The notes under the pieces are model-generated. The model made no database searches, was not told the origin of the DNA, and saw only the letters and a list, made by a program, of their open reading frames with translations. Positions 1 to 64,000 of a stretch of DNA of 64,000 nt are shown piece after piece. The number at the start of each line of letters is the position of its first letter. Within the stretch, counting starts at the first letter, position 1. The translations under genes were made by a program, and so were the position numbers. The stretch is taken from the IMG/VR virus record IMGVR_UViG_3300046692_000130, positions 1-64,000 of that record. The stretch is one strand, 5' to 3'. The DNA is from a virus.

Positions 1-322
1 GCCGTCCGTTATGTCTGGCGCGATCTCTGGCGCGTCTTTGTTTGCATCTATTGAAACGGTAAACGCATGCGAGACTTGCCCGTCAAGTAAAAACTTTGCT
101 GGCGCTGGCGTATATGCGTCGACGCTGGCCCGTTGCTGGCCCGTGTGGCGTCCGTGTGGCGTCCGTTATGCTCTGGCCCGTCCGTCTACGCTGGCGCGTC
201 TCTGGCCCGTTGTGGCGATCTCTGGCCCGTTGCTCTGGCCGTTGCTTGGCGCTGGCGCTGGCGCTGGCCGTCGACGCTGGCCCGTGTGGCGATCTCTAAA
301 GCGCTTGGCCGTTGCGCTGGCG
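1..322. repeat. Word-repeat mosaic, left arm
   Basis: This non-coding DNA is built almost entirely from short recurring words: CTGGCG, CTGGCCC, CTGGCCGTTG, GTGTGGCGTCCGT and GCGATCTCTGGC. By eye, CTGGC occurs about 18 times on the plus strand in positions 1-420 and GCCAG only once. The words are irregularly joined, so this is not a simple tandem repeat. Long open frames across it encode only Ala/Arg/Leu/Trp-rich repeats and are not credible genes. The same words recur in opposite orientation at 3.05-3.77 kb. Function unknown. Confidence 0.75.
11..121 (+). pseudogene. Fragment resembling the N-terminus of the 400-1092 gene
   Basis: The plus-strand frame here reads ETCPSS, then F, G, G, Y and A in the same relative positions as residues 29-44 of the minus-strand protein at 400-1092 (ETCPSS..F.G.G.YA). 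The DNA shares the 14-mer GAGACTTGCCCGTC. Two of the three cysteines are lost and the frame then runs into word-repeat DNA. I read it as a decayed, inverted partial copy. The match is short, so chance combined with regional word bias remains possible. Confidence 0.35.
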
Positions 323-360
323 CTGGCGCGATCTCTGCCACAAAGTAAAACGGCCAGACT
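323..360. repeat. 38-bp direct repeat, copy 1 (copy 2 at 1417-1454)
   Basis: An identical 38-bp sequence occurs at 323-360 and 1417-1454. It contains the word GCGCGATCTCTG and runs into the left half of a terminator hairpin in both places. The two copies sit downstream of the two minus-strand transcription units in this region, so it looks like a duplicated unit end. Confidence 0.85.
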
Positions 361-375
361 CTAAAGTCTGACCGT
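341..375 (-). terminator. Intrinsic terminator after the 400-1092 gene
   Basis: An 11-bp stem with one mismatch pairs 350-360 with 365-375 across a 4-nt loop. On the minus strand it is followed by TTTTACTTT. It lies 25 bp past the stop of the minus-strand gene ending at 400. Confidence 0.7.
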
Positions 376-399
376 GTAACCGTGTGATGTTCTGGCGCG

Positions 400-1092
400 C
401 TATTGAATGACGTTTAGAAGCGCTTTATTTGCCTTTTTCACTCCACTGCCATGTGTTGCAAAAGCGATTACAGCGCCAGTATCGCGCAAACGGTCAGCAT
501 TCATGCAAAGCTTGCATGATAGGCAATTTGCAGCTTTGCCCGTTTGTTGTGGGCAAGGAATTACCCTTACTCCGTCGACAACTTTAGCGCTGGCCGTATC
601 GTGATATTCGACAACAATAGCAGCGCCAAAACCCTTTGCCATGGCGTCTTTTGTATCGGCGATAGTCTCGCAAGATGCAAGCACGGACACATCACGCCAT
701 GACTGGCGCGAAACATTACGCCATGCATGCGTGTAAGACCATACACTCTGGCCATGCTTGGCGCGATACTCTGACGCTGCAGCGCTAACCGTCGACGCGC
801 CAGCATCCGTTGTGCAATCTCCCACAACGTGTAGACGCAACGGACGGACGCCAGACAATTCACGGATTGCCAGCGCTTCGTTATCGGCCAGCGTCTGTAG
901 ACTCTGACCCTTTGCTGCAGTGTTGAGACGCTTTGTATGTATCGCCATAGGGCCAGACTCGGCGTAGCATCCTGACCCTTGAAACGGGCAACTAGACGGG
1001 CAAGTCTCTTGTGATGCATATGTGGCCGATACTTCACCAATTTTGATGTTGCCAGACTTCTCAATTGCCATAACTCCAATGTGCTTTGCCAT
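400..1092 (-). CDS. Cysteine-motif phage protein of unknown function (DUF7227-like)
   Basis: 230 aa. The N-terminus has C31-P-S-S-C35 followed by C42-Y-A-E and GPMAIHTKRLN. A second cysteine group, CLSCKLC, lies near residue 190. This pattern matches, from memory, a family of uncharacterised phage proteins (DUF7227); the cysteines suggest metal or Fe-S binding, which is inference. ATG start with GGAGAT 9 nt upstream, the same leader used by its neighbours. It is the last gene of a minus-strand unit starting near 1337 and is followed by a terminator. Its codons are rich in the local repeat words (GCCAG, CTGGC), in both orientations. Confidence 0.8.
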   Translation of the reverse strand: MAKHIGVMAIEKSGNIKIGEVSATYASQETCPSSCPFQGSGCYAESGPMAIHTKRLNTAAKGQSLQTLADNEALAIRELSGVRPLRLHVVGDCTTDAGASTVSAAASEYRAKHGQSVWSYTHAWRNVSRQSWRDVSVLASCETIADTKDAMAKGFGAAIVVEYHDTASAKVVDGVRVIPCPQQTGKAANCLSCKLCMNADRLRDTGAVIAFATHGSGVKKANKALLNVIQ

Positions 1093-1165
1093 GATTTTTT
1101 GATCTCCGTTTTTCTTGTTTTATAGTGCGTTTTTTGTTGTCTGTATCGTTTGAGATTGCAGCAAA

Positions 1166-1291
1166 TTACCGCGTCTTTGTGGGATAAACCATGTGGCAGA
1201 GTAGACGGGCCAGACCGTGCAAAATGACGTTGTGGAACATAGCAAAGATAATCATTCCGCTGCAGAATATCGGGCCAGCAAAGTTAGTCAT
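1166..1291 (-). CDS. Small hydrophobic protein, 41 aa
   Basis: The reading frame begins MTNFAGPIFCSGMIIF and is hydrophobic over residues 4-32, possibly one membrane segment. The start is supported by ACGGAGAT 9-10 nt upstream, the same leader box as the genes at 1092, 1798 and 2817. A promoter-like sequence (TTGACG, TATTTT) lies just upstream. No homolog recognised. The conserved leader is the main evidence that it is real. Confidence 0.5.
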   Translation of the reverse strand: MTNFAGPIFCSGMIIFAMFHNVILHGLARLLCHMVYPTKTR

Positions 1292-1331
1292 GCGCTTTTG
1301 ATCTCCGTTTCTTGAAATGTGTTGCATAAAC

Positions 1332-1362
1332 AAAATAGCACGTTTTCTAACTCATCCGTCAA
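1332..1362 (-). promoter_or_regulatory. Promoter and leader of the 1291-400 unit
   Basis: Minus strand TTGACG, 19 bp, TATTTT. The segment from the -35 box through GTGTTGCA to the ACGGAGAT ribosome-binding box is closely similar to the promoter and leader at 2858-2888, so the two units carry duplicated control regions. The 19-bp spacing is longer than the sigma70 optimum. Confidence 0.5.
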
Positions 1363-1416
1363 GAAAAATAATTGTCTTATTTTGCGCGATCTCTGGCGCG
1401 ATCTCTGGCCGTTGCT

Positions 1417-1469
1417 CTGGCGCGATCTCTGCCACAAAGTAAAACGGCCAGACTATAGCGTCTGACCGT
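1417..1469 (-). terminator. Terminator of the 2817-1523 unit, inside 38-bp repeat copy 2
   Basis: A 10-bp stem with one mismatch pairs 1444-1453 with 1460-1469 and is followed on the minus strand by TTTTACTTT. Positions 1417-1454 repeat 323-360 exactly. It lies 54 bp past the stop of the gene ending at 1523. Confidence 0.7.
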
Positions 1470-1522
1470 TGCGTCTAATGCCTATTCTTGGCCCGATACT
1501 GGCCCGTGTAGTGCTTGGCGCG

Positions 1523-1798
1523 CTAATCGTGAGTAATTACAGCATCTATGGCCCGTTGCATCGCATGGCGTCCGTGTGATGAAGGATAAAAGACGCCAAT
1601 CATGCGCGCTGGCGCATTGCGTCCGTCCGGTCTCAAAAAAGCTTTGTAAGGGTTTTCAGTGTCTGGCGTATCGTGGAATTTTTCGATGTGACCCAAAACG
1701 GCATTGCCTCTAAAAATAAGCCACACGTCAGACTCGGAACCTACACGCGCATCCTGCAGAACAACACGGACGCCAGATATTGTGTTTTCGTTTGCCAT
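1523..1798 (-). CDS. Hypothetical protein, 91 aa
   Basis: No family recognised. Soluble-looking mixed alpha/beta sequence with RVGSESDVWLIFRG and a basic C-terminal half (GRHAMQRAIDAV). ATG start with ACGGAGAT 9-10 nt upstream. The leader resembles that of the 1092 gene (GACAACAAAA before AAACGGAGAT). Second gene of the minus-strand unit starting at 2817 and followed by a terminator. Codon choice contains many copies of the local words. Confidence 0.7.
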   Translation of the reverse strand: MANENTISGVRVVLQDARVGSESDVWLIFRGNAVLGHIEKFHDTPDTENPYKAFLRPDGRNAPARMIGVFYPSSHGRHAMQRAIDAVITHD

Positions 1799-1851
1799 GG
1801 TAATAAATCTCCGTTTCCAATAGGTCTTTTGTTGTCGGTATAGGGTAAGAA

Positions 1852-2817
1852 TTACTGGCCAGCGCTGGCCCGTGTTACGCGTGTACCTGCAGCGCCGAGT
1901 CTAAAGCGCAATGGTTGCCCGTCTATTTTGTTCGGAACATACACTCTGGCCGAATTGCCTAGCAGGTACAAACGGCAATCTTCGAATCTAAAGACGTTGC
2001 CCGTTGCGTCCGTCCAATCCAAAACGATTCCGTCAAGCTGGCAATCTGTATCGTCTGGCGTCAGACCTAGCAAAGCACGGGCAGACGTTGCAGCATCGCG
2101 CTGGCGATCTAACTTAGCGGCCAGCGTCAGAGGATACGCTGCAATTGCCTTTTGACGGTCAGATTCTATTTGCTCTGGCGTGAATACAAGCGAATTGCCT
2201 TTAGCGTCGACGCCAAGCGCTGGCGCGATCTCTGGCAAGTTGTGGCCGTTTCTGTTTTCTTGATTGTGCAAAATGCTGTACGGAATGCCCGAGTTATTCG
2301 CAATGATCATATTTTGCGAATGATCAAAAGCAACCTTTTGCTCTGACCGTTTCGCCATGCATACCATGCAAACTGGCGCATTGCGAACATATACGCGATG
2401 ATCTCCACACGTCGACGCGAAGCAATCGGAGCATGAATCTTTAGCGTCTTTGCATGGCACATCTGCAGTAGAGACCGGATGCGCGCATATGTGGCAATGG
2501 TTGGCCCGTTGCTCTGCCACATAATCCGCATAACCTTCTATCGCATGCATGGCGTGAACATCAGACATCCGCGTCTTAGCATCCGAGTTATAGAAACGGA
2601 CGGTAATGTTTCCGCGAGTGTCAGACGTTGCACGGGCAAAGATTCCACACGCCAAAACAGATTCAACACGGATTGTGTTGTAAGACCACGAAGGAACTGC
2701 AGGATTCTCTTTTGCAATCGTTTGGATTGCGCGCCAGATTGCCCGTCTAACCGTTTCAAGTTTGCTTTGTGCATCCGTTGCGATCTCAATTACCGTGTAT
2801 TCGATTTTGCTTGCCAT
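1852..2817 (-). CDS. Hypothetical protein with a cysteine/histidine-rich middle, 321 aa
   Basis: Start chosen at the ATG giving MASKIEYTVIE, because ACGGAGAT lies 10 nt before it; a longer frame back to 2871 would run into the promoter. Residues of about 115-165 are rich in Cys and His (HCHICAH, CKDAKDSCSDCF, CGDH, CMVCMA) and look like a zinc-binding module. The N-terminal part may be helical and the C-terminal part beta-rich. No homolog recognised. First gene of a unit with its own promoter; repeat words are frequent within the coding sequence. Confidence 0.75.
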   Translation of the reverse strand: MASKIEYTVIEIATDAQSKLETVRRAIWRAIQTIAKENPAVPSWSYNTIRVESVLACGIFARATSDTRGNITVRFYNSDAKTRMSDVHAMHAIEGYADYVAEQRANHCHICAHPVSTADVPCKDAKDSCSDCFASTCGDHRVYVRNAPVCMVCMAKRSEQKVAFDHSQNMIIANNSGIPYSILHNQENRNGHNLPEIAPALGVDAKGNSLVFTPEQIESDRQKAIAAYPLTLAAKLDRQRDAATSARALLGLTPDDTDCQLDGIVLDWTDATGNVFRFEDCRLYLLGNSARVYVPNKIDGQPLRFRLGAAGTRVTRASAGQ

Positions 2818-2857
2818 GGTCTCTAATCTCCGTTTTTGTTTTATGTGTTGCACATCC

Positions 2858-2902
2858 AAAATAGCATGCAATCTAACGTATCCGTCAATTTATTTTCTGA
2901 CG
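2858..2902 (-). promoter_or_regulatory. Promoter with CGTCA-N10-TGACG inverted repeat
   Basis: Minus strand TTGACG (2883-2888), 19 bp, TATTTT (2858-2863), serving the gene starting at 2817. The -35 box lies in the inverted repeat CCGTCA-N10-TGACGG. The 20-bp block at 2883-2902 recurs exactly at 3261-3280, as expected of a regulator-binding site. Confidence 0.5.
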
Positions 2903-3050
2903 GTATTACGTCAAGCATTCAAATTGAATGATTTTGATCTCATCTATATATAGCGAAAAAAAATCTCATGCGATACATGTTTACTAAATAGTAAAAATAT
3001 AGGCATTTTTAGTGAGTTTTCCACAAGCAATTAAACGCTATTAGAGACGC
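2903..3050. other. AT-rich core with palindromes; candidate replication origin
   Basis: No gene seen. Contains ATTCAA-A-TTGAAT (2917-2929), CTATATATAG, an A-run, TTTACTA-AA-TAGTAAA (2980-2995) and TTTTCCACA (3017-3025), one mismatch from a DnaA box. Non-coding repeat words point outward from this segment on both sides. That arrangement resembles an origin with polar flanking motifs, but no iteron array is visible and the call is inference. Confidence 0.35.
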
Positions 3051-3770
3051 CACACGGACGCGGATGTCTGACCGTGTAGGGTAGGACGTTTCTTTTAGTC
3101 GACGTCTGTACGGGCCAGCAAACGGCCACAGCGTTTAAATTCGTTTTCGCTTTTCATACGCTTTTGACCTATTTTTCCTATTCGCCAGATTAGCTTTTGT
3201 GTCAATAGCTTTTTTTGAGACTCACGGAAAAAAGTTACAGTCAAGAAAAAAGTATGATTGCGTCAATTTATTTTCTGACGCGCCAGACGGACGGCCACAC
3301 GTCGACGCCAGAGCAACGGCCAGCGCCAGACGCCAGCGCGCATGTATGCACGGACACGGACGGGCCAGACCGTACCCTATACGCGCCAGAGATCGCGCAA
3401 CGGACAACGGCCAGACCATTAGGACAACGGACGGCCAGACGGACAACGGCCAGCGCCAGACGTCGACGCGCCAAGCGATACAGACGGGCCAGTCTCGGGC
3501 CAGAGATCGCGCAACGGTCAGACGGCCAGAGCATGGCAACGGACGCCACACGGGCCAGTATGCGCGCCAGAGTACAGACGCCAGACACGGGCCAGCGCCA
3601 GAGTATGTAGACGTCAGACGGACGGGCCAGACCATGTGGCAGAGATCGCGCAACGGCCAGCGCGCCAGCATAGATAGAAGGTACGTATAGACGGACGGAC
3701 ACGGGCCAGCATACGGGCCAGATACAGACATAGTAGAAGGTGAGATATCAGACCATGGCGTCTATGCACG
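3051..3770. repeat. Word-repeat mosaic, right arm (inverted orientation)
   Basis: Non-coding. GCCAG occurs about 26 times on the plus strand and CTGGC not at all by eye. Words include ACGGGCCAGA, ACGGCCAG, CGCCAGA, GTCGAC and GAGATCGCGCAACGG (near 3390, 3503 and 3641). Several overlapping open frames exist on both strands, but they encode low-complexity Arg/Gln/Thr or Ala/Arg/Leu/Trp text and lack convincing starts. A second copy of the CGTCA-N10-TGACG block lies at 3261-3280. Confidence 0.75.
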
Positions 3771-4061
3771 GTCTTAGATAGGCAAAGTCTTTGCTTTGCT
3801 TAGACTTAGCACGGGCCAAGCATGGCCAAGCATACGCCAAGCACAACCTAAGTTATTGATTCTATTAGAGACCACGGCAATCCACGAAAGACTTCGTAGA
3901 TAGACGCCTATTAGATTCAATGACATACGGGCAAGCGCTTTGTAACCTATTGAATTCATTACGTTTGAATCTACGAACTTCATCGTACGAACATCATCGT
4001 AGGCTAAGTTGTTCATTTTGAATGAGATAGCGGGGGTGGGTTCAAAATCGCATTATCAGAC
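3771..4061. other. Non-coding stretch; nothing firm
   Basis: The word content fades here (GGCCAAGC variants up to about 3845) into ordinary sequence. An open frame of 80 codons on the minus strand (4016 to 3774) has no ribosome-binding site I trust and its C-terminus is repeat words. I see no RNA gene or terminator. Confidence 0.4.
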
Positions 4062-4193
4062 CTACTCGCGACCGACGCGCAGGTTGAATTTACACACCTG
4101 CACATCATTTAGAATCAAGGAGATAGGCAATTTCAGCACTTTCGCGCCCTCGGCCCCGGTGATGGTCTGCTTGGTTGTCATGGTGGGATTCAT
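4062..4193 (-). CDS. Small hypothetical protein, 43 aa (or 39 aa from an internal ATG)
   Basis: Reads MNPTMTTKQTITGAEGAK and continues with LPISLILNDVQVCKF. It directly follows a strong promoter (TTGACA-N17-TAGGAT) whose predicted start site falls at about 4189, so translation would be leaderless or begin at the second ATG (4181). No homolog recognised. Protein-like composition and the promoter are the only support. Confidence 0.4.
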   Translation of the reverse strand: MNPTMTTKQTITGAEGAKVLKLPISLILNDVQVCKFNLRVGRE

Positions 4194-4195
4194 TG

Positions 4196-4266
4196 ATCCT
4201 AAAAGAGTTCTGCCCCAATGTCAAGCATAAAGTGTGCAGTAATCACTGCATACATTTTCTTGTCAA
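4196..4266 (-). promoter_or_regulatory. Tandem minus-strand promoters with TGCAGT/ACTGCA operator
   Basis: Proximal promoter: TTGACA (4219-4224), 17 bp, TAGGAT (4196-4201), with GCATAAAG directly upstream. Distal promoter: TTGACA (4261-4266), 17 bp, ATTACT, whose -10 overlaps the perfect inverted repeat TGCAGT-AATC-ACTGCA (4235-4250). A GCATAAAAAT element precedes the distal copy, as in other promoters of this genome. A repressor at the palindrome could block the distal promoter. Confidence 0.55.
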
Positions 4267-4423
4267 ATTAGGGTAATTTTTATGCTTATTGAGGCAACCA
4301 TACCTTCAGGGCAGACCGGCGCAGCCACGAGGCGCTAATGAGCAGGGCGAGGCACTCTAGGCGATGCTCTGACCCCCATGCTACGGCTTGGATCCACAGG
4401 TAGGTTTCGCCTATGATTCGCCC

Positions 4424-4771
4424 ATGTGGTTTATGGAGCCGATGAACGCCCGAGGCAAGCCAGCGACTCACCGCGTCCTGATGAACTACATGCTCCGTGA
4501 CGGGTGGCAGATCAGCTTCCTCGAAGCCGACTGTAAGACTTCCCTCCCCCACCGGCTGGTCTTCCGTGACCCGGGAAAGATTTTGGAGATGCAGATCCGG
4601 TGGGGTGAGGAGAAGTCATCAGCCAGAACGGGCGACATCGAGCGCGACATTCGAATGGGTCGACCCGGGGGAGTCTGGCTGATCCTTTCAACTGAGGACT
4701 ACGAGAAATTGCGGGTGGTGCGTAAACCAGTCAGATCGGTCAGCACGACCGTCAGACGGCGACAGGGCTAG
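4424..4771 (+). CDS. Hypothetical protein, about 115 aa
   Basis: Protein-like sequence (HRVLMNYMLRDGWQISFLE, VWLILSTEDYEKL) with no family recognised. The start is uncertain: a TTG at 4388 and ATGs at 4424, 4433 and 4442 are all possible and none has an ideal ribosome-binding site; GGAG precedes the ATG at 4442 closely. It is an isolated plus-strand gene, converging with and overlapping the minus-strand gene ending at 4768 by four bases. Confidence 0.55.
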   Translation: MWFMEPMNARGKPATHRVLMNYMLRDGWQISFLEADCKTSLPHRLVFRDPGKILEMQIRWGEEKSSARTGDIERDIRMGRPGGVWLILSTEDYEKLRVVRKPVRSVSTTVRRRQG

Positions 4772-4977
4772 TCGGCGCGTAGTTCATCGCCCATGGTGCC
4801 AAGGAACTCGACCGGCCTACCGTCTTCGTCAACGAACTGTAGATCGCGACCATAGGGCATGGCGAACAACGGGCTGGCCGCTGCTGGGCGCTCAAGCCCA
4901 TTCGTTGATATCCCCAAAGCCGCCAGTGTAGTCTTCAATGAGTCGACATCGTCAGGATGAACTAGGAACGTGATCAA
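4768..4977 (-). CDS. Hypothetical protein, 69 aa
   Basis: Small, acidic, soluble-looking protein (VHPDDVDSLKTTLAALGIS). No family recognised. Its ATG overlaps the stop of the preceding gene (4974-4977, ATGA-type), indicating translational coupling. Last gene of the minus-strand early cluster; no clear terminator follows. Confidence 0.7.
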   Translation of the reverse strand: MITFLVHPDDVDSLKTTLAALGISTNGLERPAAASPLFAMPYGRDLQFVDEDGRPVEFLGTMGDELRAD

Positions 4978-5243
4978 AGCTTCCTCCGGTGGTCTCTCTG
5001 CTGAACTGGGTGGGGGCAGAGCGACATGTCAGCGTTGTGGATTGCTCGTGCTCGGGCGTAGAGACGGTGGTACTGTTCGCTAAAAACACTGTAGGCGACA
5101 CAGCCAACGATCTCGCCCGGGGTGCAGCCACAGACCTTAGGTTGATTCTCGGCTGCTCGTTTGGACGCCTCCATCTGCTCTTCCCGGCGCTGCGCCCAGA
5201 GGCTCAACAAGTACCATTTTTGCGGTATAGCTTGAGTGCTCAT
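4974..5243 (-). CDS. Hypothetical protein, 89 aa
   Basis: No family recognised. Basic N-terminal helix (WAQRREEQMEASKRAAENQ) followed by two cysteines in VCGCTPGEIVGC. Overlaps its upstream and downstream neighbours by four bases, so it is translationally coupled within the early operon. Confidence 0.7.
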   Translation of the reverse strand: MSTQAIPQKWYLLSLWAQRREEQMEASKRAAENQPKVCGCTPGEIVGCVAYSVFSEQYHRLYARARAIHNADMSLCPHPVQQRDHRRKL

Positions 5244-5650
5244 GCGATCCTCGCAGTTCCAAGCGCGGGGATCCTTAGCTTGTTCATGGCGCGTGAGAAG
5301 CCAGACTGGCGCTGGGTGTCTTGTGGCATCTCACCGGTCTCAAAAAACTCCATGCCGGTGGCAGTGATACGTGCGCCCTGTACGTTAGTACCTTTGAACT
5401 CGATCAATCCCCTGCGCCGTGCGCGCTCTATGGCCTGATCGATAAGTTGATGGTCTGCGGACGGTCGCGTGAAACGGAGTACAAGATCCCCGTATCGAAG
5501 ATCTGGTTTGTTTCCCTTAGGGGCAGATGAATCGAAGGTGCGATGGAGTTCTGCAATCATGAAGCCCCGAACTACTTGCAGATCGGTGATGTCTTCTCTG
5601 TGTTGCTGCTCCGCGTAAAGGTTAGGCACTACTGCGCTGCTGCCAGACAT
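5240..5650 (-). CDS. Hypothetical protein, possible winged-helix, 136 aa
   Basis: The middle reads HQLIDQAIERARRRGLIEFKG followed by ARITATGMEFFE. This looks like the recognition helix and wing of a winged-helix DNA-binding fold, but I cannot name a family. Coupled by a four-base overlap to the gene ending at 4974. Confidence 0.65.
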   Translation of the reverse strand: MSGSSAVVPNLYAEQQHREDITDLQVVRGFMIAELHRTFDSSAPKGNKPDLRYGDLVLRFTRPSADHQLIDQAIERARRRGLIEFKGTNVQGARITATGMEFFETGEMPQDTQRQSGFSRAMNKLRIPALGTARIA

Positions 5651-5663
5651 GGTACTTGTTCCT

Positions 5664-6179
5664 TCATGATTGAAATTCGTTTGCCGTCATGATCGTTGTA
5701 TTCGATCGGTCTCCCTCTGTAACGATTACCAGAGGCACTCGATTGCTTAGTGTGAACTTGCTTATGAGTCGTCCACCGTTCTTGGCACCCTTGTCGTTGA
5801 GGCGCTTCTGCTTCGGTGTAACTTCGCCCCAGTCGCCGGTCATATGGCGCGGAAGGAACGACGCAACATTCTCGTCGGCAGTGAAGAGAGCTTCCATCCC
5901 TGCCTTAGTCGTATGGCATTGACCAAGATCTGTATAGGGCAGGAGTGGCTTCTTCGGGAGCCGGTGCTTCGTTGCATTGACTCGTTGCCCGAGGTTGTAA
6001 CCTTCTTCAAAGATCGCCGTCTGGGCCTCTTCGCAAACGATCAACCTACGGACGATCTTCGTAACCTGCTCAGGAGTGAAGTACTCAGCAAACTCCTTCT
6101 TTGATTTCGTGCTTCTTCTCTTTGCGCTCTTCGCAATTCGCAATGCTTCATCGAGATCTATGTCGGTGCCTACGTACAT
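5664..6179 (-). CDS. Conserved plasmid/phage protein of unknown function, 171 aa
   Basis: The C-terminal half carries LPRHMTGDWGEV, NDKGAKNGGRLISKF and VIVTEGDRSNTTIM. It matches, from memory, a widespread plasmid-borne family with the pattern HxTGDWG...ND.A...G.R..S.Y...WIITE.DRS.T. The N-terminus has a helical segment (KEFAEYFTPEQVTKIVRRL). Start taken at MYVGTDIDLDEA because GAGGGA precedes it; a longer frame starts at 6200. Function of the family is unknown to me. Confidence 0.7.
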   Translation of the reverse strand: MYVGTDIDLDEALRIAKSAKRRSTKSKKEFAEYFTPEQVTKIVRRLIVCEEAQTAIFEEGYNLGQRVNATKHRLPKKPLLPYTDLGQCHTTKAGMEALFTADENVASFLPRHMTGDWGEVTPKQKRLNDKGAKNGGRLISKFTLSNRVPLVIVTEGDRSNTTIMTANEFQS

Positions 6180-6227
6180 GGGGAGTCCCTCGCAAATCAA
6201 TAGAGCAGATGTCGGCGCAGAACTCGA

Positions 6228-6446
6228 TCAAGACATCTTTGTAAAATAGATGCTTGCAAGCTGGTCATCGATTGTGAGAACACCCGTCACCTTGAACACG
6301 CCGTCCAGTTCAAGATCTCCATCGGATTGGATTGACAGAAGATCACCTGATTTAGCTGGTCTCAATCCCTCAAACTCGGCTGGGAGACCCCCGGGGAAAG
6401 CCAACTTATACCGGCCATTCCCCATCTCGATGATCCGTTGCTTCAT
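6228..6446 (-). CDS. Hypothetical protein, 72 aa; possibly leaderless
   Basis: Beta-rich small protein (KLAFPGGLPAEFEGLRPAKS). A longer frame to 6512 is unlikely because a good promoter (TTGCAA, 17 bp, TACTGT at 6453-6458) lies inside it. That promoter places the transcript start at or next to the ATG at 6446. An alternative start is the ATG at 6425. No homolog recognised. Confidence 0.6.
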   Translation of the reverse strand: MKQRIIEMGNGRYKLAFPGGLPAEFEGLRPAKSGDLLSIQSDGDLELDGVFKVTGVLTIDDQLASIYFTKMS

Positions 6447-6452
6447 TTGCCA

Positions 6453-6481
6453 ACAGTAGCATGATACTTGACTCTTTGCAA
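6453..6481 (-). promoter_or_regulatory. Promoter for the 6446 gene
   Basis: Minus strand TTGCAA (6476-6481), 17 bp, TACTGT (6453-6458). The -10 box ends six bases before the ATG at 6446, implying a leaderless or nearly leaderless transcript. Confidence 0.5.
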
Positions 6482-6515
6482 CAAGCCTCGGCTGTATCGT
6501 CTGAGTAAGCACAAC

Positions 6516-7436
6516 TCAACCGATTTTGTCTGTACCACTCTTGTCGATATACGCCCAGTACTTCACATCCGCGCCGGGAAAGTGCGTGAACCAGACTTCG
6601 CCGTTCCTGCAGTCGCGCACCATTTGAGCGATTCCAGAGTCACCGCAGGTATGCAGCACAAGGATCTTCTCGCTCACTTCGTAGTCTCCGCGCCTCACGA
6701 ACGTGGGCAGGACAGTGACCGGGTTCCATGGAATGCCAGCACGACGCTCGTCGTTCAACTTCGCAATCTCAGCATTGAGCTTTGCAATCTCTGCCTCTTG
6801 CATGTCGAATGCAATTTTACGCTCGGCGGCTTCCTTGGAGACGGTTGGGTCGTTCGCGATCCGAATGTTTTGTTCGACGAGCTTGGCAAGGGCCGCTCGA
6901 TGGTTGCCGTCCTTGCAGCAGCCCCAGACTGTGGCGAGGTAGTCGTCGACCTGAACGAGACACGCCCTCGCTTCGTTCATTTCGTTCTGCAGCTTGGTCG
7001 CCCGGGCCTCGGCTTCCTTCTTCGTCCAATGCTCCCGGTAGAACTTGTTCTCTGCGTCAGTCATACGGTCGGCCAGCTTCCTGATGTGGTCGCGCTGTTC
7101 GTAGTTGGTGAACCGGCGAGGCTGGCCGTTGTACATCGTGTACGACTTGAGCTTGTCTTCGGCAAGTAGTGCGCGGGAGTTTCGCACCGTGCGCTTCTTC
7201 CAATCGATATGGACACCAGCCTTCTGCAGCGCCGACGTCAGCGTGTCTCTCAGTGACGTATTTGCAATGATGAGATCTTCGACATCTGTCCTGAGTTCCT
7301 GCGCCCGATCCTGCCACGCAAACTGACGAGCCAGTGTTGAGATGATCTTCCGCTTGCGCCTAAAGAATGGAATGGGTACGGAACGGGCCTTCAGTTCGTG
7401 CTCCACCTTGACGGCTATGTAGGGTCTGCTAGACAA
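6516..7436 (-). CDS. Coiled-coil phage protein, unknown function, 306 aa
   Basis: Start taken at a TTG with GGAGG six bases upstream; this TTG overlaps the stop of the preceding gene (TTGTCTAG). A GTG eleven codons further in is the alternative. Residues of about 35-215 are predominantly helical and charged (EAERKIAFDMQEAEIAKLN), likely coiled coil. The last 70 residues form a separate, apparently globular segment with Cys and Trp (VLHTCGDSGIAQMV, VWFTHFPG). No family recognised. Position in the early operon suggests a takeover or replication accessory role, which is inference. Confidence 0.7.
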   Translation of the reverse strand: MSSRPYIAVKVEHELKARSVPIPFFRRKRKIISTLARQFAWQDRAQELRTDVEDLIIANTSLRDTLTSALQKAGVHIDWKKRTVRNSRALLAEDKLKSYTMYNGQPRRFTNYEQRDHIRKLADRMTDAENKFYREHWTKKEAEARATKLQNEMNEARACLVQVDDYLATVWGCCKDGNHRAALAKLVEQNIRIANDPTVSKEAAERKIAFDMQEAEIAKLNAEIAKLNDERRAGIPWNPVTVLPTFVRRGDYEVSEKILVLHTCGDSGIAQMVRDCRNGEVWFTHFPGADVKYWAYIDKSGTDKIG

Positions 7437-7641
7437 CCTTGACCTCCAGCTTCCGATCATCAACAGCGATGAGCTTCGCATCCTTTGGGTTCGCGAGATC
7501 CACTTCGAACGTCAGCTTGTGCTCGTAGCCAATGAACGAGAAATCCCGTGCTGCCTCTCCAGTGAGACCAAGCTGGTCAGCCTTGCTGTACATGTAATCG
7601 CCGTCGGCGTGGAGATGCACGTCGATAGTGGTCTTAGCCAT
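7429..7641 (-). CDS. Hypothetical protein, 70 aa
   Basis: Small beta-rich protein: MAKTTIDVHLHADG followed by LTFEVDLANPKDAK. No family recognised. Its start overlaps the previous gene by eight bases and its end overlaps the TTG start of the next, so the three genes are tightly coupled. Confidence 0.7.
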   Translation of the reverse strand: MAKTTIDVHLHADGDYMYSKADQLGLTGEAARDFSFIGYEHKLTFEVDLANPKDAKLIAVDDRKLEVKVV

Positions 7642-7972
7642 TGGTTTCCTTCTCGAAGCTCTTCATGGCTTCGTACACCGTGGTCAGGGTTGCGGTGTCG
7701 GCTTGGAGCCAGTTGAAGTTGCGAATGGCGTGTGACATGTTCGTGCGCTGGTTCGCGAGAAGCTGCTTGTCCCAGATCTCTTGATCGAACGCTTGTGCAT
7801 ACGCTCTGTGCCAGATCCCGCTGCCGATCTGTCGACCATCTGGTGTGTACTTCACGCCACCGGCGGTGAATCGACCAGTGCGCGTGACATTTGTAACTGC
7901 TTGTTTGTAGTAAGGGCCAGCGATACGGCGCACGAGTACGACATCACCGACCTTTACGGTGAGATTGTTCAT
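7634..7972 (-). CDS. Hypothetical protein, 112 aa
   Basis: The first 35 residues (MNNLTVKVGDVVLVRRIAG) look like a small beta-barrel such as an SH3 or KOW fold; the rest is helical (YEAMKSFEKET). ATG start preceded by AAAGGAAATAC. No family recognised. Confidence 0.65.
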   Translation of the reverse strand: MNNLTVKVGDVVLVRRIAGPYYKQAVTNVTRTGRFTAGGVKYTPDGRQIGSGIWHRAYAQAFDQEIWDKQLLANQRTNMSHAIRNFNWLQADTATLTTVYEAMKSFEKETNG

Positions 7973-8019
7973 GTATTTCCTTTGTATTTGTGGGGTATTA
8001 GGGCTGCTTTAGCGCGCTT

Positions 8020-8325
8020 TCAGTCGCAGAATATGTCGTAGAAGTCGCCTTTTACGGGCAACGGCCATAGCAGTACAACGGTGCCATCCTCCGGTACTTG
8101 CACGGTGGGAGCGTTGGGTACGTTCTCACCTGTCTGTTGTACGAGGCAGTGAGCGCCTTTCTTGAGGTTGGGCAGCTTGAAGAGATCTGTGTGGTTGCCG
8201 GTCGACTCGACTGACATACGAAACGTGACAGGATCCATCGTTGAATTCTGGGCGATCATTCCGATGCCACAGCCGATGAGTGGAAGCGCCAGCGCGCCGA
8301 GTAAAGTTGCTGTGATGTTCCTCAT
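8020..8325 (-). CDS. Putative lipoprotein, 101 aa
   Basis: Starts with an uncharged hydrophobic stretch MRNITATLLGALALPLIGC ending in a lipobox-like L-I-G-C (C19), so a lipid-anchored exported protein is likely. Two further cysteines occur in the mature part. The GTG/ATG region overlaps the preceding gene by four bases. A phage early lipoprotein may act in superinfection exclusion, but there is no direct evidence here. Confidence 0.7.
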   Translation of the reverse strand: MRNITATLLGALALPLIGCGIGMIAQNSTMDPVTFRMSVESTGNHTDLFKLPNLKKGAHCLVQQTGENVPNAPTVQVPEDGTVVLLWPLPVKGDFYDIFCD

Positions 8326-8876
8326 GCTGCCTCCAACAATTGGAAGTCGGTCATGCGATATGCAGCCTTCTCACGGAACAGGACGGCAGCGCCGGTGAAT
8401 GTTGCTCTGGTCAGAGTCCAGATTGACTGACGCATGTCTTCGACGTGAGCATCGGCCAACTCATAGCTCATACCCATCTCAGTTGCGCCTTCGAGCTTCG
8501 TTGCCGCTTCGGGAAAGTCACGACCGAAGACGTGGCCACCGACGACGATGAAGTTATCGATGATCTCGGCTGTTGTGATGACGCCGATCTTCTGACGAGC
8601 ATCATGACCGTCCCATCCCACCTTGTAATCGACGGCCATACCGATGAGTGAAGGTAGTGCTTGCTCCGCAGCGCGACGTGTGAGGATCACGCGGTGACCA
8701 CGCGCACCGTTGGGTGCTTTGTCGCTGGGTTTGTCCAAGACGGTGAGTACGCCATGGAACGATTGGCGGTTTGGGTGCGAAGAGGCTCTGAGCGTCAGCC
8801 TCTTGTCACGCTTCCTTCTACCTTTCTCAAGGTAGAGTCTGTTGGGGTTATTCGTATCTGCGTAAATCGCGATCAA
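8322..8876 (-). CDS. Prohead-protease-like protein outside the head module, 184 aa
   Basis: Conserved-looking blocks: FHGVLTVLDKPSDKAPNG, HRVILTRRAAEQALPSLIGM, GWDGHDARQKIGVIT, MGMSYELADAHVEDM and ATFTGAAVLFREKAAY. The fold reminds me of HK97-type prohead proteases, with a GHD near residue 89 and an MSYEL near 140. The true head protease is at 20744, so this one may be a diverged relative or an unrelated phage family. Function unproven. Confidence 0.6.
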   Translation of the reverse strand: MIAIYADTNNPNRLYLEKGRRKRDKRLTLRASSHPNRQSFHGVLTVLDKPSDKAPNGARGHRVILTRRAAEQALPSLIGMAVDYKVGWDGHDARQKIGVITTAEIIDNFIVVGGHVFGRDFPEAATKLEGATEMGMSYELADAHVEDMRQSIWTLTRATFTGAAVLFREKAAYRMTDFQLLEAA

Positions 8877-9337
8877 CTCTTCTTGATTCCTTTCTTTGAC
8901 GAGACGACGCCGTGCGCGTCCTGAACCTGATTGCAGATGAGGTCAGCCAGCTTGTTCTCTTCTCTCTTCACATGGGTGAGAGTCACGCTGCAGTGTGCCT
9001 CGATCATCGAGAGCAGATCGCGGGTCTCACGGAAGATGCTGAGAAGGTTTTCGTCCTTCACTGCCCACTCGAAGCCCAACTGCTTGACGGCCAGTTGAGA
9101 GTCACTGATGAATTGGATCGTCGTGGGCAGATCCGCGACCGGCAGGGTGAGGACGTGCTGGCAAGCCATAAGGAAGCCTCGGTACTCAGCCTGATTGTTA
9201 GTTGTGAATGGAATGAAGCCAGAGTGTTGCTCGACTTCGCCTGTCTCTTTGGTGATGACGAAGGCCCATGCACCGGCCCCGGGATTATCCCTACATCCAC
9301 CGTCTGTATTTATCAGCCAACCTTTTACTTGTTGCAA
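8873..9337 (-). CDS. rnhA: Ribonuclease HI
   Basis: 154 aa, the usual length for RNase HI. Catalytic motifs in order: NTDGGCRDNPGAG (first Asp), NNQAEYRG (Glu), ISDSQLAVKQL (second Asp) and REENKLADLICN (last acidic residue region). It would cleave RNA in RNA:DNA hybrids, for example primers during phage replication. TTG start with AAAGG upstream. It is the first gene of an early minus-strand cluster driven by the promoter at 9365-9408. Confidence 0.88.
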   Translation of the reverse strand: MQQVKGWLINTDGGCRDNPGAGAWAFVITKETGEVEQHSGFIPFTTNNQAEYRGFLMACQHVLTLPVADLPTTIQFISDSQLAVKQLGFEWAVKDENLLSIFRETRDLLSMIEAHCSVTLTHVKREENKLADLICNQVQDAHGVVSSKKGIKKS

Positions 9338-9364
9338 ACATCTACCTTTCTGTCTGGCAAGATC

Positions 9365-9408
9365 ATGTTCTCAGACATCAGTGCAAAATGCAATAAAAAT
9401 AATGCTGG
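9365..9408 (-). promoter_or_regulatory. Shared-type phage promoter for rnhA cluster
   Basis: Minus strand CCAGCATTATTTTTA directly upstream of TTGCAT (9388-9393), 17 bp, GAACAT (9365-9370). Same layout as the promoters at 13505, 50572, 55923 and 62742. Confidence 0.6.
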
Positions 9409-9550
9409 TTTAGACAAGTTTTTTATTGTTTGTCCCAACCCAAAACCTCTCCCATTCGTGAGCCTAAGAAATAAAAGAATTTAGGTGCTTGACTTTCACA
9501 ATGAATACTGTCAGAATTTTGCTGTATGTAATTCTTCAAGGAGAAACATC

Positions 9551-9928
9551 GTGGTACAGACAAAAAAGCTAAAGTCACCCGGCTTCGCAATGGCCATGCA
9601 AAAGAAGATGGCCGAATTGGGCCTGTCCATTAACGATGTCGCCTCTTCTGCAGGTCATGCGTACGATCACATTCGCAAGGTCTACAACGGCGACACATTC
9701 CCCGGCCCGTATCTACTGCCCTCACTGTGCAAGACGCTGAAGCTCGACGTAAACGACATGCGTAAGAAAGTCATGGCCGACAAGGCACTGGAGAAGGGTT
9801 GGGAATCAGCCATCTCTGGTAAGGACAAGCGGCTGCTTCTGTTGGAGCGCTACTGGGCTTCCTTGAAGGACTCCGACAAAGAAGAATTGATTGCGATTGC
9901 TCGAATGAAGGCCAACGCCTCAGCTTGA
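9551..9928 (+). CDS. XRE-type HTH regulator, 125 aa
   Basis: Start taken at a GTG with AAGGAGA eight bases upstream; a longer frame to 9485 lacks this. Residues of about 10-70 form a Cro/CI-type helix-turn-helix: FAMAMQKKMAELGLSINDVA, then HAYDHIRKVYNGDTFPG. The C-terminal part is basic and helical. It is a lone plus-strand gene back to back with rnhA, so it likely acts at operators between 9338 and 9550. A lysogeny repressor or Cro-like role is plausible; it lacks a peptidase domain. Confidence 0.75.
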   Translation: MVQTKKLKSPGFAMAMQKKMAELGLSINDVASSAGHAYDHIRKVYNGDTFPGPYLLPSLCKTLKLDVNDMRKKVMADKALEKGWESAISGKDKRLLLLERYWASLKDSDKEELIAIARMKANASA

Positions 9929-9947
9929 TAGATTCACGAAAATGAGA

Positions 9948-10000
9948 AATGGCCTCTTGAGGGCGTCCAGCTTGCACCGGGACATTCTCAAGAGGCCATT
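9948..10000. terminator. Perfect 14-bp inverted repeat between convergent genes
   Basis: Positions 9948-9961 are the exact reverse complement of 9987-10000, separated by 25 bases. It lies between the stops of the HTH gene (9928) and dut (10006). There is no strong U-run, so termination efficiency is uncertain; a protein-binding role is also possible. Confidence 0.55.
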
Positions 10001-10005
10001 CGAGT

Positions 10006-10527
10006 TTATGACTGTGTTGCTTCAGTGCTCTCTTCGGCGACAGTCTCCACGACTACAGCCTCAGCCACTACAGACTTGGCGGTCGTGCCGGTGGATCCGA
10101 ATCCATTCGTGCCACGCGCAGTCGCTTCGAAGCCCTCAACCACAGAGATGTCGTCAGTCGCCAACACAGGTGTCGGTACGATCTGCGCGAACTTCTGCCC
10201 AGCCTTCAAAAGCTTCGGATGCGGGTACCCGGCCTGAAGCGTCAGCATCACGACGACCTCACCACGATAGCCACTATCGACCACGCGACCGACAGTGGAC
10301 ACACCCTGCTCTGCCATGGAAGAGCGGTCGTTGACCTTGAAGCCCAGTGGGTTGCCATCCTTGTCAGTACCCTTGATGGCGATGCCAGTGCGAACCTTAT
10401 TCACGACATTCAAATACAGCGGAGTCTCCTCCAGCGCGAACAAGTCGTAGCCGAGATCTCCTTCCTTACCAAGCTCGGGCAGCTTCGCGCCCTCTTCTAA
10501 CAGCTTCACTTCTAACTTCAAAATCAT
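10006..10527 (-). CDS. dut: dUTP diphosphatase
   Basis: 173 aa, trimeric dUTPase type. Five motifs are present: GDLGYDLFA, NDRSSMAEQG, GRVVDSGYRGEVVV, KAGQKFAQIVP and RGTNGFGSTG. It hydrolyses dUTP to dUMP and diphosphate, keeping uracil out of phage DNA and supplying dUMP to the ThyX encoded at 50.7-51.6 kb. An extra acidic tail of about 25 residues follows motif 5. Downstream of the polymerase and HNH genes on the same strand; GGAGC precedes the ATG. Confidence 0.92.
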   Translation of the reverse strand: MILKLEVKLLEEGAKLPELGKEGDLGYDLFALEETPLYLNVVNKVRTGIAIKGTDKDGNPLGFKVNDRSSMAEQGVSTVGRVVDSGYRGEVVVMLTLQAGYPHPKLLKAGQKFAQIVPTPVLATDDISVVEGFEATARGTNGFGSTGTTAKSVVAEAVVVETVAEESTEATQS

Positions 10528-10539
10528 TGCTCCTTTTGG

Positions 10540-11061
10540 TTATGCTGCGTTGATGTTCTTCCATGTTCGTCGCATGACGACGTTGTAAATGGAGGCTGTG
10601 GTAACGCCATACTCACGGGCTAAAGCATCTTGATTTACGCCTAGTGCGAAACGTCTGCGTATTTCGATGACGTCATCGGCGTTAAGCTTGGCCAGTCTGC
10701 TTCGCTGAATGTTTATCGCGGCAGTGACCGGTTCCAGATGATCGGGATTTACGCAGAGTGTGTTCTTGCATAGATGATCGAGTTGAAGCTTTTTTGAGAG
10801 CTTCTTCTTGTACTTCTTGTAGATCACGCGATGCGCTGGTTGCTTATCGATCATGCCGTAGACGCCGTTGGTGCCTAGCACCCAGACCCAACATCTGGTG
10901 ACAGGATCCTTGACGTACATCTCGGATTCTTTCTTGCGTGTGTTGTGTCCGTGAATGAACCTGACCGGCTTGCCTTTGACGCGTCCCGCAGATAGCTTGG
11001 TGTGTGTTGCGAGGGGTGTTGGACGACCGCACCCACACTCGCAAAGTTTTACTTGCTCCAA
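10540..11061 (-). CDS. HNH endonuclease with C-terminal HTH
   Basis: 173 aa. An N-terminal zinc-type segment (CECGCGRPT) is followed by an HNH core near residue 93 (LQLDHLCKNTLCVNPDHLEP), and then a C-terminal DNA-binding helix-turn-helix (ADDVIEIRRRFALGVNQ). This layout is typical of free-standing phage homing endonucleases. The TTG start overlaps the 3' end of the polymerase gene by 13 bases, consistent with insertion directly behind polA. Confidence 0.85.
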   Translation of the reverse strand: MEQVKLCECGCGRPTPLATHTKLSAGRVKGKPVRFIHGHNTRKKESEMYVKDPVTRCWVWVLGTNGVYGMIDKQPAHRVIYKKYKKKLSKKLQLDHLCKNTLCVNPDHLEPVTAAINIQRSRLAKLNADDVIEIRRRFALGVNQDALAREYGVTTASIYNVVMRRTWKNINAA

Positions 11062-13493
11062 TACTTAGAAATTGCTCCTTCCGATTCCATGGGGATAACA
11101 GTGACGAACTCGCCACCGCCGCGAATGATTGCGTCAGACACTTCGTCAGAAACCGCTTCACTGTGCTCTTCGGGACTCTCCGTCAATAATTCGTCGTAAA
11201 TGAATGAGAGCAACGAAGCACCGTACTTCGGCTCCAGAGTGTGCCAGAGATAAGGCTTGCCATTCGGGTCAAAGCCAGCCCCCATCGCAAGCTTCATCAT
11301 GTCGGCACCGGTTCCTTGGATCGCCATGTTGCCACCCTCACGCTTCACTGCAGCAATGAGTGAGTGGTACATCTGCATAGCCTTCTGCTGTGTGTAGTTC
11401 TTCTTGTGCTTGTTCATCGCAGCGGTCTTTGCTTGCTCATACGTGACCTGAGTGATCAAGCGCCGACGCCCAGAGAGCGTACGTGCCTCTCCGTTGTCGT
11501 ATGCATCATCGCGCAACATCTTCAACGTCTTCGAAGTCTGCGCGAACGTGCGGTGCCAGTTGTCGAGGAGTGCCTGAGCTTCTTCCTTCGAGATCTTCAA
11601 TTCGAGTGAAGTCGAGTAGGCTTGCTTATCATACGCAACACCGAAGTTGATGTTCTTCATCTTGTCGCGCTCTTTGCCGTGAGCAGGACACTTGCACTTC
11701 TGGTGATCGAGTGAGTAGTAGGCGCATGGCGGCAGAGTCTTCTGCTGGCCGTCGATAGTGACTGTGGTCGCTACCATCAGCGCAGCTTCGCGCCATGCCT
11801 TCTCGTTCAGCATCTCCGCTGAGATTGAGTGGACGTCCTGCCTCTTGTTGAAGGCCGCGATCCATGCTGGCTCTCGCGAGTACTGGACGAGGATCCGAAG
11901 CTCCTGACCAGAGCAGTCCTTGTCGACCATGTCGTAACCGGGCCGGGACTCGAAGCACATGCGATAGCGCTTGTCCTTTGGAAGATTCAGGATGTTGGGA
12001 TTGGTGGCAGACGGACGGCCAGTGTCAGTGCCAAGCTGGAGGAAGCGCGCATGTATGCGTCCTGTCTCTGGCGTGACAAAGCCGAACTTCTTCTTCTTGC
12101 CCTCGCCGACCTTCACATTGTTCGGTGAGATCCAGCGCAGACCGTACGTACCGATTGCCTTGTCGAGCGAACGCATCGTGCGTATGGCGTCGATGACAGG
12201 CTTCTCAGCATGCTTGTCGAGCATCTTGTCGTTCGTGCTCTTCAGGTTGGTCTTGTTCAGTCCGAACGGGCCTTTGTGAATTGCATCAAGCAACTGTGAC
12301 GGTGAGGCGTAGTTGATCGCAGCCTTACCACGCATGGTCGCGAGTTCTTCCATCGACCCCTTGTTGGCCTTCCTCGCTTCACGCTTCCACTCCTCGCTAA
12401 CGCGCTTCAACTGCACGTCACGCTCGGCCTGTGCAGACTTGCGCTCTTCTACCAACTGGGCGCGCCGTGCCTTCAACTCATTGACGCGGTCGATGGTTGC
12501 TTTCTTGGTACCCAACGACCGGATCTCGGCAGCGATGCTTTCGTATTCCTCGCCGTGCTCGACCTTCAGCGACAGAGCTTCCTTCTGCGCCTTGAGCCTT
12601 TCAATCAGGGCGTGGTCAGGTGGCTGCTTGAAGCCAACAATGGGCAGGAAGAACGAATCGAGACGGTCGATAGTCTCGTCCAGTTCCTTCTGGTTTGTGT
12701 CCATCAACGCCTTCCACTTTTCAGGGTTGACGTAGAGACCGTTGAGGTACATGTCACCGAAGGCAGGGATGGCGTCGTGCTCGATCTTGAACACACGCTC
12801 AAGACCGCACTCTTTCGCGACGTCGATCTGCTTCTTCTGGATTGCGTACGGCAAACGACAGTCCAGCGCGCAATACGTGATCTGCTCATCTGTCAGTGGC
12901 GTCTCCAGATCGAAGCTGGTCTGCAGCGCCTTGTCGATGCTGCGCTTGTAGTACCGGCGCATCAGGTCGCCCATGCCATAGAAGCCCTTCTGCATGGCTG
13001 GTACCTGACCGTTGTAGATCAGGCGTTCAGAGATCTGGGTGCAGTACAGATTCCAGATCCGCATGCCGAGGCACCACTTGGAGACGACGTATTCGAACTC
13101 CAGATTGTGGCCCAGCTTGTAGTGCGAGTTGGATTGCAGTGAAGGCCCGACCACGTTGATCACTGGATCGAGCATGGCAAGGAATTTGTCTGAAACGGCA
13201 GGACTGCGTCTGTATAGTCCTTGTGCCGCGATCAAGTTCTCTTTGGTCTCACAGAACGCCAGCAGATCGATGACGTACTGCTCGTCCTTGTTGCCAAGCT
13301 GCAGGGTACGGGCGCGCCGGTGGTAGAAACCTTCCACCATGTTTGTTTCGTAGTCAAAGGCGTAGTCGGTTACGCGGGTGAGAAAACGGCCAACCTTGTC
13401 CAGACCAGCGCCGTCCACTACCAGCGTTGGGTTGAGTTTTGGATTGAGGGTTGAAAGATCAAGAGGGGGTACTACGGGGTACTGGATCGTCAT
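11049..13493 (-). CDS. polA: Family A DNA polymerase with 3'-5' exonuclease domain
   Basis: 814 aa. The N-terminal DnaQ-like exonuclease has FDYETN near residue 48 and YCALDCRLPYA near 205. The polymerase domain has motif A VDKDCSGQELR (about 525), motif B KMKNINFGVAYDK (about 617) and motif C IYDELL (about 765). There is no 5' nuclease domain, as in T7-like phage enzymes. Motif A has CSGQ where YSQI is usual, and motif C has Tyr-Asp-Glu in place of His-Asp-Glu. A long charged helical segment precedes the palm, and a Cys/His cluster (CAYYSLDHQKCKCPAHG) lies before motif B. Its promoter leaves only about five bases of leader. Confidence 0.93.
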   Translation of the reverse strand: MTIQYPVVPPLDLSTLNPKLNPTLVVDGAGLDKVGRFLTRVTDYAFDYETNMVEGFYHRRARTLQLGNKDEQYVIDLLAFCETKENLIAAQGLYRRSPAVSDKFLAMLDPVINVVGPSLQSNSHYKLGHNLEFEYVVSKWCLGMRIWNLYCTQISERLIYNGQVPAMQKGFYGMGDLMRRYYKRSIDKALQTSFDLETPLTDEQITYCALDCRLPYAIQKKQIDVAKECGLERVFKIEHDAIPAFGDMYLNGLYVNPEKWKALMDTNQKELDETIDRLDSFFLPIVGFKQPPDHALIERLKAQKEALSLKVEHGEEYESIAAEIRSLGTKKATIDRVNELKARRAQLVEERKSAQAERDVQLKRVSEEWKREARKANKGSMEELATMRGKAAINYASPSQLLDAIHKGPFGLNKTNLKSTNDKMLDKHAEKPVIDAIRTMRSLDKAIGTYGLRWISPNNVKVGEGKKKKFGFVTPETGRIHARFLQLGTDTGRPSATNPNILNLPKDKRYRMCFESRPGYDMVDKDCSGQELRILVQYSREPAWIAAFNKRQDVHSISAEMLNEKAWREAALMVATTVTIDGQQKTLPPCAYYSLDHQKCKCPAHGKERDKMKNINFGVAYDKQAYSTSLELKISKEEAQALLDNWHRTFAQTSKTLKMLRDDAYDNGEARTLSGRRRLITQVTYEQAKTAAMNKHKKNYTQQKAMQMYHSLIAAVKREGGNMAIQGTGADMMKLAMGAGFDPNGKPYLWHTLEPKYGASLLSFIYDELLTESPEEHSEAVSDEVSDAIIRGGGEFVTVIPMESEGAISKYWSK

Positions 13494-13504
13494 GCTCTGG
13501 AAAC

Positions 13505-13549
13505 ATCATAAGACAGACTCATGCCGAATGCAACAGTTTTTATGCTGGT
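13505..13549 (-). promoter_or_regulatory. Shared-type phage promoter for polA
   Basis: Minus strand CCAGCATAAAAAC, then TTGCAT (13528-13533), 17 bp, TATGAT (13505-13510). The predicted transcript start is about five bases before the polA ATG at 13493. Confidence 0.7.
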
Positions 13550-13639
13550 CGATTAATTCATCAAAATGTGACTCTAAGTTCTTGAAAGCATTAGGCTTCT
13601 AAGGTAAAATCAGACTATAGTCAAAGCGAGGCAGCTACT

Positions 13640-13775
13640 TTCTGTGGAAAAAACTGTGGACGCCGAAAATCGATATTTATTTGCACCCTCTAACCTATTG
13701 AGGTACAGTCAGTTACGAGCCAGGATTTTCCACAGGGCTTGCAGAATGGAAATTCATGTGATACACTAAAGTAGT
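13640..13775 (+). promoter_or_regulatory. Control block 1 with promoter, paralogous to 15148-15290
   Basis: Plus-strand promoter TTGCAG (13739-13744), 17 bp, TACACT (13762-13767), preceded by TTTTCCACAGG. Upstream, CGCCGAAAAT and an AT-rich stretch match the second block near 15155. Likely drives the HTH gene at 14035 some 260 bp downstream. The paired TTTTCCACA boxes resemble DnaA sites, so an origin role cannot be excluded. Confidence 0.55.
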
Positions 13776-14034
13776 TGCCGGGTTGCACGTATATCTATAT
13801 GTGATCTGTACGACTTGTACGACGTACTAGCACTCTCCCCCAGCACTGTTACTCCCTATCGGTACACGTCTATTGGATGGACGATTGTATTTCACCCAGC
13901 ATTCAATCCAAGGTATTAGATCAATTGTTTTGCGAGTAGGGTTGTTGATTGTTTGTGCCGATACCCTTTTAGGGGGATTAGGCAATTGACCCCACTAGCA
14001 TTACAACGAATTTGTCTGACTTGAGGACTTTGGT
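13776..14034. other. Leader region upstream of HTH gene
   Basis: No gene found. Several short inverted repeats are visible (for example ATACCC-TTTTA-GGGGG-like near 13960). A TTGACC at 13985 lacks a good -10 box. Probably an untranslated leader or operator region. Confidence 0.3.
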
Positions 14035-14409
14035 TTGCAAGAAAAGGATTACAACTATCTGGGCGTATGGCTCAGAGCCAAGCTTGCGGCTCGTCAAGTG
14101 TCTATCAGCAAGTTCGTCCTGCTGATGAAATATGCAATGACGAATGCCACTGTCTTTCGATGGTTGAATGACACCTATCGACCCGAGGCAGAACACATGA
14201 AGCTCGTGTGTCAGACTCTTAGCGAGTTGCCGGTCAGGCTACCTGATGGCACCGAATACTTTGAGGACGTTCCATGGTCTGAGGGATTGGCGCAATATAC
14301 GCCCCGGCCAAAGGGATGGATTGTGCTCAAGGATCGGCAAGTGAAAGCAGCCAAGAAGAAGAGCACAGGCAAGCCGGTGAGGCGCGCCACCAATACGAAA
14401 AGGAAGTAA
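14035..14409 (+). CDS. HTH DNA-binding protein, 124 aa
   Basis: TTG start with GAGGA seven bases upstream. Residues of about 8-65 (LGVWLRAKLAARQVSISKF, then TNATVFRWLNDTYRPEAEHM) fit an XRE-like helix-turn-helix. The C-terminal 30 residues are strongly basic (KAAKKKSTGKPVRRATNTKR), as in a DNA-binding tail. It is the first gene behind control block 1 and lies opposite the early polA cluster, a natural place for a Cro-like or late-gene regulator. Followed by a hairpin. Confidence 0.65.
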   Translation: MQEKDYNYLGVWLRAKLAARQVSISKFVLLMKYAMTNATVFRWLNDTYRPEAEHMKLVCQTLSELPVRLPDGTEYFEDVPWSEGLAQYTPRPKGWIVLKDRQVKAAKKKSTGKPVRRATNTKRK

Positions 14410-14425
14410 CCGCTAGACACCTTTA

Positions 14426-14472
14426 TAGCCCGTCTTCGAGAAACCCTTGTGGGGAGATCTCTGGACGGGCTA
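14426..14472. terminator. Hairpin between convergent genes
   Basis: TAGCCCGTC (14426-14434) pairs with GACGGGCTA (14464-14472) across a 29-base loop. It sits between the stops of the HTH gene (14409) and the membrane protein gene (14511). No clear U-tract. Confidence 0.45.
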
Positions 14473-14510
14473 CGGCACATACCTTAGGAGAGAATTACTT
14501 CAGGGGTAAA

Positions 14511-15023
14511 TCAGCTAAACATGATCAGTGCGTAAGACAGTGAGTCGATGACGAGCGGAAGGCAAAGGGCAGAGACTGCACCAACGGTGTAGGCCCGAAC
14601 CTGCTTAGACGCTATTGCTCCTCTGGCGGTCGTTGCATGGGTATCCTGTACTTCTTGAGGCAAATGAAGTGCAAGACATCCACCGGCCAATGGCTCACTG
14701 ACTGGGCCAGTCCAAGCACCCCACGACTCTACGACTGTGTCATCTGTGTCAGTGACGGCATACGGCCCCTTCAGTTTTTGAGGCTCCACGCCGAGGACGG
14801 TTCTAATTACATGGTTTGCTGCAACACGAATACTCTCGATTGGCGCACCCACAACACAGGGGCAGAAACAATCAGGGCAGATTGAAGTACCGCAACAGGA
14901 AGTGAGATTTACTGCTATCGCAATGTGAAGCTTACGGCACACCCCGCAGTGCTGAAAATGGAAGGGTTGGTTATCAGGACTGCCGATTGGCAATTGTTCT
15001 TGTTCTAGCGACACTGGGTGCAT
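14511..15023 (-). CDS. Cysteine-rich membrane protein, 170 aa
   Basis: The N-terminal 60 residues have paired cysteines (CGVC, then CC and CPDCFCPC), probably a zinc-binding module. The last 27 residues (SALCLPLVIDSLSYALIMF) form a membrane anchor. No family recognised. GAGGAGG lies about 14 bases before the ATG. A good minus-strand promoter at 15088-15116 supports the gene. It is transcribed against the flanking plus-strand units, so it may be expressed in lysogeny. Confidence 0.55.
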   Translation of the reverse strand: MHPVSLEQEQLPIGSPDNQPFHFQHCGVCRKLHIAIAVNLTSCCGTSICPDCFCPCVVGAPIESIRVAANHVIRTVLGVEPQKLKGPYAVTDTDDTVVESWGAWTGPVSEPLAGGCLALHLPQEVQDTHATTARGAIASKQVRAYTVGAVSALCLPLVIDSLSYALIMFS

Positions 15024-15087
15024 GGAAACCGGAACTGCCTCCTCTTAGGCCGACAAATTACTGCTCTGTTGCTCGTCGACATGACTA

Positions 15088-15116
15088 ACGATACAGTACG
15101 ATCTCAGACGATACAA
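15088..15116 (-). promoter_or_regulatory. Promoter for the 15023 gene
   Basis: Minus strand TTGTAT (15111-15116), 17 bp, TATCGT (15088-15093). The box TCGTATC-like sequence is repeated within it, which may be an operator. Confidence 0.5.
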
Positions 15117-15147
15117 GAAGAAATTACCCAGTGTTCATTTTAGCCCA

Positions 15148-15290
15148 AAAACAGTGAACGCCGAAAATGTCGATTTATTTTGTCTCGTAAGTATCTTATT
15201 ATTCAGCATGTTACAGACCTTGACTTTTTCCACATCTTGTAATATGAGAATTCCGTGATATACTATGTATATAAGCTTGAGTAAGGGAAG
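15148..15290 (+). promoter_or_regulatory. Control block 2 with promoter for tRNA/terminase unit
   Basis: Plus-strand promoter TTGTAA (15237-15242), 16 bp, TATACT (15259-15264), preceded by TTTTTCCACA. Shares CGCCGAAAAT, the AT-rich spacer, the CCACA box and GAATTC/AATTC-GTGATA with control block 1. It lies about 160 bp upstream of tRNA-Asn and is the only strong promoter seen before the terminase genes. Confidence 0.6.
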
Positions 15291-15360
15291 TTTTCTATCT
15301 GTATCGGTAAAAACTTCCAACACGGGGTAACTCGCGAAACCCCTTATAAATCCTGTACTA

Positions 15361-15389
15361 AATGATTACTAACGGCTTCACAGTAATCA
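15361..15389 (+). terminator. Leader hairpin before the tRNAs
   Basis: ATGATTACT pairs perfectly with AGTAATCAT across an 11-base loop, followed by CTTTC. It lies between the promoter at 15237 and tRNA-Asn and may be an attenuator or antitermination target. Confidence 0.4.
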
Positions 15390-15425
15390 TCTTTCAGTCA
15401 GTGATTCGCACACATATACAACTAT

Positions 15426-15502
15426 TGGGTGATAGCACAAGTTGGTAGTGCATTCCGCTGTTAACGGAACGGTTGTAGGTTCGAACCCTACTCGCCCAGC
15501 CA
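15426..15502 (+). tRNA. tRNA-Asn (GTT anticodon)
   Basis: Complete cloverleaf: acceptor TGGGTGA pairs with TCGCCCA (one G-T pair), D-stem GCAC/GTGC, anticodon loop CTGTTAA, T-loop TTCGAAC, discriminator G and encoded CCA. Placed with tRNA-Trp directly before the late genes. Confidence 0.95.
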
Positions 15503-15565
15503 CATAAAGCCGCGTATACCAAGGCGGCTGGGGCCAACCCTAGTGGTGGCCCCCTTAGCATTCAC

Positions 15566-15639
15566 AGGTCGGTAAGCTAACGGCAAACTGTCTGGCTCCA
15601 AACCAGAACTTGCGGGTTCAAATCCTGCTCGACCTGCCA
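15566..15639 (+). tRNA. tRNA-Trp (CCA anticodon)
   Basis: Acceptor AGGTCGG pairs with TCGACCT; anticodon stem TCTGG/CCAGA with loop CTCCAAA; T-loop TTCAAAT; encoded CCA end. The D-stem has one mismatch, so it is slightly divergent. A GGGGCCA/TGGCCCC hairpin lies between it and tRNA-Asn at about 15528-15551. Confidence 0.92.
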
Positions 15640-15708
15640 AACATCAACAACAGACCCGCCACGCCTCTCACGGAAGCGCAACTGGCGGGTTTTCTATTTG
15701 GAGCAAAC

Positions 15709-16089
15709 TTGCCATCTCGAAGTCAACGACCATGCTCGGTTCCCGGGTGTACGAACCTGTGCGCGAACAGATGGTGCGAGATCCACGAGAAGGACAAGAC
15801 GGTCACACGGAAGTACGACCTCTACAGGGGCAGCAGCACTGAGAGAGGCTACGGCGGCGAGTGGCGCAAGGTTCGCCTTCAGATCCTGAAGCGCGACAAC
15901 TTCCTCTGCGTTGCCTGTCTGGCCACTGGCCGACCGACCACGGCAACTGACGTCGATCACATCGTGCCTATGGCGCGTGGCGGTGCTCGACTGGATCCTA
16001 ACAACCTGCAGTCACTTTGCAGTGTGTGCCACAAACGCAAGACCTATGAGCACGATGGGGCATTTGGCAACGACGTAAGCGAGATCTAA
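15709..16089 (+). CDS. HNH endonuclease of the packaging module, 126 aa
   Basis: Start taken at a TTG with GGAG six bases upstream; a longer frame would begin inside tRNA-Trp. CSVPGC, CANRWC and CVAC..C are metal-binding cysteines around the HNH core VDHIVPMARGG, then DPNNLQSLCSVCHKRKT. Small HNH nucleases next to terminase genes assist terminase cutting in HK97-like phages. Gene order (HNH, Ntn hydrolase, TerS, TerL) supports that role. Confidence 0.88.
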   Translation: MPSRSQRPCSVPGCTNLCANRWCEIHEKDKTVTRKYDLYRGSSTERGYGGEWRKVRLQILKRDNFLCVACLATGRPTTATDVDHIVPMARGGARLDPNNLQSLCSVCHKRKTYEHDGAFGNDVSEI

Positions 16090-16103
16090 GGAGCAGAGAC
16101 ACG

Positions 16104-16667
16104 ATGACGTGCATAGTAGGTCTCGTCGATAAAGACGGTGTTGTGCTTGGAGGAGATTCAGCGGGTGTCGATGAGTCGTTCGCTATAGAGTCGCGCACAG
16201 ACCCAAAAGTCTTCACGCGTGGCCCATTTGTCATTGGCTTCGCTGGCAGCTTCCGCATTGGGCAATTGCTGCGCTACAAGCTCACGACGCCTCAACATCA
16301 GATCAAGCTCGAAGATCACGAGTACATGGCGACACGTTTCGTGGACGCGGTACGAAAGTGCCTGAAGGACAACGGCGCGGTGAGTGATGACTTCAAGGCA
16401 GAGACCGGCGGTACCTTCTTGGTCGTCTATCGCAACAAGCTGTACTCGATTCAAGAAGACTACCAAGTCGCTTGTGTGCAGGATTCGTTCGACGCAATCG
16501 GGTGTGGATCTGACATCGCGAAGGGCGCACTTTACGTGCTCCCGAAAGACATGACGACTGAAGATCGAGCGCTGAAGGCACTACAGGCTGCTGAACGATT
16601 CAGCGCCGGTGTGCGCGGCCCGTTCCATCTCGTCCGAAGTAAAAAACAACGAAAGAAAGTGAAGTAA
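16104..16667 (+). CDS. Proteasome-like Ntn hydrolase, 187 aa
   Basis: Begins MTCIVGLVDKDGVVLGGDSA. After removal of Met the N-terminal Thr1, Asp17 and Lys34 fall where the proteasome beta/HslV triad (Thr1, Asp17, Lys33) sits, and GGDSAG is the usual second-strand motif. A C-terminal GCGSDIAKGAL matches the conserved GxGxxxA region. Likely a threonine peptidase or a relative. It lies between the HNH and terminase genes, so an assembly or packaging-related proteolytic role is possible but unproven. Confidence 0.75.
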   Translation: MTCIVGLVDKDGVVLGGDSAGVDESFAIESRTDPKVFTRGPFVIGFAGSFRIGQLLRYKLTTPQHQIKLEDHEYMATRFVDAVRKCLKDNGAVSDDFKAETGGTFLVVYRNKLYSIQEDYQVACVQDSFDAIGCGSDIAKGALYVLPKDMTTEDRALKALQAAERFSAGVRGPFHLVRSKKQRKKVK

Positions 16668-17081
16668 ATGCCGACACCAAGAAAGACAGTCGACCAACTG
16701 CGACTGAGTGGAGCACTTGACGTGAACCCCGGTAGATATGCGGATCGCGTCGAGAACGAACCGGTACCAACTGGCGAGATCGGTGATCCTCCTGAGCACT
16801 TCAGGCATGCCAAGAAAAAGATCTGGCGCGAGATCGTTGCGAACTCTCCCCCGGGAGTGCTCAAGAATAGCGACCGCATGACAGTCGAACTTGCTGCTCA
16901 CCTAATGGACAAGCTTCGTAACGACGAGGAAGGAATCTTGAAGGCGAGTGAGTACACCTTGCTGCTGAACGTCCTCGCGAAGCTCGGTATGAACCCAATT
17001 GACCGCACACGAATCGCGGCAACCCCGCCCGACAAGAAAGAGAAAGCTGCCGATCCATGGGCAGAGCTACTGCAGCAGTGA
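16668..17081 (+). CDS. terS: Terminase small subunit (P27 family)
   Basis: 137 aa. Begins with basic PTPRKTVDQLRLSGALDVNPG, followed by AKKKIWREIVANSPPGVL and the helical core MTVELAAHLMDKLRNDEEGI, ending in a Pro/Lys-rich tail. This matches the P27-type small terminase layout. It would recognise phage DNA for packaging. The ATG immediately follows the stop of the Ntn hydrolase gene, and TerL follows 11 bases later. Confidence 0.85.
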   Translation: MPTPRKTVDQLRLSGALDVNPGRYADRVENEPVPTGEIGDPPEHFRHAKKKIWREIVANSPPGVLKNSDRMTVELAAHLMDKLRNDEEGILKASEYTLLLNVLAKLGMNPIDRTRIAATPPDKKEKAADPWAELLQQ

Positions 17082-17092
17082 CCTAACCACAC

Positions 17093-18784
17093 ATGAACAT
17101 CTCGATCAATCACGCGCACGACGCGCACCAATACGCACATGACGTCGTCGCTGGAAAGATCACGTCCTGTAAGTGGGTCAAGCTTGCATGCGAACGACAC
17201 CTGAAAGGTCTCGACGAAGCAAAGCAGGATAGCTACCAGTGGGAGTTCGATGAAGCTAAAGCGAACAAGGTTTGCAAGTTCATGGAACTGCTCCCACATG
17301 TCAAAGGCAAATGGGCTGCTAAAGCTGAAACAGTACGGCTAGAACCATGGCAGAAATTCGTAATTGCGAACATGTTCGGATGGGTCGATAAGACCACCGG
17401 CCTTCGCAAGTACCGCATCGTCTACATCTGCGTTCCTCGTAAGAACGGCAAGAGCTTCTTGGCTGCTGGCATCGGGTTGTACTTGTTCGCGCTCGATGGT
17501 GAGTTTGGCGCTGAGGTTTATTCCGGTGCAACCACTGAGAAGCAAGCGTGGGAAATTTTCCGACCGGCGCAACAGATGTGTGAACGCACACCTGCACTGC
17601 GCGAACGTCTCGGGATCGCGGTCAACGCGAAGACACTGACGATTGAAAGCAACGGCTCCCGTATGTTGCCTGTCATCGGATCTCCCGGTGATGGTGCCTC
17701 GCCGTCTGGCTCCCTCATCGACGAATACCACGAGCATCCTACAGACGTCCTGCTCGACACCATGATCACTGGTATGGGTGCTCGTGAGCAGCCTCTGGCG
17801 ATCATCACTACGACTGCTGGCTCAAACACTGCTGGCCCTTGCCGAATGCTCCAGAGTGATCTGGAGAAGGTTCTGGAAGGGACTTTTACGAACAACGAAC
17901 TCTTCGGTGTGATCTACACCATCGACGAGGGCGACGACTGGCAAAGCGAGGAAGCACTTCGCAAAGCGAATCCGAACTACGACGTATCAGTATCGGGCGA
18001 CTTCTTGAAAGCGCGTGTCGCTGAGGCAGTACAGTCGAGTCGCAAACAAAACATCACCAAGACGAAGCACCTGAACGTCTGGGTAAACGCAACGAGTGCA
18101 TTCTTCAACGTAGCCAAGTGGATGACACTGGCCGACGCGAATCTACACGAAGACCAGTTCATTGGTCAGCCTTGCGTTACCGGTCTCGACCTTGCGTCAC
18201 AGATCGACATCGCAGCCTCAGTGAAAGTCTTCATGAGGCAGATAGATGGCGTCGAACACTACTACATCTTTGGGAAGTTTTATATCCCAACGGATACGGT
18301 GAACCTGCCGCAGAATCAGCACTACCAGCAGTGGCACCATGAAGAGCAACTCATAGCTACTCCCGGCAGTGAGACCGACTTCAGCTTTATCAAGCGAGGA
18401 ATCCTCGAAGACGCAGAGAAGTTCGCCGTCAAAGAGTTGGCGTTCGATAAATATCAAGCCACTCACTTGAAGCAGGAGATCGCGGCAGAGACATCCATCC
18501 TGACCACCGAGATCCCGCAGACACCCTTGATGTTGTCTGAGCCTATGAAGCAGCTTGAGGCAATGATCATCTCCGGTCGCATCCACCATGACGGCAACCC
18601 TGTGATGACGTGGATGATCGGCAACACCGTTGCCAGAGTCGATGCGAATGAGAATGTCTTTCCACGTAAGGAGAGACCTGAGAACAAAATAGACGGCGTC
18701 TCTGCCTTACTGAATGCGCTCGTTAGAGTTCGCTCTGCGATTACCGCACTTGATACAGAGTTCTTCGACTTCAACGGATTTTGA
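17093..18784 (+). CDS. terL: Terminase large subunit
   Basis: 563 aa. Walker A-like PRKNGKSFLAAG near residue 116-127, Walker B LIDEYHEH near 210, and RNase H-like nuclease residues starting at VTGLDLASQIDIAAS near 362. This is the HK97/P27-partner type of TerL: an ATP-driven DNA translocase that cuts concatemers. No internal stop or frameshift. Confidence 0.95.
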   Translation: MNISINHAHDAHQYAHDVVAGKITSCKWVKLACERHLKGLDEAKQDSYQWEFDEAKANKVCKFMELLPHVKGKWAAKAETVRLEPWQKFVIANMFGWVDKTTGLRKYRIVYICVPRKNGKSFLAAGIGLYLFALDGEFGAEVYSGATTEKQAWEIFRPAQQMCERTPALRERLGIAVNAKTLTIESNGSRMLPVIGSPGDGASPSGSLIDEYHEHPTDVLLDTMITGMGAREQPLAIITTTAGSNTAGPCRMLQSDLEKVLEGTFTNNELFGVIYTIDEGDDWQSEEALRKANPNYDVSVSGDFLKARVAEAVQSSRKQNITKTKHLNVWVNATSAFFNVAKWMTLADANLHEDQFIGQPCVTGLDLASQIDIAASVKVFMRQIDGVEHYYIFGKFYIPTDTVNLPQNQHYQQWHHEEQLIATPGSETDFSFIKRGILEDAEKFAVKELAFDKYQATHLKQEIAAETSILTTEIPQTPLMLSEPMKQLEAMIISGRIHHDGNPVMTWMIGNTVARVDANENVFPRKERPENKIDGVSALLNALVRVRSAITALDTEFFDFNGF

Positions 18785-18796
18785 GGCTAAACACTT

Positions 18797-18997
18797 TTGA
18801 ACTACACCGACGTTCTTTTTCTGCTCGGCATCATTTTGTTTTCTGTTGGACTCGGCTTTATTTACTGGCCGTTGGTCTTCCTTTGGTTCGGCGGCTGGTT
18901 CATGTTCCTCGCGTATCACAGCGCGAAACGGACGCTGCATTTCACGACTACAACACCCAGACAGTACGCCGTCACACCTGACTTCAACGACAACTAA
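18797..18997 (+). CDS. Small membrane protein between terL and portal, 66 aa
   Basis: TTG start with GAGG about 11 bases upstream. Two closely spaced hydrophobic segments: VLFLLGIILFSVGLGFIYW and LVFLWFGGWFMFLAY, then a polar tail. Short membrane proteins are common between terminase and portal in HK97-like phages; function unknown. Confidence 0.65.
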   Translation: MNYTDVLFLLGIILFSVGLGFIYWPLVFLWFGGWFMFLAYHSAKRTLHFTTTTPRQYAVTPDFNDN

Positions 18998-19007
18998 GGA
19001 ATAAAAC

Positions 19008-20741
19008 ATGTCCCTACTAACACGGCTGATCCGAAACGGCTCACCATTTGACAATCCAGCCGTGCCGTTGAATTCAGCGAACGTCGAATACTTCTTGGAT
19101 CTCTTTTCCGGTGGCGGTCGCGGCGATGCGAATGAGATCGTAACACCTATCACCGCGATGCAGACCACAGCAGTGTGGGCCTGTGTCACCAAGATCTCGG
19201 AGCAGATCGCAACATCCCCTCTCCTTGTTTACGAAGTCGATAAGAAGGGCAAGCATGTAGCGCTGGATCATCCGTACTACTACCTGCTCCACAGCAAGCC
19301 AAACGATGAGCAGGACTCGGTTCAGTTCCGCACATCTGCACAGGCAAGTCTGCTGCTCTGGGGTAATGCGTACATCCAACTGCAGCGCGACAACAGCAAT
19401 TCGATTCGACAGATGTGGCTTCGTCATCCCGCGAAGACACGCGCACTTCGGATTGATGGGACGCTATGGTACGAAACCACCGACAACCACAAAGGTGACA
19501 GAACGCTGATCGACGCCGACGACATGATTCACATCATGGGCATGACGTTCGACGGATTCAACGGTGTCAGTCCCATCGAGTTTGCACGACAGACCATCGG
19601 CACGAACATTGCCATGGATCGCTTCGGCGCTCAGTTCTTCGGTAACTTCGCAACTCCATCACTAGCGATCAAGACACCGAACGCAGTGAAGCCCGAAGAT
19701 AAGGCGCGCATGCGGTCACAGTGGGAAGCACTGCAATCTGGTTCGAACCGGCACCGCGTAGCTATCCTCGACAACGGTATGGACGTCGAGACGATCTCGA
19801 TCCCACCTGAGGCAGCACAGTTTCTTGAGTCGAAGATGATGACTCGCAGAGACATCGCAGCAATCTTTGGTGTTCCACCGGCAATGATCGGTGACGTTGA
19901 GAAGTCTGTACGAGCCAATGTCGAACAGCAGAGCATCGACTTCTTGAACTTCTGCTTGAAGCCATGGATTCGCCGCTGGGAGATTGCGCTATCGACGAAG
20001 CTCTTCCCTACTGTCGGACGCAACGCGAATAAGTTCATCGCCAAGTTCGATATGCGCGAGATGCTTCGCCCTGATGCTGCAGCGCGAACGACCTTCTACC
20101 AGTCTGGTATCCAGAACGGTGTGCTCTCGCCTGATGAGGCGCGTGAGATGGAAGGATTGAACCCGCTCGGTAACTACGGCGATCAGCACTTCATTCAGTT
20201 GAATATGCAGACGCTGAAGATGGCGAAGCAGGTTGAGGATATCGGCCCAGTCGACAATACGGCCCCGAACCCGACCGGCGATCAAGGTAAGACACCGAAG
20301 GCCGATCCTAAGACAGAGACCGACGACACACTCGAAGTCGAATCTGAAGAGAACTCTCTGATGAACCGAATCGGTACACCCTACTCGGGTTTGTATCGCG
20401 ACGGACTCAGCCGGTTGCTCCATCGCTCCAAGCGTGACGCAACGGCCATTCGTCAGTGCCTCAGCCCAACACTCATTGGTATTGCACTCTCTCTCCGGTC
20501 GCTTCATAAGATCCCGGGCGACGTGCTGACCACAAACGACGAATGCTATCGAGCGATCAACAAACTGGTCGACGGTATCGAACGGCGCGCTTCTAGCTGG
20601 AAGGAAGACGACGTTGAATCAATCAGCCGCGATGAACTGAAACGAGCCATGAGGAGCTTGGTCTTTGCTACACACAAAGATCTGGGAACGATTCGGGCGC
20701 TCAAGGACATCCGTGAGCTTGAAGACGACAAGGAAGAGTAA
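19008..20741 (+). CDS. Portal protein (HK97 type)
   Basis: 577 aa. Typical portal features: MQTTAVWACVTKISEQIATS near residue 50-68, YYLLHSKPNDEQ, WGNAYIQL, and GVPPAMIGDVEKS near 280-295. The C-terminal 160 residues after the portal core are longer than in the standard 400-aa proteins, polar and partly helical. It forms the dodecameric DNA gate of the capsid. Followed three bases later by the protease gene. Confidence 0.94.
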   Translation: MSLLTRLIRNGSPFDNPAVPLNSANVEYFLDLFSGGGRGDANEIVTPITAMQTTAVWACVTKISEQIATSPLLVYEVDKKGKHVALDHPYYYLLHSKPNDEQDSVQFRTSAQASLLLWGNAYIQLQRDNSNSIRQMWLRHPAKTRALRIDGTLWYETTDNHKGDRTLIDADDMIHIMGMTFDGFNGVSPIEFARQTIGTNIAMDRFGAQFFGNFATPSLAIKTPNAVKPEDKARMRSQWEALQSGSNRHRVAILDNGMDVETISIPPEAAQFLESKMMTRRDIAAIFGVPPAMIGDVEKSVRANVEQQSIDFLNFCLKPWIRRWEIALSTKLFPTVGRNANKFIAKFDMREMLRPDAAARTTFYQSGIQNGVLSPDEAREMEGLNPLGNYGDQHFIQLNMQTLKMAKQVEDIGPVDNTAPNPTGDQGKTPKADPKTETDDTLEVESEENSLMNRIGTPYSGLYRDGLSRLLHRSKRDATAIRQCLSPTLIGIALSLRSLHKIPGDVLTTNDECYRAINKLVDGIERRASSWKEDDVESISRDELKRAMRSLVFATHKDLGTIRALKDIRELEDDKEE

Positions 20742-20743
20742 AC

Positions 20744-21538
20744 ATGAAACGTGAACGAAGGTTTTTGGCCCATGAGTTCCGCGTCGACGACTCCGGTGCA
20801 GCGCCTAAGATCTCTGGTTACGCAAGCAAGTTCGGCGTACTCAGTGAGGATCTCGGTGGCTTCCGTGAGCGAATTGACCCGGGCGCATTCGACGCCTGTC
20901 TAGCCTCCACTCCCGACATCGTCGGTCTCTTCAATCACAACCCCGAAAAGGTACTGGGCAGAACAACGTCTGGCACCATGGAAGTCAAGACCGATGCGGT
21001 CGGCCTCTTCTATGTGATTGATCCACCCGACACGCAGCTTGCCCGAGACCTGATGGTTTCGATGAAGCGCGGCGACATCAACAAGAGCAGCTTCGGCTTC
21101 TTCTGCCTCGAAGACACATGGGATTTGGCTGAGGACGGATCTTTGATTCGTACCGTGCTAAAGGCCAGCGTATTCGATTGCAGCCCTGTGACGTTCCCGG
21201 CTTACCCCGATGCGACCTCTCAGGTACGCTCGTTGTTCCCTGACGGCAAGCCTGAAGTACCTGAACCTGAAGCTCCTGCAGCGCCGGTAATTGAAGCGCC
21301 TGTCGAGACTGAAGTCCGTTCTGAAGATGCACCTGCTGCAGACAATGCAGAAGAGCGCAACAGTGAGGACGAAGACGAGGAAGGCGACGATTGCGAAGGC
21401 TGTGAAGACGACGACTGTGAGTTCTGCAGTGCTCGTCGCGAGTCTGAGCGCGCTGCCGCTGATGCTGCAAAGGCGACCGAAGATGCCGCTGTACACGAGA
21501 ACCTTACGCTCAAGCTGAAGTTGGCTTCGATCTCGTAA
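20744..21538 (+). CDS. Prohead maturation protease
   Basis: 264 aa. HK97 gp4/U35 type: GGFRERIDPGAF, the catalytic His region FNHNPEKVLGR near residue 65, and the Ser region DINKSSFGFF near 110. The protease core ends near 165; the remaining 95 residues are very acidic and Pro/Glu/Ala-rich with CEGCEDDDCEFC, probably a scaffold-like tail fused to the protease. It would cleave the capsid protein's N-terminal delta domain. Confidence 0.93.
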   Translation: MKRERRFLAHEFRVDDSGAAPKISGYASKFGVLSEDLGGFRERIDPGAFDACLASTPDIVGLFNHNPEKVLGRTTSGTMEVKTDAVGLFYVIDPPDTQLARDLMVSMKRGDINKSSFGFFCLEDTWDLAEDGSLIRTVLKASVFDCSPVTFPAYPDATSQVRSLFPDGKPEVPEPEAPAAPVIEAPVETEVRSEDAPAADNAEERNSEDEDEEGDDCEGCEDDDCEFCSARRESERAAADAAKATEDAAVHENLTLKLKLASIS

Positions 21539-21706
21539 ACAGCAACGAACAAGATTGGCAGTGATCAGTGTCCGTGTAATGCGGCCCCTTAGGTGGGAAC
21601 TCTTGATCCTGCAGCGACGAAGACACCATAGAGCGTGGCTGACTGTCTCGCAAACCCTGCACCACTCATTCTGTAACACCCAAATTCAAACAAGGAACTT
21701 ATCACA
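21539..21706. other. Protease-capsid spacer
   Basis: 168 bp without a convincing gene. Ends in a ribosome-binding region (AAGGAAC) for the capsid gene. No clear hairpin. Confidence 0.4.
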
Positions 21707-22942
21707 ATGAATACTCGCAATCTGCGGGAACAGCGCGCTGCGCTCATCACTCAGGCCAACGCTCTTTTGACCGAGAACGTCGCACTCAACGAAGAGCAGC
21801 GCTCGAAGTTTGACGCCCTCTATGCTGAGGCCGACGGTCTCAAGCAGACCATCGACCGTGCGGAGCGCGCAGCGGCTGCTGAGGCAGAGCTTCGTGAACT
21901 CCAGCCCGTCGTGAAGCCTGTTGTTGAGGGCGATGCAAAGGCTGCTGAGGTTCGTGCTGCCAAGTACACTTCGGCGTTCAACAAGTATCTGCGCGAGGGC
22001 AAGGAAGGTCTGAATGCTGAAGAGCGTTCGCTTCTGTCCGAGAATCGCGCACAGTCGGTGACGACTGGCTCCGGTGGAGCGTACACGGTGCCTCAGGGCT
22101 TCATGAACGAGCTTGCTGTAGCGCTGAAGCACTACGGCGGTATCCGCGACGTGGCGCGCAGCCTCGTTACTTCGACCGGCAATCCGCTGCCGTGGCCGAC
22201 GAACAACGATACCTCGAACATGGGTTCGCGCCTCGGTGCAACTTCTGTTCCCGGTACCGCTCAGGAAGTCGATCTGACCTTCGGTCAGGTGAACCTGAAT
22301 GCATGGACGTACACGTCTCAGGCGATCACGGTTCCGAACGAATTGCTGCAGGATTCGGCGTTCGATCTGGAGGCATTCATCAAGGAGCAGTTCGTCACAC
22401 GTATCGGTCGTATTCAGAACAACGAATTCACCGTCTACAGCGGTGGCAACGGCCCTCAGGGTGTTGTTCCCTTCGCTACCGGCTCTGCAACCGGCGTAAC
22501 TGCTGCCACGGGCGGCACGACCGCGATCACCTACGACAACCTCGTAGACCTGATCCACTCGGTCGATCTGGCGTACCGCAAGAACGGTACCCTGATGTTC
22601 AACGACCTCACGTTCTCCGTGATCCGCAAGATCAAGGACAACTACGGTCGTCCGCTGCTGGCCCCGGGCATCGACGGTTCGGATCCCGACAAGATCCTCG
22701 GTTACAAGTACGTGGTCAACAACGACATGGCTGTACCCGGTGCCAACGCCTACTCCATGCTGTTCGGTGACTTCTCCAAGTACATCGTCCGCGACATCGC
22801 GAACAGCACGGCCATCATGCGCCTCGACCAGTTGAACGCGCTCAACAACCAGACCACCTTCGTTGCGTTCACGCGCTCCGATGCTCGTGGTGTGGATGCT
22901 GGTACGCACCCGATCAGCTTCTTCAAGCAGTCGGCAACTTAA
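21707..22942 (+). CDS. Major capsid protein (HK97 fold)
   Basis: 411 aa. The N-terminal 120 residues are helical and charged (delta domain, LREQRAALITQANALLTENV). The mature part starts about where TTGSGGAYTVPQGF occurs, then VDLTFGQVNLNAW and FVTRIGRIQNNEF, ending FVAFTRSDARGVDAGTHPI. The most CDS-like codon usage in the window fits high expression. Cleaved by the upstream protease, followed by a terminator. Confidence 0.95.
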   Translation: MNTRNLREQRAALITQANALLTENVALNEEQRSKFDALYAEADGLKQTIDRAERAAAAEAELRELQPVVKPVVEGDAKAAEVRAAKYTSAFNKYLREGKEGLNAEERSLLSENRAQSVTTGSGGAYTVPQGFMNELAVALKHYGGIRDVARSLVTSTGNPLPWPTNNDTSNMGSRLGATSVPGTAQEVDLTFGQVNLNAWTYTSQAITVPNELLQDSAFDLEAFIKEQFVTRIGRIQNNEFTVYSGGNGPQGVVPFATGSATGVTAATGGTTAITYDNLVDLIHSVDLAYRKNGTLMFNDLTFSVIRKIKDNYGRPLLAPGIDGSDPDKILGYKYVVNNDMAVPGANAYSMLFGDFSKYIVRDIANSTAIMRLDQLNALNNQTTFVAFTRSDARGVDAGTHPISFFKQSAT

Positions 22943-22948
22943 TCAAGT

Positions 22949-22979
22949 GGCTCCTCAGTCTTCACGGGCTGGGGAGCCT
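22949..22979 (+). terminator. Terminator after major capsid gene
   Basis: GGCTCCTCAG pairs with CTGGGGAGCC across a 10-base loop, followed by TCTTTCCTT. Probably partial, reducing expression of downstream genes relative to capsid. Confidence 0.7.
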
Positions 22980-22997
22980 CTTTCCTTGTAAGGACAC

Positions 22998-23291
22998 ATG
23001 AAAGAACTCATCATTCTCACTTCCATAAGTGGAACAGGTAACCCAGACGGCATCAGCCCCGGCGTATTCAGCTTCTCACGCGGAATGTACGTGAAGATCC
23101 AAGACGATCATCTCGCTGATGTATGGGTAGCCACTGGTCGCGCCAAGTACGCCGACCCTGAGCCTGTAACAGATTTTGTAGCCCCTCAGGCACCGGCGAT
23201 CACTCCCGAACCTGAGACAGCAACCATCCCCACATCTCACGAGACGGCCATTTCTCCACAAGGGAGGAGGCCACGAAAGCGCGGTAAGTAA
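22998..23291 (+). CDS. Hypothetical head protein, 97 aa
   Basis: Starts MKELIILTSISGTGNPDGIS; residues 20-55 resemble the short beta-domain proteins that often lie between capsid and connector. The tail is Pro/Glu/Thr-rich and ends in a basic RRPRKRGK. Overlaps the next gene's ATG by one base. Could be a head-fibre or stabilising protein, which is inference. Confidence 0.65.
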   Translation: MKELIILTSISGTGNPDGISPGVFSFSRGMYVKIQDDHLADVWVATGRAKYADPEPVTDFVAPQAPAITPEPETATIPTSHETAISPQGRRPRKRGK

Positions 23292-24184
23292 TGTCAATTG
23301 CTCTGAAGCAGATCATGCCCCCGATGATCGAGCCAATCAGTCTCGACGAGGCAAAGCAACATTTGCGTGTCGACATAGACGCTGAAGATGATCTCATCCT
23401 TTCGATCATCAGCGCAGCGCGGTCGAGGGCAGAGGGTTATACCGGCCTGAGTCTGATGCCACAGAAGTGGATGTACGCAATGGATCGATTCCCGGTCTTC
23501 AGGCGCACAGGCACTGCACCATCCCGCTCAGACTTTGACCAACTCGGAAACAGCACATGGGAAGGCGAGTTGCAATTCAATCGCTCCCAGCAGGTTAGCC
23601 TTCCGCGCTCTCCACTGATCTCCGTCGATCTCGTCACATACATTGACCTGAACAGCCAGCAGAGAGTCACACTGGCAGCAAACAATTACATCGTCGACGA
23701 CATGTCGATGCCCGGACGCTTAGTCCCACCGGTTGGTGCAAGCTGGCCACTCGCGCAGCCCGTCGCCAATTCAGTACAGATCAGCTTCACTACTGGCTTC
23801 GTCGTCACGATCACTGAGTCTTATGTGGTGCCAAGCAGCGCGCCGTATACGGTCACATTGAATGCTGTGACTGCGAACAAGAAAGTGATCGGCATATCGA
23901 CAGTCATCGACACGACGTCGAACCAATCAATCAATTACACGAACGCAGACGGCATCCTGACATTTACTGCAGACTCTGCAGGAAAGACGGTCTCTGTCAC
24001 ATACACGATCTCGACTGTTCCTGAATCACTCGTCATGGCGATCAAGCTCATGATCGGCGCGTTCTATGAGAACCGAGAGTCGTTCGTTGTAGGCGTCGGC
24101 AATGCAGTCTCGACACCGATCTCTGCTGAACACCTTATGAACGAACACCGTCAGTCGGTCTTCGGCTTCACGATGGGTGGCTAA
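23291..24184 (+). CDS. Head-tail connector (gp6-like) with inserted beta domain
   Basis: 297 aa. The N-terminus EPISLDEAKQHLRVDIDAEDDLI is the classic gp6-like adaptor. The usual protein is about 100-200 aa; here extra beta-rich sequence of roughly 65 residues (YVVPSSAPYTVTLNAVTANK to KTVSVTYTIS) is inserted before the C-terminal helices ESLVMAIKLMIGAFYENRES. It would bind the portal and extend the DNA channel. Confidence 0.85.
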   Translation: MSIALKQIMPPMIEPISLDEAKQHLRVDIDAEDDLILSIISAARSRAEGYTGLSLMPQKWMYAMDRFPVFRRTGTAPSRSDFDQLGNSTWEGELQFNRSQQVSLPRSPLISVDLVTYIDLNSQQRVTLAANNYIVDDMSMPGRLVPPVGASWPLAQPVANSVQISFTTGFVVTITESYVVPSSAPYTVTLNAVTANKKVIGISTVIDTTSNQSINYTNADGILTFTADSAGKTVSVTYTISTVPESLVMAIKLMIGAFYENRESFVVGVGNAVSTPISAEHLMNEHRQSVFGFTMGG

Positions 24185-24186
24185 TT

Positions 24187-24540
24187 ATGGCAAAGAACGT
24201 AGTGCTACAGGCTGGCCAACTTCGCCATCGCATCACCATTCAAACTCCCCCGGCTGACGTGAACAACCCGTTCACACAAGATCTGCCATGGGTTGATCTG
24301 ATCACATGCTGGGCGCGCATCCAGCCGCTCACTACGCGTGAGATCTACCAAGGCACTCAGGACGGCTCAGGCGTCACGCACCGAATCACGATGCGTTACC
24401 CGGGCAGCGTCGGCATACGTGCCGGGTACAAGATCAAGTTCGGTACTCGCATCTTCGAACTCAAAGACGGCTTCATAAACGTCGAAGAGCGCAACCGCGT
24501 GATTCAGCTTTCGGCGCGTGAACTCAACCCAACGGAGTAA
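24187..24540 (+). CDS. Head-tail joining / head closure protein
   Basis: 117 aa. QAGQLRHRITIQTP, CWARIQPLTTREIYQG and GYKIKFGTRIFELK are the signature pieces of the phage head-tail joining family. Immediately follows the connector and precedes the gp10-like gene, the normal siphophage order. Confidence 0.88.
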   Translation: MAKNVVLQAGQLRHRITIQTPPADVNNPFTQDLPWVDLITCWARIQPLTTREIYQGTQDGSGVTHRITMRYPGSVGIRAGYKIKFGTRIFELKDGFINVEERNRVIQLSARELNPTE

Positions 24541-24545
24541 ACGCC

Positions 24546-24932
24546 ATGGAAGTGCAAGTTGTCGTTGATCTCAACGGCATTGAAGAAGCTCTACACCAAC
24601 TCGGCCCTCGACTAGCAAAGAAGACTATGCGTAAGTCGCTGCGGAAAGCTGCCAAGGTCTGGCAGAAGGAAATGAAGATTCGCACTCCAGTCGACACCGG
24701 CCAACTGCGAGACGACATCGACATCTTCCTATTCGTCAACGGCAGAAACGATGAGGGCAGCGTACTAGTCGGGCCAACCAAGCATTCGTTCTACGGAAGG
24801 TTCTTGGAATTTGGCACGAAGAACATGACAGCAAAACCATTCGTCAGACCAACCTTCGACGCCAAGGCCAATGAGGTTTTGGAGACGTTCGTTGAATCGC
24901 TCAGATCGGATTTAGAGGAGGTACTAAGGTAA
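24546..24932 (+). CDS. HK97 gp10-family neck/tail protein
   Basis: 128 aa. Shows the gp10 pattern: LRKAAKVWQKEMKIRTPVDTGQLRDDI, then FYGRFLEFGTKNMTAKPF. Such proteins lie at the head-tail interface. Ends GAGGAGGTACTAAGG, providing the ribosome-binding site for the next gene. Confidence 0.88.
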   Translation: MEVQVVVDLNGIEEALHQLGPRLAKKTMRKSLRKAAKVWQKEMKIRTPVDTGQLRDDIDIFLFVNGRNDEGSVLVGPTKHSFYGRFLEFGTKNMTAKPFVRPTFDAKANEVLETFVESLRSDLEEVLR

Positions 24933-25667
24933 GTGATCGAAGAAGGACTGTACCTCCAACTGAACCAGACTGATGGTCTGACTTGTCTCATTGGTCACCA
25001 CGCAGTCCACTTGAACTTTGCGCCACAGGTTGCACCCAACCCATGCATCGTCATGCAGGGCATCTCATCCACTCCTGACTACACGTTCTACGGCCCCAGC
25101 GGCTTCAACACGCGACGATACCAGTTCAGTTGCTACGGCGACACGTATCCACAAGCGAAACGCGTACAGGAGGCTCTGAGGCTTGCTCTCGATGGCTTCA
25201 ATGGCTATCTGCCCAATGGGGCGCTCGTCTTCGACATTCGACGCGACAACGAGCAAGACCTATACGACAACGAGAGCAATTCACATCGCATCATCACTGA
25301 CTTCTACATCGACTTCCAAGAGTTGGGTCAGGGGCAGGTGAGCAACATCACGCAGAACGTCGCACCACAACTTATCACGGAGACATACCAACCTGTAATG
25401 CTTATCGACTTCTCCGTTCGCAACGCAATACACAGTTTGACGCTGACTGGTGATGTGGAATTCACATTCACTGGAGGCGTAGCTGGACAACTCATTACGC
25501 TCATCATCACTCAGGATGGAGTCGGTGGTCACCAGATTACAAGCTGGTCGCCCAACATCACTAGCGGTGTGCAGGTAGGACAGGTCGCTGGAGCGTCAAC
25601 TGCGCTGCAGTTCTTGTTCGACGGTGCGAACTACCTCTTGCTGAACGCACCGATCAGCAGTCAATAA
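24933..25667 (+). CDS. Tail completion protein with fused C-terminal fibre-type domain
   Basis: 244 aa, GTG start behind GAGGAGG. Residues 1-130 look like a DUF3168/tail-terminator protein (MIEEGLYLQLNQTDGLTCLI ... ITDFYIDFQELGQ). Residues of about 150-244 are a separate beta domain (VEFTFTGGVAGQLITLIITQ, VGGHQITSW, FDGANYLLLNAPI). The same domain ends the fibre-like protein at 37309-37977. This fusion is unusual, since tail-terminator proteins are normally 130-150 aa. Confidence 0.8.
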   Translation: MIEEGLYLQLNQTDGLTCLIGHHAVHLNFAPQVAPNPCIVMQGISSTPDYTFYGPSGFNTRRYQFSCYGDTYPQAKRVQEALRLALDGFNGYLPNGALVFDIRRDNEQDLYDNESNSHRIITDFYIDFQELGQGQVSNITQNVAPQLITETYQPVMLIDFSVRNAIHSLTLTGDVEFTFTGGVAGQLITLIITQDGVGGHQITSWSPNITSGVQVGQVAGASTALQFLFDGANYLLLNAPISSQ

Positions 25668-25746
25668 CAACCAGTTCTTTCCTTGCATATCTGCGGGAAT
25701 CGAGCGACACGCAACAATCCAACCCAATTCATAAAGGAAAACATCC

Positions 25747-26232
25747 ATGCCTACTACTTTGGCTCCTGTAGATGGAGTGAGCAAAGCATTTTCTGGTAAA
25801 GGCACAGTACTCGGTATCGGCCCCATAGTCGGCTCGACCGGCACCGCCACTTTTGTACCGATTGCCGAACTCAAGACATTCAACTTCAGCGGCACCAAGA
25901 ACGACATCGAAGACGTAACGAACAGCGACTCCGCTGGCCGTGCGCGTGAATACCTCGTCACGCTGCTCGACTCCGGTGACATCTCTGTCAGCGGTAACTA
26001 CATCGCTGGTGATGCTGGTCAGACCGCGTTCCGCGCTGCCTTCAATCTCGGCAGTGTAAATGAGTGGGAGATCCAGCTTCCCAAGACTCCCTTGCAGACG
26101 ACTACCGGCGACTTGATCACATTCAACGGCGTTGTGACTGAGAACTCCCTTGACATCCAGTTCGACAAGGCTGTGACCTTCTCGGGCAAGATCAAGGTCT
26201 CAGGCGTCATCACCTTCGTCTCTGGCAGCTAA
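25747..26232 (+). CDS. Major tail tube protein
   Basis: 161 aa. Has the tube-protein pattern: PIAELKTFNFSGTKNDIEDV, REYLVTLLDSGDISVSGNYI, then an IQLP...DLITFNGVV strand series and FSGKIKVSGVITF at the end. It forms the tail tube by polymerising hexamers. Followed by a terminator before the chaperone genes. Confidence 0.88.
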   Translation: MPTTLAPVDGVSKAFSGKGTVLGIGPIVGSTGTATFVPIAELKTFNFSGTKNDIEDVTNSDSAGRAREYLVTLLDSGDISVSGNYIAGDAGQTAFRAAFNLGSVNEWEIQLPKTPLQTTTGDLITFNGVVTENSLDIQFDKAVTFSGKIKVSGVITFVSGS

Positions 26233-26244
26233 CACAACCTACAC

Positions 26245-26278
26245 ATGCAGCATTATCCTTGACTGGGTAGTGCTGCAT
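26245..26278 (+). terminator. Terminator after tail tube gene
   Basis: ATGCAGCA pairs with TGCTGCAT across 18 bases, followed by TCTTTCTCTTT. Likely a partial terminator that keeps tube expression above chaperone and tape-measure expression. Confidence 0.65.
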
Positions 26279-26316
26279 TCTTTCTCTTTCGAATGACAAA
26301 AGGAAAAACACTACTC

Positions 26317-26697
26317 ATGGCTCGTAAGACCGTTGCCGGTATCCCCGGCTCTGACCCAACCCTCTCCAGCGCATCGGTCACAATCCACGACCGCACCTAC
26401 AAGCTTTGCTTCGACTTCAACGCCCTCGCCACCGCTGAGGAGCTTACAGGAATCAACCTGCTGACCAGCCTCGATCTGTCGAGCCTGTCCGTCGTCAAGT
26501 TCCGCGCCATCTTCTACGCTGCACTCCTCAAGGATCAGCCCGAGATCACGCTTGGACAAGCCGGTTCCCTGATCACCATGAAGTCGATGAACGACATCAC
26601 ACTCGCGCTCATTGAGGCATGGACTGGTTCTCGCCCAGAAGTAGATGAGGCAGAGACGAAGGCAAACCCTCACGGGGAGTCGAGCAGCGAGAGCTAA
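26317..26697 (+). CDS. Tail assembly chaperone (gpG-like, frame 0)
   Basis: 126 aa. Start taken at the ATG giving MARKTVAGIPG; an upstream in-frame ATG (26293) is possible. Contains the chaperone-like YKLCFDFNALATAEELTGIN segment. The acidic C-terminus carries a -1 slippery heptamer, A AAC CCT (26664-26670). It helps recruit tail tube subunits around the tape measure protein. Confidence 0.85.
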   Translation: MARKTVAGIPGSDPTLSSASVTIHDRTYKLCFDFNALATAEELTGINLLTSLDLSSLSVVKFRAIFYAALLKDQPEITLGQAGSLITMKSMNDITLALIEAWTGSRPEVDEAETKANPHGESSSES

Positions 26698-27077
26698 CCT
26701 CGGCTCAACAATGGCTTGAGTACTGGTCAATAGGGCGCTTCCATCTTCATCTCTCCGATGAGCAATTCTACGATCTGACGCCACGTCAGTTCCATGCGTT
26801 GATGCTCCGCTTCAAAGAAGCCCGTGAGCACACCGAACTCCTCTTCGGAATCAACACGGCTGTCACGATCAACACATCATTTAGCCCACCCAAAGAAGCG
26901 AAGTCACCCTTCGACTTCATGCCCTCCAAGATGGGCGAAGCCTCTCCTGACAAACACGCACCGGCACCGCCGAAGCGATTCAACAGGCAGAAGTTCGCTG
27001 ACGGTATTCGCAAGTTCCTTACTGCGATGCCACCCCACTTGGTCAAAGTCATTCCACCTGCTGAGAAAAAGGAGTAG
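26317..27077 (+). CDS. Tail assembly chaperone, -1 frameshift product (gpG-T-like)
   Basis: At A AAC CCT (26664-26670) a -1 shift continues into an open frame that reads ELTSAQQWLEYWSIGRFHLH and ends at 27077, just before the tape measure gene. The -1 frame is blocked upstream by a TGA at 26646 and has no good independent start before 26799. Lambda-type phages use exactly this position for a programmed -1 frameshift. The T-part has a proline-rich centre and a basic C-terminus. Confidence 0.75.
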
Positions 27078-27080
27078 TCA

Positions 27081-30000
27081 ATGGCGACGACAAAAGTCGG
27101 CACGATAAGTGTCGAACTCATCGCGAAGACAACAAGCTTCAGTGACGCGATGACGAAGGCGTCCCAGATCTCACTGAACACAAGCAGGAACGTGCAGCGG
27201 TCACTGGGTTTGATCTCAGTGGCTGCAACGGCTATGGCTGGAGGCGTCACCGCTGCCCTCACTGCAGTCATCACGAAGTCTGAAGAGTTCGTCTTCACGA
27301 TGCAGCAGATGGCTGAGAAGACCGGCACAACGGTTGAAAACTTCTCCCGGCTGGCCTACGCGGCCCGTTCTGCTGGCGTACCTGTAGATCTGCTCAAGAC
27401 GTCCATGGAGCGCCTTGCTCGTACGTCCTACGCTGCACAGAGCGGTCAGAAAGGTTCTGCCGAAGCCTTCGCTGCACTTGGCATATCGGTCAATGACCTC
27501 AAGGGGCCACTCAACGATTCATCGGCCCTGATGATCGAAGTTGCAAAGCGGCTCGATAAGTACAAAGACTCGACTAACAAAACAGGTCTGGAACAGAAAC
27601 TCTTCAGCCGTTCGGGCGCTGAACTCGCTCCCATTCTTCGGCTCACAGGCAACAATTTCGAAGAGCTTTCCAGACAGGCTGAGAAGTACGGCGTAGTCAT
27701 CAGTGGTGAGGCTGCAGAGAAGTCCCGCCAGCTTCATCAGAACATCGTTCAGCTACAGTCAGCCATACAGGGCATGGGAGTGAAGATTCTCACAAGCGCT
27801 TCCCCAGCGCTCTCTGAGCTTGCCCAGAAGTTCCTCGCGTTCGCAACTAGCGCAAAGGGGCAGGATGCAATCGCGCGGTTCGGTGATGTAGTAGCCAAGG
27901 GCGTCACGCTGGCAGGTAAGGCGTTCGACTTCCTCGTGCAACATGCCACAGCAGTAAAGCTCATTCTCGAAGCAATCGCAATCAGCAAGGTCACTGGCTT
28001 CATGCTCAGTGTCGCGACAAACAACGGCAAGGCTGGCGCGTCATTCGCCAATCTAGCAACGGGTGCTGGGCGGTTCCTCGCGAACATGACCGGCTTTGGT
28101 GACATAGAGCGCTCGGTCAAGAGCCTCACTCCTGTCGTATCGGGACTAGCGTCCTCCTTCGGTGGAGTACTCACGACCGGCATGCGTAACTTCGCAGCGT
28201 CGTCTGCAGCGGGTAAAGCAAGCGTTGCTGAGTTCCTAGCATCGATTCCTACGCTGGCTGCTTCGGCGGTCGCTGCGATCAAAGGAATCTCGTTCAATGG
28301 CATCTCGTTCACCGCTCTAACGCAGTCGCTGCAAGGCATGGTCTCTTCAGGACTCATCGCCGCTAAGACCGGACTACAGACACTGAAGTTCGCCATTCTC
28401 GATTCTGCTGTAGCTGCTGACGTCTTCGTCAAGGCTAACGGCGGTATCAAGAACGTCATGATGGATCTGGTCAGTGTTGGTCAGGTTCTTGTGAATCAGG
28501 GGCTGGACAAGATCAGAGTCGCTTTCGTTGCGATTCAGAATCTGAACGTCACTGGACTGTTTACTGGTTTCGGCGCAGCGATCAGTCAGTTCGCAACAAC
28601 TGCCGTAGCCTCAATCGGAGGTGTCACTGCTGCACTGTGGGACTTGACAGTGGCTGCTGTAGTGAATCCGTTGACGTGGCTCGTCGTAGGCGCTGCCGCC
28701 CTCGCTGCTGCAACGGTTGCGATGTACAGGTTCCGCGACTCTGCGATCACGGTAAATGGCGAAGGCTTCCTGCTTCGCGATACGTGGCAAGGCGCATGGA
28801 TCGGAATCAAATCTGGACTCGATTCACTGTGGGAGAGGTTCAAAGGCTTCTGCAGCACGGTAAAGAGTCTGTGGGGCGACGTCATTGGCTGGTTCAGCAA
28901 GACGGCGTTCGGCTCGATCATCCTTGAGCAGATCAGCAAAGCGGTCGAAGGCGTCAAGTCTTTGATTCGGTCGCTGGCTTCTTACCTACATGTACCGGCA
29001 TGGCTCCTCAAAGGCATGGAGGAATCCAAGCGCCAGCGTGAGCAGTCAGAGAAGCAGAAGAGCGCCCCAGCATCAACAGGGGCAGGATCTACTGACAAGC
29101 CAGTCGCACCGCCACTCCCCGGCCCACCCGCTAAGGTGGATGAATTGATGAAGCGTCTCAAAGAGCTTCAAGATTCGGCCATAGAGGCGAAGAAGGCGCT
29201 CAACGACGTCGGCAACGGCCCAGACTACCTAAGGGCAGACAAGATCGATAAGGACGTCATCAAGTTCCTCGATCAGTACGCTGACAAGATCAAGCTTCTG
29301 AGCAAAGCACAACAGGATAAGCTACGCGCCGATGTTCGCGCTGCTGTGACCCTGCAGGTGAACTCGGATGCTGAACGTGAACTTGATCAGCAGATCATCG
29401 ACGGCACACGGTCTATTGAAGAGCAGACCAATGCAACGCTGCTCCGCAACGACGCAATCCGCGCCGGTACGAAGGCGATGCATGACGCTGTTGTTCAGTC
29501 TCAGTTGAATACATTCCTCTCAGGCAAGAGTGATGAGTGGAAGCGTGGCCATCCTCAAGAGATCGAGAAGTATCGCTCTGCGATTGACAAGAGTACCTCT
29601 GTCAACGAAGACGCAAAGATCACGCAGGACATTGCAAGTCTGCAGGATGAAGTCAACACACAGGACATGCTGAACAAGGCAATCCTGAGAGGCTCTGATG
29701 CGCGCCAACAGGCATCGCTTCAGATCCAGATTCAGCAGATGAGGCTGGAGAAGTTCAATGGTGATCAGTCGACCAACAACGACGGGATCAACAAGCAAAT
29801 CGATCTGCTCACACGGCTCGACGAGTTGAAGCAGCGCTCTGCTGCACTCGACAAAGCTGCAAGCATGAATCCTCAGATCGCCTACTTGGAAGCAATCAAG
29901 CGCACGAGTGAAGCTGCACAGGCGGCTCGTGGAGAGGGACAGCCTCTGGACGACCGTGCAGTCATGGCGGCGAACAAGGAAGCTCTTGATCAGTACTACG

Positions 30001-30833
30001 ACTCCGTCAACAAGACCAATCTCGCGGTTGGTAATGGTCTCGACGGTATTCGTACCTACTTCCAAGAGATGGCCCGAGGCGCTGAGTCGGCTGCACAGCA
30101 GATTCACGACGTACTTGGTGGAGCGTTCGAATCATTGAACGATACCGTCCTGAAGGTCATGAATGGGCAGAAGGCAAGCTGGTCGAGCTTCTTCCATGGC
30201 ATCGGCGATTCGCTCGTGAAGATCAGCCTCCAGAAGACTGAGCAGGGTATCGCAAATGTCATTCTGGGCGCGGCGGGACAGGGTCAGAAAGGCCCGGGCG
30301 GCTCACCTATAAAGGGTGGCGTCGGTGGCATTCTCGGCGGGATCCTCGGCGGTGGTAAAGCGCCGGTCGGTACCTCTGGCGATCCACTGCACGTAAAGGT
30401 CGTCGGTATGGCTGGATCTGGTATGCCGAGTCTGGGTGGTCTGTCACTTCCGAAGGTTACAAGCTCGGGCGACGACAACGGGGGCGGGGGTTGGTTCTCC
30501 AAGTTCCTCGGCTTCGGTAGTCACATGGCTTCATCGTTCGCTGGCCACTTGGCTGGCGGCGGCGACGTCAAGGCTGGCTACATGTACGACGTCGGCGAGA
30601 TGGGACGTGAACGATTCGTTCCAACACAGAACGGAAGGATAGTCCCGAACAACAAGCTCGGCGGCGACTCGCACACGTACCACATCGACGCATCTGGTAG
30701 CAGCAACCCTGCAGCCACAGAGGCGGCGGTTCATCGCGCTATGCAGAAGGCTTTGCCACACTCAGTCGCTGCAAGTGTGCAGACACAACATCAACAGAAA
30801 CTCAGATCACCTGCAGGAGCACGGAGAGGCTAA
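27081..30833 (+). CDS. Tail tape measure protein
   Basis: 1250 aa, which by the usual 1.5 angstrom per residue suggests a tail near 190 nm. The N-terminus has the tape-measure signature TTVENFSRLAYAARSAGV near residue 84-101. Several hydrophobic stretches lie between 310 and 560 (VVNPLTWLVVGAAALAAATV). The C-terminal third is coiled and ends in a Gly-rich region and SFAGHLAGGGDVKAGYMYDV. Determines tail length and is ejected with DNA. Confidence 0.94.
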   Translation: MATTKVGTISVELIAKTTSFSDAMTKASQISLNTSRNVQRSLGLISVAATAMAGGVTAALTAVITKSEEFVFTMQQMAEKTGTTVENFSRLAYAARSAGVPVDLLKTSMERLARTSYAAQSGQKGSAEAFAALGISVNDLKGPLNDSSALMIEVAKRLDKYKDSTNKTGLEQKLFSRSGAELAPILRLTGNNFEELSRQAEKYGVVISGEAAEKSRQLHQNIVQLQSAIQGMGVKILTSASPALSELAQKFLAFATSAKGQDAIARFGDVVAKGVTLAGKAFDFLVQHATAVKLILEAIAISKVTGFMLSVATNNGKAGASFANLATGAGRFLANMTGFGDIERSVKSLTPVVSGLASSFGGVLTTGMRNFAASSAAGKASVAEFLASIPTLAASAVAAIKGISFNGISFTALTQSLQGMVSSGLIAAKTGLQTLKFAILDSAVAADVFVKANGGIKNVMMDLVSVGQVLVNQGLDKIRVAFVAIQNLNVTGLFTGFGAAISQFATTAVASIGGVTAALWDLTVAAVVNPLTWLVVGAAALAAATVAMYRFRDSAITVNGEGFLLRDTWQGAWIGIKSGLDSLWERFKGFCSTVKSLWGDVIGWFSKTAFGSIILEQISKAVEGVKSLIRSLASYLHVPAWLLKGMEESKRQREQSEKQKSAPASTGAGSTDKPVAPPLPGPPAKVDELMKRLKELQDSAIEAKKALNDVGNGPDYLRADKIDKDVIKFLDQYADKIKLLSKAQQDKLRADVRAAVTLQVNSDAERELDQQIIDGTRSIEEQTNATLLRNDAIRAGTKAMHDAVVQSQLNTFLSGKSDEWKRGHPQEIEKYRSAIDKSTSVNEDAKITQDIASLQDEVNTQDMLNKAILRGSDARQQASLQIQIQQMRLEKFNGDQSTNNDGINKQIDLLTRLDELKQRSAALDKAASMNPQIAYLEAIKRTSEAAQAARGEGQPLDDRAVMAANKEALDQYYDSVNKTNLAVGNGLDGIRTYFQEMARGAESAAQQIHDVLGGAFESLNDTVLKVMNGQKASWSSFFHGIGDSLVKISLQKTEQGIANVILGAAGQGQKGPGGSPIKGGVGGILGGILGGGKAPVGTSGDPLHVKVVGMAGSGMPSLGGLSLPKVTSSGDDNGGGGWFSKFLGFGSHMASSFAGHLAGGGDVKAGYMYDVGEMGRERFVPTQNGRIVPNNKLGGDSHTYHIDASGSSNPAATEAAVHRAMQKALPHSVAASVQTQHQQKLRSPAGARRG

Positions 30834-31459
30834 TGGCAATAGTTGGACAGTTCAACGGCAACAAGATCATCTCCGTGCCGTCCTCGCCGGGATTCAGAAG
30901 CATAGATTGGAACGCCACCGACATCGTCGGCGTAGGCACCAATACCTTCACCGGGCAACAGCAGGTTCAGTCGTGGCAGTCTGGCTTTCTTTCAGGGACT
31001 GTCACGCTACCTGCTATGACACGGCAACAGGCGCGCACTTGGATCAGCTTCTTGCTGCAAGCCCAAGGCTCGTACAACGTCTTCCAGATCGGCGACAAGT
31101 TCTGCGTCAACCCTCTGGGCAGCGCGCTAGGCAGTCCCGTCACACTCGGCTTCGGCCAGTCTGGCTACACGCTGAACACGAACGGCTGGGATGCATCGGC
31201 ACAGGGTGTGTTGCTGGCTGGCGACTACGTCCAGTTGGGCTACCGGCTGTACCGCTGTCTCGACGACGTCAATGCAGACGGCACCGGCAACGCAAGCTTC
31301 TCGATCTGGCCACAGATAAGAGAGACGGTACCAAGTGGTACTCCTCTGATCACCACAAACACAAAAGGACTCTTCCGGTTGGCGTCGAACCAGCGCTCGT
31401 GGAATGAGTCGTACATCCGCACCGTTGGACTCAGCTTCCACATCATTGAGGCGCTATAG
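30833..31459 (+). CDS. Distal tail / minor tail protein, 208 aa
   Basis: Follows the tape measure gene with a one-base overlap, the place of the distal tail protein. Sequence is beta-rich: MAIVGQFNGNKIISVPSSPG, QSWQSGFLSGTVTLPAMTRQ, then WISFLLQAQGSYNVFQIGDK. I recognise the position and general style but cannot assign a named family. Confidence 0.72.
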   Translation: MAIVGQFNGNKIISVPSSPGFRSIDWNATDIVGVGTNTFTGQQQVQSWQSGFLSGTVTLPAMTRQQARTWISFLLQAQGSYNVFQIGDKFCVNPLGSALGSPVTLGFGQSGYTLNTNGWDASAQGVLLAGDYVQLGYRLYRCLDDVNADGTGNASFSIWPQIRETVPSGTPLITTNTKGLFRLASNQRSWNESYIRTVGLSFHIIEAL

Positions 31460-32044
31460 ATGCCACGTAAAGCAAGTGACGCATATGTAGCAGCCCTCGC
31501 TGCACCTACGATGCTTCCGGTTCTATTCGTGGAATGCAACTTCGTCTCTGGCCCAGTGAACATCTGGACGGGCTTAGGGCAGACCACATGGAATGGCAAG
31601 ACGTGGATCGGCATGGGTTCGCTGCTCTCGATCTCAACTATTGAAGAGGGCGCTGACGTACAGGCGCGAGGAATTTCCCTCACGCTCTCGGGTATTGACC
31701 TTGAACTACTTCAAGACACTTTGAACGAGTTTCAGGTTGGCTTGCCGGTAACGATCTGGCTGGGCCTGAGAGATCCTCAAACGAACAACCTCATCCCTGA
31801 CCCAGTGGTCAGCTTCTTGGGGCGCACCGACGAACCAACTATAGACATCGACGGGAAGAAAGCATCGATCACAGTCGCATGCGAGTCCCGGCTGATGGAT
31901 ATGAACACCCCAGTTCCCTATCGCTACACGCAGGTGGATCAGCAATTGTTCTACCCCGGCGATCAAGGTTTCATGTGGGTCAACAGCATCCAGAGCATCC
32001 CCATCTACTGGGGGCAGACGAACACTACAGACGGTAACCCGTAA
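31460..32044 (+). CDS. Minor tail protein (DUF2163-like), 194 aa
   Basis: Beta-rich protein with SGPVNIWTGLGQTTWNGKTW and SISTIEEGADVQARGISLTL, then VTVACESRLMDMNTPVPYRY. This matches the baseplate-hub-like tail proteins (DUF2163/BR0599 style) that precede the NlpC/P60 and J genes. Overlaps the next ATG by one base. Confidence 0.75.
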   Translation: MPRKASDAYVAALAAPTMLPVLFVECNFVSGPVNIWTGLGQTTWNGKTWIGMGSLLSISTIEEGADVQARGISLTLSGIDLELLQDTLNEFQVGLPVTIWLGLRDPQTNNLIPDPVVSFLGRTDEPTIDIDGKKASITVACESRLMDMNTPVPYRYTQVDQQLFYPGDQGFMWVNSIQSIPIYWGQTNTTDGNP

Positions 32045-32562
32045 TGAGACATTCCGACTGGGTTTCTGCGCTGGACGCTTACTTCACAACCCACAAGGAT
32101 GCACCTTTCAGCTACGACCAGTCGAAGGGTCTCGATTGTTGCACATTCGCATTTGGCGCAATCGAGGCCCAGACCGGTATCGACATCGGGAAGGCATTCA
32201 GGGGCAACTACAACACTCGCAAAGAATCACTCAGAGTCATACACGCTTACAGCGGCAAAGCATCGCTGGAGAGTGGGGTGGAAGCGCTCATGAACGAGCA
32301 TCGCTTCCCTGAGATCCCACTACTAAGAGCACAGCGCGGCGATGCCGTGCTTATTCGCAAAGGGCAAAGATATTCGTCTCTCGGGATCGTCGCATTGAAC
32401 GGACGAGAGATTCTCACTATTTCAAACAAAGGAATTTGGCGACTTCCGCTCACTAGCGGATTTCGTGCGTGGAGTCTATGTCAAAAACAGCAGCAGAGAT
32501 CGGAATCGGCGCAGCCATGGTTGGCGCTGCCTTCTTCACAGGTGGTCTCTCACTCTCCCTGA
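32044..32562 (+). CDS. Tail-tip peptidase-like protein (DUF6950/NlpC-like)
   Basis: 172 aa. GLDCCTFAFGAIEAQTGIDI holds the candidate catalytic Cys; a later DAVLIRKGQRYSSLGIVALNG matches the second half of this family, where a His would be expected in the G-I-V strand but Leu-Gly is present, so activity is uncertain. Such proteins sit at the tail tip and may cleave cell wall during infection. Its last 85 bases overlap the J gene in another frame. Confidence 0.75.
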   Translation: MRHSDWVSALDAYFTTHKDAPFSYDQSKGLDCCTFAFGAIEAQTGIDIGKAFRGNYNTRKESLRVIHAYSGKASLESGVEALMNEHRFPEIPLLRAQRGDAVLIRKGQRYSSLGIVALNGREILTISNKGIWRLPLTSGFRAWSLCQKQQQRSESAQPWLALPSSQVVSHSP

Positions 32563-35500
32563 CGGCCTTCGGTTCAGCATTCTCGCTGTCCGGTACTGCC
32601 ATCACATCATTCCTCGCTACAACCGGCGCTGGCTTCGTTATGTCAGGCGTTGGAACTCTTCTCGGTCAACGAGCGACTGGTGTACAGACGACGTCGCGCA
32701 ACCCTCTCCATCCGTGGCAGGTAATTTACGGACGGACTAAGGTCGGCGGCAACATTGTCTATCTGGAGGAAGTAGGTTCGAACAACCGCATTCTCCTTCT
32801 CGTCATCGCGTTGGCATGTCATCCCTGTCAGGAAATCGAGCAGGTTTGGCTCAACAACAAAAAGCTCCAGATGCGGCTCAATACGAGCTTCAACGATTCA
32901 TCCAATCCCAACGGGTTCATGAATAGCTTCAACCCGCCTCAAGGTATCTGGAACATACAGACCATCAGCCGAGTCAACGACGTCGTTACAGTGACGTTCG
33001 CGCAGAATCCGAACTCACTCTATACCGGCTTCAACGGCGAGACGCTATGGATTCGCAACACAATCGACAACGTCGGTGGCAACTCCTTCAACGGCTACTG
33101 GCCCGTGCAACAGACCGGCCCGAACTCTTTCACATTCACAGCAGGTGGCCCTCAAGGCGCTGGCCGTTCCTTCACAGGGACAATCAAGAGCACATGGCCT
33201 GTCTATAACAACAACGTCACCACTGGCTTCTACCTCGGCAATCAGACACAAGCGTCTGGCATCGTTCTCGGCAACACCGCTGGGTACTGGACGAATGATT
33301 GTCTGCTCAGTGGCAGAACGTACGTGACGATGAAGCTAGAGTATGACTCGTCACTCTTCAACGGCATGCCTGAGATCAGCTTCGTGGTCAAGGGTAAGAA
33401 CGACATCTACGATCCACGCACCGGCACGACGGGCTATTCGAACAACCCAGCGCTTTGCATTGCTGACTACCTAGCGCATCCAGTGTTTGGCTTCGGCGCG
33501 CACTACGGTGCCGAGATCCCGATTGACGAACTCATCGCTGCAGCTAACGTCTGCGACGAACAGGTTCCGCTGGCTCTGGGAGGCACTGAGAACCGCTACT
33601 CCTGCGATGGGTACTTCGATGTGAGCGTACCGCGTGGAGACGTCCTGCAGAACCTCCTGACGTCGTGTGGTGGTCGCCTGACATACAACGGTGGTCAGTT
33701 CGTCATTCAACCTGCTGGCTGGTATCCCCCGGCCAACCTGATTGACATAGCTGACGGCGACTCTGGGCAGAAGATGCTTGTCTCTGATCAAGGCTTGGTC
33801 GTTCACCCATTCAACAATCCCCCGGCTCCGCAGTTCGTTCCTGACAGTAGCGGAACGGTCAAGGATCAGATGACGTTCATCATCGGCATGCTCAATGCCT
33901 ATGTAGCGACACAGAGCACCGTGGCGCTGTCCATGGCAAAGCTCTGCCTCGACGCCATCTTCCATACGATCTACCGCGACATGGTTCTGCCAGACATCGT
34001 CGACGACACGCACATCTGGCCACCCCACTGGCTCTACAACGTCAAGCAGCCCATGCTGGACGCGAATGGCGACATCCTCCAAGTTGGGCAGAACATGGAC
34101 AACGTCCCTGCGTTGCGCGGCCTGTCTCCTTCAAGTGGCGAGATCGACGCGACCGGCGACTCCTTCAACTGGTGCATGAGAGCCTACCTTCTGGCGGCTC
34201 AGGTACTGGACGGAGTATCACCTGTCTCTGATATCCATCACGGATACGGCGACGACTACGGCTTCGACTACGGCAACCCGGTACGGTTCGACCAGACAAC
34301 ACTCAGCTTCTGGCAGCACATGGCTCTTGCAACTATGCAGGAAGCTCGGTATGCCTACAACATCAGCAACCAACGTCAGTGGATCCGTCGATCGATCAAC
34401 AAAAATCCTTTCGCAATCACTGGCTCCTCTGCAACGTCAAACCTTGCTGTCGCTCCTGCAGTATCGTGCGATAGCTCGGGCAACATCGTGATCACGTTCG
34501 TCAATCAGGTGATTACCAATGCGAATACTCGCTACAGTGTCACCGGCATCAACGACGCGTTCAACACTGGCGACTACACCATCTTCTCCTTCATAGGCAA
34601 CACGAAGGGCGACTCGTTCCAGATCCAATTGATCCTGAACGACGGCAGCACGGACTGGGTATTCACCACGACGGCACAGAGCGACAACGACTACAACCTG
34701 CGCTTGAACAACACGGACTTCCTGAACGGTTCAGGGGAGCAGATGCCGTATGGCACACCTGTACACACTGCTACCGTGAATATCCCTGAGTCTCTTGGTG
34801 GTAACGAGAGCATCGTAATCAAGGGCGTTCGCCAGTATCCGAACAAGTCTGTACCTTATGGCAACGGTGGGGCAATCCCCTACACGGCGACATACCAAGG
34901 CCCACTCCGCGAAGGTTCACGCCTCGGATGGGAAGGGCCAGTCTACATCGGCTACCAGAGTCCATGGGCAATCAAGCAGCTTGGCGACGAGAACAACGTA
35001 GCAACGAACGTCCAGCTTCTGTATGACGCCCAGATGGCATGGGGCAGTACAACCCTCGCCATTCTCCAGCCAGATGTCATTCGCTTCGTGATCTCTGGAG
35101 CAAACCCCCAGACGATCAACGCACCCATCACCATTGATCGCAGTGGTAATGGTTCAGCGCAGATCACCCTCGACGGTCTCAACGAAGGTACTGATTCGAT
35201 CCAAGCGTTTCTGGATTCGAAGAGCCTGAGTTCGAACATCGCAAGGTATGCGTGGAATCCATTGTCTGGAGGCATCGGCCTCACGACCGTGAACTCAACC
35301 ACCATGGTTGCAGACGGATCAAGCTTCTTCCACGGACTGAGCGCAGTGATTGGGCAGCAGACCTTCAACAGTCTGATGTTCAACTCACACGAGCTTCCAT
35401 TCGACTGGGGAGATCCACATGAGTCCCAGAACGTCGCTGACCCGATTCAGAACAATCCTCAGACTCCTGATGGTCTTTACGCTGGGGATATCCCGGTGCA

Positions 35501-37265
35501 AGGCTCGGGCGGTAGTCGCTCCATCAACATGGTCTTTACTGGTCAGTTCGTTGTCACGAGCGCTGGCCCAGTCAACTTCCAAGCCATTCTGAACGCATCG
35601 TTTGTCATCGGTGTTCGTGGTGCTTCATACGTGAGCGGCCCTCAGCACTTTGGCCCAATCACAACCACGCCAATGACTGGCATCCAGAGCTTGGCTGGCT
35701 TCAACGAACCGGGCTACTGGCCGGGTGGTAATCAGGCGCACGAGTTCTTCACCCTGAACTTCCCTGCGCCGGGAGTCTACGACTACGAGATCTGCTTCAC
35801 GGCTGGCAACTTCCACGAGAAGATGTTCTGCCTCATTGCAAATAACGCGATGATCAAGCAGGTACAGGCTCCTACAACAGCTACCGGTGACAATCCAACT
35901 GGGCAGCTTGCTCTCGCACCTGTGAGCGGCGGCGGCTTTGTTGGTGGATCTCAGGACTACACGCTGACGGTTACTGGTGTCTCGGTACCGCCCGACTCCG
36001 ATACACACGGCACAGGGCCACTCGCTCCGGTCTTCTACTTCGACCAGCAAGACGTATCGCAGTTCGGCACAGTCAACACCTTCGGCTTCATTGGGGTGGA
36101 CGACGCGTCGTGGGTCGGATACCAGTTGCGACCTCTCGTCGAGTTGACGTCACTGATGCGCGCATGCACCGGCTCAGAGAGCTACTACACACAGGCGTCA
36201 ACCGTCGTGAATAAGTTGCTGTCTTGGTTCGATACGAACTGGACTGACACATACGGTGGGCCTCCGACACGCTTCACACAGACCGGCGCATCGAGGGACT
36301 ACACCGATCCTCACGCTGTCGGATTACTGATGAGGGCAGTGCTCGACATGGACATGCTTCATCGTCCTAGCGGCAACGCCAGTGGCACCATGGACGCAAC
36401 TCTGCAGTCACTCTTCAACAAGTCAATGCTGTTCTTCAATCACTGGTTCCTTCAAGACGGGCCAATGAAGGGAACATTCTGCACGAACCCGACCGGCGCA
36501 CAAGACTGGTTTGGCTTCTGGCATGGTGAACTGCTAACGACTTGCTCTCAGTTGTACAAGTGGGCGATCAACGCCAACATCAATGACCTCACGACTGCAT
36601 CCGAGGCATTGGCGTTCGTTTATGGATTGATCGACTTCGCAGTGGGCAACACGGCACACGTCGACCCAGATCTTGGCTACACAGTCACCGATCTGCGCGG
36701 CGGTATCAAGTGGAAGCCGAAGCTGCCGAAGCACAATCTGTACAACGGCGTGAAAGGCACATACGTCAGTGAAGCGAATCAGTGGCAGCAAAGTGACTTC
36801 CCGACGTACTGTCAGGACGCGCTACACGGCTACAGCAATGGCTCACCGGCTTATGACTATGACGCCAACTGGGAAGCAGACAAGCAGCGCTTGTTCAAGG
36901 ATGTCCAGTTACCATTCACGACCTCTGTGAGCACGGCACAGCGCCTCGCGAAGATCGAACTCCTGCGAGTACGACAGCAGGGACGCGGTGTTCTGCAGGG
37001 CATGATGTCGATGTACAAGTCGACGCCTCTGGACGTGGTCATGGTCTCGTTCGCGCCATTCAATTGGCAGAACAAGATCGTTGAGATCGCGAACACGCGC
37101 TTGGTGCAGGAACGGTCAGACGATGGTGACGCAGTCTTTCTCGGAACAGAAGTAGATATCGCGGAGACATCCAAGAAGGTCTACGACTGGGACACGAAGG
37201 AAGAGCTTTCAAGCCAAGGCTACTCATACCTCCCGAATCAACTCAACACATCACCCGATGCATAA
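32478..37265 (+). CDS. Tail-tip attachment protein J with large inserted region
   Basis: About 1595 aa. Start taken at the ATG behind GGAG (a GTG at 32469 is possible). The N-terminus has two hydrophobic segments and PLHPWQVIYGRTKVGGNIVY, typical of J. The J hub runs to SCGGRLTYNGGQFVIQPAGW near residue 415 and resumes at DLRGGIKWKPKLPKHNLYNG near 1410, followed by RLAKIELLRVRQQGRG. Roughly 980 residues are inserted between these normally adjacent pieces. The insert contains two helical repeat segments resembling an alpha/alpha barrel and a PA14-like beta domain. It lacks the fibronectin tail of lambda J. Confidence 0.9.
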   Translation: MSKTAAEIGIGAAMVGAAFFTGGLSLSLTAFGSAFSLSGTAITSFLATTGAGFVMSGVGTLLGQRATGVQTTSRNPLHPWQVIYGRTKVGGNIVYLEEVGSNNRILLLVIALACHPCQEIEQVWLNNKKLQMRLNTSFNDSSNPNGFMNSFNPPQGIWNIQTISRVNDVVTVTFAQNPNSLYTGFNGETLWIRNTIDNVGGNSFNGYWPVQQTGPNSFTFTAGGPQGAGRSFTGTIKSTWPVYNNNVTTGFYLGNQTQASGIVLGNTAGYWTNDCLLSGRTYVTMKLEYDSSLFNGMPEISFVVKGKNDIYDPRTGTTGYSNNPALCIADYLAHPVFGFGAHYGAEIPIDELIAAANVCDEQVPLALGGTENRYSCDGYFDVSVPRGDVLQNLLTSCGGRLTYNGGQFVIQPAGWYPPANLIDIADGDSGQKMLVSDQGLVVHPFNNPPAPQFVPDSSGTVKDQMTFIIGMLNAYVATQSTVALSMAKLCLDAIFHTIYRDMVLPDIVDDTHIWPPHWLYNVKQPMLDANGDILQVGQNMDNVPALRGLSPSSGEIDATGDSFNWCMRAYLLAAQVLDGVSPVSDIHHGYGDDYGFDYGNPVRFDQTTLSFWQHMALATMQEARYAYNISNQRQWIRRSINKNPFAITGSSATSNLAVAPAVSCDSSGNIVITFVNQVITNANTRYSVTGINDAFNTGDYTIFSFIGNTKGDSFQIQLILNDGSTDWVFTTTAQSDNDYNLRLNNTDFLNGSGEQMPYGTPVHTATVNIPESLGGNESIVIKGVRQYPNKSVPYGNGGAIPYTATYQGPLREGSRLGWEGPVYIGYQSPWAIKQLGDENNVATNVQLLYDAQMAWGSTTLAILQPDVIRFVISGANPQTINAPITIDRSGNGSAQITLDGLNEGTDSIQAFLDSKSLSSNIARYAWNPLSGGIGLTTVNSTTMVADGSSFFHGLSAVIGQQTFNSLMFNSHELPFDWGDPHESQNVADPIQNNPQTPDGLYAGDIPVQGSGGSRSINMVFTGQFVVTSAGPVNFQAILNASFVIGVRGASYVSGPQHFGPITTTPMTGIQSLAGFNEPGYWPGGNQAHEFFTLNFPAPGVYDYEICFTAGNFHEKMFCLIANNAMIKQVQAPTTATGDNPTGQLALAPVSGGGFVGGSQDYTLTVTGVSVPPDSDTHGTGPLAPVFYFDQQDVSQFGTVNTFGFIGVDDASWVGYQLRPLVELTSLMRACTGSESYYTQASTVVNKLLSWFDTNWTDTYGGPPTRFTQTGASRDYTDPHAVGLLMRAVLDMDMLHRPSGNASGTMDATLQSLFNKSMLFFNHWFLQDGPMKGTFCTNPTGAQDWFGFWHGELLTTCSQLYKWAINANINDLTTASEALAFVYGLIDFAVGNTAHVDPDLGYTVTDLRGGIKWKPKLPKHNLYNGVKGTYVSEANQWQQSDFPTYCQDALHGYSNGSPAYDYDANWEADKQRLFKDVQLPFTTSVSTAQRLAKIELLRVRQQGRGVLQGMMSMYKSTPLDVVMVSFAPFNWQNKIVEIANTRLVQERSDDGDAVFLGTEVDIAETSKKVYDWDTKEELSSQGYSYLPNQLNTSPDA

Positions 37266-37269
37266 CTTG

Positions 37270-37300
37270 GAGGGGCGCAGCGATGCGCTCCTCGCCTTTT
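37270..37300 (+). terminator. Terminator after J
   Basis: GAGGGGCGCA pairs with TGCGCTCCTC across a GCGA loop (one G-T pair), followed by GCCTTTTGA. Lies nine bases before the next start codon. Confidence 0.65.
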
Positions 37301-37308
37301 GAGGATTC

Positions 37309-37977
37309 ATGGCAACTTCAACTCCAAATCTTAGTCTCGTGCAACCTCCTGCGGGTACGGATGGTTGGGCTGGCTCGATGAACGATAACCTCGACAAGCT
37401 CGATCAGGCTATCCAAGCCCTGCGCGCACAAGTCGCAACCACTGTACAAGGCCCACCGGGCGCAACGGGTGCTACTGGCCCGACCGGCCTCGTTTGGATG
37501 GGGCCATGGTCATCTGTGATCTCTTACCCCAAGAACGCAGGTGTGAGCTACAACGGTGCTTCCTACATCGCGCTCGGCCCCAACAGCGCAGTACAACCAG
37601 ACATCAACCCAAACACATGGGGAGTGCTAGCAGTTGGTGGTGTAGGTGGTGGCGACACGGTCGTCCCTCCGTCCCTCAACAACTTGCCCTTTACTAGCAG
37701 CTTGACAGTGGACTTCTCTACCTTGAACGCCACGCAACGCGTCGTCGTTACAACTGACGTGAGCATCACCTTGACCGGCGCTGTAGCTGGGCAGGACTGC
37801 AAGCTCATCGTCGTCCAAGACAGCGTAGGTGGTCACCAGATCTCGGGCTGGGCATCGAACGTGCTCGGCGGTGCGCTGCTCCCATCTGGAGCCACACCCA
37901 ACACATCTGCGCTCTTCGTCTTCCACTACGACGGCACGAACTATCTCCTGTCGAACATCCCAATCGCTAATCAGTAA
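37309..37977 (+). CDS. Fibre-like protein with collagen repeat and shared C-terminal domain
   Basis: 222 aa. An N-terminal trimerising helix (MNDNLDKLDQAIQALRAQV) is followed by collagen-like GPPGATGATGPTG (residues of about 48-60), then a chitin-binding-like module (MGPWSSVISYPKNAGVSYNG) and a beta domain of about 95 residues shared with the protein at 24933-25667. Likely a trimeric tail fibre or receptor-binding accessory. AGGATTC precedes the ATG. Confidence 0.82.
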   Translation: MATSTPNLSLVQPPAGTDGWAGSMNDNLDKLDQAIQALRAQVATTVQGPPGATGATGPTGLVWMGPWSSVISYPKNAGVSYNGASYIALGPNSAVQPDINPNTWGVLAVGGVGGGDTVVPPSLNNLPFTSSLTVDFSTLNATQRVVVTTDVSITLTGAVAGQDCKLIVVQDSVGGHQISGWASNVLGGALLPSGATPNTSALFVFHYDGTNYLLSNIPIANQ

Positions 37978-37987
37978 AAGGATCACA

Positions 37988-40900
37988 ATGAAACTTATGA
38001 AATACATTGCCAGCTTTTTGCTGGTGATGTTCGCACTCCTGCCTATGTCATTTGGACAGGCGAAACAGGTGGCCCCTGCTGGCGGTATCGATACACCGCA
38101 GATCAATCATCTGGTCATTTGTGATAACCATTACGCAAGTCTGCAGCAGTGCGTGAACGTCGCTGGCACGACGAGTAGTGTGTTGGTTCCCTACGCCCAG
38201 CATCCGGGTGAAACCTATTCGAACCCTCACTCAGTTACCGTGCTCGACATTCGCCAGACACTGCCGTCCGGTGCGAATCCTGCCGGTACAATCTTTCAGG
38301 ATCAACTCAACAATGGTAGCGGTGGTTTAGCGGCTGGAATCACGCACGGTGGCCCTAACAACCTCGACCTTCTGAACCCCGGTGCTATACAGGCGTTCCG
38401 TCTCAACTACGTCACACCGGGAACAGATACTCAAACGTATCCGCATCAGCACACGAACATCTACAACTCGTCGTCCTCGAAGCGGTACATGAGCAACGAC
38501 GATATCACCCACACGATGCTGAACCTCTACATCCCAAGCGGTGGCAAGAACTACAGCAATCAGTATTCAGGTGGAGAATCGACAGCCTTTGAGAAGCCAA
38601 ACCACGCCATCCTAACGCTGAACTCTCTCAAGCAAACCGAGGGACAGGGTGGTGGATACTTCGCTTCTCTTGTGAAGAATCTCGGCGTCGGCGACACGAT
38701 GATGAACACGCAGCAAGGTGTAGCGACAGGTGTGAGCGATGGTGACGACGAAGGTTTGAAGTTCTTTCGCGCCAACCTAATTCACAATCCTAGCCGCTTC
38801 GGAATGTCCATCACTTCGATTGCATCCGACTCCTATGGTAACTACGTGTTTCGTGGAACAAACACAGGCTCTTACAATGGTCTACCTTCTGAGGGACTGC
38901 CTGTCATCAATCTGTCGAAAGACTTAAATCCTTCGCAGACTGGAAACATTACTGACATTCGTGCGTATGCAGCCGACAATCGCTTTGCACAGGTGACGCC
39001 AGACACTGGCATCAACATCGCTACCCTCCTGGGTAATTCGACAGTAAGCTATACCACTTCTTCGATTGTGCCTAGCAATCTAAGTGCTGGTATCCTCACT
39101 GCCAAGAATGGTTCAGGTGGTTTGTCGAGCGCCACTGTGACAGTTACAAACGCAACCGGCTTCACTGCAAGTAGCACGATTCCGGTTTGTATTGGATCTG
39201 TGGCAGCAAACTACGAACAGACCTATATCTCAGCAGTCAATACCTCCACTAACACGCTGACCCTACAGTACGCTCGATATCAGCATGGCACGAACGATAT
39301 GGTGTCTCAGGGTGGAGCTTGTGGTTACGCTATCGCGATGAGCGCCGACGAGAAGGCTCCCGGCACTGTACCGGCCAACGATCTTGCAAGTCAGACCACG
39401 ACACTCCATAACGCTTACTACGTGATGGGTACGATCAGCGGAAACTTCATCGTCTACACGAACATGCATGCAAGTGCCGATGCCGTCCTTCATACAGCGG
39501 CTTACACCAACACCACCCCGTTAGTGGCAGGGACGCTTACACCCTCAGTGGGTGGAGGGCAGCTTAATGGATTAGCGATCAATGGTGATGCCAACTACTC
39601 CAACTACAGAGGAAATTTCGTAGGACAGACGACGCTTGCCTATCCTACGATCACCTTCAGTGGCGGGGGCTGCACAACTCAGCCGGTAGCAAGCGTGACG
39701 AGCTATGCCCGTCCAAGTGCTTCTCAGATCCTTCCCGTCATCACCATAACCAATCCCGGCGCAGGATGCAGTGGTTCACTCACTGCAACAATGCAAAGCA
39801 GCTACGCCAACCCGTATCACCTTTATCCTGCTACGGTCAGCTTCAAAGTAATTGACCCAAGCGCAGCCATCGATCCGAATACTGGTGAGCCTTCAGCCAG
39901 CGGCAACTACGTAATGACTGAGGCCGTCAATCCAGCGAACTGGGCGAACGGCGACACGCTCGAAATCAGTGGCTGGTGGAATCAGTACGCAGGGTCAAAT
40001 GTGACGCTCGGTACTATCTACGGTGGGCAGAGCAACAACTTCAGTCTCAGACATGCTTTGCTCTTTGCTGGAGACTGGGCGGGTTCTGAACCTGTGGGCA
40101 ATACCCTTAGCGGTATCGTCAACAGAACACCTTCCTCGCACTACTACAGCCCCAATGGCCCATCTCCCGGCGTTGCCTACGAACTGCCTCCAGATGGTTT
40201 CGAGTTGGGCGGCATGATGAAGAATTCCATCTGGACATCAGATGCTCCAACTGATTCCGTGATGGCCGTAAGGTGCGTCAGTGGTGGATCCTTCTATGTG
40301 GATGCTCTTTCCCCCTGCAACTTTGGAGTGGCGCAGAGCTATCACATCTGGAAAGGCTTCACGGCTTCCAACATCGCGGCCTACGACAGCATCGACTACA
40401 ACAACGGCACGAGAACCATCACCTACAATGTGCCTAACTTTGTGTTCCAGAACGGCAACATCAGCTTTGGTTCAACGTCAGGATTTGGAACGACACCTAG
40501 TTTCCATACTGGCCTACAGATCAAGCATGACAACGGTGTGACCTTTGTGAATGACAACGGGCCAACGCAGATTATTCATATTTGCAATCCGTTGTTCTCT
40601 GCTTCGAATGTGCTTGGCGTAGGTGCTTGCCATCCGAGAGCGGGAGACACTGCCGACTACAACTTCGATGGTCGTTGGGATGCAGGTTATCTCAATGCCA
40701 ACGTAGCCTCTCGTACTCCTGCTTTGAGCGTGAGTCTTGCGCCTCCGGTGTTTTTGGGGTCAGCTACATGGAGTGGTACAGGCAGCGGCCATAACTATCA
40801 GTTTGTCTTTGCTGCTATTAGCCCTCTTGGAATCATGGGGCCAATATCAGCGGATACTTTGGGCGTCTTCAATCAGGGCACTCTCGGCGGCGGCAACTCG

Positions 40901-41578
40901 ATCACAATAAGCTGCAGCACGACGGCGGCACAAATCGGATACCCTTCAGGGACTACGATTGCTGCTTTGCTCCCTGACGGAGCAGGAAACTACATCAACG
41001 AAGGCACCTGCGGTTCAGGTGGCACGATTACTGTAGACGGATCTCACACCACCAATGTTGTGCTTCCGACCCACGCCTACAACAGCTTCATCGGTGCGGG
41101 ACAGTACAGGGTCGAGGCAAGTGGCGATATCTCGTTCCTACCATCGCAAACCACAGAGACAGGTGATACACACATAGCGAGAACAGGCGCGAATGATGTA
41201 TCAATCGGCTCAACCAAGGGCGCATCTGATGGCGCACTGCACGTCGGATCTCTGACCATCGGTGGCAACGCTGTATGTCAGTCAACCGGAACCAATTGCC
41301 CATCGAGCGGTGGCGGTACCCCACTTGGCGGTACGGTGACTCTCACTTCCCCATCATCGGGAATCGAGGGAGGCATTTGTTGGAGCAACACTGTGACGGT
41401 AACCGGCGCAACAGTAGGACACGCTGTGGCTGTATCCACTGCTGACGGTAGCGACGGCAATGCATTCAGCATCGTGAAAGCGACCGTATCAGCGGCCAAC
41501 ACGATCAAGGTGCAGGAATGCGCGTATGCTACGGCACCGTTCGATCCGACTACAACCTACGCAGTGTCGACCTACTAA
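37988..41578 (+). CDS. Large secreted-type fibre/adhesin protein, 1196 aa
   Basis: Start taken at the ATG behind AAAAGGA; it yields MKLMKYIASFLLVMFALLPM, a typical Sec signal peptide with likely cleavage near SFG-QA. The rest is beta-rich, full of Gly/Ser/Thr/Asn, with repeated SYGNYVFRG-like and NATG-type stretches, and ends in a small domain (GGICWSNTVTVTGATVGHAV) found at the ends of tail fibres. Position behind the fibre gene suggests a tail spike, but phage virion proteins rarely have signal peptides. It could instead be a lysogenic-conversion surface protein. Confidence 0.72.
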   Translation: MKLMKYIASFLLVMFALLPMSFGQAKQVAPAGGIDTPQINHLVICDNHYASLQQCVNVAGTTSSVLVPYAQHPGETYSNPHSVTVLDIRQTLPSGANPAGTIFQDQLNNGSGGLAAGITHGGPNNLDLLNPGAIQAFRLNYVTPGTDTQTYPHQHTNIYNSSSSKRYMSNDDITHTMLNLYIPSGGKNYSNQYSGGESTAFEKPNHAILTLNSLKQTEGQGGGYFASLVKNLGVGDTMMNTQQGVATGVSDGDDEGLKFFRANLIHNPSRFGMSITSIASDSYGNYVFRGTNTGSYNGLPSEGLPVINLSKDLNPSQTGNITDIRAYAADNRFAQVTPDTGINIATLLGNSTVSYTTSSIVPSNLSAGILTAKNGSGGLSSATVTVTNATGFTASSTIPVCIGSVAANYEQTYISAVNTSTNTLTLQYARYQHGTNDMVSQGGACGYAIAMSADEKAPGTVPANDLASQTTTLHNAYYVMGTISGNFIVYTNMHASADAVLHTAAYTNTTPLVAGTLTPSVGGGQLNGLAINGDANYSNYRGNFVGQTTLAYPTITFSGGGCTTQPVASVTSYARPSASQILPVITITNPGAGCSGSLTATMQSSYANPYHLYPATVSFKVIDPSAAIDPNTGEPSASGNYVMTEAVNPANWANGDTLEISGWWNQYAGSNVTLGTIYGGQSNNFSLRHALLFAGDWAGSEPVGNTLSGIVNRTPSSHYYSPNGPSPGVAYELPPDGFELGGMMKNSIWTSDAPTDSVMAVRCVSGGSFYVDALSPCNFGVAQSYHIWKGFTASNIAAYDSIDYNNGTRTITYNVPNFVFQNGNISFGSTSGFGTTPSFHTGLQIKHDNGVTFVNDNGPTQIIHICNPLFSASNVLGVGACHPRAGDTADYNFDGRWDAGYLNANVASRTPALSVSLAPPVFLGSATWSGTGSGHNYQFVFAAISPLGIMGPISADTLGVFNQGTLGGGNSITISCSTTAAQIGYPSGTTIAALLPDGAGNYINEGTCGSGGTITVDGSHTTNVVLPTHAYNSFIGAGQYRVEASGDISFLPSQTTETGDTHIARTGANDVSIGSTKGASDGALHVGSLTIGGNAVCQSTGTNCPSSGGGTPLGGTVTLTSPSSGIEGGICWSNTVTVTGATVGHAVAVSTADGSDGNAFSIVKATVSAANTIKVQECAYATAPFDPTTTYAVSTY

Positions 41579-41685
41579 ACGACAACGAAACACGAGCACT
41601 GGGCGATCTTCACCAAAACAGCGGTGGGTCGCCCTTTGTGCTTCACAACACTACACGGGACTCCGTGACTCTGAGGTATTTTCTA

Positions 41686-42051
41686 ATGGCCATCCCAGCG
41701 CTTCAAATCACTGCAATCGCAGTGTCTGTCCTTGGCTTCTTGTTCGGCGGTGGGCTGCTCAAGTATTTGTCCAACCGTATTGAGGAGAAAGCGATCATCA
41801 AGACGAAAGTCCTTGATCTTGAGAAGAGGGCAGACAAGCTCTCTGCGAAGATTCAGGCTCACGATACGACGATTGCTTTGCAGGGACAGAGTATTGCTTC
41901 GCTCAGTGAGGCAATGAAGAAGCTCGACGATCTGCCCAAGATCCTTACTGCCTTGGGTGTGCTGGGCGAAAAGATCGCCTCAATCGAACGACAGTTGAAT
42001 CGATTGGATGGGGTCAAGGGCGAACCAGACGACCCGTTTTGCCAGCGCTAA
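41686..42051 (+). CDS. Membrane-anchored coiled-coil protein, 121 aa
   Basis: Start taken at the ATG behind TGAGG; a longer frame to 41518 overlaps the adhesin gene. One N-terminal membrane segment (ITAIAVSVLGFLFGGGLLKY) followed by about 80 residues of coiled coil (DLEKRADKLSAKIQAHDTTI). Could be an inner-membrane spanin or a holin-associated protein; no family identified. Confidence 0.6.
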   Translation: MAIPALQITAIAVSVLGFLFGGGLLKYLSNRIEEKAIIKTKVLDLEKRADKLSAKIQAHDTTIALQGQSIASLSEAMKKLDDLPKILTALGVLGEKIASIERQLNRLDGVKGEPDDPFCQR

Positions 42052-42052
42052 A

Positions 42053-42099
42053 AACCAGCATAAAAACTATTGACTTCAGCGCGGACTGTGTTGTACATT
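42053..42099 (+). promoter_or_regulatory. Shared-type phage promoter
   Basis: Plus strand CCAGCATAAAAAC directly before TTGACT (42070-42075), 18 bp, TACATT (42094-42099). Same upstream element as in the minus-strand promoters. Drives the gene at 42143. Confidence 0.65.
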
Positions 42100-42142
42100 A
42101 CACATAGTCCTCGTTGCCTACCGGAAACGTGGAGATTGCATT

Positions 42143-43087
42143 TTGAAAACAGTGCGACCTCGGCTTACAGACGAACAGAAGTCTGTGATCCTTGCAAGCT
42201 TGCGTTATGGCGCTTCAAACCGTGCCATTGCGCGTGATCTAGCTGTCGATGAGAAGACTATTCGCCGCTTCAGGGCGTCTCTCGACGTAACAGAAAAACA
42301 TGGACGGGAGGAGACCCTTGGGCAGTCGCATCTAAGCAACAACGCTGTAAAGCGCTTCATTGCAGTATCTGACATCCACTGGCCTTACGTCCATAAACCC
42401 ACCATCAAGCTCATCCTGAGTCTCCTTGGAGACATTCAGTTCGACGGGTTCGTCTTCCTCGGCGATCAGTTCGACAACTCCGTCATCAGCCACCACAACA
42501 AGGGTAAGAACCTTCTCAAGCCGCGTGGTTCCTACTACGCAGAAGAGACGTCGTTCGACAAGGAATTCCTGCGCCCAGTTGAGCAGTTGATTGGCGACGG
42601 TAAGAAGATCTGGATCAAGGGAAACCACGATCACTGGGAGACCCAGTACGTCGAAGAGTTCCCTGAACTCGAAGGCAAGATCGAGCGCGACATCAGCCTC
42701 AAGCTGGAGGAGCGTGGTTGGGAAGTTGTTGAGTGTGGCAAGTCCTACACGTACGGCAAGCTTACCTATCTCCATGGTGAGACGCTGACCGGCGCACAAC
42801 ACGCTAAGAAGGCGCTGGAAGTCTTCTGCACCAACGTCCTGTACGGACACTTCCACAGCCCTCAGAGCGCGACCAAGGTGCTCCCACATAACCAGACACA
42901 GAAGTGGAGTGCATGGTGCAGCCCCATTGCTGGGGATTGCAACCCGTACTACATGCGTAACAAGCCGTCTGGCTGGGTGAATGGCTTCACGCTCATCGAG
43001 TACACACGCAACGGAAACTTCAATCTCTACCCAATCATCACGAGCGGGAACGAGATCGCCTATGGAGGCAAGATCTACAAGGCATGA
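42143..43087 (+). CDS. Metallophosphoesterase with N-terminal HTH, 314 aa
   Basis: TTG start behind GTGGAG. Residues of about 8-45 are a helix-turn-helix (SNRAIARDLAVDEKTIRRFR). The calcineurin-like core has SDIHWPY (Asp-x-His), FLGDQFDNSV (Gly-Asp-x-x-Asp), KGNHDHW and YGHFHSP. The combination of a DNA-binding segment with a phosphoesterase suggests an enzyme acting on nucleic acid or nucleotides. It starts its own transcription unit. Confidence 0.85.
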   Translation: MKTVRPRLTDEQKSVILASLRYGASNRAIARDLAVDEKTIRRFRASLDVTEKHGREETLGQSHLSNNAVKRFIAVSDIHWPYVHKPTIKLILSLLGDIQFDGFVFLGDQFDNSVISHHNKGKNLLKPRGSYYAEETSFDKEFLRPVEQLIGDGKKIWIKGNHDHWETQYVEEFPELEGKIERDISLKLEERGWEVVECGKSYTYGKLTYLHGETLTGAQHAKKALEVFCTNVLYGHFHSPQSATKVLPHNQTQKWSAWCSPIAGDCNPYYMRNKPSGWVNGFTLIEYTRNGNFNLYPIITSGNEIAYGGKIYKA

Positions 43088-43130
43088 CAAGCTATACAGC
43101 CAGCAACATACTGGAGCGGATTCGCAAATA

Positions 43131-43781
43131 ATGCAACCCAGCCCCAAGACACCACTCATCATTGCATTCGGTTACAAGGCACAGTCGGGCAAGGGGGAAA
43201 GCGCTGAGACCATTCGGCGCTCCCGCTCGACCTTCAGTGGCCACATCGGTATCTTCAGCTTCGCTACGGCGCTCCGCGACGAGATCCATGGCGCTGTGCT
43301 CGATCTGATCGAGAAGACAGGTGTGACGCCACAGTTGGCCTTGCAGGAGCTTTGCTCCAAGTTTGGGGTCACCTACGACGAGAACGCCAAGGTCGACAAG
43401 CTCAACCCATGGGGCAAGCAACGCGCCCTCCAGCAGTACTGGGGAACTGAGTATCGGCGCGCACAAGATCCACAGTATTGGGTCAAGAAGCTGCACACGT
43501 CCATCGCCGACAGTTGCGTTGATATCGCGCTGATCGACGACATGCGATTCCCTAACGAGTACGCATGGGCAGATACCAATGGCTACACCGTGAAGGTTGA
43601 ACGTCGTGACTTCGCCGGTCTTGAAGGTGATGCAGCAATGCACTCATCGGAGACCAGCTTGGACGGCTATGACTTCGACTACTACATCTCTGCAGGTGCT
43701 GATGGCCTTGCAGAGTTGCGCGCACAGGCTCTGCATGTGTTCGACACCGTCCTTGAACTTTTCCAAACGAAAGAGAAGTAA
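43131..43781 (+). CDS. Deoxynucleoside monophosphate kinase-like protein, 216 aa
   Basis: Start taken at the ATG behind GGAGCGGA; a longer frame overlaps the phosphoesterase. P-loop GYKAQSGKGES near residues 14-24. Later LQQYWGTEYRRAQDPQYWVK and IDDMRFPNEYAWA resemble T4 gp1-type dNMP kinases. It would phosphorylate dNMPs for phage DNA synthesis. Substrate range cannot be told from sequence. Confidence 0.82.
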   Translation: MQPSPKTPLIIAFGYKAQSGKGESAETIRRSRSTFSGHIGIFSFATALRDEIHGAVLDLIEKTGVTPQLALQELCSKFGVTYDENAKVDKLNPWGKQRALQQYWGTEYRRAQDPQYWVKKLHTSIADSCVDIALIDDMRFPNEYAWADTNGYTVKVERRDFAGLEGDAAMHSSETSLDGYDFDYYISAGADGLAELRAQALHVFDTVLELFQTKEK

Positions 43782-43787
43782 CCAGCA

Positions 43788-43922
43788 ATGACTCAGACAG
43801 ACCGGACGTACCGAGGAGGCACGTTCGCCGAACTCATCAAGCAGTATCACCACGACCGCATCACCACCGATCCACAGTACAAGGCTGCGGTTGAAGCTGC
43901 CAAAGGAAGTAATCGCAAGTGA
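43788..43922 (+). CDS. Small hypothetical protein, 44 aa
   Basis: MTQTDRTYRGGTFAELIKQY and a basic C-terminus. It starts six bases after the kinase stop and its TGA overlaps the GTG start of the next gene (GTGA), so gap-free coupling supports it. Function unknown. Confidence 0.6.
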   Translation: MTQTDRTYRGGTFAELIKQYHHDRITTDPQYKAAVEAAKGSNRK

Positions 43923-44173
43923 TTCTCAACCCAATGGACGCGGTGCTCGTAGCCTACATCGCCCTTCTGAACGTCAACGCCCTCGTCATCTCTATGAATC
44001 CACCCAAGAGTGAAGACGGCGTGTACGCGTTCTTTTACCGGTACACGAGGCAGATCACCAACACCGTCGACACGATCTTTGAACGTCGATACAACCTCAC
44101 CGTTCCCCACGCTGCCCTGCTCGATCCGAAGCCAGAACAGGTGGAAACCGAAAACCCTACTCAGGAGAAATAA
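43919..44173 (+). CDS. Small membrane-associated protein, 84 aa
   Basis: GTG start overlapping the previous stop. One hydrophobic segment (AVLVAYIALLNVNALVI), then an aromatic, basic helix and an acidic tail. It may be a holin-like or membrane-localised phage protein; no family recognised. Confidence 0.6.
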   Translation: MILNPMDAVLVAYIALLNVNALVISMNPPKSEDGVYAFFYRYTRQITNTVDTIFERRYNLTVPHAALLDPKPEQVETENPTQEK

Positions 44174-44175
44174 TC

Positions 44176-44586
44176 TTGGCAAACAAGTTCGAATCATTTT
44201 TGAAGAAGGTCGGCACTGTAACTGAGCATGGTCTGGAGAAGATCCTGCCCATCGCAATTCGTGCTGCGACCGTCGCTGTGCCTGTACTGGCAGTGTCTGG
44301 CAATGCACCGGCTGCAGCAGTCATTCAGACCATCATCGGCATCGTCGTTCAGACAGAGCAGAAGTATGCAGCCACTCCCGGCACCGGCCAGCAGAAGTTC
44401 GCTGAAGCTGTCGCTGTCGCCTCCCCGGCTGTCACCGCGCTGCTGTCCAACGCTGGCGTCACTGTCAACGCTACGACCGTCAACGCGTGGGTTCAGGTCG
44501 TTGTCGATGCCCTCAACATGGTACCGGCTGCTGAACTCGATGCTGCAATCGTCGCCGCTGGCGTCCAGACTGTGAAGGCTGCTTAG
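44176..44586 (+). CDS. Ala/Val-rich hydrophobic protein, 136 aa
   Basis: TTG start behind AGGAGAAA. Two hydrophobic, small-residue stretches (AATVAVPVLAVSGNAPAAAV and SPAVTALLSNAGVTV). It might be a holin, given the peptidase-like gene that follows, but the segments are weakly hydrophobic and the resemblance is only general. Confidence 0.6.
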   Translation: MANKFESFLKKVGTVTEHGLEKILPIAIRAATVAVPVLAVSGNAPAAAVIQTIIGIVVQTEQKYAATPGTGQQKFAEAVAVASPAVTALLSNAGVTVNATTVNAWVQVVVDALNMVPAAELDAAIVAAGVQTVKAA

Positions 44587-44589
44587 TCC

Positions 44590-45165
44590 ATGGCAACTCA
44601 CATCGCAGACGTCGTGAGTAGTGGGTTGCCGTTGCTCACCAAGGAAGAGTTTGTTGCCCAGATCAAGGACGGTGACATGCTCTTCCTCGGTGGCGACTAC
44701 CTGATCTCGCACCTGATTGAGAAGCGCACAGGATCGCCATGGAGCCACGTAGGCATGCTCTTCACTGAGCAGAACACCAAGGCTGTACTTTGCCTCGAAG
44801 CAGTGCATGAGGCTGGCATTCGCATAGGTAGCCTCGATCATTACATGAACCACTACAAGGGTACGGCCATCCTTGCGCGCATCCCCACGGCCAGCTATGA
44901 GCAGTTCAAGAAGGCACTCAACGTCGGCATCTTGAAGCTCGATGGCGGCTACGACACCAACCAGTTGCTCCAGATCGGCGCACAGGCCGTGCTGCCCTTT
45001 GTGAAGCCTACGTCAAGCGACGACTCTGCATTCTGCTCTGGCTTGATGGAGATAGTCTGGACGGCTGCAGGTGTGCAATTGAATCACAACGCCCACGGCA
45101 ACCTCTCCCCTGAAGAACTTTGGAACCAGCCCCTCGTCGTAGGGATCTGCGGTACCCAACTCTAA
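44590..45165 (+). CDS. Permuted NlpC/P60-like (YiiX-type) peptidase, 191 aa
   Basis: DGDMLFLGGDYLISHLIEKR, then SPWSHVGMLFTEQ with the candidate catalytic His, and later SAFCSGLMEIVWTAAG with the candidate Cys. His before Cys is the circularly permuted papain-like order seen in YiiX/YebB-type proteins. Could cleave peptidoglycan peptides or lipids. A strong terminator follows. Confidence 0.75.
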   Translation: MATHIADVVSSGLPLLTKEEFVAQIKDGDMLFLGGDYLISHLIEKRTGSPWSHVGMLFTEQNTKAVLCLEAVHEAGIRIGSLDHYMNHYKGTAILARIPTASYEQFKKALNVGILKLDGGYDTNQLLQIGAQAVLPFVKPTSSDDSAFCSGLMEIVWTAAGVQLNHNAHGNLSPEELWNQPLVVGICGTQL

Positions 45166-45176
45166 TTTCATATCTC

Positions 45177-45212
45177 GCCCATCGTCCCTCACACGGATGG
45201 TGGGCTTCTTTT
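45177..45212 (+). terminator. Intrinsic terminator of the 42143-45165 unit
   Basis: GCCCATCGTCC pairs with GGATGGTGGGC across CTCACAC (two wobble pairs), followed by TTCTTTT. Confidence 0.8.
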
Positions 45213-45229
45213 CCCGTTTAGGAGCCATT

Positions 45230-45487
45230 TTGTCAAAGCTTGAACTCGTCCAACCCACAACCCCAACCCCCAAACCAGACGACCATCTACTGACCATGGA
45301 TGAAGTCGCTACCATGCTAGGCGTCAGCATCAGCTTCGTGAAGAATCACTCGACACGCGTCAAGCCATTCATCCCTTCAGTGAAGTGGGGTGACGAAGGA
45401 ACACGGTCGACGCGCCGGTACCGCAAAGCCGACATCATGAAGTTCATCGAAGACCACTTGGAGAACCGGCCTCGCAAGACGGCATAG
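45230..45487 (+). CDS. xis: Excisionase-like MerR-type HTH protein, 85 aa
   Basis: Start taken at a TTG six bases behind AGGAGC; a longer frame begins upstream of the terminator hairpin. LLTMDEVATMLGVSISFVKN is a MerR/excisionase winged-helix, ending RYRKADIMKFIEDHL. Located directly before the integrase, which fits a recombination directionality factor. Could also be a general regulator. Confidence 0.7.
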   Translation: MSKLELVQPTTPTPKPDDHLLTMDEVATMLGVSISFVKNHSTRVKPFIPSVKWGDEGTRSTRRYRKADIMKFIEDHLENRPRKTA

Positions 45488-45488
45488 G

Positions 45489-45532
45489 CAGCATTTTGCT
45501 TGTTGCATTCATCATTGTTTGAGCGGTATAGT
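45489..45532 (+). promoter_or_regulatory. Integrase promoter
   Basis: CAGCATTTTGCTTG, then TTGCAT (45503-45508), 18 bp, TATAGT (45527-45532). The -10 box ends eight bases before the integrase ATG, so the message would be leaderless. Confidence 0.65.
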
Positions 45533-45540
45533 GAAACATT

Positions 45541-46752
45541 ATGACCAGAGCACGATTCCAAGAAGGATCGCTCCAGATCAAGGGCAAGGGCGCGAAGGCT
45601 GAGTACTTCACGCGGATCCGTGTCTATGACGACATAACTGGGAAGTCCACCCAGCCACGCATCTCGCTCGGCCTCGTCTCCAAGATGAGCAAGCGCGAAG
45701 CCCTGAAGAAGAGGGCAGAGATCATCGGAGAACGTCTTCACCAGTTGCCGAAGTCTGCGCCGACTGCCTCCATGCGTGGATCCACCACACTTGAGAACTT
45801 CTACCGTGAGCGCTTCCTGATCATGAAGTCTCATTGGAGCCAAGCCCAGCGCGACAGCTTCGCATACATCATGGACAGCTTCGTCCTGCCCCGGTTCGGC
45901 AAGTATGCCATCAGCGACATCGACAAGGTTCTGGTGCAGAGTCTTCTCAACTCTCTTGAGGAAAAGTACAGCAAGAGCACACTGACCCACGTACGCACCA
46001 AGATGGTCGAAGTCTTCGAAGAGGCTGTCGAGCAGGACTACGCAGTAAAGAACCCCGCCGCGAAGACCAAGATCCCGGCTGGAGCGCGCCTACCAGAGCG
46101 GCCCGTCCTGACGTCTGAATGGCTCATGCAGATCATCGCCAAGGTCACCGACGCCCGGGACAAGGCAGTGTTCATGGTGGCCACCTTCTGCGCCCTACGT
46201 ACCAGTGAGGCGTTCGGTCTTCCATGGGGCAACTTCCACCACGATGAAGCGACCGGCACCGGCTGGTTCCTGATCGACCAGATCGCGTACCGAGGCAAGC
46301 GCTACAAGCGCACCAAGAACGACGCCAGCAAGGCCCGGGTGCATATCAGCAAGAAGACGCTGGCGGCAATCCTCCAGTGGCAGAAGGAGTGCAAAGACAC
46401 GAGTCCTGACGCTCTGATGTTCCCCAGCACGAACAAGAATGGCCGGTCGAAGAAAGGCGCGCCTATGTACCCACCTACGTGGCTCCAGAAGCGCCTACAA
46501 CCGATTGCTGACTCTCTGGGTATCCCATTCAAGGTCAACTTCAGGGCGACCCGTAGGACGGCCATTACGCTGGTACAGGAGCAAGGATCCTCACTGGCTT
46601 CGGCTCAGGGTATGGCTCGGCATGCATCGCCCAAGTCGACGTCCGAGATCTACACACAGATCGTGCCAGAGAACGTGAAGAAGGCAGTCAACGACTATGA
46701 AGAGATGGTGTTTGCTGCGAAGCCTAAAGCCAAACTCACCCGAGTGAAATAG
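45541..46752 (+). CDS. int: Tyrosine integrase
   Basis: 403 aa. N-terminal arm-binding segment (IRVYDDITGKSTQPRISLGL), SAM-like core-binding domain (TTLENFYRERFLIMKSHWSQ) and catalytic domain. Catalytic residues: Arg in CALRTSEAFGL near 219, RATRRT near 336-341 where the usual HxxR His is replaced by Arg, His in ARHASPKST near 360, Tyr in EIYTQIV near 370. Integrates the phage at a site likely related to tRNA-Val next to it. Followed by a terminator. Confidence 0.92.
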   Translation: MTRARFQEGSLQIKGKGAKAEYFTRIRVYDDITGKSTQPRISLGLVSKMSKREALKKRAEIIGERLHQLPKSAPTASMRGSTTLENFYRERFLIMKSHWSQAQRDSFAYIMDSFVLPRFGKYAISDIDKVLVQSLLNSLEEKYSKSTLTHVRTKMVEVFEEAVEQDYAVKNPAAKTKIPAGARLPERPVLTSEWLMQIIAKVTDARDKAVFMVATFCALRTSEAFGLPWGNFHHDEATGTGWFLIDQIAYRGKRYKRTKNDASKARVHISKKTLAAILQWQKECKDTSPDALMFPSTNKNGRSKKGAPMYPPTWLQKRLQPIADSLGIPFKVNFRATRRTAITLVQEQGSSLASAQGMARHASPKSTSEIYTQIVPENVKKAVNDYEEMVFAAKPKAKLTRVK

Positions 46753-46774
46753 AGCAACCAGATCTGTAGCAGAG

Positions 46775-46800
46775 GGTCACCTTCGGGTGGCCTTTTCTGT
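46775..46800 (+). terminator. Integrase terminator
   Basis: GGTCACC-TTCG-GGTGGCC stem-loop followed by TTTTCTGTT. Confidence 0.85.
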
Positions 46801-46810
46801 TGCCTAAATC

Positions 46811-47000
46811 GTGGCACAACAGTGGCACAATAAGGAGCACAATGGGGTACTTAGAGCACTTATAGCACTCAAAAACCCCAGTAAATACGCTATGCACCAC
46901 GAATCGAACTGCCTTACAAGCAGAATTTCTGTGGCTGGAACCGCCTTAATTTGCAGTAAGATACAAAAATTGTGTGGCACAAAACGGCACAATAAGGAAG
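46811..47000. promoter_or_regulatory. Candidate attP with arm-type repeats
   Basis: TGGCACAA-type boxes occur in pairs at 46812-46831 and 46975-46992, each pair followed by TAAGGA. Between them at 46910-46922 lies TGCCTTACAAGCA, identical to the anticodon stem-loop of tRNA-Val at 47035-47047. Arm-type integrase sites flanking a core that matches a tRNA anticodon region is the classic phage attP layout. Confidence 0.6.
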
Positions 47001-47005
47001 TAAAC

Positions 47006-47082
47006 GGGCGGTTAGCTCAGTTGGTTAGAGCGGGTGCCTTACAAGCACTAGGTCGGGGGTTCGAATCCCTCACTGCCCACCA
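47006..47082 (+). tRNA. tRNA-Val (TAC anticodon)
   Basis: Acceptor GGGCGGT pairs with ACTGCCC (one G-T), D-arm GCTC/GAGC, anticodon loop CTTACAA, T-loop TTCGAAT and encoded CCA. The anticodon stem-loop contains the 13-mer also found at 46910, in the candidate attP. It starts six bases after an arm-type repeat. Confidence 0.95.
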
Positions 47083-47362
47083 CAAACACCCCCGCCCCGC
47101 CCCCATGGCGACACACTGGGATCTCCTGAAAATAAAGTTCTCTGAGAGTGAAGGCTTGGGAACTGCTACGCCCGAGTGAAATAGGCGTGTCCGGTGTGAT
47201 TTCTGTATCTTACTGATTTTAATTAACTTATGGGACACAAGTAGTATTCGCATGTCATTGCAAAAGAATGCACTTGTAGGAATCAAGAACGGTATGGGAT
47301 ACTCGCTGCCATCTCACGGGCCGCGCTTCTAAATTGAGCTTTACAGAAGGGCACCAACTCTC
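47083..47362. other. Spacer with possible promoter for the cargo genes
   Basis: A C-rich run follows tRNA-Val. A possible promoter for the gene at 47363 is TTGTAG (47274-47279), 18 bp, GATACT (47298-47303). No gene seen; open frames crossing the tRNA are not credible. Confidence 0.4.
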
Positions 47363-48211
47363 ATGAATCGTAGATCGTTCCTTACATCGGCAGGTGCTAC
47401 TGCAGCCTGTCTTGCGACTGCTGGCGGGTCTACCTCCCGCAAGCTATTTGCCCAAGATGTTGACCCCGGCCTCCTCAATGCTTGTGTCGATAACAACGCA
47501 ATTGCTGCGGCCAACATGTACTACAACTCTGCAGGGGCCGGTGACTTCTACGGACTCGCATGGGCGAACTCAACCCTCGCACAGCATTGCAGGGATACCG
47601 GAGTTGATGCCGCCTTCAACCAAACAGCCTTATGGCTCTCACCGGGTCAACTCAACCCAAGCCAAGTCGATGTAGCAGGGGTCACGGCCAACATACAACG
47701 GTTCTGCCCTGATCTTCAGGTGTCAGATATGCAGGACATCTTCAATCGGCTCCCGACTGATCCCGACTCGATTGCTTCAGGTCTTGCAACCGTGCAACAG
47801 TATGGCCTTTCCTCGATGCTAGATTCCTCCGCTGCTGGTTATTATGCGAAGGCAGGCTACCTCTCAGGTAACGGCGAACCCACTCCTATTGCATACAAGG
47901 GAACTCGCACTCCCTCATATCCCCGCGTCATCAACAAGGTTCATCGTCCGCAGATGAAGCCACATCTCCAGAAAGCGATGTACGCCTTTCGTCCTTTCAT
48001 GACGATTACTCCAGAAGGTGGCGCACCACCTCACAAGCCGTATACCTGTGAGAGCGATAACAGGATGCAAGCGGCGTTCGGTACGTTCACATTCATGGTC
48101 ACCATAGTCTGTATGGCTGGTTGGGTTACAGGGCTGGTATGTGGCCCGGTCTTCGGTATAATCTCAGGCGTCTGGCTGATCGGTCATATCGCAGTTTGTG
48201 GCGGCGTATAA
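47363..48211 (+). CDS. Tat-signal exported protein with C-terminal membrane segments, 282 aa
   Basis: MNRRSFLTSAGATAACLATA is a twin-arginine signal peptide (R3-R4 with SFL). The mature part is polar with several Cys and Gln/Asn-rich helices; the last 45 residues are hydrophobic (FTFMVTIVCMAGWVTGLVCG). AAGGG precedes the ATG. Next to the attachment site and with its own promoter, it looks like lysogenic-conversion cargo. No family recognised. Confidence 0.7.
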   Translation: MNRRSFLTSAGATAACLATAGGSTSRKLFAQDVDPGLLNACVDNNAIAAANMYYNSAGAGDFYGLAWANSTLAQHCRDTGVDAAFNQTALWLSPGQLNPSQVDVAGVTANIQRFCPDLQVSDMQDIFNRLPTDPDSIASGLATVQQYGLSSMLDSSAAGYYAKAGYLSGNGEPTPIAYKGTRTPSYPRVINKVHRPQMKPHLQKAMYAFRPFMTITPEGGAPPHKPYTCESDNRMQAAFGTFTFMVTIVCMAGWVTGLVCGPVFGIISGVWLIGHIAVCGGV

Positions 48212-48220
48212 GGAGAGTCT

Positions 48221-48439
48221 ATGGTCACTTTAGCGAACTTCGTAGCGCATCACGCTTTCTGGGTCAATGTGTGCATGGTCACGTTGATCATTGCCAATAC
48301 CATCGGGATAACTCTGTACAAGAAGAGGCACTCCAACCAACTGCCACAGGGGAAGACAAAGGCCATCCTCATCATTGGATATGGCCTCGCTGCCGTCTTC
48401 GGTTGCTTTGTTGTAGGTGTCCTGTCGGCGCGCGGCTGA
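48221..48439 (+). CDS. Two-pass membrane protein, 72 aa
   Basis: Segments FWVNVCMVTLIIANTIGITL and AILIIGYGLAAVFGCFVVGV. AAGGAGAG precedes the ATG; nine bases after the cargo gene, so the two are co-transcribed. Function unknown; may pair with the upstream exported protein. Confidence 0.65.
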   Translation: MVTLANFVAHHAFWVNVCMVTLIIANTIGITLYKKRHSNQLPQGKTKAILIIGYGLAAVFGCFVVGVLSARG

Positions 48440-48455
48440 TTTCAGGCAAGAAAAT

Positions 48456-48483
48456 GCCCCTTAGGATTGATCTCCTAAGGGGC
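48456..48483. terminator. Bidirectional terminator
   Basis: Perfect 11-bp stem GCCCCTTAGGA/TCCTAAGGGGC with loop TTGATC, preceded by AAAA and followed by TAATTT. Lies between convergent units. Confidence 0.85.
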
Positions 48484-48511
48484 TAATTTGCGGTTATGTT
48501 TTGTGTGGAAT

Positions 48512-48721
48512 CTAGCCGACTTCTTCTCCCTCGTAAGCTCCCGGCAATACGGTGAACAAGTTCAGTCCCTTTTCTTTACGTTCAGCGTTAGCCTTAGTGA
48601 CGCACGGCTCACAAACAGGTTGTCTCGTGCCGTCGATGCGAAGAGAAGGTACCAGATCAGGGTTGTAGTTGAAGACCTTACCACAGAGGACGCAGGGCGA
48701 CATACAAGTCATGTACCCCAT
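48512..48721 (-). CDS. Small zinc-ribbon protein, 69 aa
   Basis: Start taken at MGYMTCMSPC just after the stop of the upstream gene; the longer frame is only a shadow of that gene. CVLC and CEPCV form a four-Cys zinc ribbon, followed by a basic linker and NLFTVLPGAYEGEE. Function unknown. Confidence 0.6.
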   Translation of the reverse strand: MGYMTCMSPCVLCGKVFNYNPDLVPSLRIDGTRQPVCEPCVTKANAERKEKGLNLFTVLPGAYEGEEVG

Positions 48722-48723
48722 GG

Positions 48724-48978
48724 CTACGCCGCTACCTTCATCTGCTTTGAGATCCTGATGTGATCGCTGCCTCGTAACCAGTTCTCGCGAACGTCGCCGT
48801 TGGTGACCGTCTTGCCGTCTACCACGAGGTAGGTATCTCCGTCTGGGCCAAGAGAGTTGAGCCAGTCGGCGGTCGTCACGCCACTGCAGAAGCCCTTGTT
48901 CGCCCAGCGCGTTTGGCAACCGCCGCTACCGTTGACACCCTGCCCATCGTGTACAGCTTCGACCATGGTTGTCTTCAT
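48724..48978 (-). CDS. Hypothetical protein, 84 aa
   Basis: MKTTMVEAVHDGQGVNGSGG and LRGSDHIRISKQMKVAA. No family recognised. Overlaps hicB by four bases, so it may belong to the HicAB transcript. Confidence 0.6.
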   Translation of the reverse strand: MKTTMVEAVHDGQGVNGSGGCQTRWANKGFCSGVTTADWLNSLGPDGDTYLVVDGKTVTNGDVRENWLRGSDHIRISKQMKVAA

Positions 48979-49193
48979 GCCGCCACCTCGATCACTGATG
49001 CTTGAGACTTAGCTGCTGGGATCGGCTCACCGCTCCGCTTGGCTTCCTCGATCCAGATCTCGATTCCCTCACGCATGTTCTGCTGGGCCTCTTCCAGAGT
49101 CTCACCGCTGGCCACGACCACCGGAAGGTCTGGAACGTACCCGCCCCAACTTCCATCCGCAGCTTGCTCGAATACTGCCGTGTAGTTCGCCAT
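48975..49193 (-). CDS. hicB: HicB-type antitoxin, 72 aa
   Basis: MANYTAVFEQAADGSWGGYV, PDLPVVVASGETLEEAQQNM, then EGIEIWIEEAKRSGEPIP is the standard HicB partial-RNase-H fold. Its ATG overlaps the stop of hicA by one base (TAATG). It lacks an obvious C-terminal DNA-binding domain. It would neutralise the HicA encoded just upstream. Confidence 0.9.
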   Translation of the reverse strand: MANYTAVFEQAADGSWGGYVPDLPVVVASGETLEEAQQNMREGIEIWIEEAKRSGEPIPAAKSQASVIEVAA

Positions 49194-49381
49194 TACCGTA
49201 ACCCCGCTTGCTTCATGATACTGTTTGCCGTCCCGGGTGGCACGTCCGAACTTAGCTTGTGCGCGGCCACTACGACGATGCCCGACTTGGTCACATGCTT
49301 GTAGACCCGATGACTTCCCTTCGTGCGTTCTAACTGCCATCCATCCTCCTCCAAGAGCTTGATGATGTCACGGTATTTCAC
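49193..49381 (-). CDS. hicA: HicA-type mRNA interferase toxin, 62 aa
   Basis: MKYRDIIKLLEEDGWQLERT followed by GSHRVYKH (catalytic His) and VPPGTANSIMKQAGL is the HicA dsRNA-binding fold. GTG start behind GAGGGA. Cuts mRNA when not bound by HicB. In a phage the pair may stabilise the prophage or act in phage exclusion. Confidence 0.92.
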   Translation of the reverse strand: MKYRDIIKLLEEDGWQLERTKGSHRVYKHVTKSGIVVVAAHKLSSDVPPGTANSIMKQAGLR

Positions 49382-49410
49382 TTGGTGTCCCTCACTGGCT
49401 TACATCCATT

Positions 49411-49455
49411 ACTCTACGGAACCATGTGGCAGAAGTCAACAATTATTTTGCTTGT
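49411..49455 (-). promoter_or_regulatory. Shared-type phage promoter for hicAB
   Basis: Minus strand CAAGCAAAATAA, then TTGACT (49434-49439), 17 bp, TAGAGT (49411-49416). Transcript start about 25 bases before hicA. Confidence 0.6.
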
Positions 49456-49487
49456 TACGCTAATTTTCTTTCTTGTCTGCATGTCTG

Positions 49488-49521
49488 CACAAACACAAAC
49501 GCCCCGGTCAAAGCCGAGGCG
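49488..49521 (-). terminator. Terminator of the 49546-50547 genes
   Basis: Minus strand CGCCTCGG-CTTTGA-CCGGGGCG (one bulged mismatch), followed by TTTGTGTTTG. Confidence 0.65.
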
Positions 49522-49545
49522 AATGCGAGAGGGACTGACGAAGGT

Positions 49546-50253
49546 TTACGCTACATTCTTCCAACGTGGGCTGTAGCGACCGTAGAGCTTCTTGCGACCG
49601 GCTGGGCCAAGCTTACGCAGGGCGACGATGTTCTTCACGATCTCGGCCCGTTCGAATGAATCCTTACGACCGCCGTCCAAGTAACGAGCGATCTGGTCGT
49701 CGAGGATCCCGGCGAACTCCGTAGGACGAACATAGTGAACAGCATCGAGCAACCAGCCATGGCGGCGATTGACTTCGGCCTTGACAACCTTGTTCCGCGC
49801 CACAGAGCAGCTAGGGCAGAAGAGGCGTTCAGCTTTGTAGGCTGTGATAGCGGTGCCACACTCAGGGTTTGAGCAGACGGCAAGGTTGACGCCAAGCTGG
49901 CGAAGGATATCCAGATCGATCTTCCATGCTGAGTCGCCCATAGCTACCGACTTGAAGACGTTGTAGCAGCGGTTCTGCAGAGAGTGGGTAGCAGCCTTAC
50001 CGGCGTTCTGCTTGGTGTCGTACTTGCTGATGGGCATACCGCCCCAGAGAGCGATGAAGTTATCCTCGACCACAACCCCGGGCAGAGAGACGGAGAACCA
50101 TTCAGGGTGCTTGTCGCTGAAGGACACATACACCGGGTACTCACCGGCCTCGACCTCGACGTCCTGCCACCATGCAGCGCACTCGTAGCTGGCGTTGCGG
50201 AAGATTGCCTTCTCAGAAACCTTGAATGTGCCGACCTGAATGCTCTGGTTCAT
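49546..50253 (-). CDS. Hypothetical phage protein with zinc ribbon, 235 aa
   Basis: The N-terminal half is beta-rich (YPVYVSFSDKHPEWFSVSLP). CSNPECG and FCPSC form a four-Cys zinc ribbon near residues 130-155. The C-terminal part is helical and basic (ALRKLGPAGRKKLYGRYSP). No family recognised. Confidence 0.7.
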   Translation of the reverse strand: MNQSIQVGTFKVSEKAIFRNASYECAAWWQDVEVEAGEYPVYVSFSDKHPEWFSVSLPGVVVEDNFIALWGGMPISKYDTKQNAGKAATHSLQNRCYNVFKSVAMGDSAWKIDLDILRQLGVNLAVCSNPECGTAITAYKAERLFCPSCSVARNKVVKAEVNRRHGWLLDAVHYVRPTEFAGILDDQIARYLDGGRKDSFERAEIVKNIVALRKLGPAGRKKLYGRYSPRWKNVA

Positions 50254-50292
50254 TGCCTTATCCCCTTAGAAATAGTGTACTCAATCCTGCGT

Positions 50293-50547
50293 TTACTTGA
50301 TCAACGCCTCGACTGCCTCAACATCGACGGCCCAAGTTGTCTGCGTCCAAGTTCCTGAATCTGTGGTTACGTCGCCATGGACTATGACGATGCCCTTCTG
50401 TGCGAGTGACGACATCACACCTGCTAGTTGTCTCGGGTGTTCGACCGCCCCACGGCACTCCTGCACCAAGCCGAAGTCGTGGCCGTTGCCCTTGCTGCTC
50501 TTGAACAGCGCTACCAGAACCTTCTTCTCCATCGGTGTGATCGTCAT
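50293..50547 (-). CDS. Winged-helix-like protein, 84 aa
   Basis: MEKKVLVALFKSSKGNGHDF, then LAGVMSSLAQKGIVIVHGDV suggests a MarR-like winged helix. First gene behind the promoter at 50572-50613. AGGAGATTACGAG precedes the ATG. May regulate its own promoter; unproven. Confidence 0.65.
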   Translation of the reverse strand: MTITPMEKKVLVALFKSSKGNGHDFGLVQECRGAVEHPRQLAGVMSSLAQKGIVIVHGDVTTDSGTWTQTTWAVDVEAVEALIK

Positions 50548-50571
50548 CTCGTAATCTCCTTTACATTTTCT

Positions 50572-50613
50572 AAGTTACAGAGGGATTCGGATCGTGTCAA
50601 TAGTTTTTATGCT
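50572..50613 (-). promoter_or_regulatory. Shared-type phage promoter
   Basis: Minus strand AGCATAAAAAC, then TTGACA (50595-50600), 17 bp, TAACTT (50572-50577). Drives the genes from 50547 leftward. Confidence 0.65.
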
Positions 50614-50640
50614 TGTTTCTATAATTTTCTTTCTGACGCA

Positions 50641-50665
50641 CAAAAGCCCCAGCCGAAGCCGGGGC
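50641..50665 (-). terminator. Terminator after thyX
   Basis: Minus strand GCCCCGGC-TTCG-GCTGGGGC followed by TTTTGT. Lies 19 bases past the thyX stop and directly before the next promoter. Confidence 0.85.
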
Positions 50666-50683
50666 AAATGTTGGGAGATGGGT

Positions 50684-51589
50684 TTAGCGCTGGGGATCCC
50701 CACCAGACTCGTGCCTGAAGTACTTGCGATACTGCTTCCAGCCACGGAAGTTCCCGATGTAGTCGGAGTCGACCATGGCCTCGGCCTGATGCTCAAACGG
50801 CGAAGCATGGATCGGCGCGGACTGAGACAGGCGCTGGCACAGGGCGAAGTCATCCTCGTACTTGGACAGCTTGTCAGATCCCACCAGTGTGTACGAGGTA
50901 CGGGCGCAACGTGCCGCCGAGACCGACCGTGCCTGATGCAGTGACAGCTTATCGACTTCATCGCTGGTCAGGAAGGGCAGATGCCACTCTCCCGGCTTCA
51001 GGATCTGATACTTCCACTTGCCGCCGTAGCCGAGACGGGCATGCATATCGAAGCCGTCCATGGTGGCCAGCGTCCCTTTTGCAATGCGGATCTCACGCTC
51101 CATCTGCTTTGCCAGTTCACGGAAGTGAGGCTCGGCGTCAGAGTGATTCCTGAGGAGCAGAAGGTTCTCGACTTCAGTCACGCTGAAGACCTGACGCACC
51201 CACGAGTACGGCTCCAGATAACGCCCAGCAATGCCCTTGTGGACGCCCAGCTTGGTCAAGAGGTAGGCAAGGGCCACCGGCGCGTAACGGAAGCCCCTAA
51301 TGAGCGCTAATGCAGTCTTACGACGCCATCCGTCAAGCTCTGCCCCCGGGTTCATACCCTTCTGATTCTGGCCGATGAAGATCGGAATGTATGGATCCTC
51401 GATCACGGCCTTGATCATCTTGGACGTCGGTATGGCCCGAGTGCTAGACGTGTTGCGCGAGGCAACCCGGTGCGTAAGAACCTCACCCAGCAGCGGTCGG
51501 GGATATGTCAGGACGAAGGTGTAGATCATGTCGCCGGTCGCACTGTTGCGCGAGGCGAGGTTGAGTTCTGCTTTGATTTGTGTGGTCAC
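50684..51589 (-). CDS. thyX: Flavin-dependent thymidylate synthase
   Basis: 301 aa. Start taken at a GTG giving MTTQIKAELN, because a longer frame overlaps the upstream gene. The ThyX signature THRVASRNTSSTRA sits near residue 40-53. FRGWKQYRKYFR near the C-terminus is the second conserved part. It makes dTMP from dUMP using FAD and NADPH, in concert with the phage dUTPase. Longer than the usual 220-250 aa by a mid-region. Confidence 0.92.
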   Translation of the reverse strand: MTTQIKAELNLASRNSATGDMIYTFVLTYPRPLLGEVLTHRVASRNTSSTRAIPTSKMIKAVIEDPYIPIFIGQNQKGMNPGAELDGWRRKTALALIRGFRYAPVALAYLLTKLGVHKGIAGRYLEPYSWVRQVFSVTEVENLLLLRNHSDAEPHFRELAKQMEREIRIAKGTLATMDGFDMHARLGYGGKWKYQILKPGEWHLPFLTSDEVDKLSLHQARSVSAARCARTSYTLVGSDKLSKYEDDFALCQRLSQSAPIHASPFEHQAEAMVDSDYIGNFRGWKQYRKYFRHESGGDPQR

Positions 51590-51602
51590 TGAATGCTTTC
51601 TG

Positions 51603-51791
51603 TTAGAGGTATGTGAGATCGAGCGGGTGGCAAGGGACGGAGTGCTTGGTGCCATCGAACTTCACGTAGACGTAGTGGTCGTAACTTCGTCGACGGGCGA
51701 TGATGCCAGACATCTTTCCATTGGGGCCGATGACACGCTGTCCCGGGACTGGGTTGACGCCGTAGTGTTGCTTCACGTACTCGTATGCCAT
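51603..51791 (-). CDS. Hypothetical protein, 62 aa
   Basis: Small basic, beta-rich protein (GQRVIGPNGKMSGIIARRRS, then YVYVKFDGTKHSV), possibly an SH3-like fold. Lies between the nucleotidyltransferase-like gene and thyX with short spacers on both sides. Confidence 0.65.
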   Translation of the reverse strand: MAYEYVKQHYGVNPVPGQRVIGPNGKMSGIIARRRSYDHYVYVKFDGTKHSVPCHPLDLTYL

Positions 51792-51794
51792 CGT

Positions 51795-52370
51795 CTATTG
51801 CCCATAGGCTGGCGCACAGGCGCTGGCAGCTTCGTAAGGATCGATCTCAGGCTTGTAGTGGTGAAGGATGTCACCAAGGTCGCAGTCGCTAATTGCCCAG
51901 CCTCTTGACGTGAACTTCAGCGCACGGCGCAAAGGACACAAGGTGCCACGATCCTTCTCGGCCTTCCTGAAGGTGAGCGTCTTGGTCGCGCAGTCGGTGT
52001 AGAAGCCTTCGAGGCAAAGACCGACGAAGCTCTCAGTCGCCTTGTCCCAGTGGATCTCCGCGCAACTCATGAGGTAGTCGAAAGACTTGATCAGATCGAG
52101 ACCGTCGATGAATGGCTTGTAGTAGACGTACTGGACGATGAGTCCGTTGAGATTGATTGTGAAGGAGAGGAAAGTCTTCTTGATCAGACTCCCATGACTG
52201 GCATCTAGGGCAAGTCGCGCAGCTTGCTCCTCAGAGTGGCAGAAGATATCGATGTCTCGAATCTGCTCACCAGTGACTATGCTTCGTATCGCGCCACCGG
52301 CCAGTACGACGTCATCTTCTTTCATCTGTTGTAGAACGATCTCAGGTAGCGACCCAAGAACGATCTTCAT
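51795..52370 (-). CDS. Nucleotidyltransferase-fold protein, 191 aa
   Basis: VLAGGAIRSIVTGEQIRDID carries the GG..R...G....DxD pattern of the pol-beta/tRNA nucleotidyltransferase superfamily, with IFC following. Too short to be a full CCA-adding enzyme and lacks a clear RNA-binding tail. Such phage proteins are common but unassigned. Confidence 0.75.
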   Translation of the reverse strand: MKIVLGSLPEIVLQQMKEDDVVLAGGAIRSIVTGEQIRDIDIFCHSEEQAARLALDASHGSLIKKTFLSFTINLNGLIVQYVYYKPFIDGLDLIKSFDYLMSCAEIHWDKATESFVGLCLEGFYTDCATKTLTFRKAEKDRGTLCPLRRALKFTSRGWAISDCDLGDILHHYKPEIDPYEAASACAPAYGQ

Positions 52371-52377
52371 TGTGGTT

Positions 52378-52713
52378 TCAGTTAGCTGTGGAACGGCAGT
52401 AATCCTTTCTGGTTGGTTGATAGCTCACGACGCCAAGACCATGGATGCCGAGATCCCGGGCGACCGCAGGAGTCATGTCGAGCACACGCCCATGGATGAA
52501 CGGGCCTCGATCAGTGATCACTGCATACGTGCGCTGATGATTGATGGTGTTGTCGATCTGGATGCAAGTGCCAAGCGCATAACGCCGACTCGCTACGCTA
52601 TGGGCAGATGGGTTGTAACGATTCCCATTCGCCATGCGATGACCTACAAAGTGTGTGCTGTAGATTGACGCGATCCCTAACACAGCAACTGCTACGGCTC
52701 TGTGCCTAAGCAA
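52378..52713 (-). CDS. RlpA-like double-psi beta-barrel protein, 111 aa
   Basis: An N-terminal hydrophobic segment (AVAVAVLGIASIYSTHF) is a signal or anchor. The RlpA core reads GHRMANGNRYNPSAHSVASR, ALGTCIQI, then ITDRGPFIHGRVLDM and ARDLGIHGLGVVSY. RlpA proteins bind or cut glycan strands. Near the lysozyme and spanin candidate, so a lysis-related role is plausible. Confidence 0.85.
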   Translation of the reverse strand: MLRHRAVAVAVLGIASIYSTHFVGHRMANGNRYNPSAHSVASRRYALGTCIQIDNTINHQRTYAVITDRGPFIHGRVLDMTPAVARDLGIHGLGVVSYQPTRKDYCRSTAN

Positions 52714-53029
52714 ATGCCAGCGTTCCTTCTAGGAAGGTTGAGCGTGTATCGCGCTTGAGCGGTGCGTCATACCGGTGAACAAAGATCTTGGCTGCATGTT
52801 GCGCTTCTTCAACGATCTCTTCATCAGTGAACTTGATTCCAAGACTACGCTCGACGTACATCAACTCTTCAGTTGAGTGGAGCACTTCACCGTTCTGCCA
52901 TAGAGCTACACGTAGCGAACCATGAGGGCTACGCAGGGACTCCATCGCAGCACGAAGAGCGTCGACGTAATTTTCATCGAATGACTGAGAGCAACCAGTC
53001 TCATCAACAAGAACGATATCTTCAAGCAT
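52706..53029 (-). CDS. Hypothetical protein, 107 aa
   Basis: Start taken at MLEDIVLVDETG behind AGAAGGA; a longer frame overlaps the upstream gene. Acidic, helical: DENYVDALRAAMESL, FTDEEIVEEAQHAAKIF. No family recognised. Overlaps the RlpA-like gene by eight bases. Confidence 0.65.
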   Translation of the reverse strand: MLEDIVLVDETGCSQSFDENYVDALRAAMESLRSPHGSLRVALWQNGEVLHSTEELMYVERSLGIKFTDEEIVEEAQHAAKIFVHRYDAPLKRDTRSTFLEGTLAFA

Positions 53030-53255
53030 GTTCCTTCTCTTTCTTGGTTTCGGATTTTTCTTCGTAGAGTAGTGCTGGCTTGTCGTCGAAGTACCACCAG
53101 ACCATGAATGCTGCAGCATATTGCAAGTAGACCCTCGGGCAGATCTCAGCCTTAGCTGCCTTCTCTAGTGCTGATGTAACGCGGTAACGCCAATAGTCTT
53201 CGTGATTTCTACTAACCTGCTCGGGGATGAGTCGGGGTAAGGGCGAATCAATCAT
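53022..53255 (-). CDS. Hypothetical protein, 77 aa
   Basis: HEDYWRYRVTSALEKAAKAE and a Trp-rich VYLQYAAAFMVWWYFDD, then a charged tail. No family recognised. Overlaps the next gene by eight bases. Confidence 0.6.
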   Translation of the reverse strand: MIDSPLPRLIPEQVSRNHEDYWRYRVTSALEKAAKAEICPRVYLQYAAAFMVWWYFDDKPALLYEEKSETKKEKEHA

Positions 53256-53266
53256 TAGCGGTTCAC

Positions 53267-53401
53267 TTACTCCTCGATCAGTTCAGCGGCTTCGTTGCAC
53301 TCGGGGTGACTACATAGCACGATGTCTTCAGGATCAACATCGGGCCTATTGATCACCCGTTCGGTCTCGTGGCCCTCAGGACACTCATAAATTGCCAGCA
53401 C
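53267..53401 (-). CDS. Small cysteine-containing protein, 44 aa
   Basis: GTG start behind GAGGA; reads MLAIYECPEGHETERVINRP and ends VLCSHPECNEAAELIEE. Cys/His spacing suggests a zinc knuckle. Overlaps the spanin-candidate gene by 17 bases, so it is part of the same coupled string of genes. Function unknown. Confidence 0.6.
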   Translation of the reverse strand: MLAIYECPEGHETERVINRPDVDPEDIVLCSHPECNEAAELIEE

Positions 53402-53678
53402 GGTTCCTCACCTTCTTGACACGTTGCAATGCTGATTCACGCTGCTCCAGACGACGTTGTAGCTGGTTATTCCTATCAGCCATACGTTGTAGCGCACAGG
53501 TCTTGCACTCGTTGTAGTATCCGAAGTCCATTTGCAGGAGGTGGATTGTGCAGTACCCGTTGCGTCGAAGCACCTTGAGATCGGCGCGCTGCTGTAGCCG
53601 TCTCTCGATGCGTTCAATCAAGCGGTTGGACAATACCAGCCCGACAATGGCAGAGATGATAAGAAGGCAACCAGTCAC
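53385..53678 (-). CDS. Candidate spanin: membrane anchor plus coiled coil, 97 aa
   Basis: Membrane segment LLIISAIVGLVLSNRLI at residues 5-21, then basic helical sequence with ADRNNQLQRRLEQRESALQR. The topology (N-in anchor, periplasmic coil) is that of an Rz-type inner-membrane spanin. Its start overlaps the lysozyme stop by four bases. Two cysteine pairs (C42, C58/C61) are unusual for Rz. No overlapping Rz1-type lipoprotein was found. Confidence 0.55.
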   Translation of the reverse strand: MTGCLLIISAIVGLVLSNRLIERIERRLQQRADLKVLRRNGYCTIHLLQMDFGYYNECKTCALQRMADRNNQLQRRLEQRESALQRVKKVRNRAGNL

Positions 53679-54205
53679 AGTAGATCCTGAGTCCTTTCTG
53701 GGTAGTCGCGCTGCACACTTGCGCCTTCCTTGATCAAGCGGACAACGTCAAAGGCACGAGTCTTGACCTCACGGAACCATGCACTGTTGGTGAACTGGGC
53801 AGCGGCCACGTTGTAGTTCTCTGCTTGGAGGGCAGCAATCGCCTTGTAGAAACCAGCGAACTTGGTAGCACCCATGTTGAAGACCATGTCGATCACGGCA
53901 GCGCGCACAGGATCTGGGAGATGGTCAAAGTTCGAAACAGCGCCACGAGCACCTTTGATTGCGTCGGCCAGACTGGCTTGGAACAACGTGTCGATTTGTG
54001 CGTCGTTGAGTGGAAGGTGACCACTGAGTACCCACTTGTATGTAAGGCCCAGTGCTTCGATCTTCTGCTGCGCGCCATCAGCCTTGAGATTGAAGCCGAT
54101 GCCGATAGTGGGAATGCCCTTGGAGTCGAGATACATTGAAGACCGTCTGCCCTCGTGCTTTGCAATAAGGTCTTCTACAAACTTGGCGAATTCTGCAGGG
54201 TTCAA
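53675..54205 (-). CDS. Endolysin, T4-type lysozyme (GH24)
   Basis: 176 aa. Glu18, Asp27 and Thr33 in KHEGRRSSMYLDSKGIPTIG match the E-8x-D-5x-T triad of T4 lysozyme, followed by GIGFNL. No signal peptide, so a holin is needed for release. Cleaves peptidoglycan between MurNAc and GlcNAc. Unusually it lies in the early/replication strand and not beside the tail genes. Confidence 0.93.
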   Translation of the reverse strand: MNPAEFAKFVEDLIAKHEGRRSSMYLDSKGIPTIGIGFNLKADGAQQKIEALGLTYKWVLSGHLPLNDAQIDTLFQASLADAIKGARGAVSNFDHLPDPVRAAVIDMVFNMGATKFAGFYKAIAALQAENYNVAAAQFTNSAWFREVKTRAFDVVRLIKEGASVQRDYPERTQDLL

Positions 54206-54214
54206 CTTTGTCCT

Positions 54215-54427
54215 TTACGTAGTTAGTCGGAACAGGTTTTCGAGTTCCATGATTTGCATGTCGGCAGACATCTTGAGCGCCGGTTCGCGCCGTTCGATAT
54301 TGACCTCTTCGTCAGCAATGAATGCGTTCGTAAGTCGGCAATGGTGGCAGAGCACACCGTCTGCCTCGGTCTCGATCAGGTCGTTAGCATCACCGCATGA
54401 GCGGCACCTGTATTCGGGCCAGAGCAC
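54215..54427 (-). CDS. Small zinc-ribbon protein, 70 aa
   Basis: CRSCG at the start and CHHC near residue 28 form a zinc ribbon, then an acidic tail (ADMQIMELENLFRL). No ATG is needed beyond position 1; overlaps the next gene by one base. Function unknown. Confidence 0.6.
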   Translation of the reverse strand: MLWPEYRCRSCGDANDLIETEADGVLCHHCRLTNAFIADEEVNIERREPALKMSADMQIMELENLFRLTT

Positions 54428-54990
54428 TACTCACCCTTGGCGACGAAGTGTTCGAAGCGCTCGATTGCAATGAGTCCCATGGCCCTGCGCTTGTGGTTGA
54501 TACTGCGAGTAGACTTGGCACGGTCGCTTGGCCTCGCGAAGTCAGTGATAAGGTGGATCCGCTCCTCGTTGTTCACCTGCGTCTCAAGCTGCTCGTACGC
54601 GAACCGGAACCTCTGTGGCCAGTTATGTACGAAGAACAGGTTGCGAGTCACTTCCCACTTCAGTCCAAGCAGCGCCGATGCGAGATCCCCGGGATCAGTG
54701 ATCTTCTTCATGACACGCTTTGGAATACGCTGTGTCGACTCTGGCCACTTGGGCGCATCTTCCGTCTTCAGGAAGTCGTCCAACGACCCGCGCATATAGG
54801 TCATCTTTGTCTGGAAGTCGACCGGGAACCCACATTCGACGTTGATGTTCCCAGCAATGCATGCTGTAGTGCCACACGAGTTGCCTTCGCGAACCCAGCT
54901 ATCCATGTCGATCAGTTGCGGAGCGGACTTCATGCGTTCCAGTACGCGCTTCAGAATGCTCTTTGCTTCCTTCTTCAATCTCACTGCCAT
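54427..54990 (-). CDS. Conserved phage protein with CGTTACIAG motif, 187 aa
   Basis: NSCGTTACIAGNINVECG is a motif I have seen in many uncharacterised phage proteins. The rest is basic and helical (KRVLERMKSAPQLIDMDSWV, then RFRFAYEQLETQVNNEERIH). Function unknown. Confidence 0.7.
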   Translation of the reverse strand: MAVRLKKEAKSILKRVLERMKSAPQLIDMDSWVREGNSCGTTACIAGNINVECGFPVDFQTKMTYMRGSLDDFLKTEDAPKWPESTQRIPKRVMKKITDPGDLASALLGLKWEVTRNLFFVHNWPQRFRFAYEQLETQVNNEERIHLITDFARPSDRAKSTRSINHKRRAMGLIAIERFEHFVAKGE

Positions 54991-55036
54991 GTAAGTCTCC
55001 CCTCGGTCGTCGACCGGTTATTTGCTGTCTGTATCG

Positions 55037-55453
55037 TTAGAAGTCGCCGGTGTTGCTTCCGTCGTAACCTTCGTCCTCGCTGCCAAAGTCATCAGACTCG
55101 TCATCATCGAAGAATTGGTCGTACTCAGACTTGTAGTCCTCGTCGTCGTTGCCTTCGTCTTCGCCTGAAAGAACGTGTTCAGGTGCGTCGTCGTAGTCGT
55201 CCAGACTGGGCAGAGGCTTGCGGTGTGCAACGTCTGAGACGATTCCGAATCCGAACTTGCCTTCGTCCTGATAGACAGCTTCAATGTCGCTGTTTGCGCG
55301 CTTTACGAGACCGACTGACGCGTCATGGTGATTGTTGAGGATGAGCGCGACGTCGATGCCGGTTAGCTCAGAATCTTCGAAGAGTTGGTCGTGATGTTGG
55401 CGGCAGAGTTGGTGCATTGCTATGCAGTCACTCCTACGCGTGAAATCATCCAA
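55037..55453 (-). CDS. Acidic-tailed protein with HNH-like start, 138 aa
   Basis: The N-terminus has several His and Cys (CIAMHQLCRQHHDQLFED). The last 50 residues are mostly Asp, Glu, Gly and Ser (DDDESDDFGSEDEGYDG). The acidic tail resembles DNA-mimic or single-strand-binding protein tails. Overlaps the upstream gene by 34 bases. Function unknown. Confidence 0.6.
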   Translation of the reverse strand: MDDFTRRSDCIAMHQLCRQHHDQLFEDSELTGIDVALILNNHHDASVGLVKRANSDIEAVYQDEGKFGFGIVSDVAHRKPLPSLDDYDDAPEHVLSGEDEGNDDEDYKSEYDQFFDDDESDDFGSEDEGYDGSNTGDF

Positions 55454-55872
55454 CGTGCAGCCGGGGATCCCGAGTACACTGTGCTTCCAGTTCCTACACG
55501 CTCGATCTCACCAGCGTCGGCCATCTCAGAGATGCGCGCCGTAACGGTTGAGTAGCGCCATGCCGGGAATGCTGCCAGTACGTCTTCTGCCATGCAGCCG
55601 GGGTGGCTTGCGATGTAGTCCAGAATCTGCTGGCGCTTGCTGACCTTGGTCTTGTTGGCGATCTCATTCGCTGCGGTCGAGTTGGGCGTCGTGCTTACTG
55701 AGTCAACGACAAAGATGTGGGTAGGGGTCGTGCCGGTGAGAGGCTGATCGGCTTTGCTCTTGAAATTGTCGTACTGGGCCTGTTCGGACGGGGTAAGCTT
55801 GACTCCCAAGAAAACCTTCGTGCGAAGGATGGTTCCTAGTTCCTGCTGTGACGCGATTGCTGCTGGCGACAT
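55420..55872 (-). CDS. Winged-helix protein, 150 aa
   Basis: Start taken at MSPAAIASQQELG behind GGAGGA; a longer frame starts at 55905. ILDYIASHPGCMAEDVLAAF, WRYSTVTARISEMADAGEIE is a winged helix like those of the helix-turn-helix families in phage replication regions. First gene behind the shared-type promoter at 55923-55965. Confidence 0.7.
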   Translation of the reverse strand: MSPAAIASQQELGTILRTKVFLGVKLTPSEQAQYDNFKSKADQPLTGTTPTHIFVVDSVSTTPNSTAANEIANKTKVSKRQQILDYIASHPGCMAEDVLAAFPAWRYSTVTARISEMADAGEIERVGTGSTVYSGSPAARWMISRVGVTA

Positions 55873-55922
55873 TCTGTGGGTGTTCCTCCATGAGTTGGTC
55901 AGCACTGCTCTGACCTGAAGTA

Positions 55923-55965
55923 ACTATAGCAAATTGTTTGACTGAATGCAATAGTTTTTATGCTG
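55923..55965 (-). promoter_or_regulatory. Shared-type phage promoter
   Basis: Minus strand CCAGCATAAAAAC, then TTGCAT (55946-55951), 17 bp, TATAGT (55923-55928). The best consensus match of the set. Confidence 0.75.
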
Positions 55966-55985
55966 GTTTTTCATGCAAAGTAAAA

Positions 55986-56021
55986 GCGGTGTCTACAAGG
56001 TTTTGGCCCTGTAAACACCGC
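55986..56021 (-). terminator. Terminator of the nrdA operon
   Basis: Minus strand GCGGTGTTTACA pairs with TGTAGACACCGC (one mismatch) across 12 bases, followed by TTTTACTTT. Confidence 0.85.
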
Positions 56022-56028
56022 GTGTGAT

Positions 56029-57681
56029 TTATGCACTACAGGACGCGCAGTCAAGAAGTGAACGGCTCAACTCTTGCGCTGCATTGACACTGTACTGGTA
56101 ATAGAGACTCTTGACGCCAAGCTCGTGCGCCAGAAGGAACAGAGCATTGACATCCTTGATCGGATCCTTCGGCGAGATCATCAGATTCAGAGACACGCCC
56201 TGATCGATGAAGCGCTGGCGCGCACCGGCCTGAATGATCACTTCCTTAGGCGAGATCTCGGCAAACGTCTTGAAGACAGCCTTCTCATGATCACTGAGGA
56301 AGTCCAGATGCTGAACGCTTCCCTTCTTGGACAGAATGCTATCCCAGACCTCAGGTGTGTTCCTGCCCATGGACTCAAGCAGCGCCTCCAAGTGGACGTT
56401 CTTGATCGTGAACTTACCCTTGGCGAGATCCTTGATGTAGTAGTTCGCCTTGTGTGGCTCGATACCCTCAGAGACCTGACCGAGAATGAACGCAGACGAC
56501 TTGGTCGGCGCAATGGCCAATAGCGTCGTGTTACGGCGTCCGTAGCCCTTCAGATAGTAAGGCTCCCCAAAGATCTGTGCGAGGTCAGTAGAGGCAGCGT
56601 ATGCCTGTTCCTTGATGGTCTTAGCGATCTCCACGTTGAGGAACTTAGCCTCCATGGATTCGAACGGAATCATCTTGCTCTGCAGGTAGCTGTGCCAGCC
56701 AAGCTGACCGATACCGAGAGCACGGTGACGCTTTGCGAACAGCACTGCGCGCTCAAGGAACCTGATGCCAGCCGCCTTCTCGATGAACTCCGACATGACT
56801 GCGTCGAGAAAGAAGGTCAGAAGCTCTACAGCGTCCGTATTCTTCCACGCGTCATAATGCAAAAGGTTCATGCTCGACAGGTCACAGACGAACGACTCGG
56901 TCTCAGAGTCTGGCAGCATAATCTCGCTGCACAGATTCGAGTGAGTGATCTTCATGCCCTTGTCGCGATAGACATCAGGCGCGCCGTTGTTGGCGTTGTC
57001 GATGAAGAGGATGTATGGGTAGCCGACGTTGGCCCGTACCTCAAGCACCTTGGCCCAGATCTTGCGCTTCTCAGCATCACCGGCCTTCATCTCTGCCAGC
57101 CAGTAGTCTGGTACTGAGACGCCAAACGAGAGATCCTGTACCGGGCTTCCCTCGCTCCTGATTGTCAGGAACTCCATGATGTCGCCGTGATCGATCGGCA
57201 AGTACGCGGCGAAGTTTCCACGGCGTGTGCGACCTTGTGAGACCACGTTGATCAGGTTGTCGAACAGGCGCATGAAGTGGACTGCACCTGAACTCTCACC
57301 GTTGTCAGTGATCGGTGCGCCACGCTTACGAAGCTCACCAAAATAGGCCGACGTACCGCCACCATACTTGGTCATGGCTCCGACTTCAGAGACTGTGTGA
57401 AGGATTGATTCAATCGTGTCGCCCATGTACGAGCCAAAGCACGATATGGGCAGACCACGGTTAGTGCCGAAGTTAGCCCAGATGGGTGTAGAGAGGGACA
57501 CCCAGCCCTTCTGAATGATTGCCTTGAAGCGCGCTGCGAAGCCGGAGATCCCCAGCCTACGCTCTGCCTCTGAGCAGATGATGTCTACGCGCTCGTCAAG
57601 CGTCTGGCCGGGTAAAAGGTAGTCCCGGTCTAGGAATTGCTGGCTCATTTCTGTAAGCCAGACGTAATCTGTGTTGCTCAA
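56029..57681 (-). CDS. nrdA: Ribonucleotide reductase large subunit (class Ia-like, short)
   Basis: 550 aa. PISCFGSY (redox Cys), NLCSEIMLP (active-site Asn-Cys-Glu), SFVCDLSSMNL (second redox Cys), RRNTTLLAIAPTKSSA, LYYQYS (paired Tyr for radical transfer) and the C-terminal CASC are all present. It lacks the N-terminal ATP-cone, so it is about 200 residues shorter than E. coli NrdA and would escape dATP inhibition. Works with NrdB encoded upstream. Confidence 0.95.
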   Translation of the reverse strand: MSNTDYVWLTEMSQQFLDRDYLLPGQTLDERVDIICSEAERRLGISGFAARFKAIIQKGWVSLSTPIWANFGTNRGLPISCFGSYMGDTIESILHTVSEVGAMTKYGGGTSAYFGELRKRGAPITDNGESSGAVHFMRLFDNLINVVSQGRTRRGNFAAYLPIDHGDIMEFLTIRSEGSPVQDLSFGVSVPDYWLAEMKAGDAEKRKIWAKVLEVRANVGYPYILFIDNANNGAPDVYRDKGMKITHSNLCSEIMLPDSETESFVCDLSSMNLLHYDAWKNTDAVELLTFFLDAVMSEFIEKAAGIRFLERAVLFAKRHRALGIGQLGWHSYLQSKMIPFESMEAKFLNVEIAKTIKEQAYAASTDLAQIFGEPYYLKGYGRRNTTLLAIAPTKSSAFILGQVSEGIEPHKANYYIKDLAKGKFTIKNVHLEALLESMGRNTPEVWDSILSKKGSVQHLDFLSDHEKAVFKTFAEISPKEVIIQAGARQRFIDQGVSLNLMISPKDPIKDVNALFLLAHELGVKSLYYQYSVNAAQELSRSLLDCASCSA

Positions 57682-57689
57682 AAACTCTC

Positions 57690-57902
57690 CTATCCTTTGT
57701 TGCTGTAGATAACCTTGCCGTCGACTCGCGCTTCTTCCATATCCTCAGGGGCATACTGTGCAGCGAGGAACGCAGTTGCGTCATGGATGAGGCTCTGGAC
57801 TTCTGTTAGTGGCTGGCCAGCTTTGATCGGTGGATCGTACTCGGCCTTCAGGGACAAGGTGCCATCTGGGTTCTCGGTGACTGTCAGTGTTGCTTTGCTC
57901 AA
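57690..57902 (-). CDS. Hypothetical protein between nrdB and nrdA, 70 aa
   Basis: Start taken at a TTG behind AAGGAG, reading MSKATLTVTENPDGTLSLKA; a longer frame lies over nrdB. Beta-rich N-terminal half and helical EVQSLIHDATAFLAAQYAPE. Not a thioredoxin or glutaredoxin (no CxxC). Eight bases separate it from nrdA. Function unknown. Confidence 0.65.
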   Translation of the reverse strand: MSKATLTVTENPDGTLSLKAEYDPPIKAGQPLTEVQSLIHDATAFLAAQYAPEDMEEARVDGKVIYSNKG

Positions 57903-57912
57903 TACGTTCTCC

Positions 57913-58887
57913 TTAGAACAAATCGTCTGCAGTGAAGCTCTGCATCTTCTTGCTGTAGGCGACACTCTTCTTGTTGAAGAAGTCGTTGTTGACTTCGGTC
58001 TGAAGCTCTTCATCGAACCAGCGCAGAGTCTCCAGCTTGTCCTTGTCGACCTCGAATACCAACGGCGCGTCGATCAGCACCATGGACTCATTGAAGCGCT
58101 GCTTGATGAATTCCTTGACAGTTTCTTTGGGCAGGAACGGAAGCTCACCGGCCTCGAAGATCCAGTCGATGATCTGGCACTCAGCCTCGAATGCCTTCTT
58201 GGCGGCGCGGTGGATCGTCTTGTAGAAGTCCTCGTTGAACCACTCAGGGTTCTCGGTCTTGATGTACTTGACGATGGTCGCGCCGAGGAGAGCATGAATT
58301 GTCTCTTCCTTCTGCGTGGCCTGTACGACGTTGTCAATGTCCTTCAGCAGATTGCGATGCTTGTTGAATGACTTGATGATTGCGAACTGGCTGAACAGCG
58401 ACACGTTCTCAATGAACATAGAGAAGAGCGTCAGCGTGAGTGCGTAGTTCTGGTTGCTGCTGTCGGCTGCACCTTTGAGGTACTTGGTCAGGTAATCGAC
58501 CCGGCCCTGAATGACAGGATTCTGGAGCAGCATGGTGAAGTCGTCGTTCAGGCCAAGCACCTGTAGGAGATGAGAGTAGGCGTCAGCGTGGCGTACTTCG
58601 CTCTCGCCGAACGTCACACCCACCTGCTCAAACTCAGCCTTGGGGAACCTGTCGCCCAGCTTCGTCCAGAATCGCTTCACTGAGATCTCGATCTGTGAGA
58701 TGGCCAGCAGAGTGTTCTTGATGGCATTGCGCTCGACCGCGTCCAGCTTGACATTGAAGTCCTGCAAGTCTGCAGTGAAGTTCCACTCCGAGACCAGCCA
58801 GAAGCTGTGGTTGATTGCGTCTTTGAATGCGACTACATCTGGATATTCGAATGGCTTGAACGCCACTCGTTTGGTAAAGATACTCAA
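57913..58887 (-). CDS. nrdB: Ribonucleotide reductase small subunit
   Basis: 324 aa. Metal-ligand helices: ESEVRHADAYSHLL (Glu, His and the radical Tyr four residues later), MFIENVSLF (Glu) and QKEETIHALLG (Glu, His). The Tyr-radical position is intact, so a class Ia-type diiron-tyrosyl enzyme is likely. C-terminus ends FTADDLF, the part that docks on NrdA. Overlaps the next gene by four bases. Confidence 0.95.
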   Translation of the reverse strand: MSIFTKRVAFKPFEYPDVVAFKDAINHSFWLVSEWNFTADLQDFNVKLDAVERNAIKNTLLAISQIEISVKRFWTKLGDRFPKAEFEQVGVTFGESEVRHADAYSHLLQVLGLNDDFTMLLQNPVIQGRVDYLTKYLKGAADSSNQNYALTLTLFSMFIENVSLFSQFAIIKSFNKHRNLLKDIDNVVQATQKEETIHALLGATIVKYIKTENPEWFNEDFYKTIHRAAKKAFEAECQIIDWIFEAGELPFLPKETVKEFIKQRFNESMVLIDAPLVFEVDKDKLETLRWFDEELQTEVNNDFFNKKSVAYSKKMQSFTADDLF

Positions 58888-59408
58888 GACTTCCCTTTCA
58901 CGTAGTGGTTGTAGATGTACTCTGCCGCTTCTTCAGTGGGCAGCAAATGACTATGAGGCAGAAGCTTCCACCCGATGAGTAGAGAGAGAAGATCCGTGTC
59001 GATCCGTTTGGCTTCCTCTTTTGTCTGGCCACGTCCGACTGTCATGTAGGGACGGTCGCCACGTTTGAGGTAAAACAGAAGGTTGTCGTAGCTTTCCCAA
59101 ACCTGCTTTACAAGTGGGAAGAAAGCGCGGTGGTAGTCGGATGACGCGTAGTTAGCACACAGCAAAAGTGGACTGTCACATATAGCCCAGTCCACCTTGC
59201 CTTGAAGTCTTTGCAACCTTCGATTCTGTTTGGCGAGTACGTATAGTTGGTCGGACAGCACATTGCTGCGCTCTTCCCAGACCATGTCCTTCGCATACTC
59301 GTTCACCAGTTCGACGTTGTATCCTGCCTTCTTCATCAGGACAAACAACTCAGCCGCTGTTGTGCTCTTACCTGCGCCCGGGCCAGCAATCAGGTTGATA
59401 ACTTTCAT
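58884..59408 (-). CDS. P-loop NTPase/kinase, 174 aa
   Basis: Walker A AGPGAGKSTTAAEL at residues 8-21, DWAICDSPLLL as a Walker B-like strand, and KRGDRPYMTVGRGQTKEEA as a lid-like segment. It looks like a small phage nucleotide or polynucleotide kinase (AAA_28/NadR style). Substrate unknown. Four-base overlaps on both sides with recA and nrdB. Confidence 0.8.
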   Translation of the reverse strand: MKVINLIAGPGAGKSTTAAELFVLMKKAGYNVELVNEYAKDMVWEERSNVLSDQLYVLAKQNRRLQRLQGKVDWAICDSPLLLCANYASSDYHRAFFPLVKQVWESYDNLLFYLKRGDRPYMTVGRGQTKEEAKRIDTDLLSLLIGWKLLPHSHLLPTEEAAEYIYNHYVKGKS

Positions 59409-60424
59409 GCCGCCATCGCCGCCTTGATGTAGTCCTCAGACTTGCCCATCACCTTGAGCGTGGCAATCTTGGTCGCCCTGTAAGCTTCTACATCATCGGT
59501 CAGCAACTGACGTACGCCAGCCTTGCCCATAATCGTGGTGCCGTCGAAGGTATAGTTCTTGCTGCTCTGCTTCCAGACGTTGCTCTTGATCGCGTACTGG
59601 GCGAGACTTGCGAAGTCGTCCAGACCATGGCCGAACATGAGATCTTCTTCGACCTCGCGGAACGGACTGGCAACCTTGTTCTTGATCGCCTTGATCTTCG
59701 TCCTGTTGCCAGCGTTGACGTCGCCTTCCTTCACCTGTGCCAGACGACGAACGTCCAAGCGAACGGATGCGAAGAATGGAAGCGCACGGCCACCCGGCGT
59801 CGTCTCATTGGATCCGAACGTCACACCGATCTTCTCGCGAATCTGGTTGATGAAGCAGACGATGGTGCCGGTCTGGTTTGCAGCCGCTGTGATCTTACGC
59901 AGCGCCTTTGCCATCATGCGCGCCTGAAGTCCAACGTGAGCATCTTCCATCTCGCCATCGAGTTCTGCCTTCGGTGTAAGGGCAGCGACTGAGTCGACCA
60001 CACAGATCCCAACACCACGACTGTGGATAAGATCGATAGTGGCCTGTAGTGCTTGCTCACCGTAGTCAGGCTGGCCGACGAGGAGGTTGTCGACGTCTAC
60101 ACCCAGCGCATTGGCATAGGTGACGTCCAGTGCATGCTCTGCGTCGACGAAGGCTGCATTCTTGCCAAGCTTCTGGGCGCTGGCGATCAGGTGCAGGTTA
60201 GTGGTTGTCTTGCCCGATGAGGCTGGGCCAATCATCTCGACGACGCGCCCGTCTGGGACGCCTCCAATGCCGAGTACATGATGATCGATACCGAAGACAC
60301 CGATTGGAATGTTGGGTAGGATCCGGTCGACCTTGTCGCCGAGGCGTTGGAAGTTCAGCCCCAGATCCTTCTTGATTTTCTTGACTGCTGCCTCTAGGGC
60401 TTCATTCTGTTCTTTCGTACTCAG
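59405..60424 (-). CDS. recA: RecA recombinase
   Basis: About 339 aa. Walker A GPASSGKTTTNLH, then VDAEHALDVTYANALGVD, CVVDSVAALTPKAELDGEM and FINQIREKIGVTFGSNETTP. Start chosen at a CTG, which gives MSTKEQNEALEAAVKKI, a perfect RecA N-terminus, with AAGGAG five bases upstream; CTGA overlaps the stop of the NUDIX gene. A GTG at 60469 would add 15 unusual residues. Drives strand exchange in phage recombination. Confidence 0.93.
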   Translation of the reverse strand: MSTKEQNEALEAAVKKIKKDLGLNFQRLGDKVDRILPNIPIGVFGIDHHVLGIGGVPDGRVVEMIGPASSGKTTTNLHLIASAQKLGKNAAFVDAEHALDVTYANALGVDVDNLLVGQPDYGEQALQATIDLIHSRGVGICVVDSVAALTPKAELDGEMEDAHVGLQARMMAKALRKITAAANQTGTIVCFINQIREKIGVTFGSNETTPGGRALPFFASVRLDVRRLAQVKEGDVNAGNRTKIKAIKNKVASPFREVEEDLMFGHGLDDFASLAQYAIKSNVWKQSSKNYTFDGTTIMGKAGVRQLLTDDVEAYRATKIATLKVMGKSEDYIKAAMAA

Positions 60425-60888
60425 ATGAACTCCTTCGGTTCTTTTGGGCCAATCTCCACGACCACGCACTCGGACTGCTTACCCTGCATTGCGAGATGCG
60501 CCATCGGCAAAAGCCACTGGAGATTAGGGACGTGATTGAGGAGCGAGACTTCGCGCCAGTTGTGAATGCGAATTGGTTCGTCAGTCGGCGACTGCAACTG
60601 CTTCAACGGGCCTGTAGCGACAAAGAAGTAGACGCAGAAACCATCACCAACCAAGGTGCAGAACGGCTTCCAGTCACTTGTCTTCGTCTCGTACCCAGTC
60701 TCCTCACGGAACTCGCGCACCATAGCGTCGACTGTTATCTCACCCGCTTCGACGTGACCGCCGACAGCGTTGAGCTTCCTCGCTTGCCACTCTGGGCGCT
60801 TCTTCCTGATGAGTGCAACACGGTTGCTCACTCCAGCTTCGAGTACATCGAACATGAACCCTGCAACGTATCTAATCGACGTCGCCAT
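60421..60888 (-). CDS. NUDIX hydrolase, 155 aa
   Basis: NUDIX box GGHVEAGEITVDAMVREF followed by REETGY has all conserved residues (Gx5Ex7REUxEExGU). Hydrolyses nucleoside diphosphate-linked compounds; the substrate could be oxidised or non-canonical dNTPs. Overlaps recA by four bases and the upstream gene by 17. Confidence 0.9.
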   Translation of the reverse strand: MATSIRYVAGFMFDVLEAGVSNRVALIRKKRPEWQARKLNAVGGHVEAGEITVDAMVREFREETGYETKTSDWKPFCTLVGDGFCVYFFVATGPLKQLQSPTDEPIRIHNWREVSLLNHVPNLQWLLPMAHLAMQGKQSECVVVEIGPKEPKEFI

Positions 60889-61270
60889 TGACTACCTCTC
60901 TTCCATGCGTAAGGGTGATTGTCTTGTCCTGCTCTGGCAGGTACTCTTTCCACGTCTTCGACCACGGGCCTCGTACCGAGAACACCCACGTCGTTCCCAC
61001 ACTCTTTACCTTGTGGAACATGTCTCGTGGCGTCTTGATCCATGCCAGAGAAGGCATGTACACATTTACGTACTGGCCTCGTGGGTACTCAATCAAACAA
61101 CCTTTGAGCACCCATGACCGGGCGTTGAATGCGTGACTGTGGTATGCCTCGCGTGATCCATCAGCAAAGCGTAGAAACACGATGCTGAAGAGGCTCTTTG
61201 CTTCGATGAGGAAGTAGCCATGTACACGCGACTCTGGCCCACCGTCCTTCATACGTTTGAAGAGCTTCAA
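60872..61270 (-). CDS. Cupin-like protein, 132 aa
   Basis: REAYHSHAFNARSWVLKGCL and KTPRDMFHKVKSVGTTWVFS fit a small phage cupin (two short beta-barrel motifs with His ligands). GPWSKTWKEYLPE follows. Likely an enzyme or sugar/nucleotide-binding protein; function unknown. Confidence 0.7.
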   Translation of the reverse strand: MKLFKRMKDGGPESRVHGYFLIEAKSLFSIVFLRFADGSREAYHSHAFNARSWVLKGCLIEYPRGQYVNVYMPSLAWIKTPRDMFHKVKSVGTTWVFSVRGPWSKTWKEYLPEQDKTITLTHGREVVNGDVD

Positions 61271-61611
61271 GCGGCAGACTCCTCAGAAATGATTGCGTCG
61301 GCGTCTGTAACGTCTGCGAGGGTTTCCTTCTGCTCGATCAGAAACTCGCGGAGATGCTTCAGATGCTTGGCATACTTGACGCCCGTCTTCTGACGAAGAA
61401 GGATCTCGCCGCCGTCAGTCTGCAGCACGAGCAGGTTCTGCTTAGTTGAGTCTGGGTTGGCCGTGAAGAATGTCAGCCAGCAGCCGGGACAGTTTGTGTT
61501 GGGAACAGTGATCGGGCTGATGCGGTGACCGCAGTTCAGTCCGTCGATGTTGTTACTGTTCGGGTAGATTCGGCACATCAGTTTTTCAGGCTTTGGGTTG
61601 TCTGGTGACAT
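61267..61611 (-). CDS. Cysteine-containing protein, 114 aa
   Basis: Start taken at MSPDNPKPEKLM because a longer frame overlaps the upstream gene. Three cysteines with HRISPITVPNTNCPGCW suggest a zinc site. C-terminal part is helical (KHLKHLREFLIEQKETL). No family recognised; GGACG lies 12 bases before the ATG, so the start is uncertain. Confidence 0.55.
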   Translation of the reverse strand: MSPDNPKPEKLMCRIYPNSNNIDGLNCGHRISPITVPNTNCPGCWLTFFTANPDSTKQNLLVLQTDGGEILLRQKTGVKYAKHLKHLREFLIEQKETLADVTDADAIISEESAA

Positions 61612-62014
61612 TTCGTCGTACGTCCTTTGTGCAGACATAAGCTGCATATGGTGAGAGTTCAACATCAATGAAGCGCTGGCCCACGAGATCGCGAACCTGT
61701 ACGTCGTAGTCGGCGAACTCTGGCGGTACTGCGTCTAACTGACCGTAGTTGTGGTAGAACTCCACGAAGTAGCGCAGAAGATGAGGATGGCCTTGCAGTG
61801 CGCGACGTGCGTTCGTCTCTGTGTCGCAGACAAAGTCTGACTGTGATGGCCTGATCTTCGCCGTGCTACGCGTGTACGTGGCTTTACCGGCCTCGTTACC
61901 ACGGTCGTACGCTATTGCTTGGATCCCGCCGCCAGCAGCTTTCATCTCCTGCCAGAGTGGAATGTTCTGTCTGAATGCTTTGTGTGCCTCTCGGCGCTCT
62001 GCCCTAGTTGGCAT
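61586..62014 (-). CDS. Hypothetical protein, 142 aa
   Basis: Start taken at MPTRAERREAHKAFRQNIPL; a longer frame starts at 62059. Basic, helical protein with RRALQGHPHLLRYFVEFYHN and a C-terminal DVQVRDLVGQRFIDVELSPY. No family recognised. Overlaps the nuclease gene by 11 bases. Confidence 0.6.
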   Translation of the reverse strand: MPTRAERREAHKAFRQNIPLWQEMKAAGGGIQAIAYDRGNEAGKATYTRSTAKIRPSQSDFVCDTETNARRALQGHPHLLRYFVEFYHNYGQLDAVPPEFADYDVQVRDLVGQRFIDVELSPYAAYVCTKDVRRNVTRQPKA

Positions 62015-62456
62015 TGGTGACGCTCCCGTTCTTGCGAAGCGCAACCAACTCTGTGACAAGGCCCATAAACTGTTCGAACTCCATCGTTACCTGAGTCATC
62101 TCTTTGTTCTTTCCATGGAAGAGAAGCTTGATGGTCGGTCGACTGACGTATTTGAGGAAGTGCTTCTTGAATGTGGTGAAGACGTTGAGTGCTTCTACTT
62201 GCTTGCACTCGATGTCGAAGTTGAAGATCTTACGGGCAGCGGGTGTCAGTATCACGTCCACGCCGGTCACGCCCATCGATGTTGATTTGATATCGTCCGG
62301 TTCAAGTTCGTAGAGCGCGCCGATCTCTCGCAGAGCATCGCGCACTTTGTCTTGGCACCGGCGACCTTTCGCCTTGGCGCTGCTGGTTCTGATAAGTCTT
62401 TTCCTATTTGGGGATTTGTCGCGCTGGGGGAAATGCTCACCCCAGCTAACGACGAT
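62004..62456 (-). CDS. PD-(D/E)XK nuclease-like protein; start codon unclear
   Basis: GVTGVDVILTP and NFDIECKQVE carry the D...ExK signature of PD-(D/E)XK nucleases, with KSTSMG before. A GTG at 62345 would give 113 aa, but the open frame continues upstream with SPNRKRLIRTSSAKAKGRRC, exactly the N-terminus I expect for this phage family. That part has no ATG, GTG or TTG; an ATC at 62456 is the first in-frame candidate after the previous stop. Possible roles are Holliday-junction or flap cutting. Confidence 0.75.
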   Translation of the reverse strand: MVVSWGEHFPQRDKSPNRKRLIRTSSAKAKGRRCQDKVRDALREIGALYELEPDDIKSTSMGVTGVDVILTPAARKIFNFDIECKQVEALNVFTTFKKHFLKYVSRPTIKLLFHGKNKEMTQVTMEFEQFMGLVTELVALRKNGSVTNAN

Positions 62457-62474
62457 GTGTTGCGAACTTCTGGG

Positions 62475-62714
62475 TTACGACCGAACGACTACTGGGTACC
62501 CGCGCCCAACCGTCTGGAATCCAAGTTCATGGTTCTCGTCGGTATGGGGCATGAGATGAAGTGTCCCATCGGTCTTGATGAGGAGAATGTCGCCGAATGG
62601 CTTGCGACTGCCGTTATCGTCTGCTGCGTAAAGCATGACCCCTTCATGCGTATTGCGAAGTGCGTAGTCGGTTACCTTGTTGCGCCTGAAACGCTTGAGA
62701 AGCTTCTTGAGCAT
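62475..62714 (-). CDS. Hypothetical protein, 79 aa
   Basis: MLKKLLKRFRRNKVTDYALR and TDGTLHLMPHTDENHEL. Basic N-terminus, beta-rich remainder. GAAAGGAAC precedes the ATG and a shared-type promoter lies 28 bases upstream. Function unknown. Confidence 0.65.
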   Translation of the reverse strand: MLKKLLKRFRRNKVTDYALRNTHEGVMLYAADDNGSRKPFGDILLIKTDGTLHLMPHTDENHELGFQTVGRGYPVVVRS

Positions 62715-62741
62715 TAGTTCCTTTCTGTTTGGGATGTCCTA

Positions 62742-62785
62742 ATAGTACGACAACTCTTTACCGAATGCAATAGTTTTTATGCTGG
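62742..62785 (-). promoter_or_regulatory. Shared-type phage promoter
   Basis: Minus strand CCAGCATAAAAAC, then TTGCAT (62765-62770), 17 bp, TACTAT (62742-62747). The upstream element overlaps the last codons and stop of the 62777-63034 gene. Confidence 0.75.
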
Positions 62786-63034
62786 TTCTGGAACGATTTG
62801 TTCAAGCACTGGAAGTGGAGGCTTGCCTGTCGCTTCACGGTAGACATTGACGACCTTGTAGAGCCACTGGTTGTAGGCTTCGACAAACTTCAGTTCAGCG
62901 AACTCGGGCGTCTTATCCTTGACGCTAACCTCGCCGTCCTTGGAGCGAATGACGAACTCGCCATCCTCTTCCCACGACATGACAGCGATGGCCATGGTCG
63001 CGCCGGTAACAAATTCTTTTACATTGGTGATCAA
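62777..63034 (-). CDS. Hypothetical protein, 85 aa
   Basis: MITNVKEFVTGATMAIAVMS, then a beta-rich EFVIRSKDGEVSVKDKTPEF and helical tail. Overlaps the ligase gene by four bases, so both are on one transcript. Function unknown. Confidence 0.65.
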   Translation of the reverse strand: MITNVKEFVTGATMAIAVMSWEEDGEFVIRSKDGEVSVKDKTPEFAELKFVEAYNQWLYKVVNVYREATGKPPLPVLEQIVPEPA

Positions 63035-64000
63035 CTCATGTCCTCTTCTAACCGGATAGCATGTCCGATTGGTAAATTGGGCAGACCGTCTACGGTGCGA
63101 CCGAAGAAGCGAACCGTCAGCTTCTGCCCCTTGTACTTGTTTGAGATCTTGAGAAGTTCGCGCCGGTCGTTGTGCGTACCACGGGGCCGAGTCTCAAACT
63201 CCAGATTGTTGGTATCGTTCCTGCACTTCCAGATGACGAGATCGGCTTCGACAGACCCGGGTTCACCACCACGAGAACCGATTATCTCGAATTCAGCGTC
63301 CTCGAATTCTTTGAGCTTCAGCAGATTGCGTGACCGTGCGCCCCACTCATACACACCGTTGTAGTCGCGCACGATGAGACCTTCATAGCCTTGTAGGACA
63401 AGTGTGTCGTGTTGCTTCTTGACCTCAATGGCGTTCAGAGCGATATCAGTCTCAACCATGAACACAATGCTCTGTGGAGACTCGGTCGACATGTATGCGT
63501 CTTCCAGTTCGGCCTCGTCGAGTTCGCGCATACGCCTATACCACGCGTGGTCGTCTTCACCCTTGATCACTGGCATGTCGTAGACGTGGTACTGAAGCTT
63601 GTCAGTCTCGCCCGGGTAGAACTTCTTCGTGCGTGAGTTGATCCACTGCAGCGTCTTACCGTGCAGATAGATCTCACCATCGAACACACAGTTCTTGGGC
63701 AACTCCCTTTCAAGCTTCTTGTTGATGTGCTTGACCTCAGTCCATTCCTTACCACCACGCGAGATCAGGACTACGCGATCACCGTCCCACTTCGCCAACG
63801 CTCGAACACCGTCGAGCTTGTGCTGCGTATAGACCGGGTAGATGACCTTCTTCTCATTCTTGCTGAACTCATGCGCCAGCATAGGCAAGAACGGCTTCTC
63901 GACAGCGTCGTCAACCGTCAGCCGATACTTGCGCTCCAGCTTGTGCTTGTGCATCGCCTCTGCCTCGACCATGGCCTGTTCCTCAGGCGTCGTAGCATTA
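63031..64000 (-). CDS. ATP-dependent DNA ligase, partial at window edge
   Basis: At least 313 aa; the frame remains open to the window end, so the true start may lie beyond. Motif I QHKLDGVRAL (nucleotidyl Lys), motif III VFDGEIYL, motif IV EGLIVRDYNG and motif V NLLKLKEFEDAEFEI are in order, followed by an OB-fold-like C-terminus. Seals nicks using ATP, as in T7-type phages. If the ATG at 63972 is the start, the enzyme is a minimal single-polypeptide ligase. Confidence 0.93.
   Translation of the reverse strand, partial: NATTPEEQAMVEAEAMHKHKLERKYRLTVDDAVEKPFLPMLAHEFSKNEKKVIYPVYTQHKLDGVRALAKWDGDRVVLISRGGKEWTEVKHINKKLERELPKNCVFDGEIYLHGKTLQWINSRTKKFYPGETDKLQYHVYDMPVIKGEDDHAWYRRMRELDEAELEDAYMSTESPQSIVFMVETDIALNAIEVKKQHDTLVLQGYEGLIVRDYNGVYEWGARSRNLLKLKEFEDAEFEIIGSRGGEPGSVEADLVIWKCRNDTNNLEFETRPRGTHNDRRELLKISNKYKGQKLTVRFFGRTVDGLPNLPIGHAIRLEEDMS

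Follow-up and report, generated by a model that had tools for sequence, protein, structure and literature searches.

A 4.2-kb island of densely recurring short words in a circular phage genome

The window analysed comprised 64,000 nucleotides, positions 1 to 64,000 of the IMG/VR virus record IMGVR_UViG_3300046692_000130. The contig end (94,365-94,594) repeats positions 1-230 with one mismatch; the phage genome of 94,364 b is therefore circular, and the mosaic of short words at the start of the window continues across the contig end to about 94,018. The resulting word island (about 94,018-94,364 plus 1-3,850) has a total length of 4.2 kb. The first-pass annotation had placed the feature in 1-3,770, where the words are indeed dense, but they are not limited to that stretch. 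Both the crossing of the contig ends and the foreign composition of the segment (see below) were missed at that stage.

The island carries two small transcription units, g3-g2 (unit A) and gs-g1 (unit B). Three long minus-strand genes pervaded by the words had been described before; the words do pervade the minus-strand genes, but the gene count is four. The ORFs g3 (1855-2817, minus strand, 321 aa, with a Cys-rich stretch), g2 (1523-1798, minus strand, 91 aa) and gs (1166-1291, minus strand, 41 aa, carrying the shared leader AAACGGAGAT) gave no hits in homologue searches. Single-sequence structure prediction of g3 was unusable (pLDDT 38). The product of g1 (400-1092, minus strand, 230 aa) is a DUF7227/GP88-family protein with profile matches to PF23872 (E 1.5e-33) and PF17338 (E 3.3e-6) and 60% identity to Tunturiibacter phages; its structure model was fair (pLDDT 80) and gave just weak TIM-barrel-type matches. 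No Rep or Par homologue was found in the cassette.

Both units have matching promoter, leader and terminator modules that were not seen elsewhere in the genome. The promoter-like module of unit A (2858-2888, minus strand) consists of TTGACGGAT ... TGCTATTTT, and that of unit B (1332-1362, minus strand) of the same two elements, followed by TGCAACACAT; the two modules align over 64 columns with 78% identity. The intrinsic-terminator-like hairpin of unit B (350-375, minus strand) is a near copy of the terminator-like hairpin of unit A (1443-1470, minus strand), and the 56 nt surrounding the latter are 93% identical to 320-375. A simple scan for terminator-like hairpins did not by itself detect more of them than in shuffled sequence; that a paired copy follows each unit is the better argument.

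The left word block (1-345, continuing at 94,018-94,364) is an untranslated spacer past the unit B terminator with CCAG-type words on the minus strand, and the right word block (3270-3770), also untranslated, has such words on the plus strand. In most 100-bp bins of the left block, 84-87% of the 8-mers recurred in the island (59% in the bin from 37), and over most of the right block 65-84% did so. A further word spacer lies between the units (1380-1440, minus strand) and holds four copies of the 12-mer GCGCGATCTCTG. The 20-nt element CGTCAATTTATTTTCTGACG, which has inverted ends, was found at 2883-2902 and as an exact second copy at 3261-3280, where the right word block starts.

The two blocks are written in opposite directions. 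Pairs of 9-mers within the left block were direct in 624 cases and inverted in 17, and 9-mer matches between the left and right blocks were inverted in 667 cases (75 expected) and direct in 21. Under a model of the right block the left block scored +0.57 bits/base, against -0.24 when reversed. Word direction was independent of transcription and switched at about 375, 1150-1200 and 2850-2900, as would be expected from inversions or from copying in either direction, and not from a transcript-level signal. A weak spacing of words at 11-13 bp was detected (lag 12, z 3.4, in the left block; lag 11, z 2.9, in the right), and there was no fixed spacing. The left block contains 9.4% T, without frame preference. 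Long open frames exist in the blocks, but GCCA words showed no frame preference in the left block, so that protein-coding repeats were rejected there, and just a mild one in the right block, where such repeats are unlikely. RNA folding of the blocks was not in excess (z +0.84 and -0.79), and an Rfam search gave no match.

The edges of the island are sharp, as judged from the share of recurring 8-mers per bin, and the abrupt stop of the vocabulary near 3.85 kb that had been noticed earlier was confirmed, as was its private character. At the right edge (3771-3857) the words fade, and ACTTAG/CTAAGT motifs resemble those of the left edge. Further out, GCTAAGTTGTTCATTTTGAATG (4003-4024, plus strand) is an imperfect direct copy of 93,806-93,827 beyond the left edge (19/22 identical), and this pair may be a faint trace of an insertion. 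A search of the edges for terminal inverted or target-site repeats yielded just this 22-nt direct match and an inverted one, both of them weak. The word island is real and foreign to the remaining genome; an assembly artefact is unlikely in view of the intact genes, the paired regulatory modules and the presence of a conserved phage gene.

Words were counted on both strands in 1-3,850 and in 3,851-64,000. ACGGGCCAG occurred 17 times in the former and once in the latter, AGAGATCGC 11 times and never, CGCGCCAGA nine times and once, and CAGAGATCGCGC nine times and never; GCCAGA was found 40 and 59 times, which corresponds to a 10-fold enrichment per base. The small recurring vocabulary that the first-pass annotation had recognised in the first 3.8 kb is borne out by these counts, except that GAGATCGCGCAACGG, named among its words, has just three occurrences. 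About 90 different 9-mers were distinguished, most of them not palindromic, and no single motif was prominent. Repeated 8-mers numbered 202-223 per kb at 1-1000, 3001-4000 and 93,501-94,500, compared to a genome median of 26 and to 43-60 (order 2) or 116-146 +/- 18-19 (order 3) in Markov controls. Identical 16-mer pairs numbered 145 in the island; the expectations were 0.4 (order 2), 15 (order 3) and 64 (order 4), and segments of 4.2 kb from elsewhere had 0.5. The excess of 8-mers and 16-mers is thus explained neither by base composition nor by the frequencies of di- to tetranucleotides; in the k-mer check with composition controls that had been proposed, the excess over order-2 and order-3 expectation remained.

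Word cover, expressed as 8-mer recurrence, was mostly 0.65-0.87 in spacers, 0.25-0.59 in genes and mostly 0.02-0.2 in the flanks, with a value of 0.13 in the promoter/AT-rich bin from 2937. About 85% of the spacer 8-mers were found again elsewhere in the island. TRF detected 16 arrays in the island (unit length 6-44 bp), compared to 13 in the remaining 90 kb; simulations at order 4 with matched composition gave 8.9 arrays, with a maximum of 13. The earlier statement that the repeats are not tandem holds insofar as they do not form a single tandem array, yet 16 local tandem duplications of short length are embedded among them.

The words also enter the genes, as had been claimed. In codon-preserving shuffles (1000 per gene), scored by the 10-mers common to gene and spacers, g3 had 66 shared 10-mers compared to 8.0 after shuffling, g1 51 compared to 6.4 and g2 23 compared to 2.2, and none of the 1000 shuffles was as high in any of the three; for gs, the values were 23 and 6.4, and 1 of 1000 shuffles was as high. 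Sharing with the spacers was far above the shuffles, and word content was strongest in g3. Gene words occurred in every frame, on both strands and with differing encoded residues, which places the repeats at the DNA level.

Codon usage distance was 0.25 for the cassette genes, compared to 0.05-0.14 for size-matched phage genes, and GC3 was 0.47 in the cassette versus 0.68. The segment is compositionally foreign and was probably acquired. A search of the top words in related genomes, which had also been proposed, found no dense vocabulary in the phage, plasmid, IMG/VR and GTDB collections. Distant blastn searches with 1-4000 gave just short matches in phages, all within the DUF7227 gene, and no matches in plasmids. 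A gapped pattern had three single matches in IMG/VR and a 17-mer 36 single matches in GTDB, none with dense vocabulary; an IMG/VR 14-mer scan gave, among the matches listed, single occurrences and no dense vocabulary. The densest database match in IMG/VR and GTDB had a maximum of 18 words per kb, compared to over 200 in the island. None of 396 genomes from the phylum group to which one Acidobacteria MAG belongs had a match; the chance expectation was <1, so this test addresses a word-rich host only. Searches with the promoter and terminator modules gave no matches, no relatives of the island were found in the collections searched, and relatives by major capsid protein reached 50% identity at most.

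Degenerate minisatellites and cryptic simple sequence contain short tandem duplications whose units vary widely in length, and they have low k-mer complexity. The island shares these embedded duplications and the low complexity but has no single unit or period, is repetitive largely in a dispersed manner on both strands, and includes genes. Head-to-tail copies of one unit, as in a tandem repeat or minisatellite, do not account for it, as the 16 short arrays have different units and most of the sequence is dispersed. It was correctly described as not CRISPR-like: the repeat families are short, degenerate and irregularly spaced, and near-identical repeats with constant spacers were not seen. A single regularly spaced motif adjoining rep or par genes, as in iterons or centromeres, was not found either, the signal at 11-13 bp being weak. 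The repeat layout is unlike the TR/VR pair of a diversity-generating retroelement.

Green-algal organelle genomes contain short palindromic repeats, known from the mtDNA and ptDNA of Volvox carteri (PMC2670323), and an error-prone repair model exists for them (PMC7043297). In these organelles, as in the island, spacers consist mostly of a few short repeat families, and the vocabulary differs from genome to genome; on the organelle side, fast indel turnover in spacers occurs beside slow coding DNA, and error-prone break repair or template switching is the proposed cause. The organelle repeats, however, are hairpin palindromes and are non-coding only, with one rRNA exception in mtDNA, whereas the island words are mostly non-palindromic, fold ordinarily and are present in g1, g2 and g3. 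HIP1 of cyanobacteria is one palindromic octamer, found about once per kb genome-wide and tied to DNA methyltransferases (PMC4390886). The island resembles HIP1 and alternative HIPs, for which a bias from methylation or repair was proposed (PMC4390886), in having short words far above expectation; it differs by about 90 mostly non-palindromic words that saturate just 4.2 kb, in place of a single genome-wide palindrome.

Comparable mosaics with other words are present in unrelated viral contigs from independent assemblies. Two near-identical IMG/VR viral contigs, L092 and L193, share 3,302 of 3,304 flanking bases, and their mosaic of GGCATGG/ATGGCGT words, aligned over about 326 bases, has 13 mismatches and 119 gap columns. 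This mosaic gains and loses multi-base tracts, whereas its flanks are static. A third IMG/VR contig (L151) has a mosaic of pentamer-like words. These contigs resemble the island in having dense recurring short words of a private vocabulary in a spacer, the character in which the island agrees with the hypervariable phage word mosaic of the L092/L193 type; they differ in extending over a few hundred bp, in spacers only as far as seen, and in using other words. Three further candidates were set aside on inspection: L071 with two pattern matches, L132 with 105/120-bp repeats at regular spacing that probably represent a protein repeat, and L138 with a 5-nt tandem array. We infer that the process seen in the L092/L193 pair also made the island, acting in or with an acquired cassette.

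The reading that we favour, at roughly even odds, is a hypervariable word mosaic on an acquired cassette, generated as short tracts are duplicated or deleted and templates are switched. The four-gene cassette would have been acquired horizontally, and its DNA would have been rewritten repeatedly as pieces of about 6-40 bp were duplicated in tandem nearby, deleted or copied, through slippage or template switching at microhomologies. Untranslated spacers would tolerate such events and become saturated with few words; words would be thinner in genes and promoters because selection removes most events there. The local force suspected in the first-pass annotation is supported by the sharp edges, the private vocabulary and gene words beyond codon controls, and among the three options offered there an unusual duplication process fits best, given the embedded tandem duplications with their many unit lengths and the way in which the L092/L193 mosaic gains and loses several bases at a time. 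Words beyond codon shuffles require such a process to write into genes as well. The near one-way words of each block are unexpected from random template switching alone; local tandem duplication or later inversion is needed too. A word model of order 4-5 reproduces most of the repeat spectrum, so a preference for certain 5-6-mers could also explain it.

A modification or recognition system, another of the options, is not supported, the words being many, mostly non-palindromic and without a single prominent motif. The vocabulary might instead be a dialect that pervades the genome of a donor, where a bias linked to methylation or repair would keep words frequent in genes and spacers; the island edges would be transfer boundaries. 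Foreign codon usage and regulatory modules, gene words in excess of codon shuffles, the sharp edges and the HIP1 precedent for genome-wide words (PMC4390886) point in this direction, but no donor was found in IMG/VR, GTDB or the 396 genomes mentioned above, words are far denser in spacers than in genes, and they are numerous and non-palindromic; this origin appears unlikely. Word-specific selection would make the blocks degenerate arrays of sites bound by a protein of partition, replication or the nucleoid (g3 being a candidate), with the gene words as extra sites. Two oppositely oriented blocks lie on either side of the operons, an arrangement also possible for iteron or centromere arrays, and the weak 11-13 bp spacing would fit. 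Nothing found requires it, however: there are about 90 distinct 9-mers instead of one motif, no fixed spacing, reading frame or consistent strand, no Par/Rep homologue in the cassette, and word direction flips within genes. Nor is the L092/L193 mosaic conserved between near-identical contigs. We regard such selection as quite improbable.

Transcription of the blocks as protein- or RNA-binding sponges would be consistent with a T-poor strand dense in short motifs. The blocks, however, sit past terminator-like hairpins or upstream of a promoter, word direction does not follow gene direction, and neither excess folding nor an Rfam match was obtained, which leaves an RNA-level element very improbable. 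An assembly or sequencing artefact might be suspected from the contig break inside the left block and the 230-base overlap with its mismatch; circular closure, intact genes including the conserved DUF7227 protein, matching regulatory modules and similar mosaics in independent assemblies make this scarcely credible.

Extending the favoured duplication process, we suggest tentatively, and with considerable doubt, that a still-active local process copies tracts of 6-40 bp, in either orientation, into genes and spacers, that synonymous and even amino-acid choices follow the private vocabulary, and that islands of this kind recur as hypervariable loci in unrelated viral contigs, every one with a vocabulary of its own. 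If so, some phages would possess islands in which the duplication and swapping of short tracts change the DNA far more quickly than in the flanks, with effects reaching into coding sequence, and would gain rapid local variation without retroelements or site-specific recombinases. Methods based on k-mers, such as host prediction, binning and transfer detection, can be misled by word islands.

The record is 94,594 bases long, the window covering its first 64,000, and its first 230 bases recur as its last 230 with one mismatch; judging from this terminal repeat, the genome is circular or permuted (approximately 94,364 bases). The word-rich segment placed at 1-3770 by the first-pass annotation was present, but its extent was incomplete since the contig ends cut through it. 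The island spans 4.2 kb, from approximately 94,018 across the join to approximately 3,850. Two untranslated word spacers belong to it, a left block (1-345 plus 94,018-94,364) and a right block (3270-3770). The sole mismatch of the end overlap (G/T, window 128 / record 94,492) lies inside the left block and is either a variant within the population or an assembly error. Clusters of CTAAGT/ACTTAG motifs, including a 22-nt imperfect direct repeat, lie at both edges of the island (record 93,806-94,024 and window 3,803-4,024); they may mark a past integration or sites for a protein. The tyrosine integrase gene (window 45,541-46,752) is located approximately 46 kb away, with no att site identified. 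Terminase, major capsid protein, tape measure, integrase, DNA polymerase A, a RecA/UvsX-like recombinase and nucleotide-metabolism genes are encoded elsewhere in the genome; a phage-borne nicotinate/nicotinamide phosphoribosyltransferase (L009:13,394-14,896, record approximately 77.4-78.9 kb) adjoins other nucleotide-metabolism genes.

The word excess claimed initially proved real, single words being 10- to more than 100-fold above the remaining window. Local 8-mer repetition in the spacers was approximately 8 times the genome median and exceeded order-2 and order-3 Markov controls. Identical 16-mer pairs numbered 145 in the island; order-3 simulations yielded 15, and 4.2 kb segments from elsewhere in the genome 0.5. 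To reproduce this repetition, the word model had to be of order 4-5; the grain of the vocabulary is therefore approximately 5-6 bases. CRISPR was rejected by repeat analysis and the island is not one tandem array, as had been noted from the sequence. No Rfam family was matched in the island, and RNA folding of its blocks gave no excess. A matching vocabulary was not found in the public collections searched, GTDB and IMG/VR being scanned with a few exact patterns, for one of the IMG/VR scans among the matches listed.

Of the 8-mers in the untranslated blocks, 65-87% recurred elsewhere in the island in most 100-bp bins, compared to 25-59% in its genes, 13% in the bin from 2937 and mostly 2-20% outside. 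Both blocks use one vocabulary on opposite strands: the model of one block gave the other +0.5 to +0.6 bits per base when read in the CCAG orientation and -0.2 when reversed (remaining genome: mean -0.62, maximum -0.23). The better-scoring strand was minus to approximately 375, plus to approximately 1150, minus to approximately 2850 and plus to approximately 3800, although every island gene is on the minus strand. The words had also been said to pervade the genes, and their 10-mers indeed exceeded codon-preserving shuffles (reached in 0/1000 for g1, g2 and g3, and 1/1000 for gs). Since they moreover occur in every reading frame and on either strand, they are repeats at the DNA level, not the protein level. 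Amino-acid identity of g1 to its Tunturi_1 homologue was 54% at word-covered (n=80) and 63% at uncovered codons (n=147), a small difference.

The genes form two minus-strand units. In unit A, a promoter-like module (2858-2888) precedes g3 (321 aa) and g2 (91 aa), with a terminator-like hairpin at 1443-1470; in unit B, the corresponding elements (1332-1362 and 350-375) accompany gs (41 aa) and g1 (230 aa). Promoter and leader modules of the units agree at 78% over 64 alignment columns, the terminators plus the words after them at 83% over 90, and the leader GACAACAAAA ... AAACGGAGAT is common to both second genes; none of these modules was found elsewhere in the genome. No relatives of g2, gs and g3 were detected. 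The g1 product is a DUF7227/GP88 protein with 59-60% identity to those of two phages of the acidobacterium Tunturiibacter, and this one protein match makes Acidobacteriota a possible host group. Island genes differ from the phage in GC3 (0.47 vs 0.68), Phe TTC (0.29 vs 0.87) and Gln CAG (0.30 vs 0.80), and their codon usage distance from it is 0.25, versus 0.05-0.14 for size-matched genes. On these grounds, the cassette of both units was most likely acquired.

Other viral contigs, obtained by chance, were compared as a small sample drawn via GC-rich pattern matches, which gives no frequency. Clear mosaics with different words were present in two, L092 (IMGVR_UViG_3300021139_000128; 10,410-10,735; GGCATGG, ATGGCGT, GCGTTACCGC) and L151 (IMGVR_UViG_3300042876_001031; 13,010-13,390), the latter a spacer 3' of a terminator-like hairpin with a private, pentamer-like vocabulary (CCTGC/CGTAC/CTAGC/CGAAC). 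A weaker case is the spacer L089:7,960-8,380 (IMGVR_UViG_3300034102_000748), with many words of the GTGGACAATGTG / TTGTCCACAT type in both orientations. A further scan yielded L193 (IMGVR_UViG_3300013093_004408), a near-identical relative of L092. Their mosaic, bounded by two direct repeats (TATTTAACATAATGTCGAAACTGTCACAAT), is rearranged between the two contigs: the flank has 2 differing sites in 3,304 bases without a gap, whereas the mosaic (approximately 326 bases) aligns with 210 matches, 13 mismatches and 119 gap columns, its words identical and their numbers and order different. With 2 differences, a repeat unit of 65 bases is conserved on the other side as well; unrelated sequence then replaces approximately 150 bases before identity resumes, so some differences there are not of the word kind. 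This pair shows directly that such a mosaic changes by gain, loss and replacement of tracts of several bases, and far more rapidly than the sequence to its left.

Short tandem duplications (units of 6 to 44 bp) numbered 16 in the island spacers; the remaining 90 kb contained 13, and order-4 simulations never gave more than 13. This excess, together with the L092/L193 analogue, favours formation of the island by short-tract duplication, deletion and template switching, with turnover in the island itself inferred by analogy. One hint of copying from gene to spacer comes from the 18 nt at 71-88, which match 991-1008 at 94%, where an invariant motif of g1 is encoded. Such events by themselves do not explain the single word direction within one block; local tandem duplication would give each block one direction, and an inversion would relate left to right. 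Because the public collections searched yielded no relative of the cassette, the main rival readings are both possible: a donor with genome-wide word bias as the source of the cassette, and selection for binding sites as the source of the words. Under the favoured short-tract duplication, deletion and template switching, the events would be tolerated by the spacers and partly purged from the genes.
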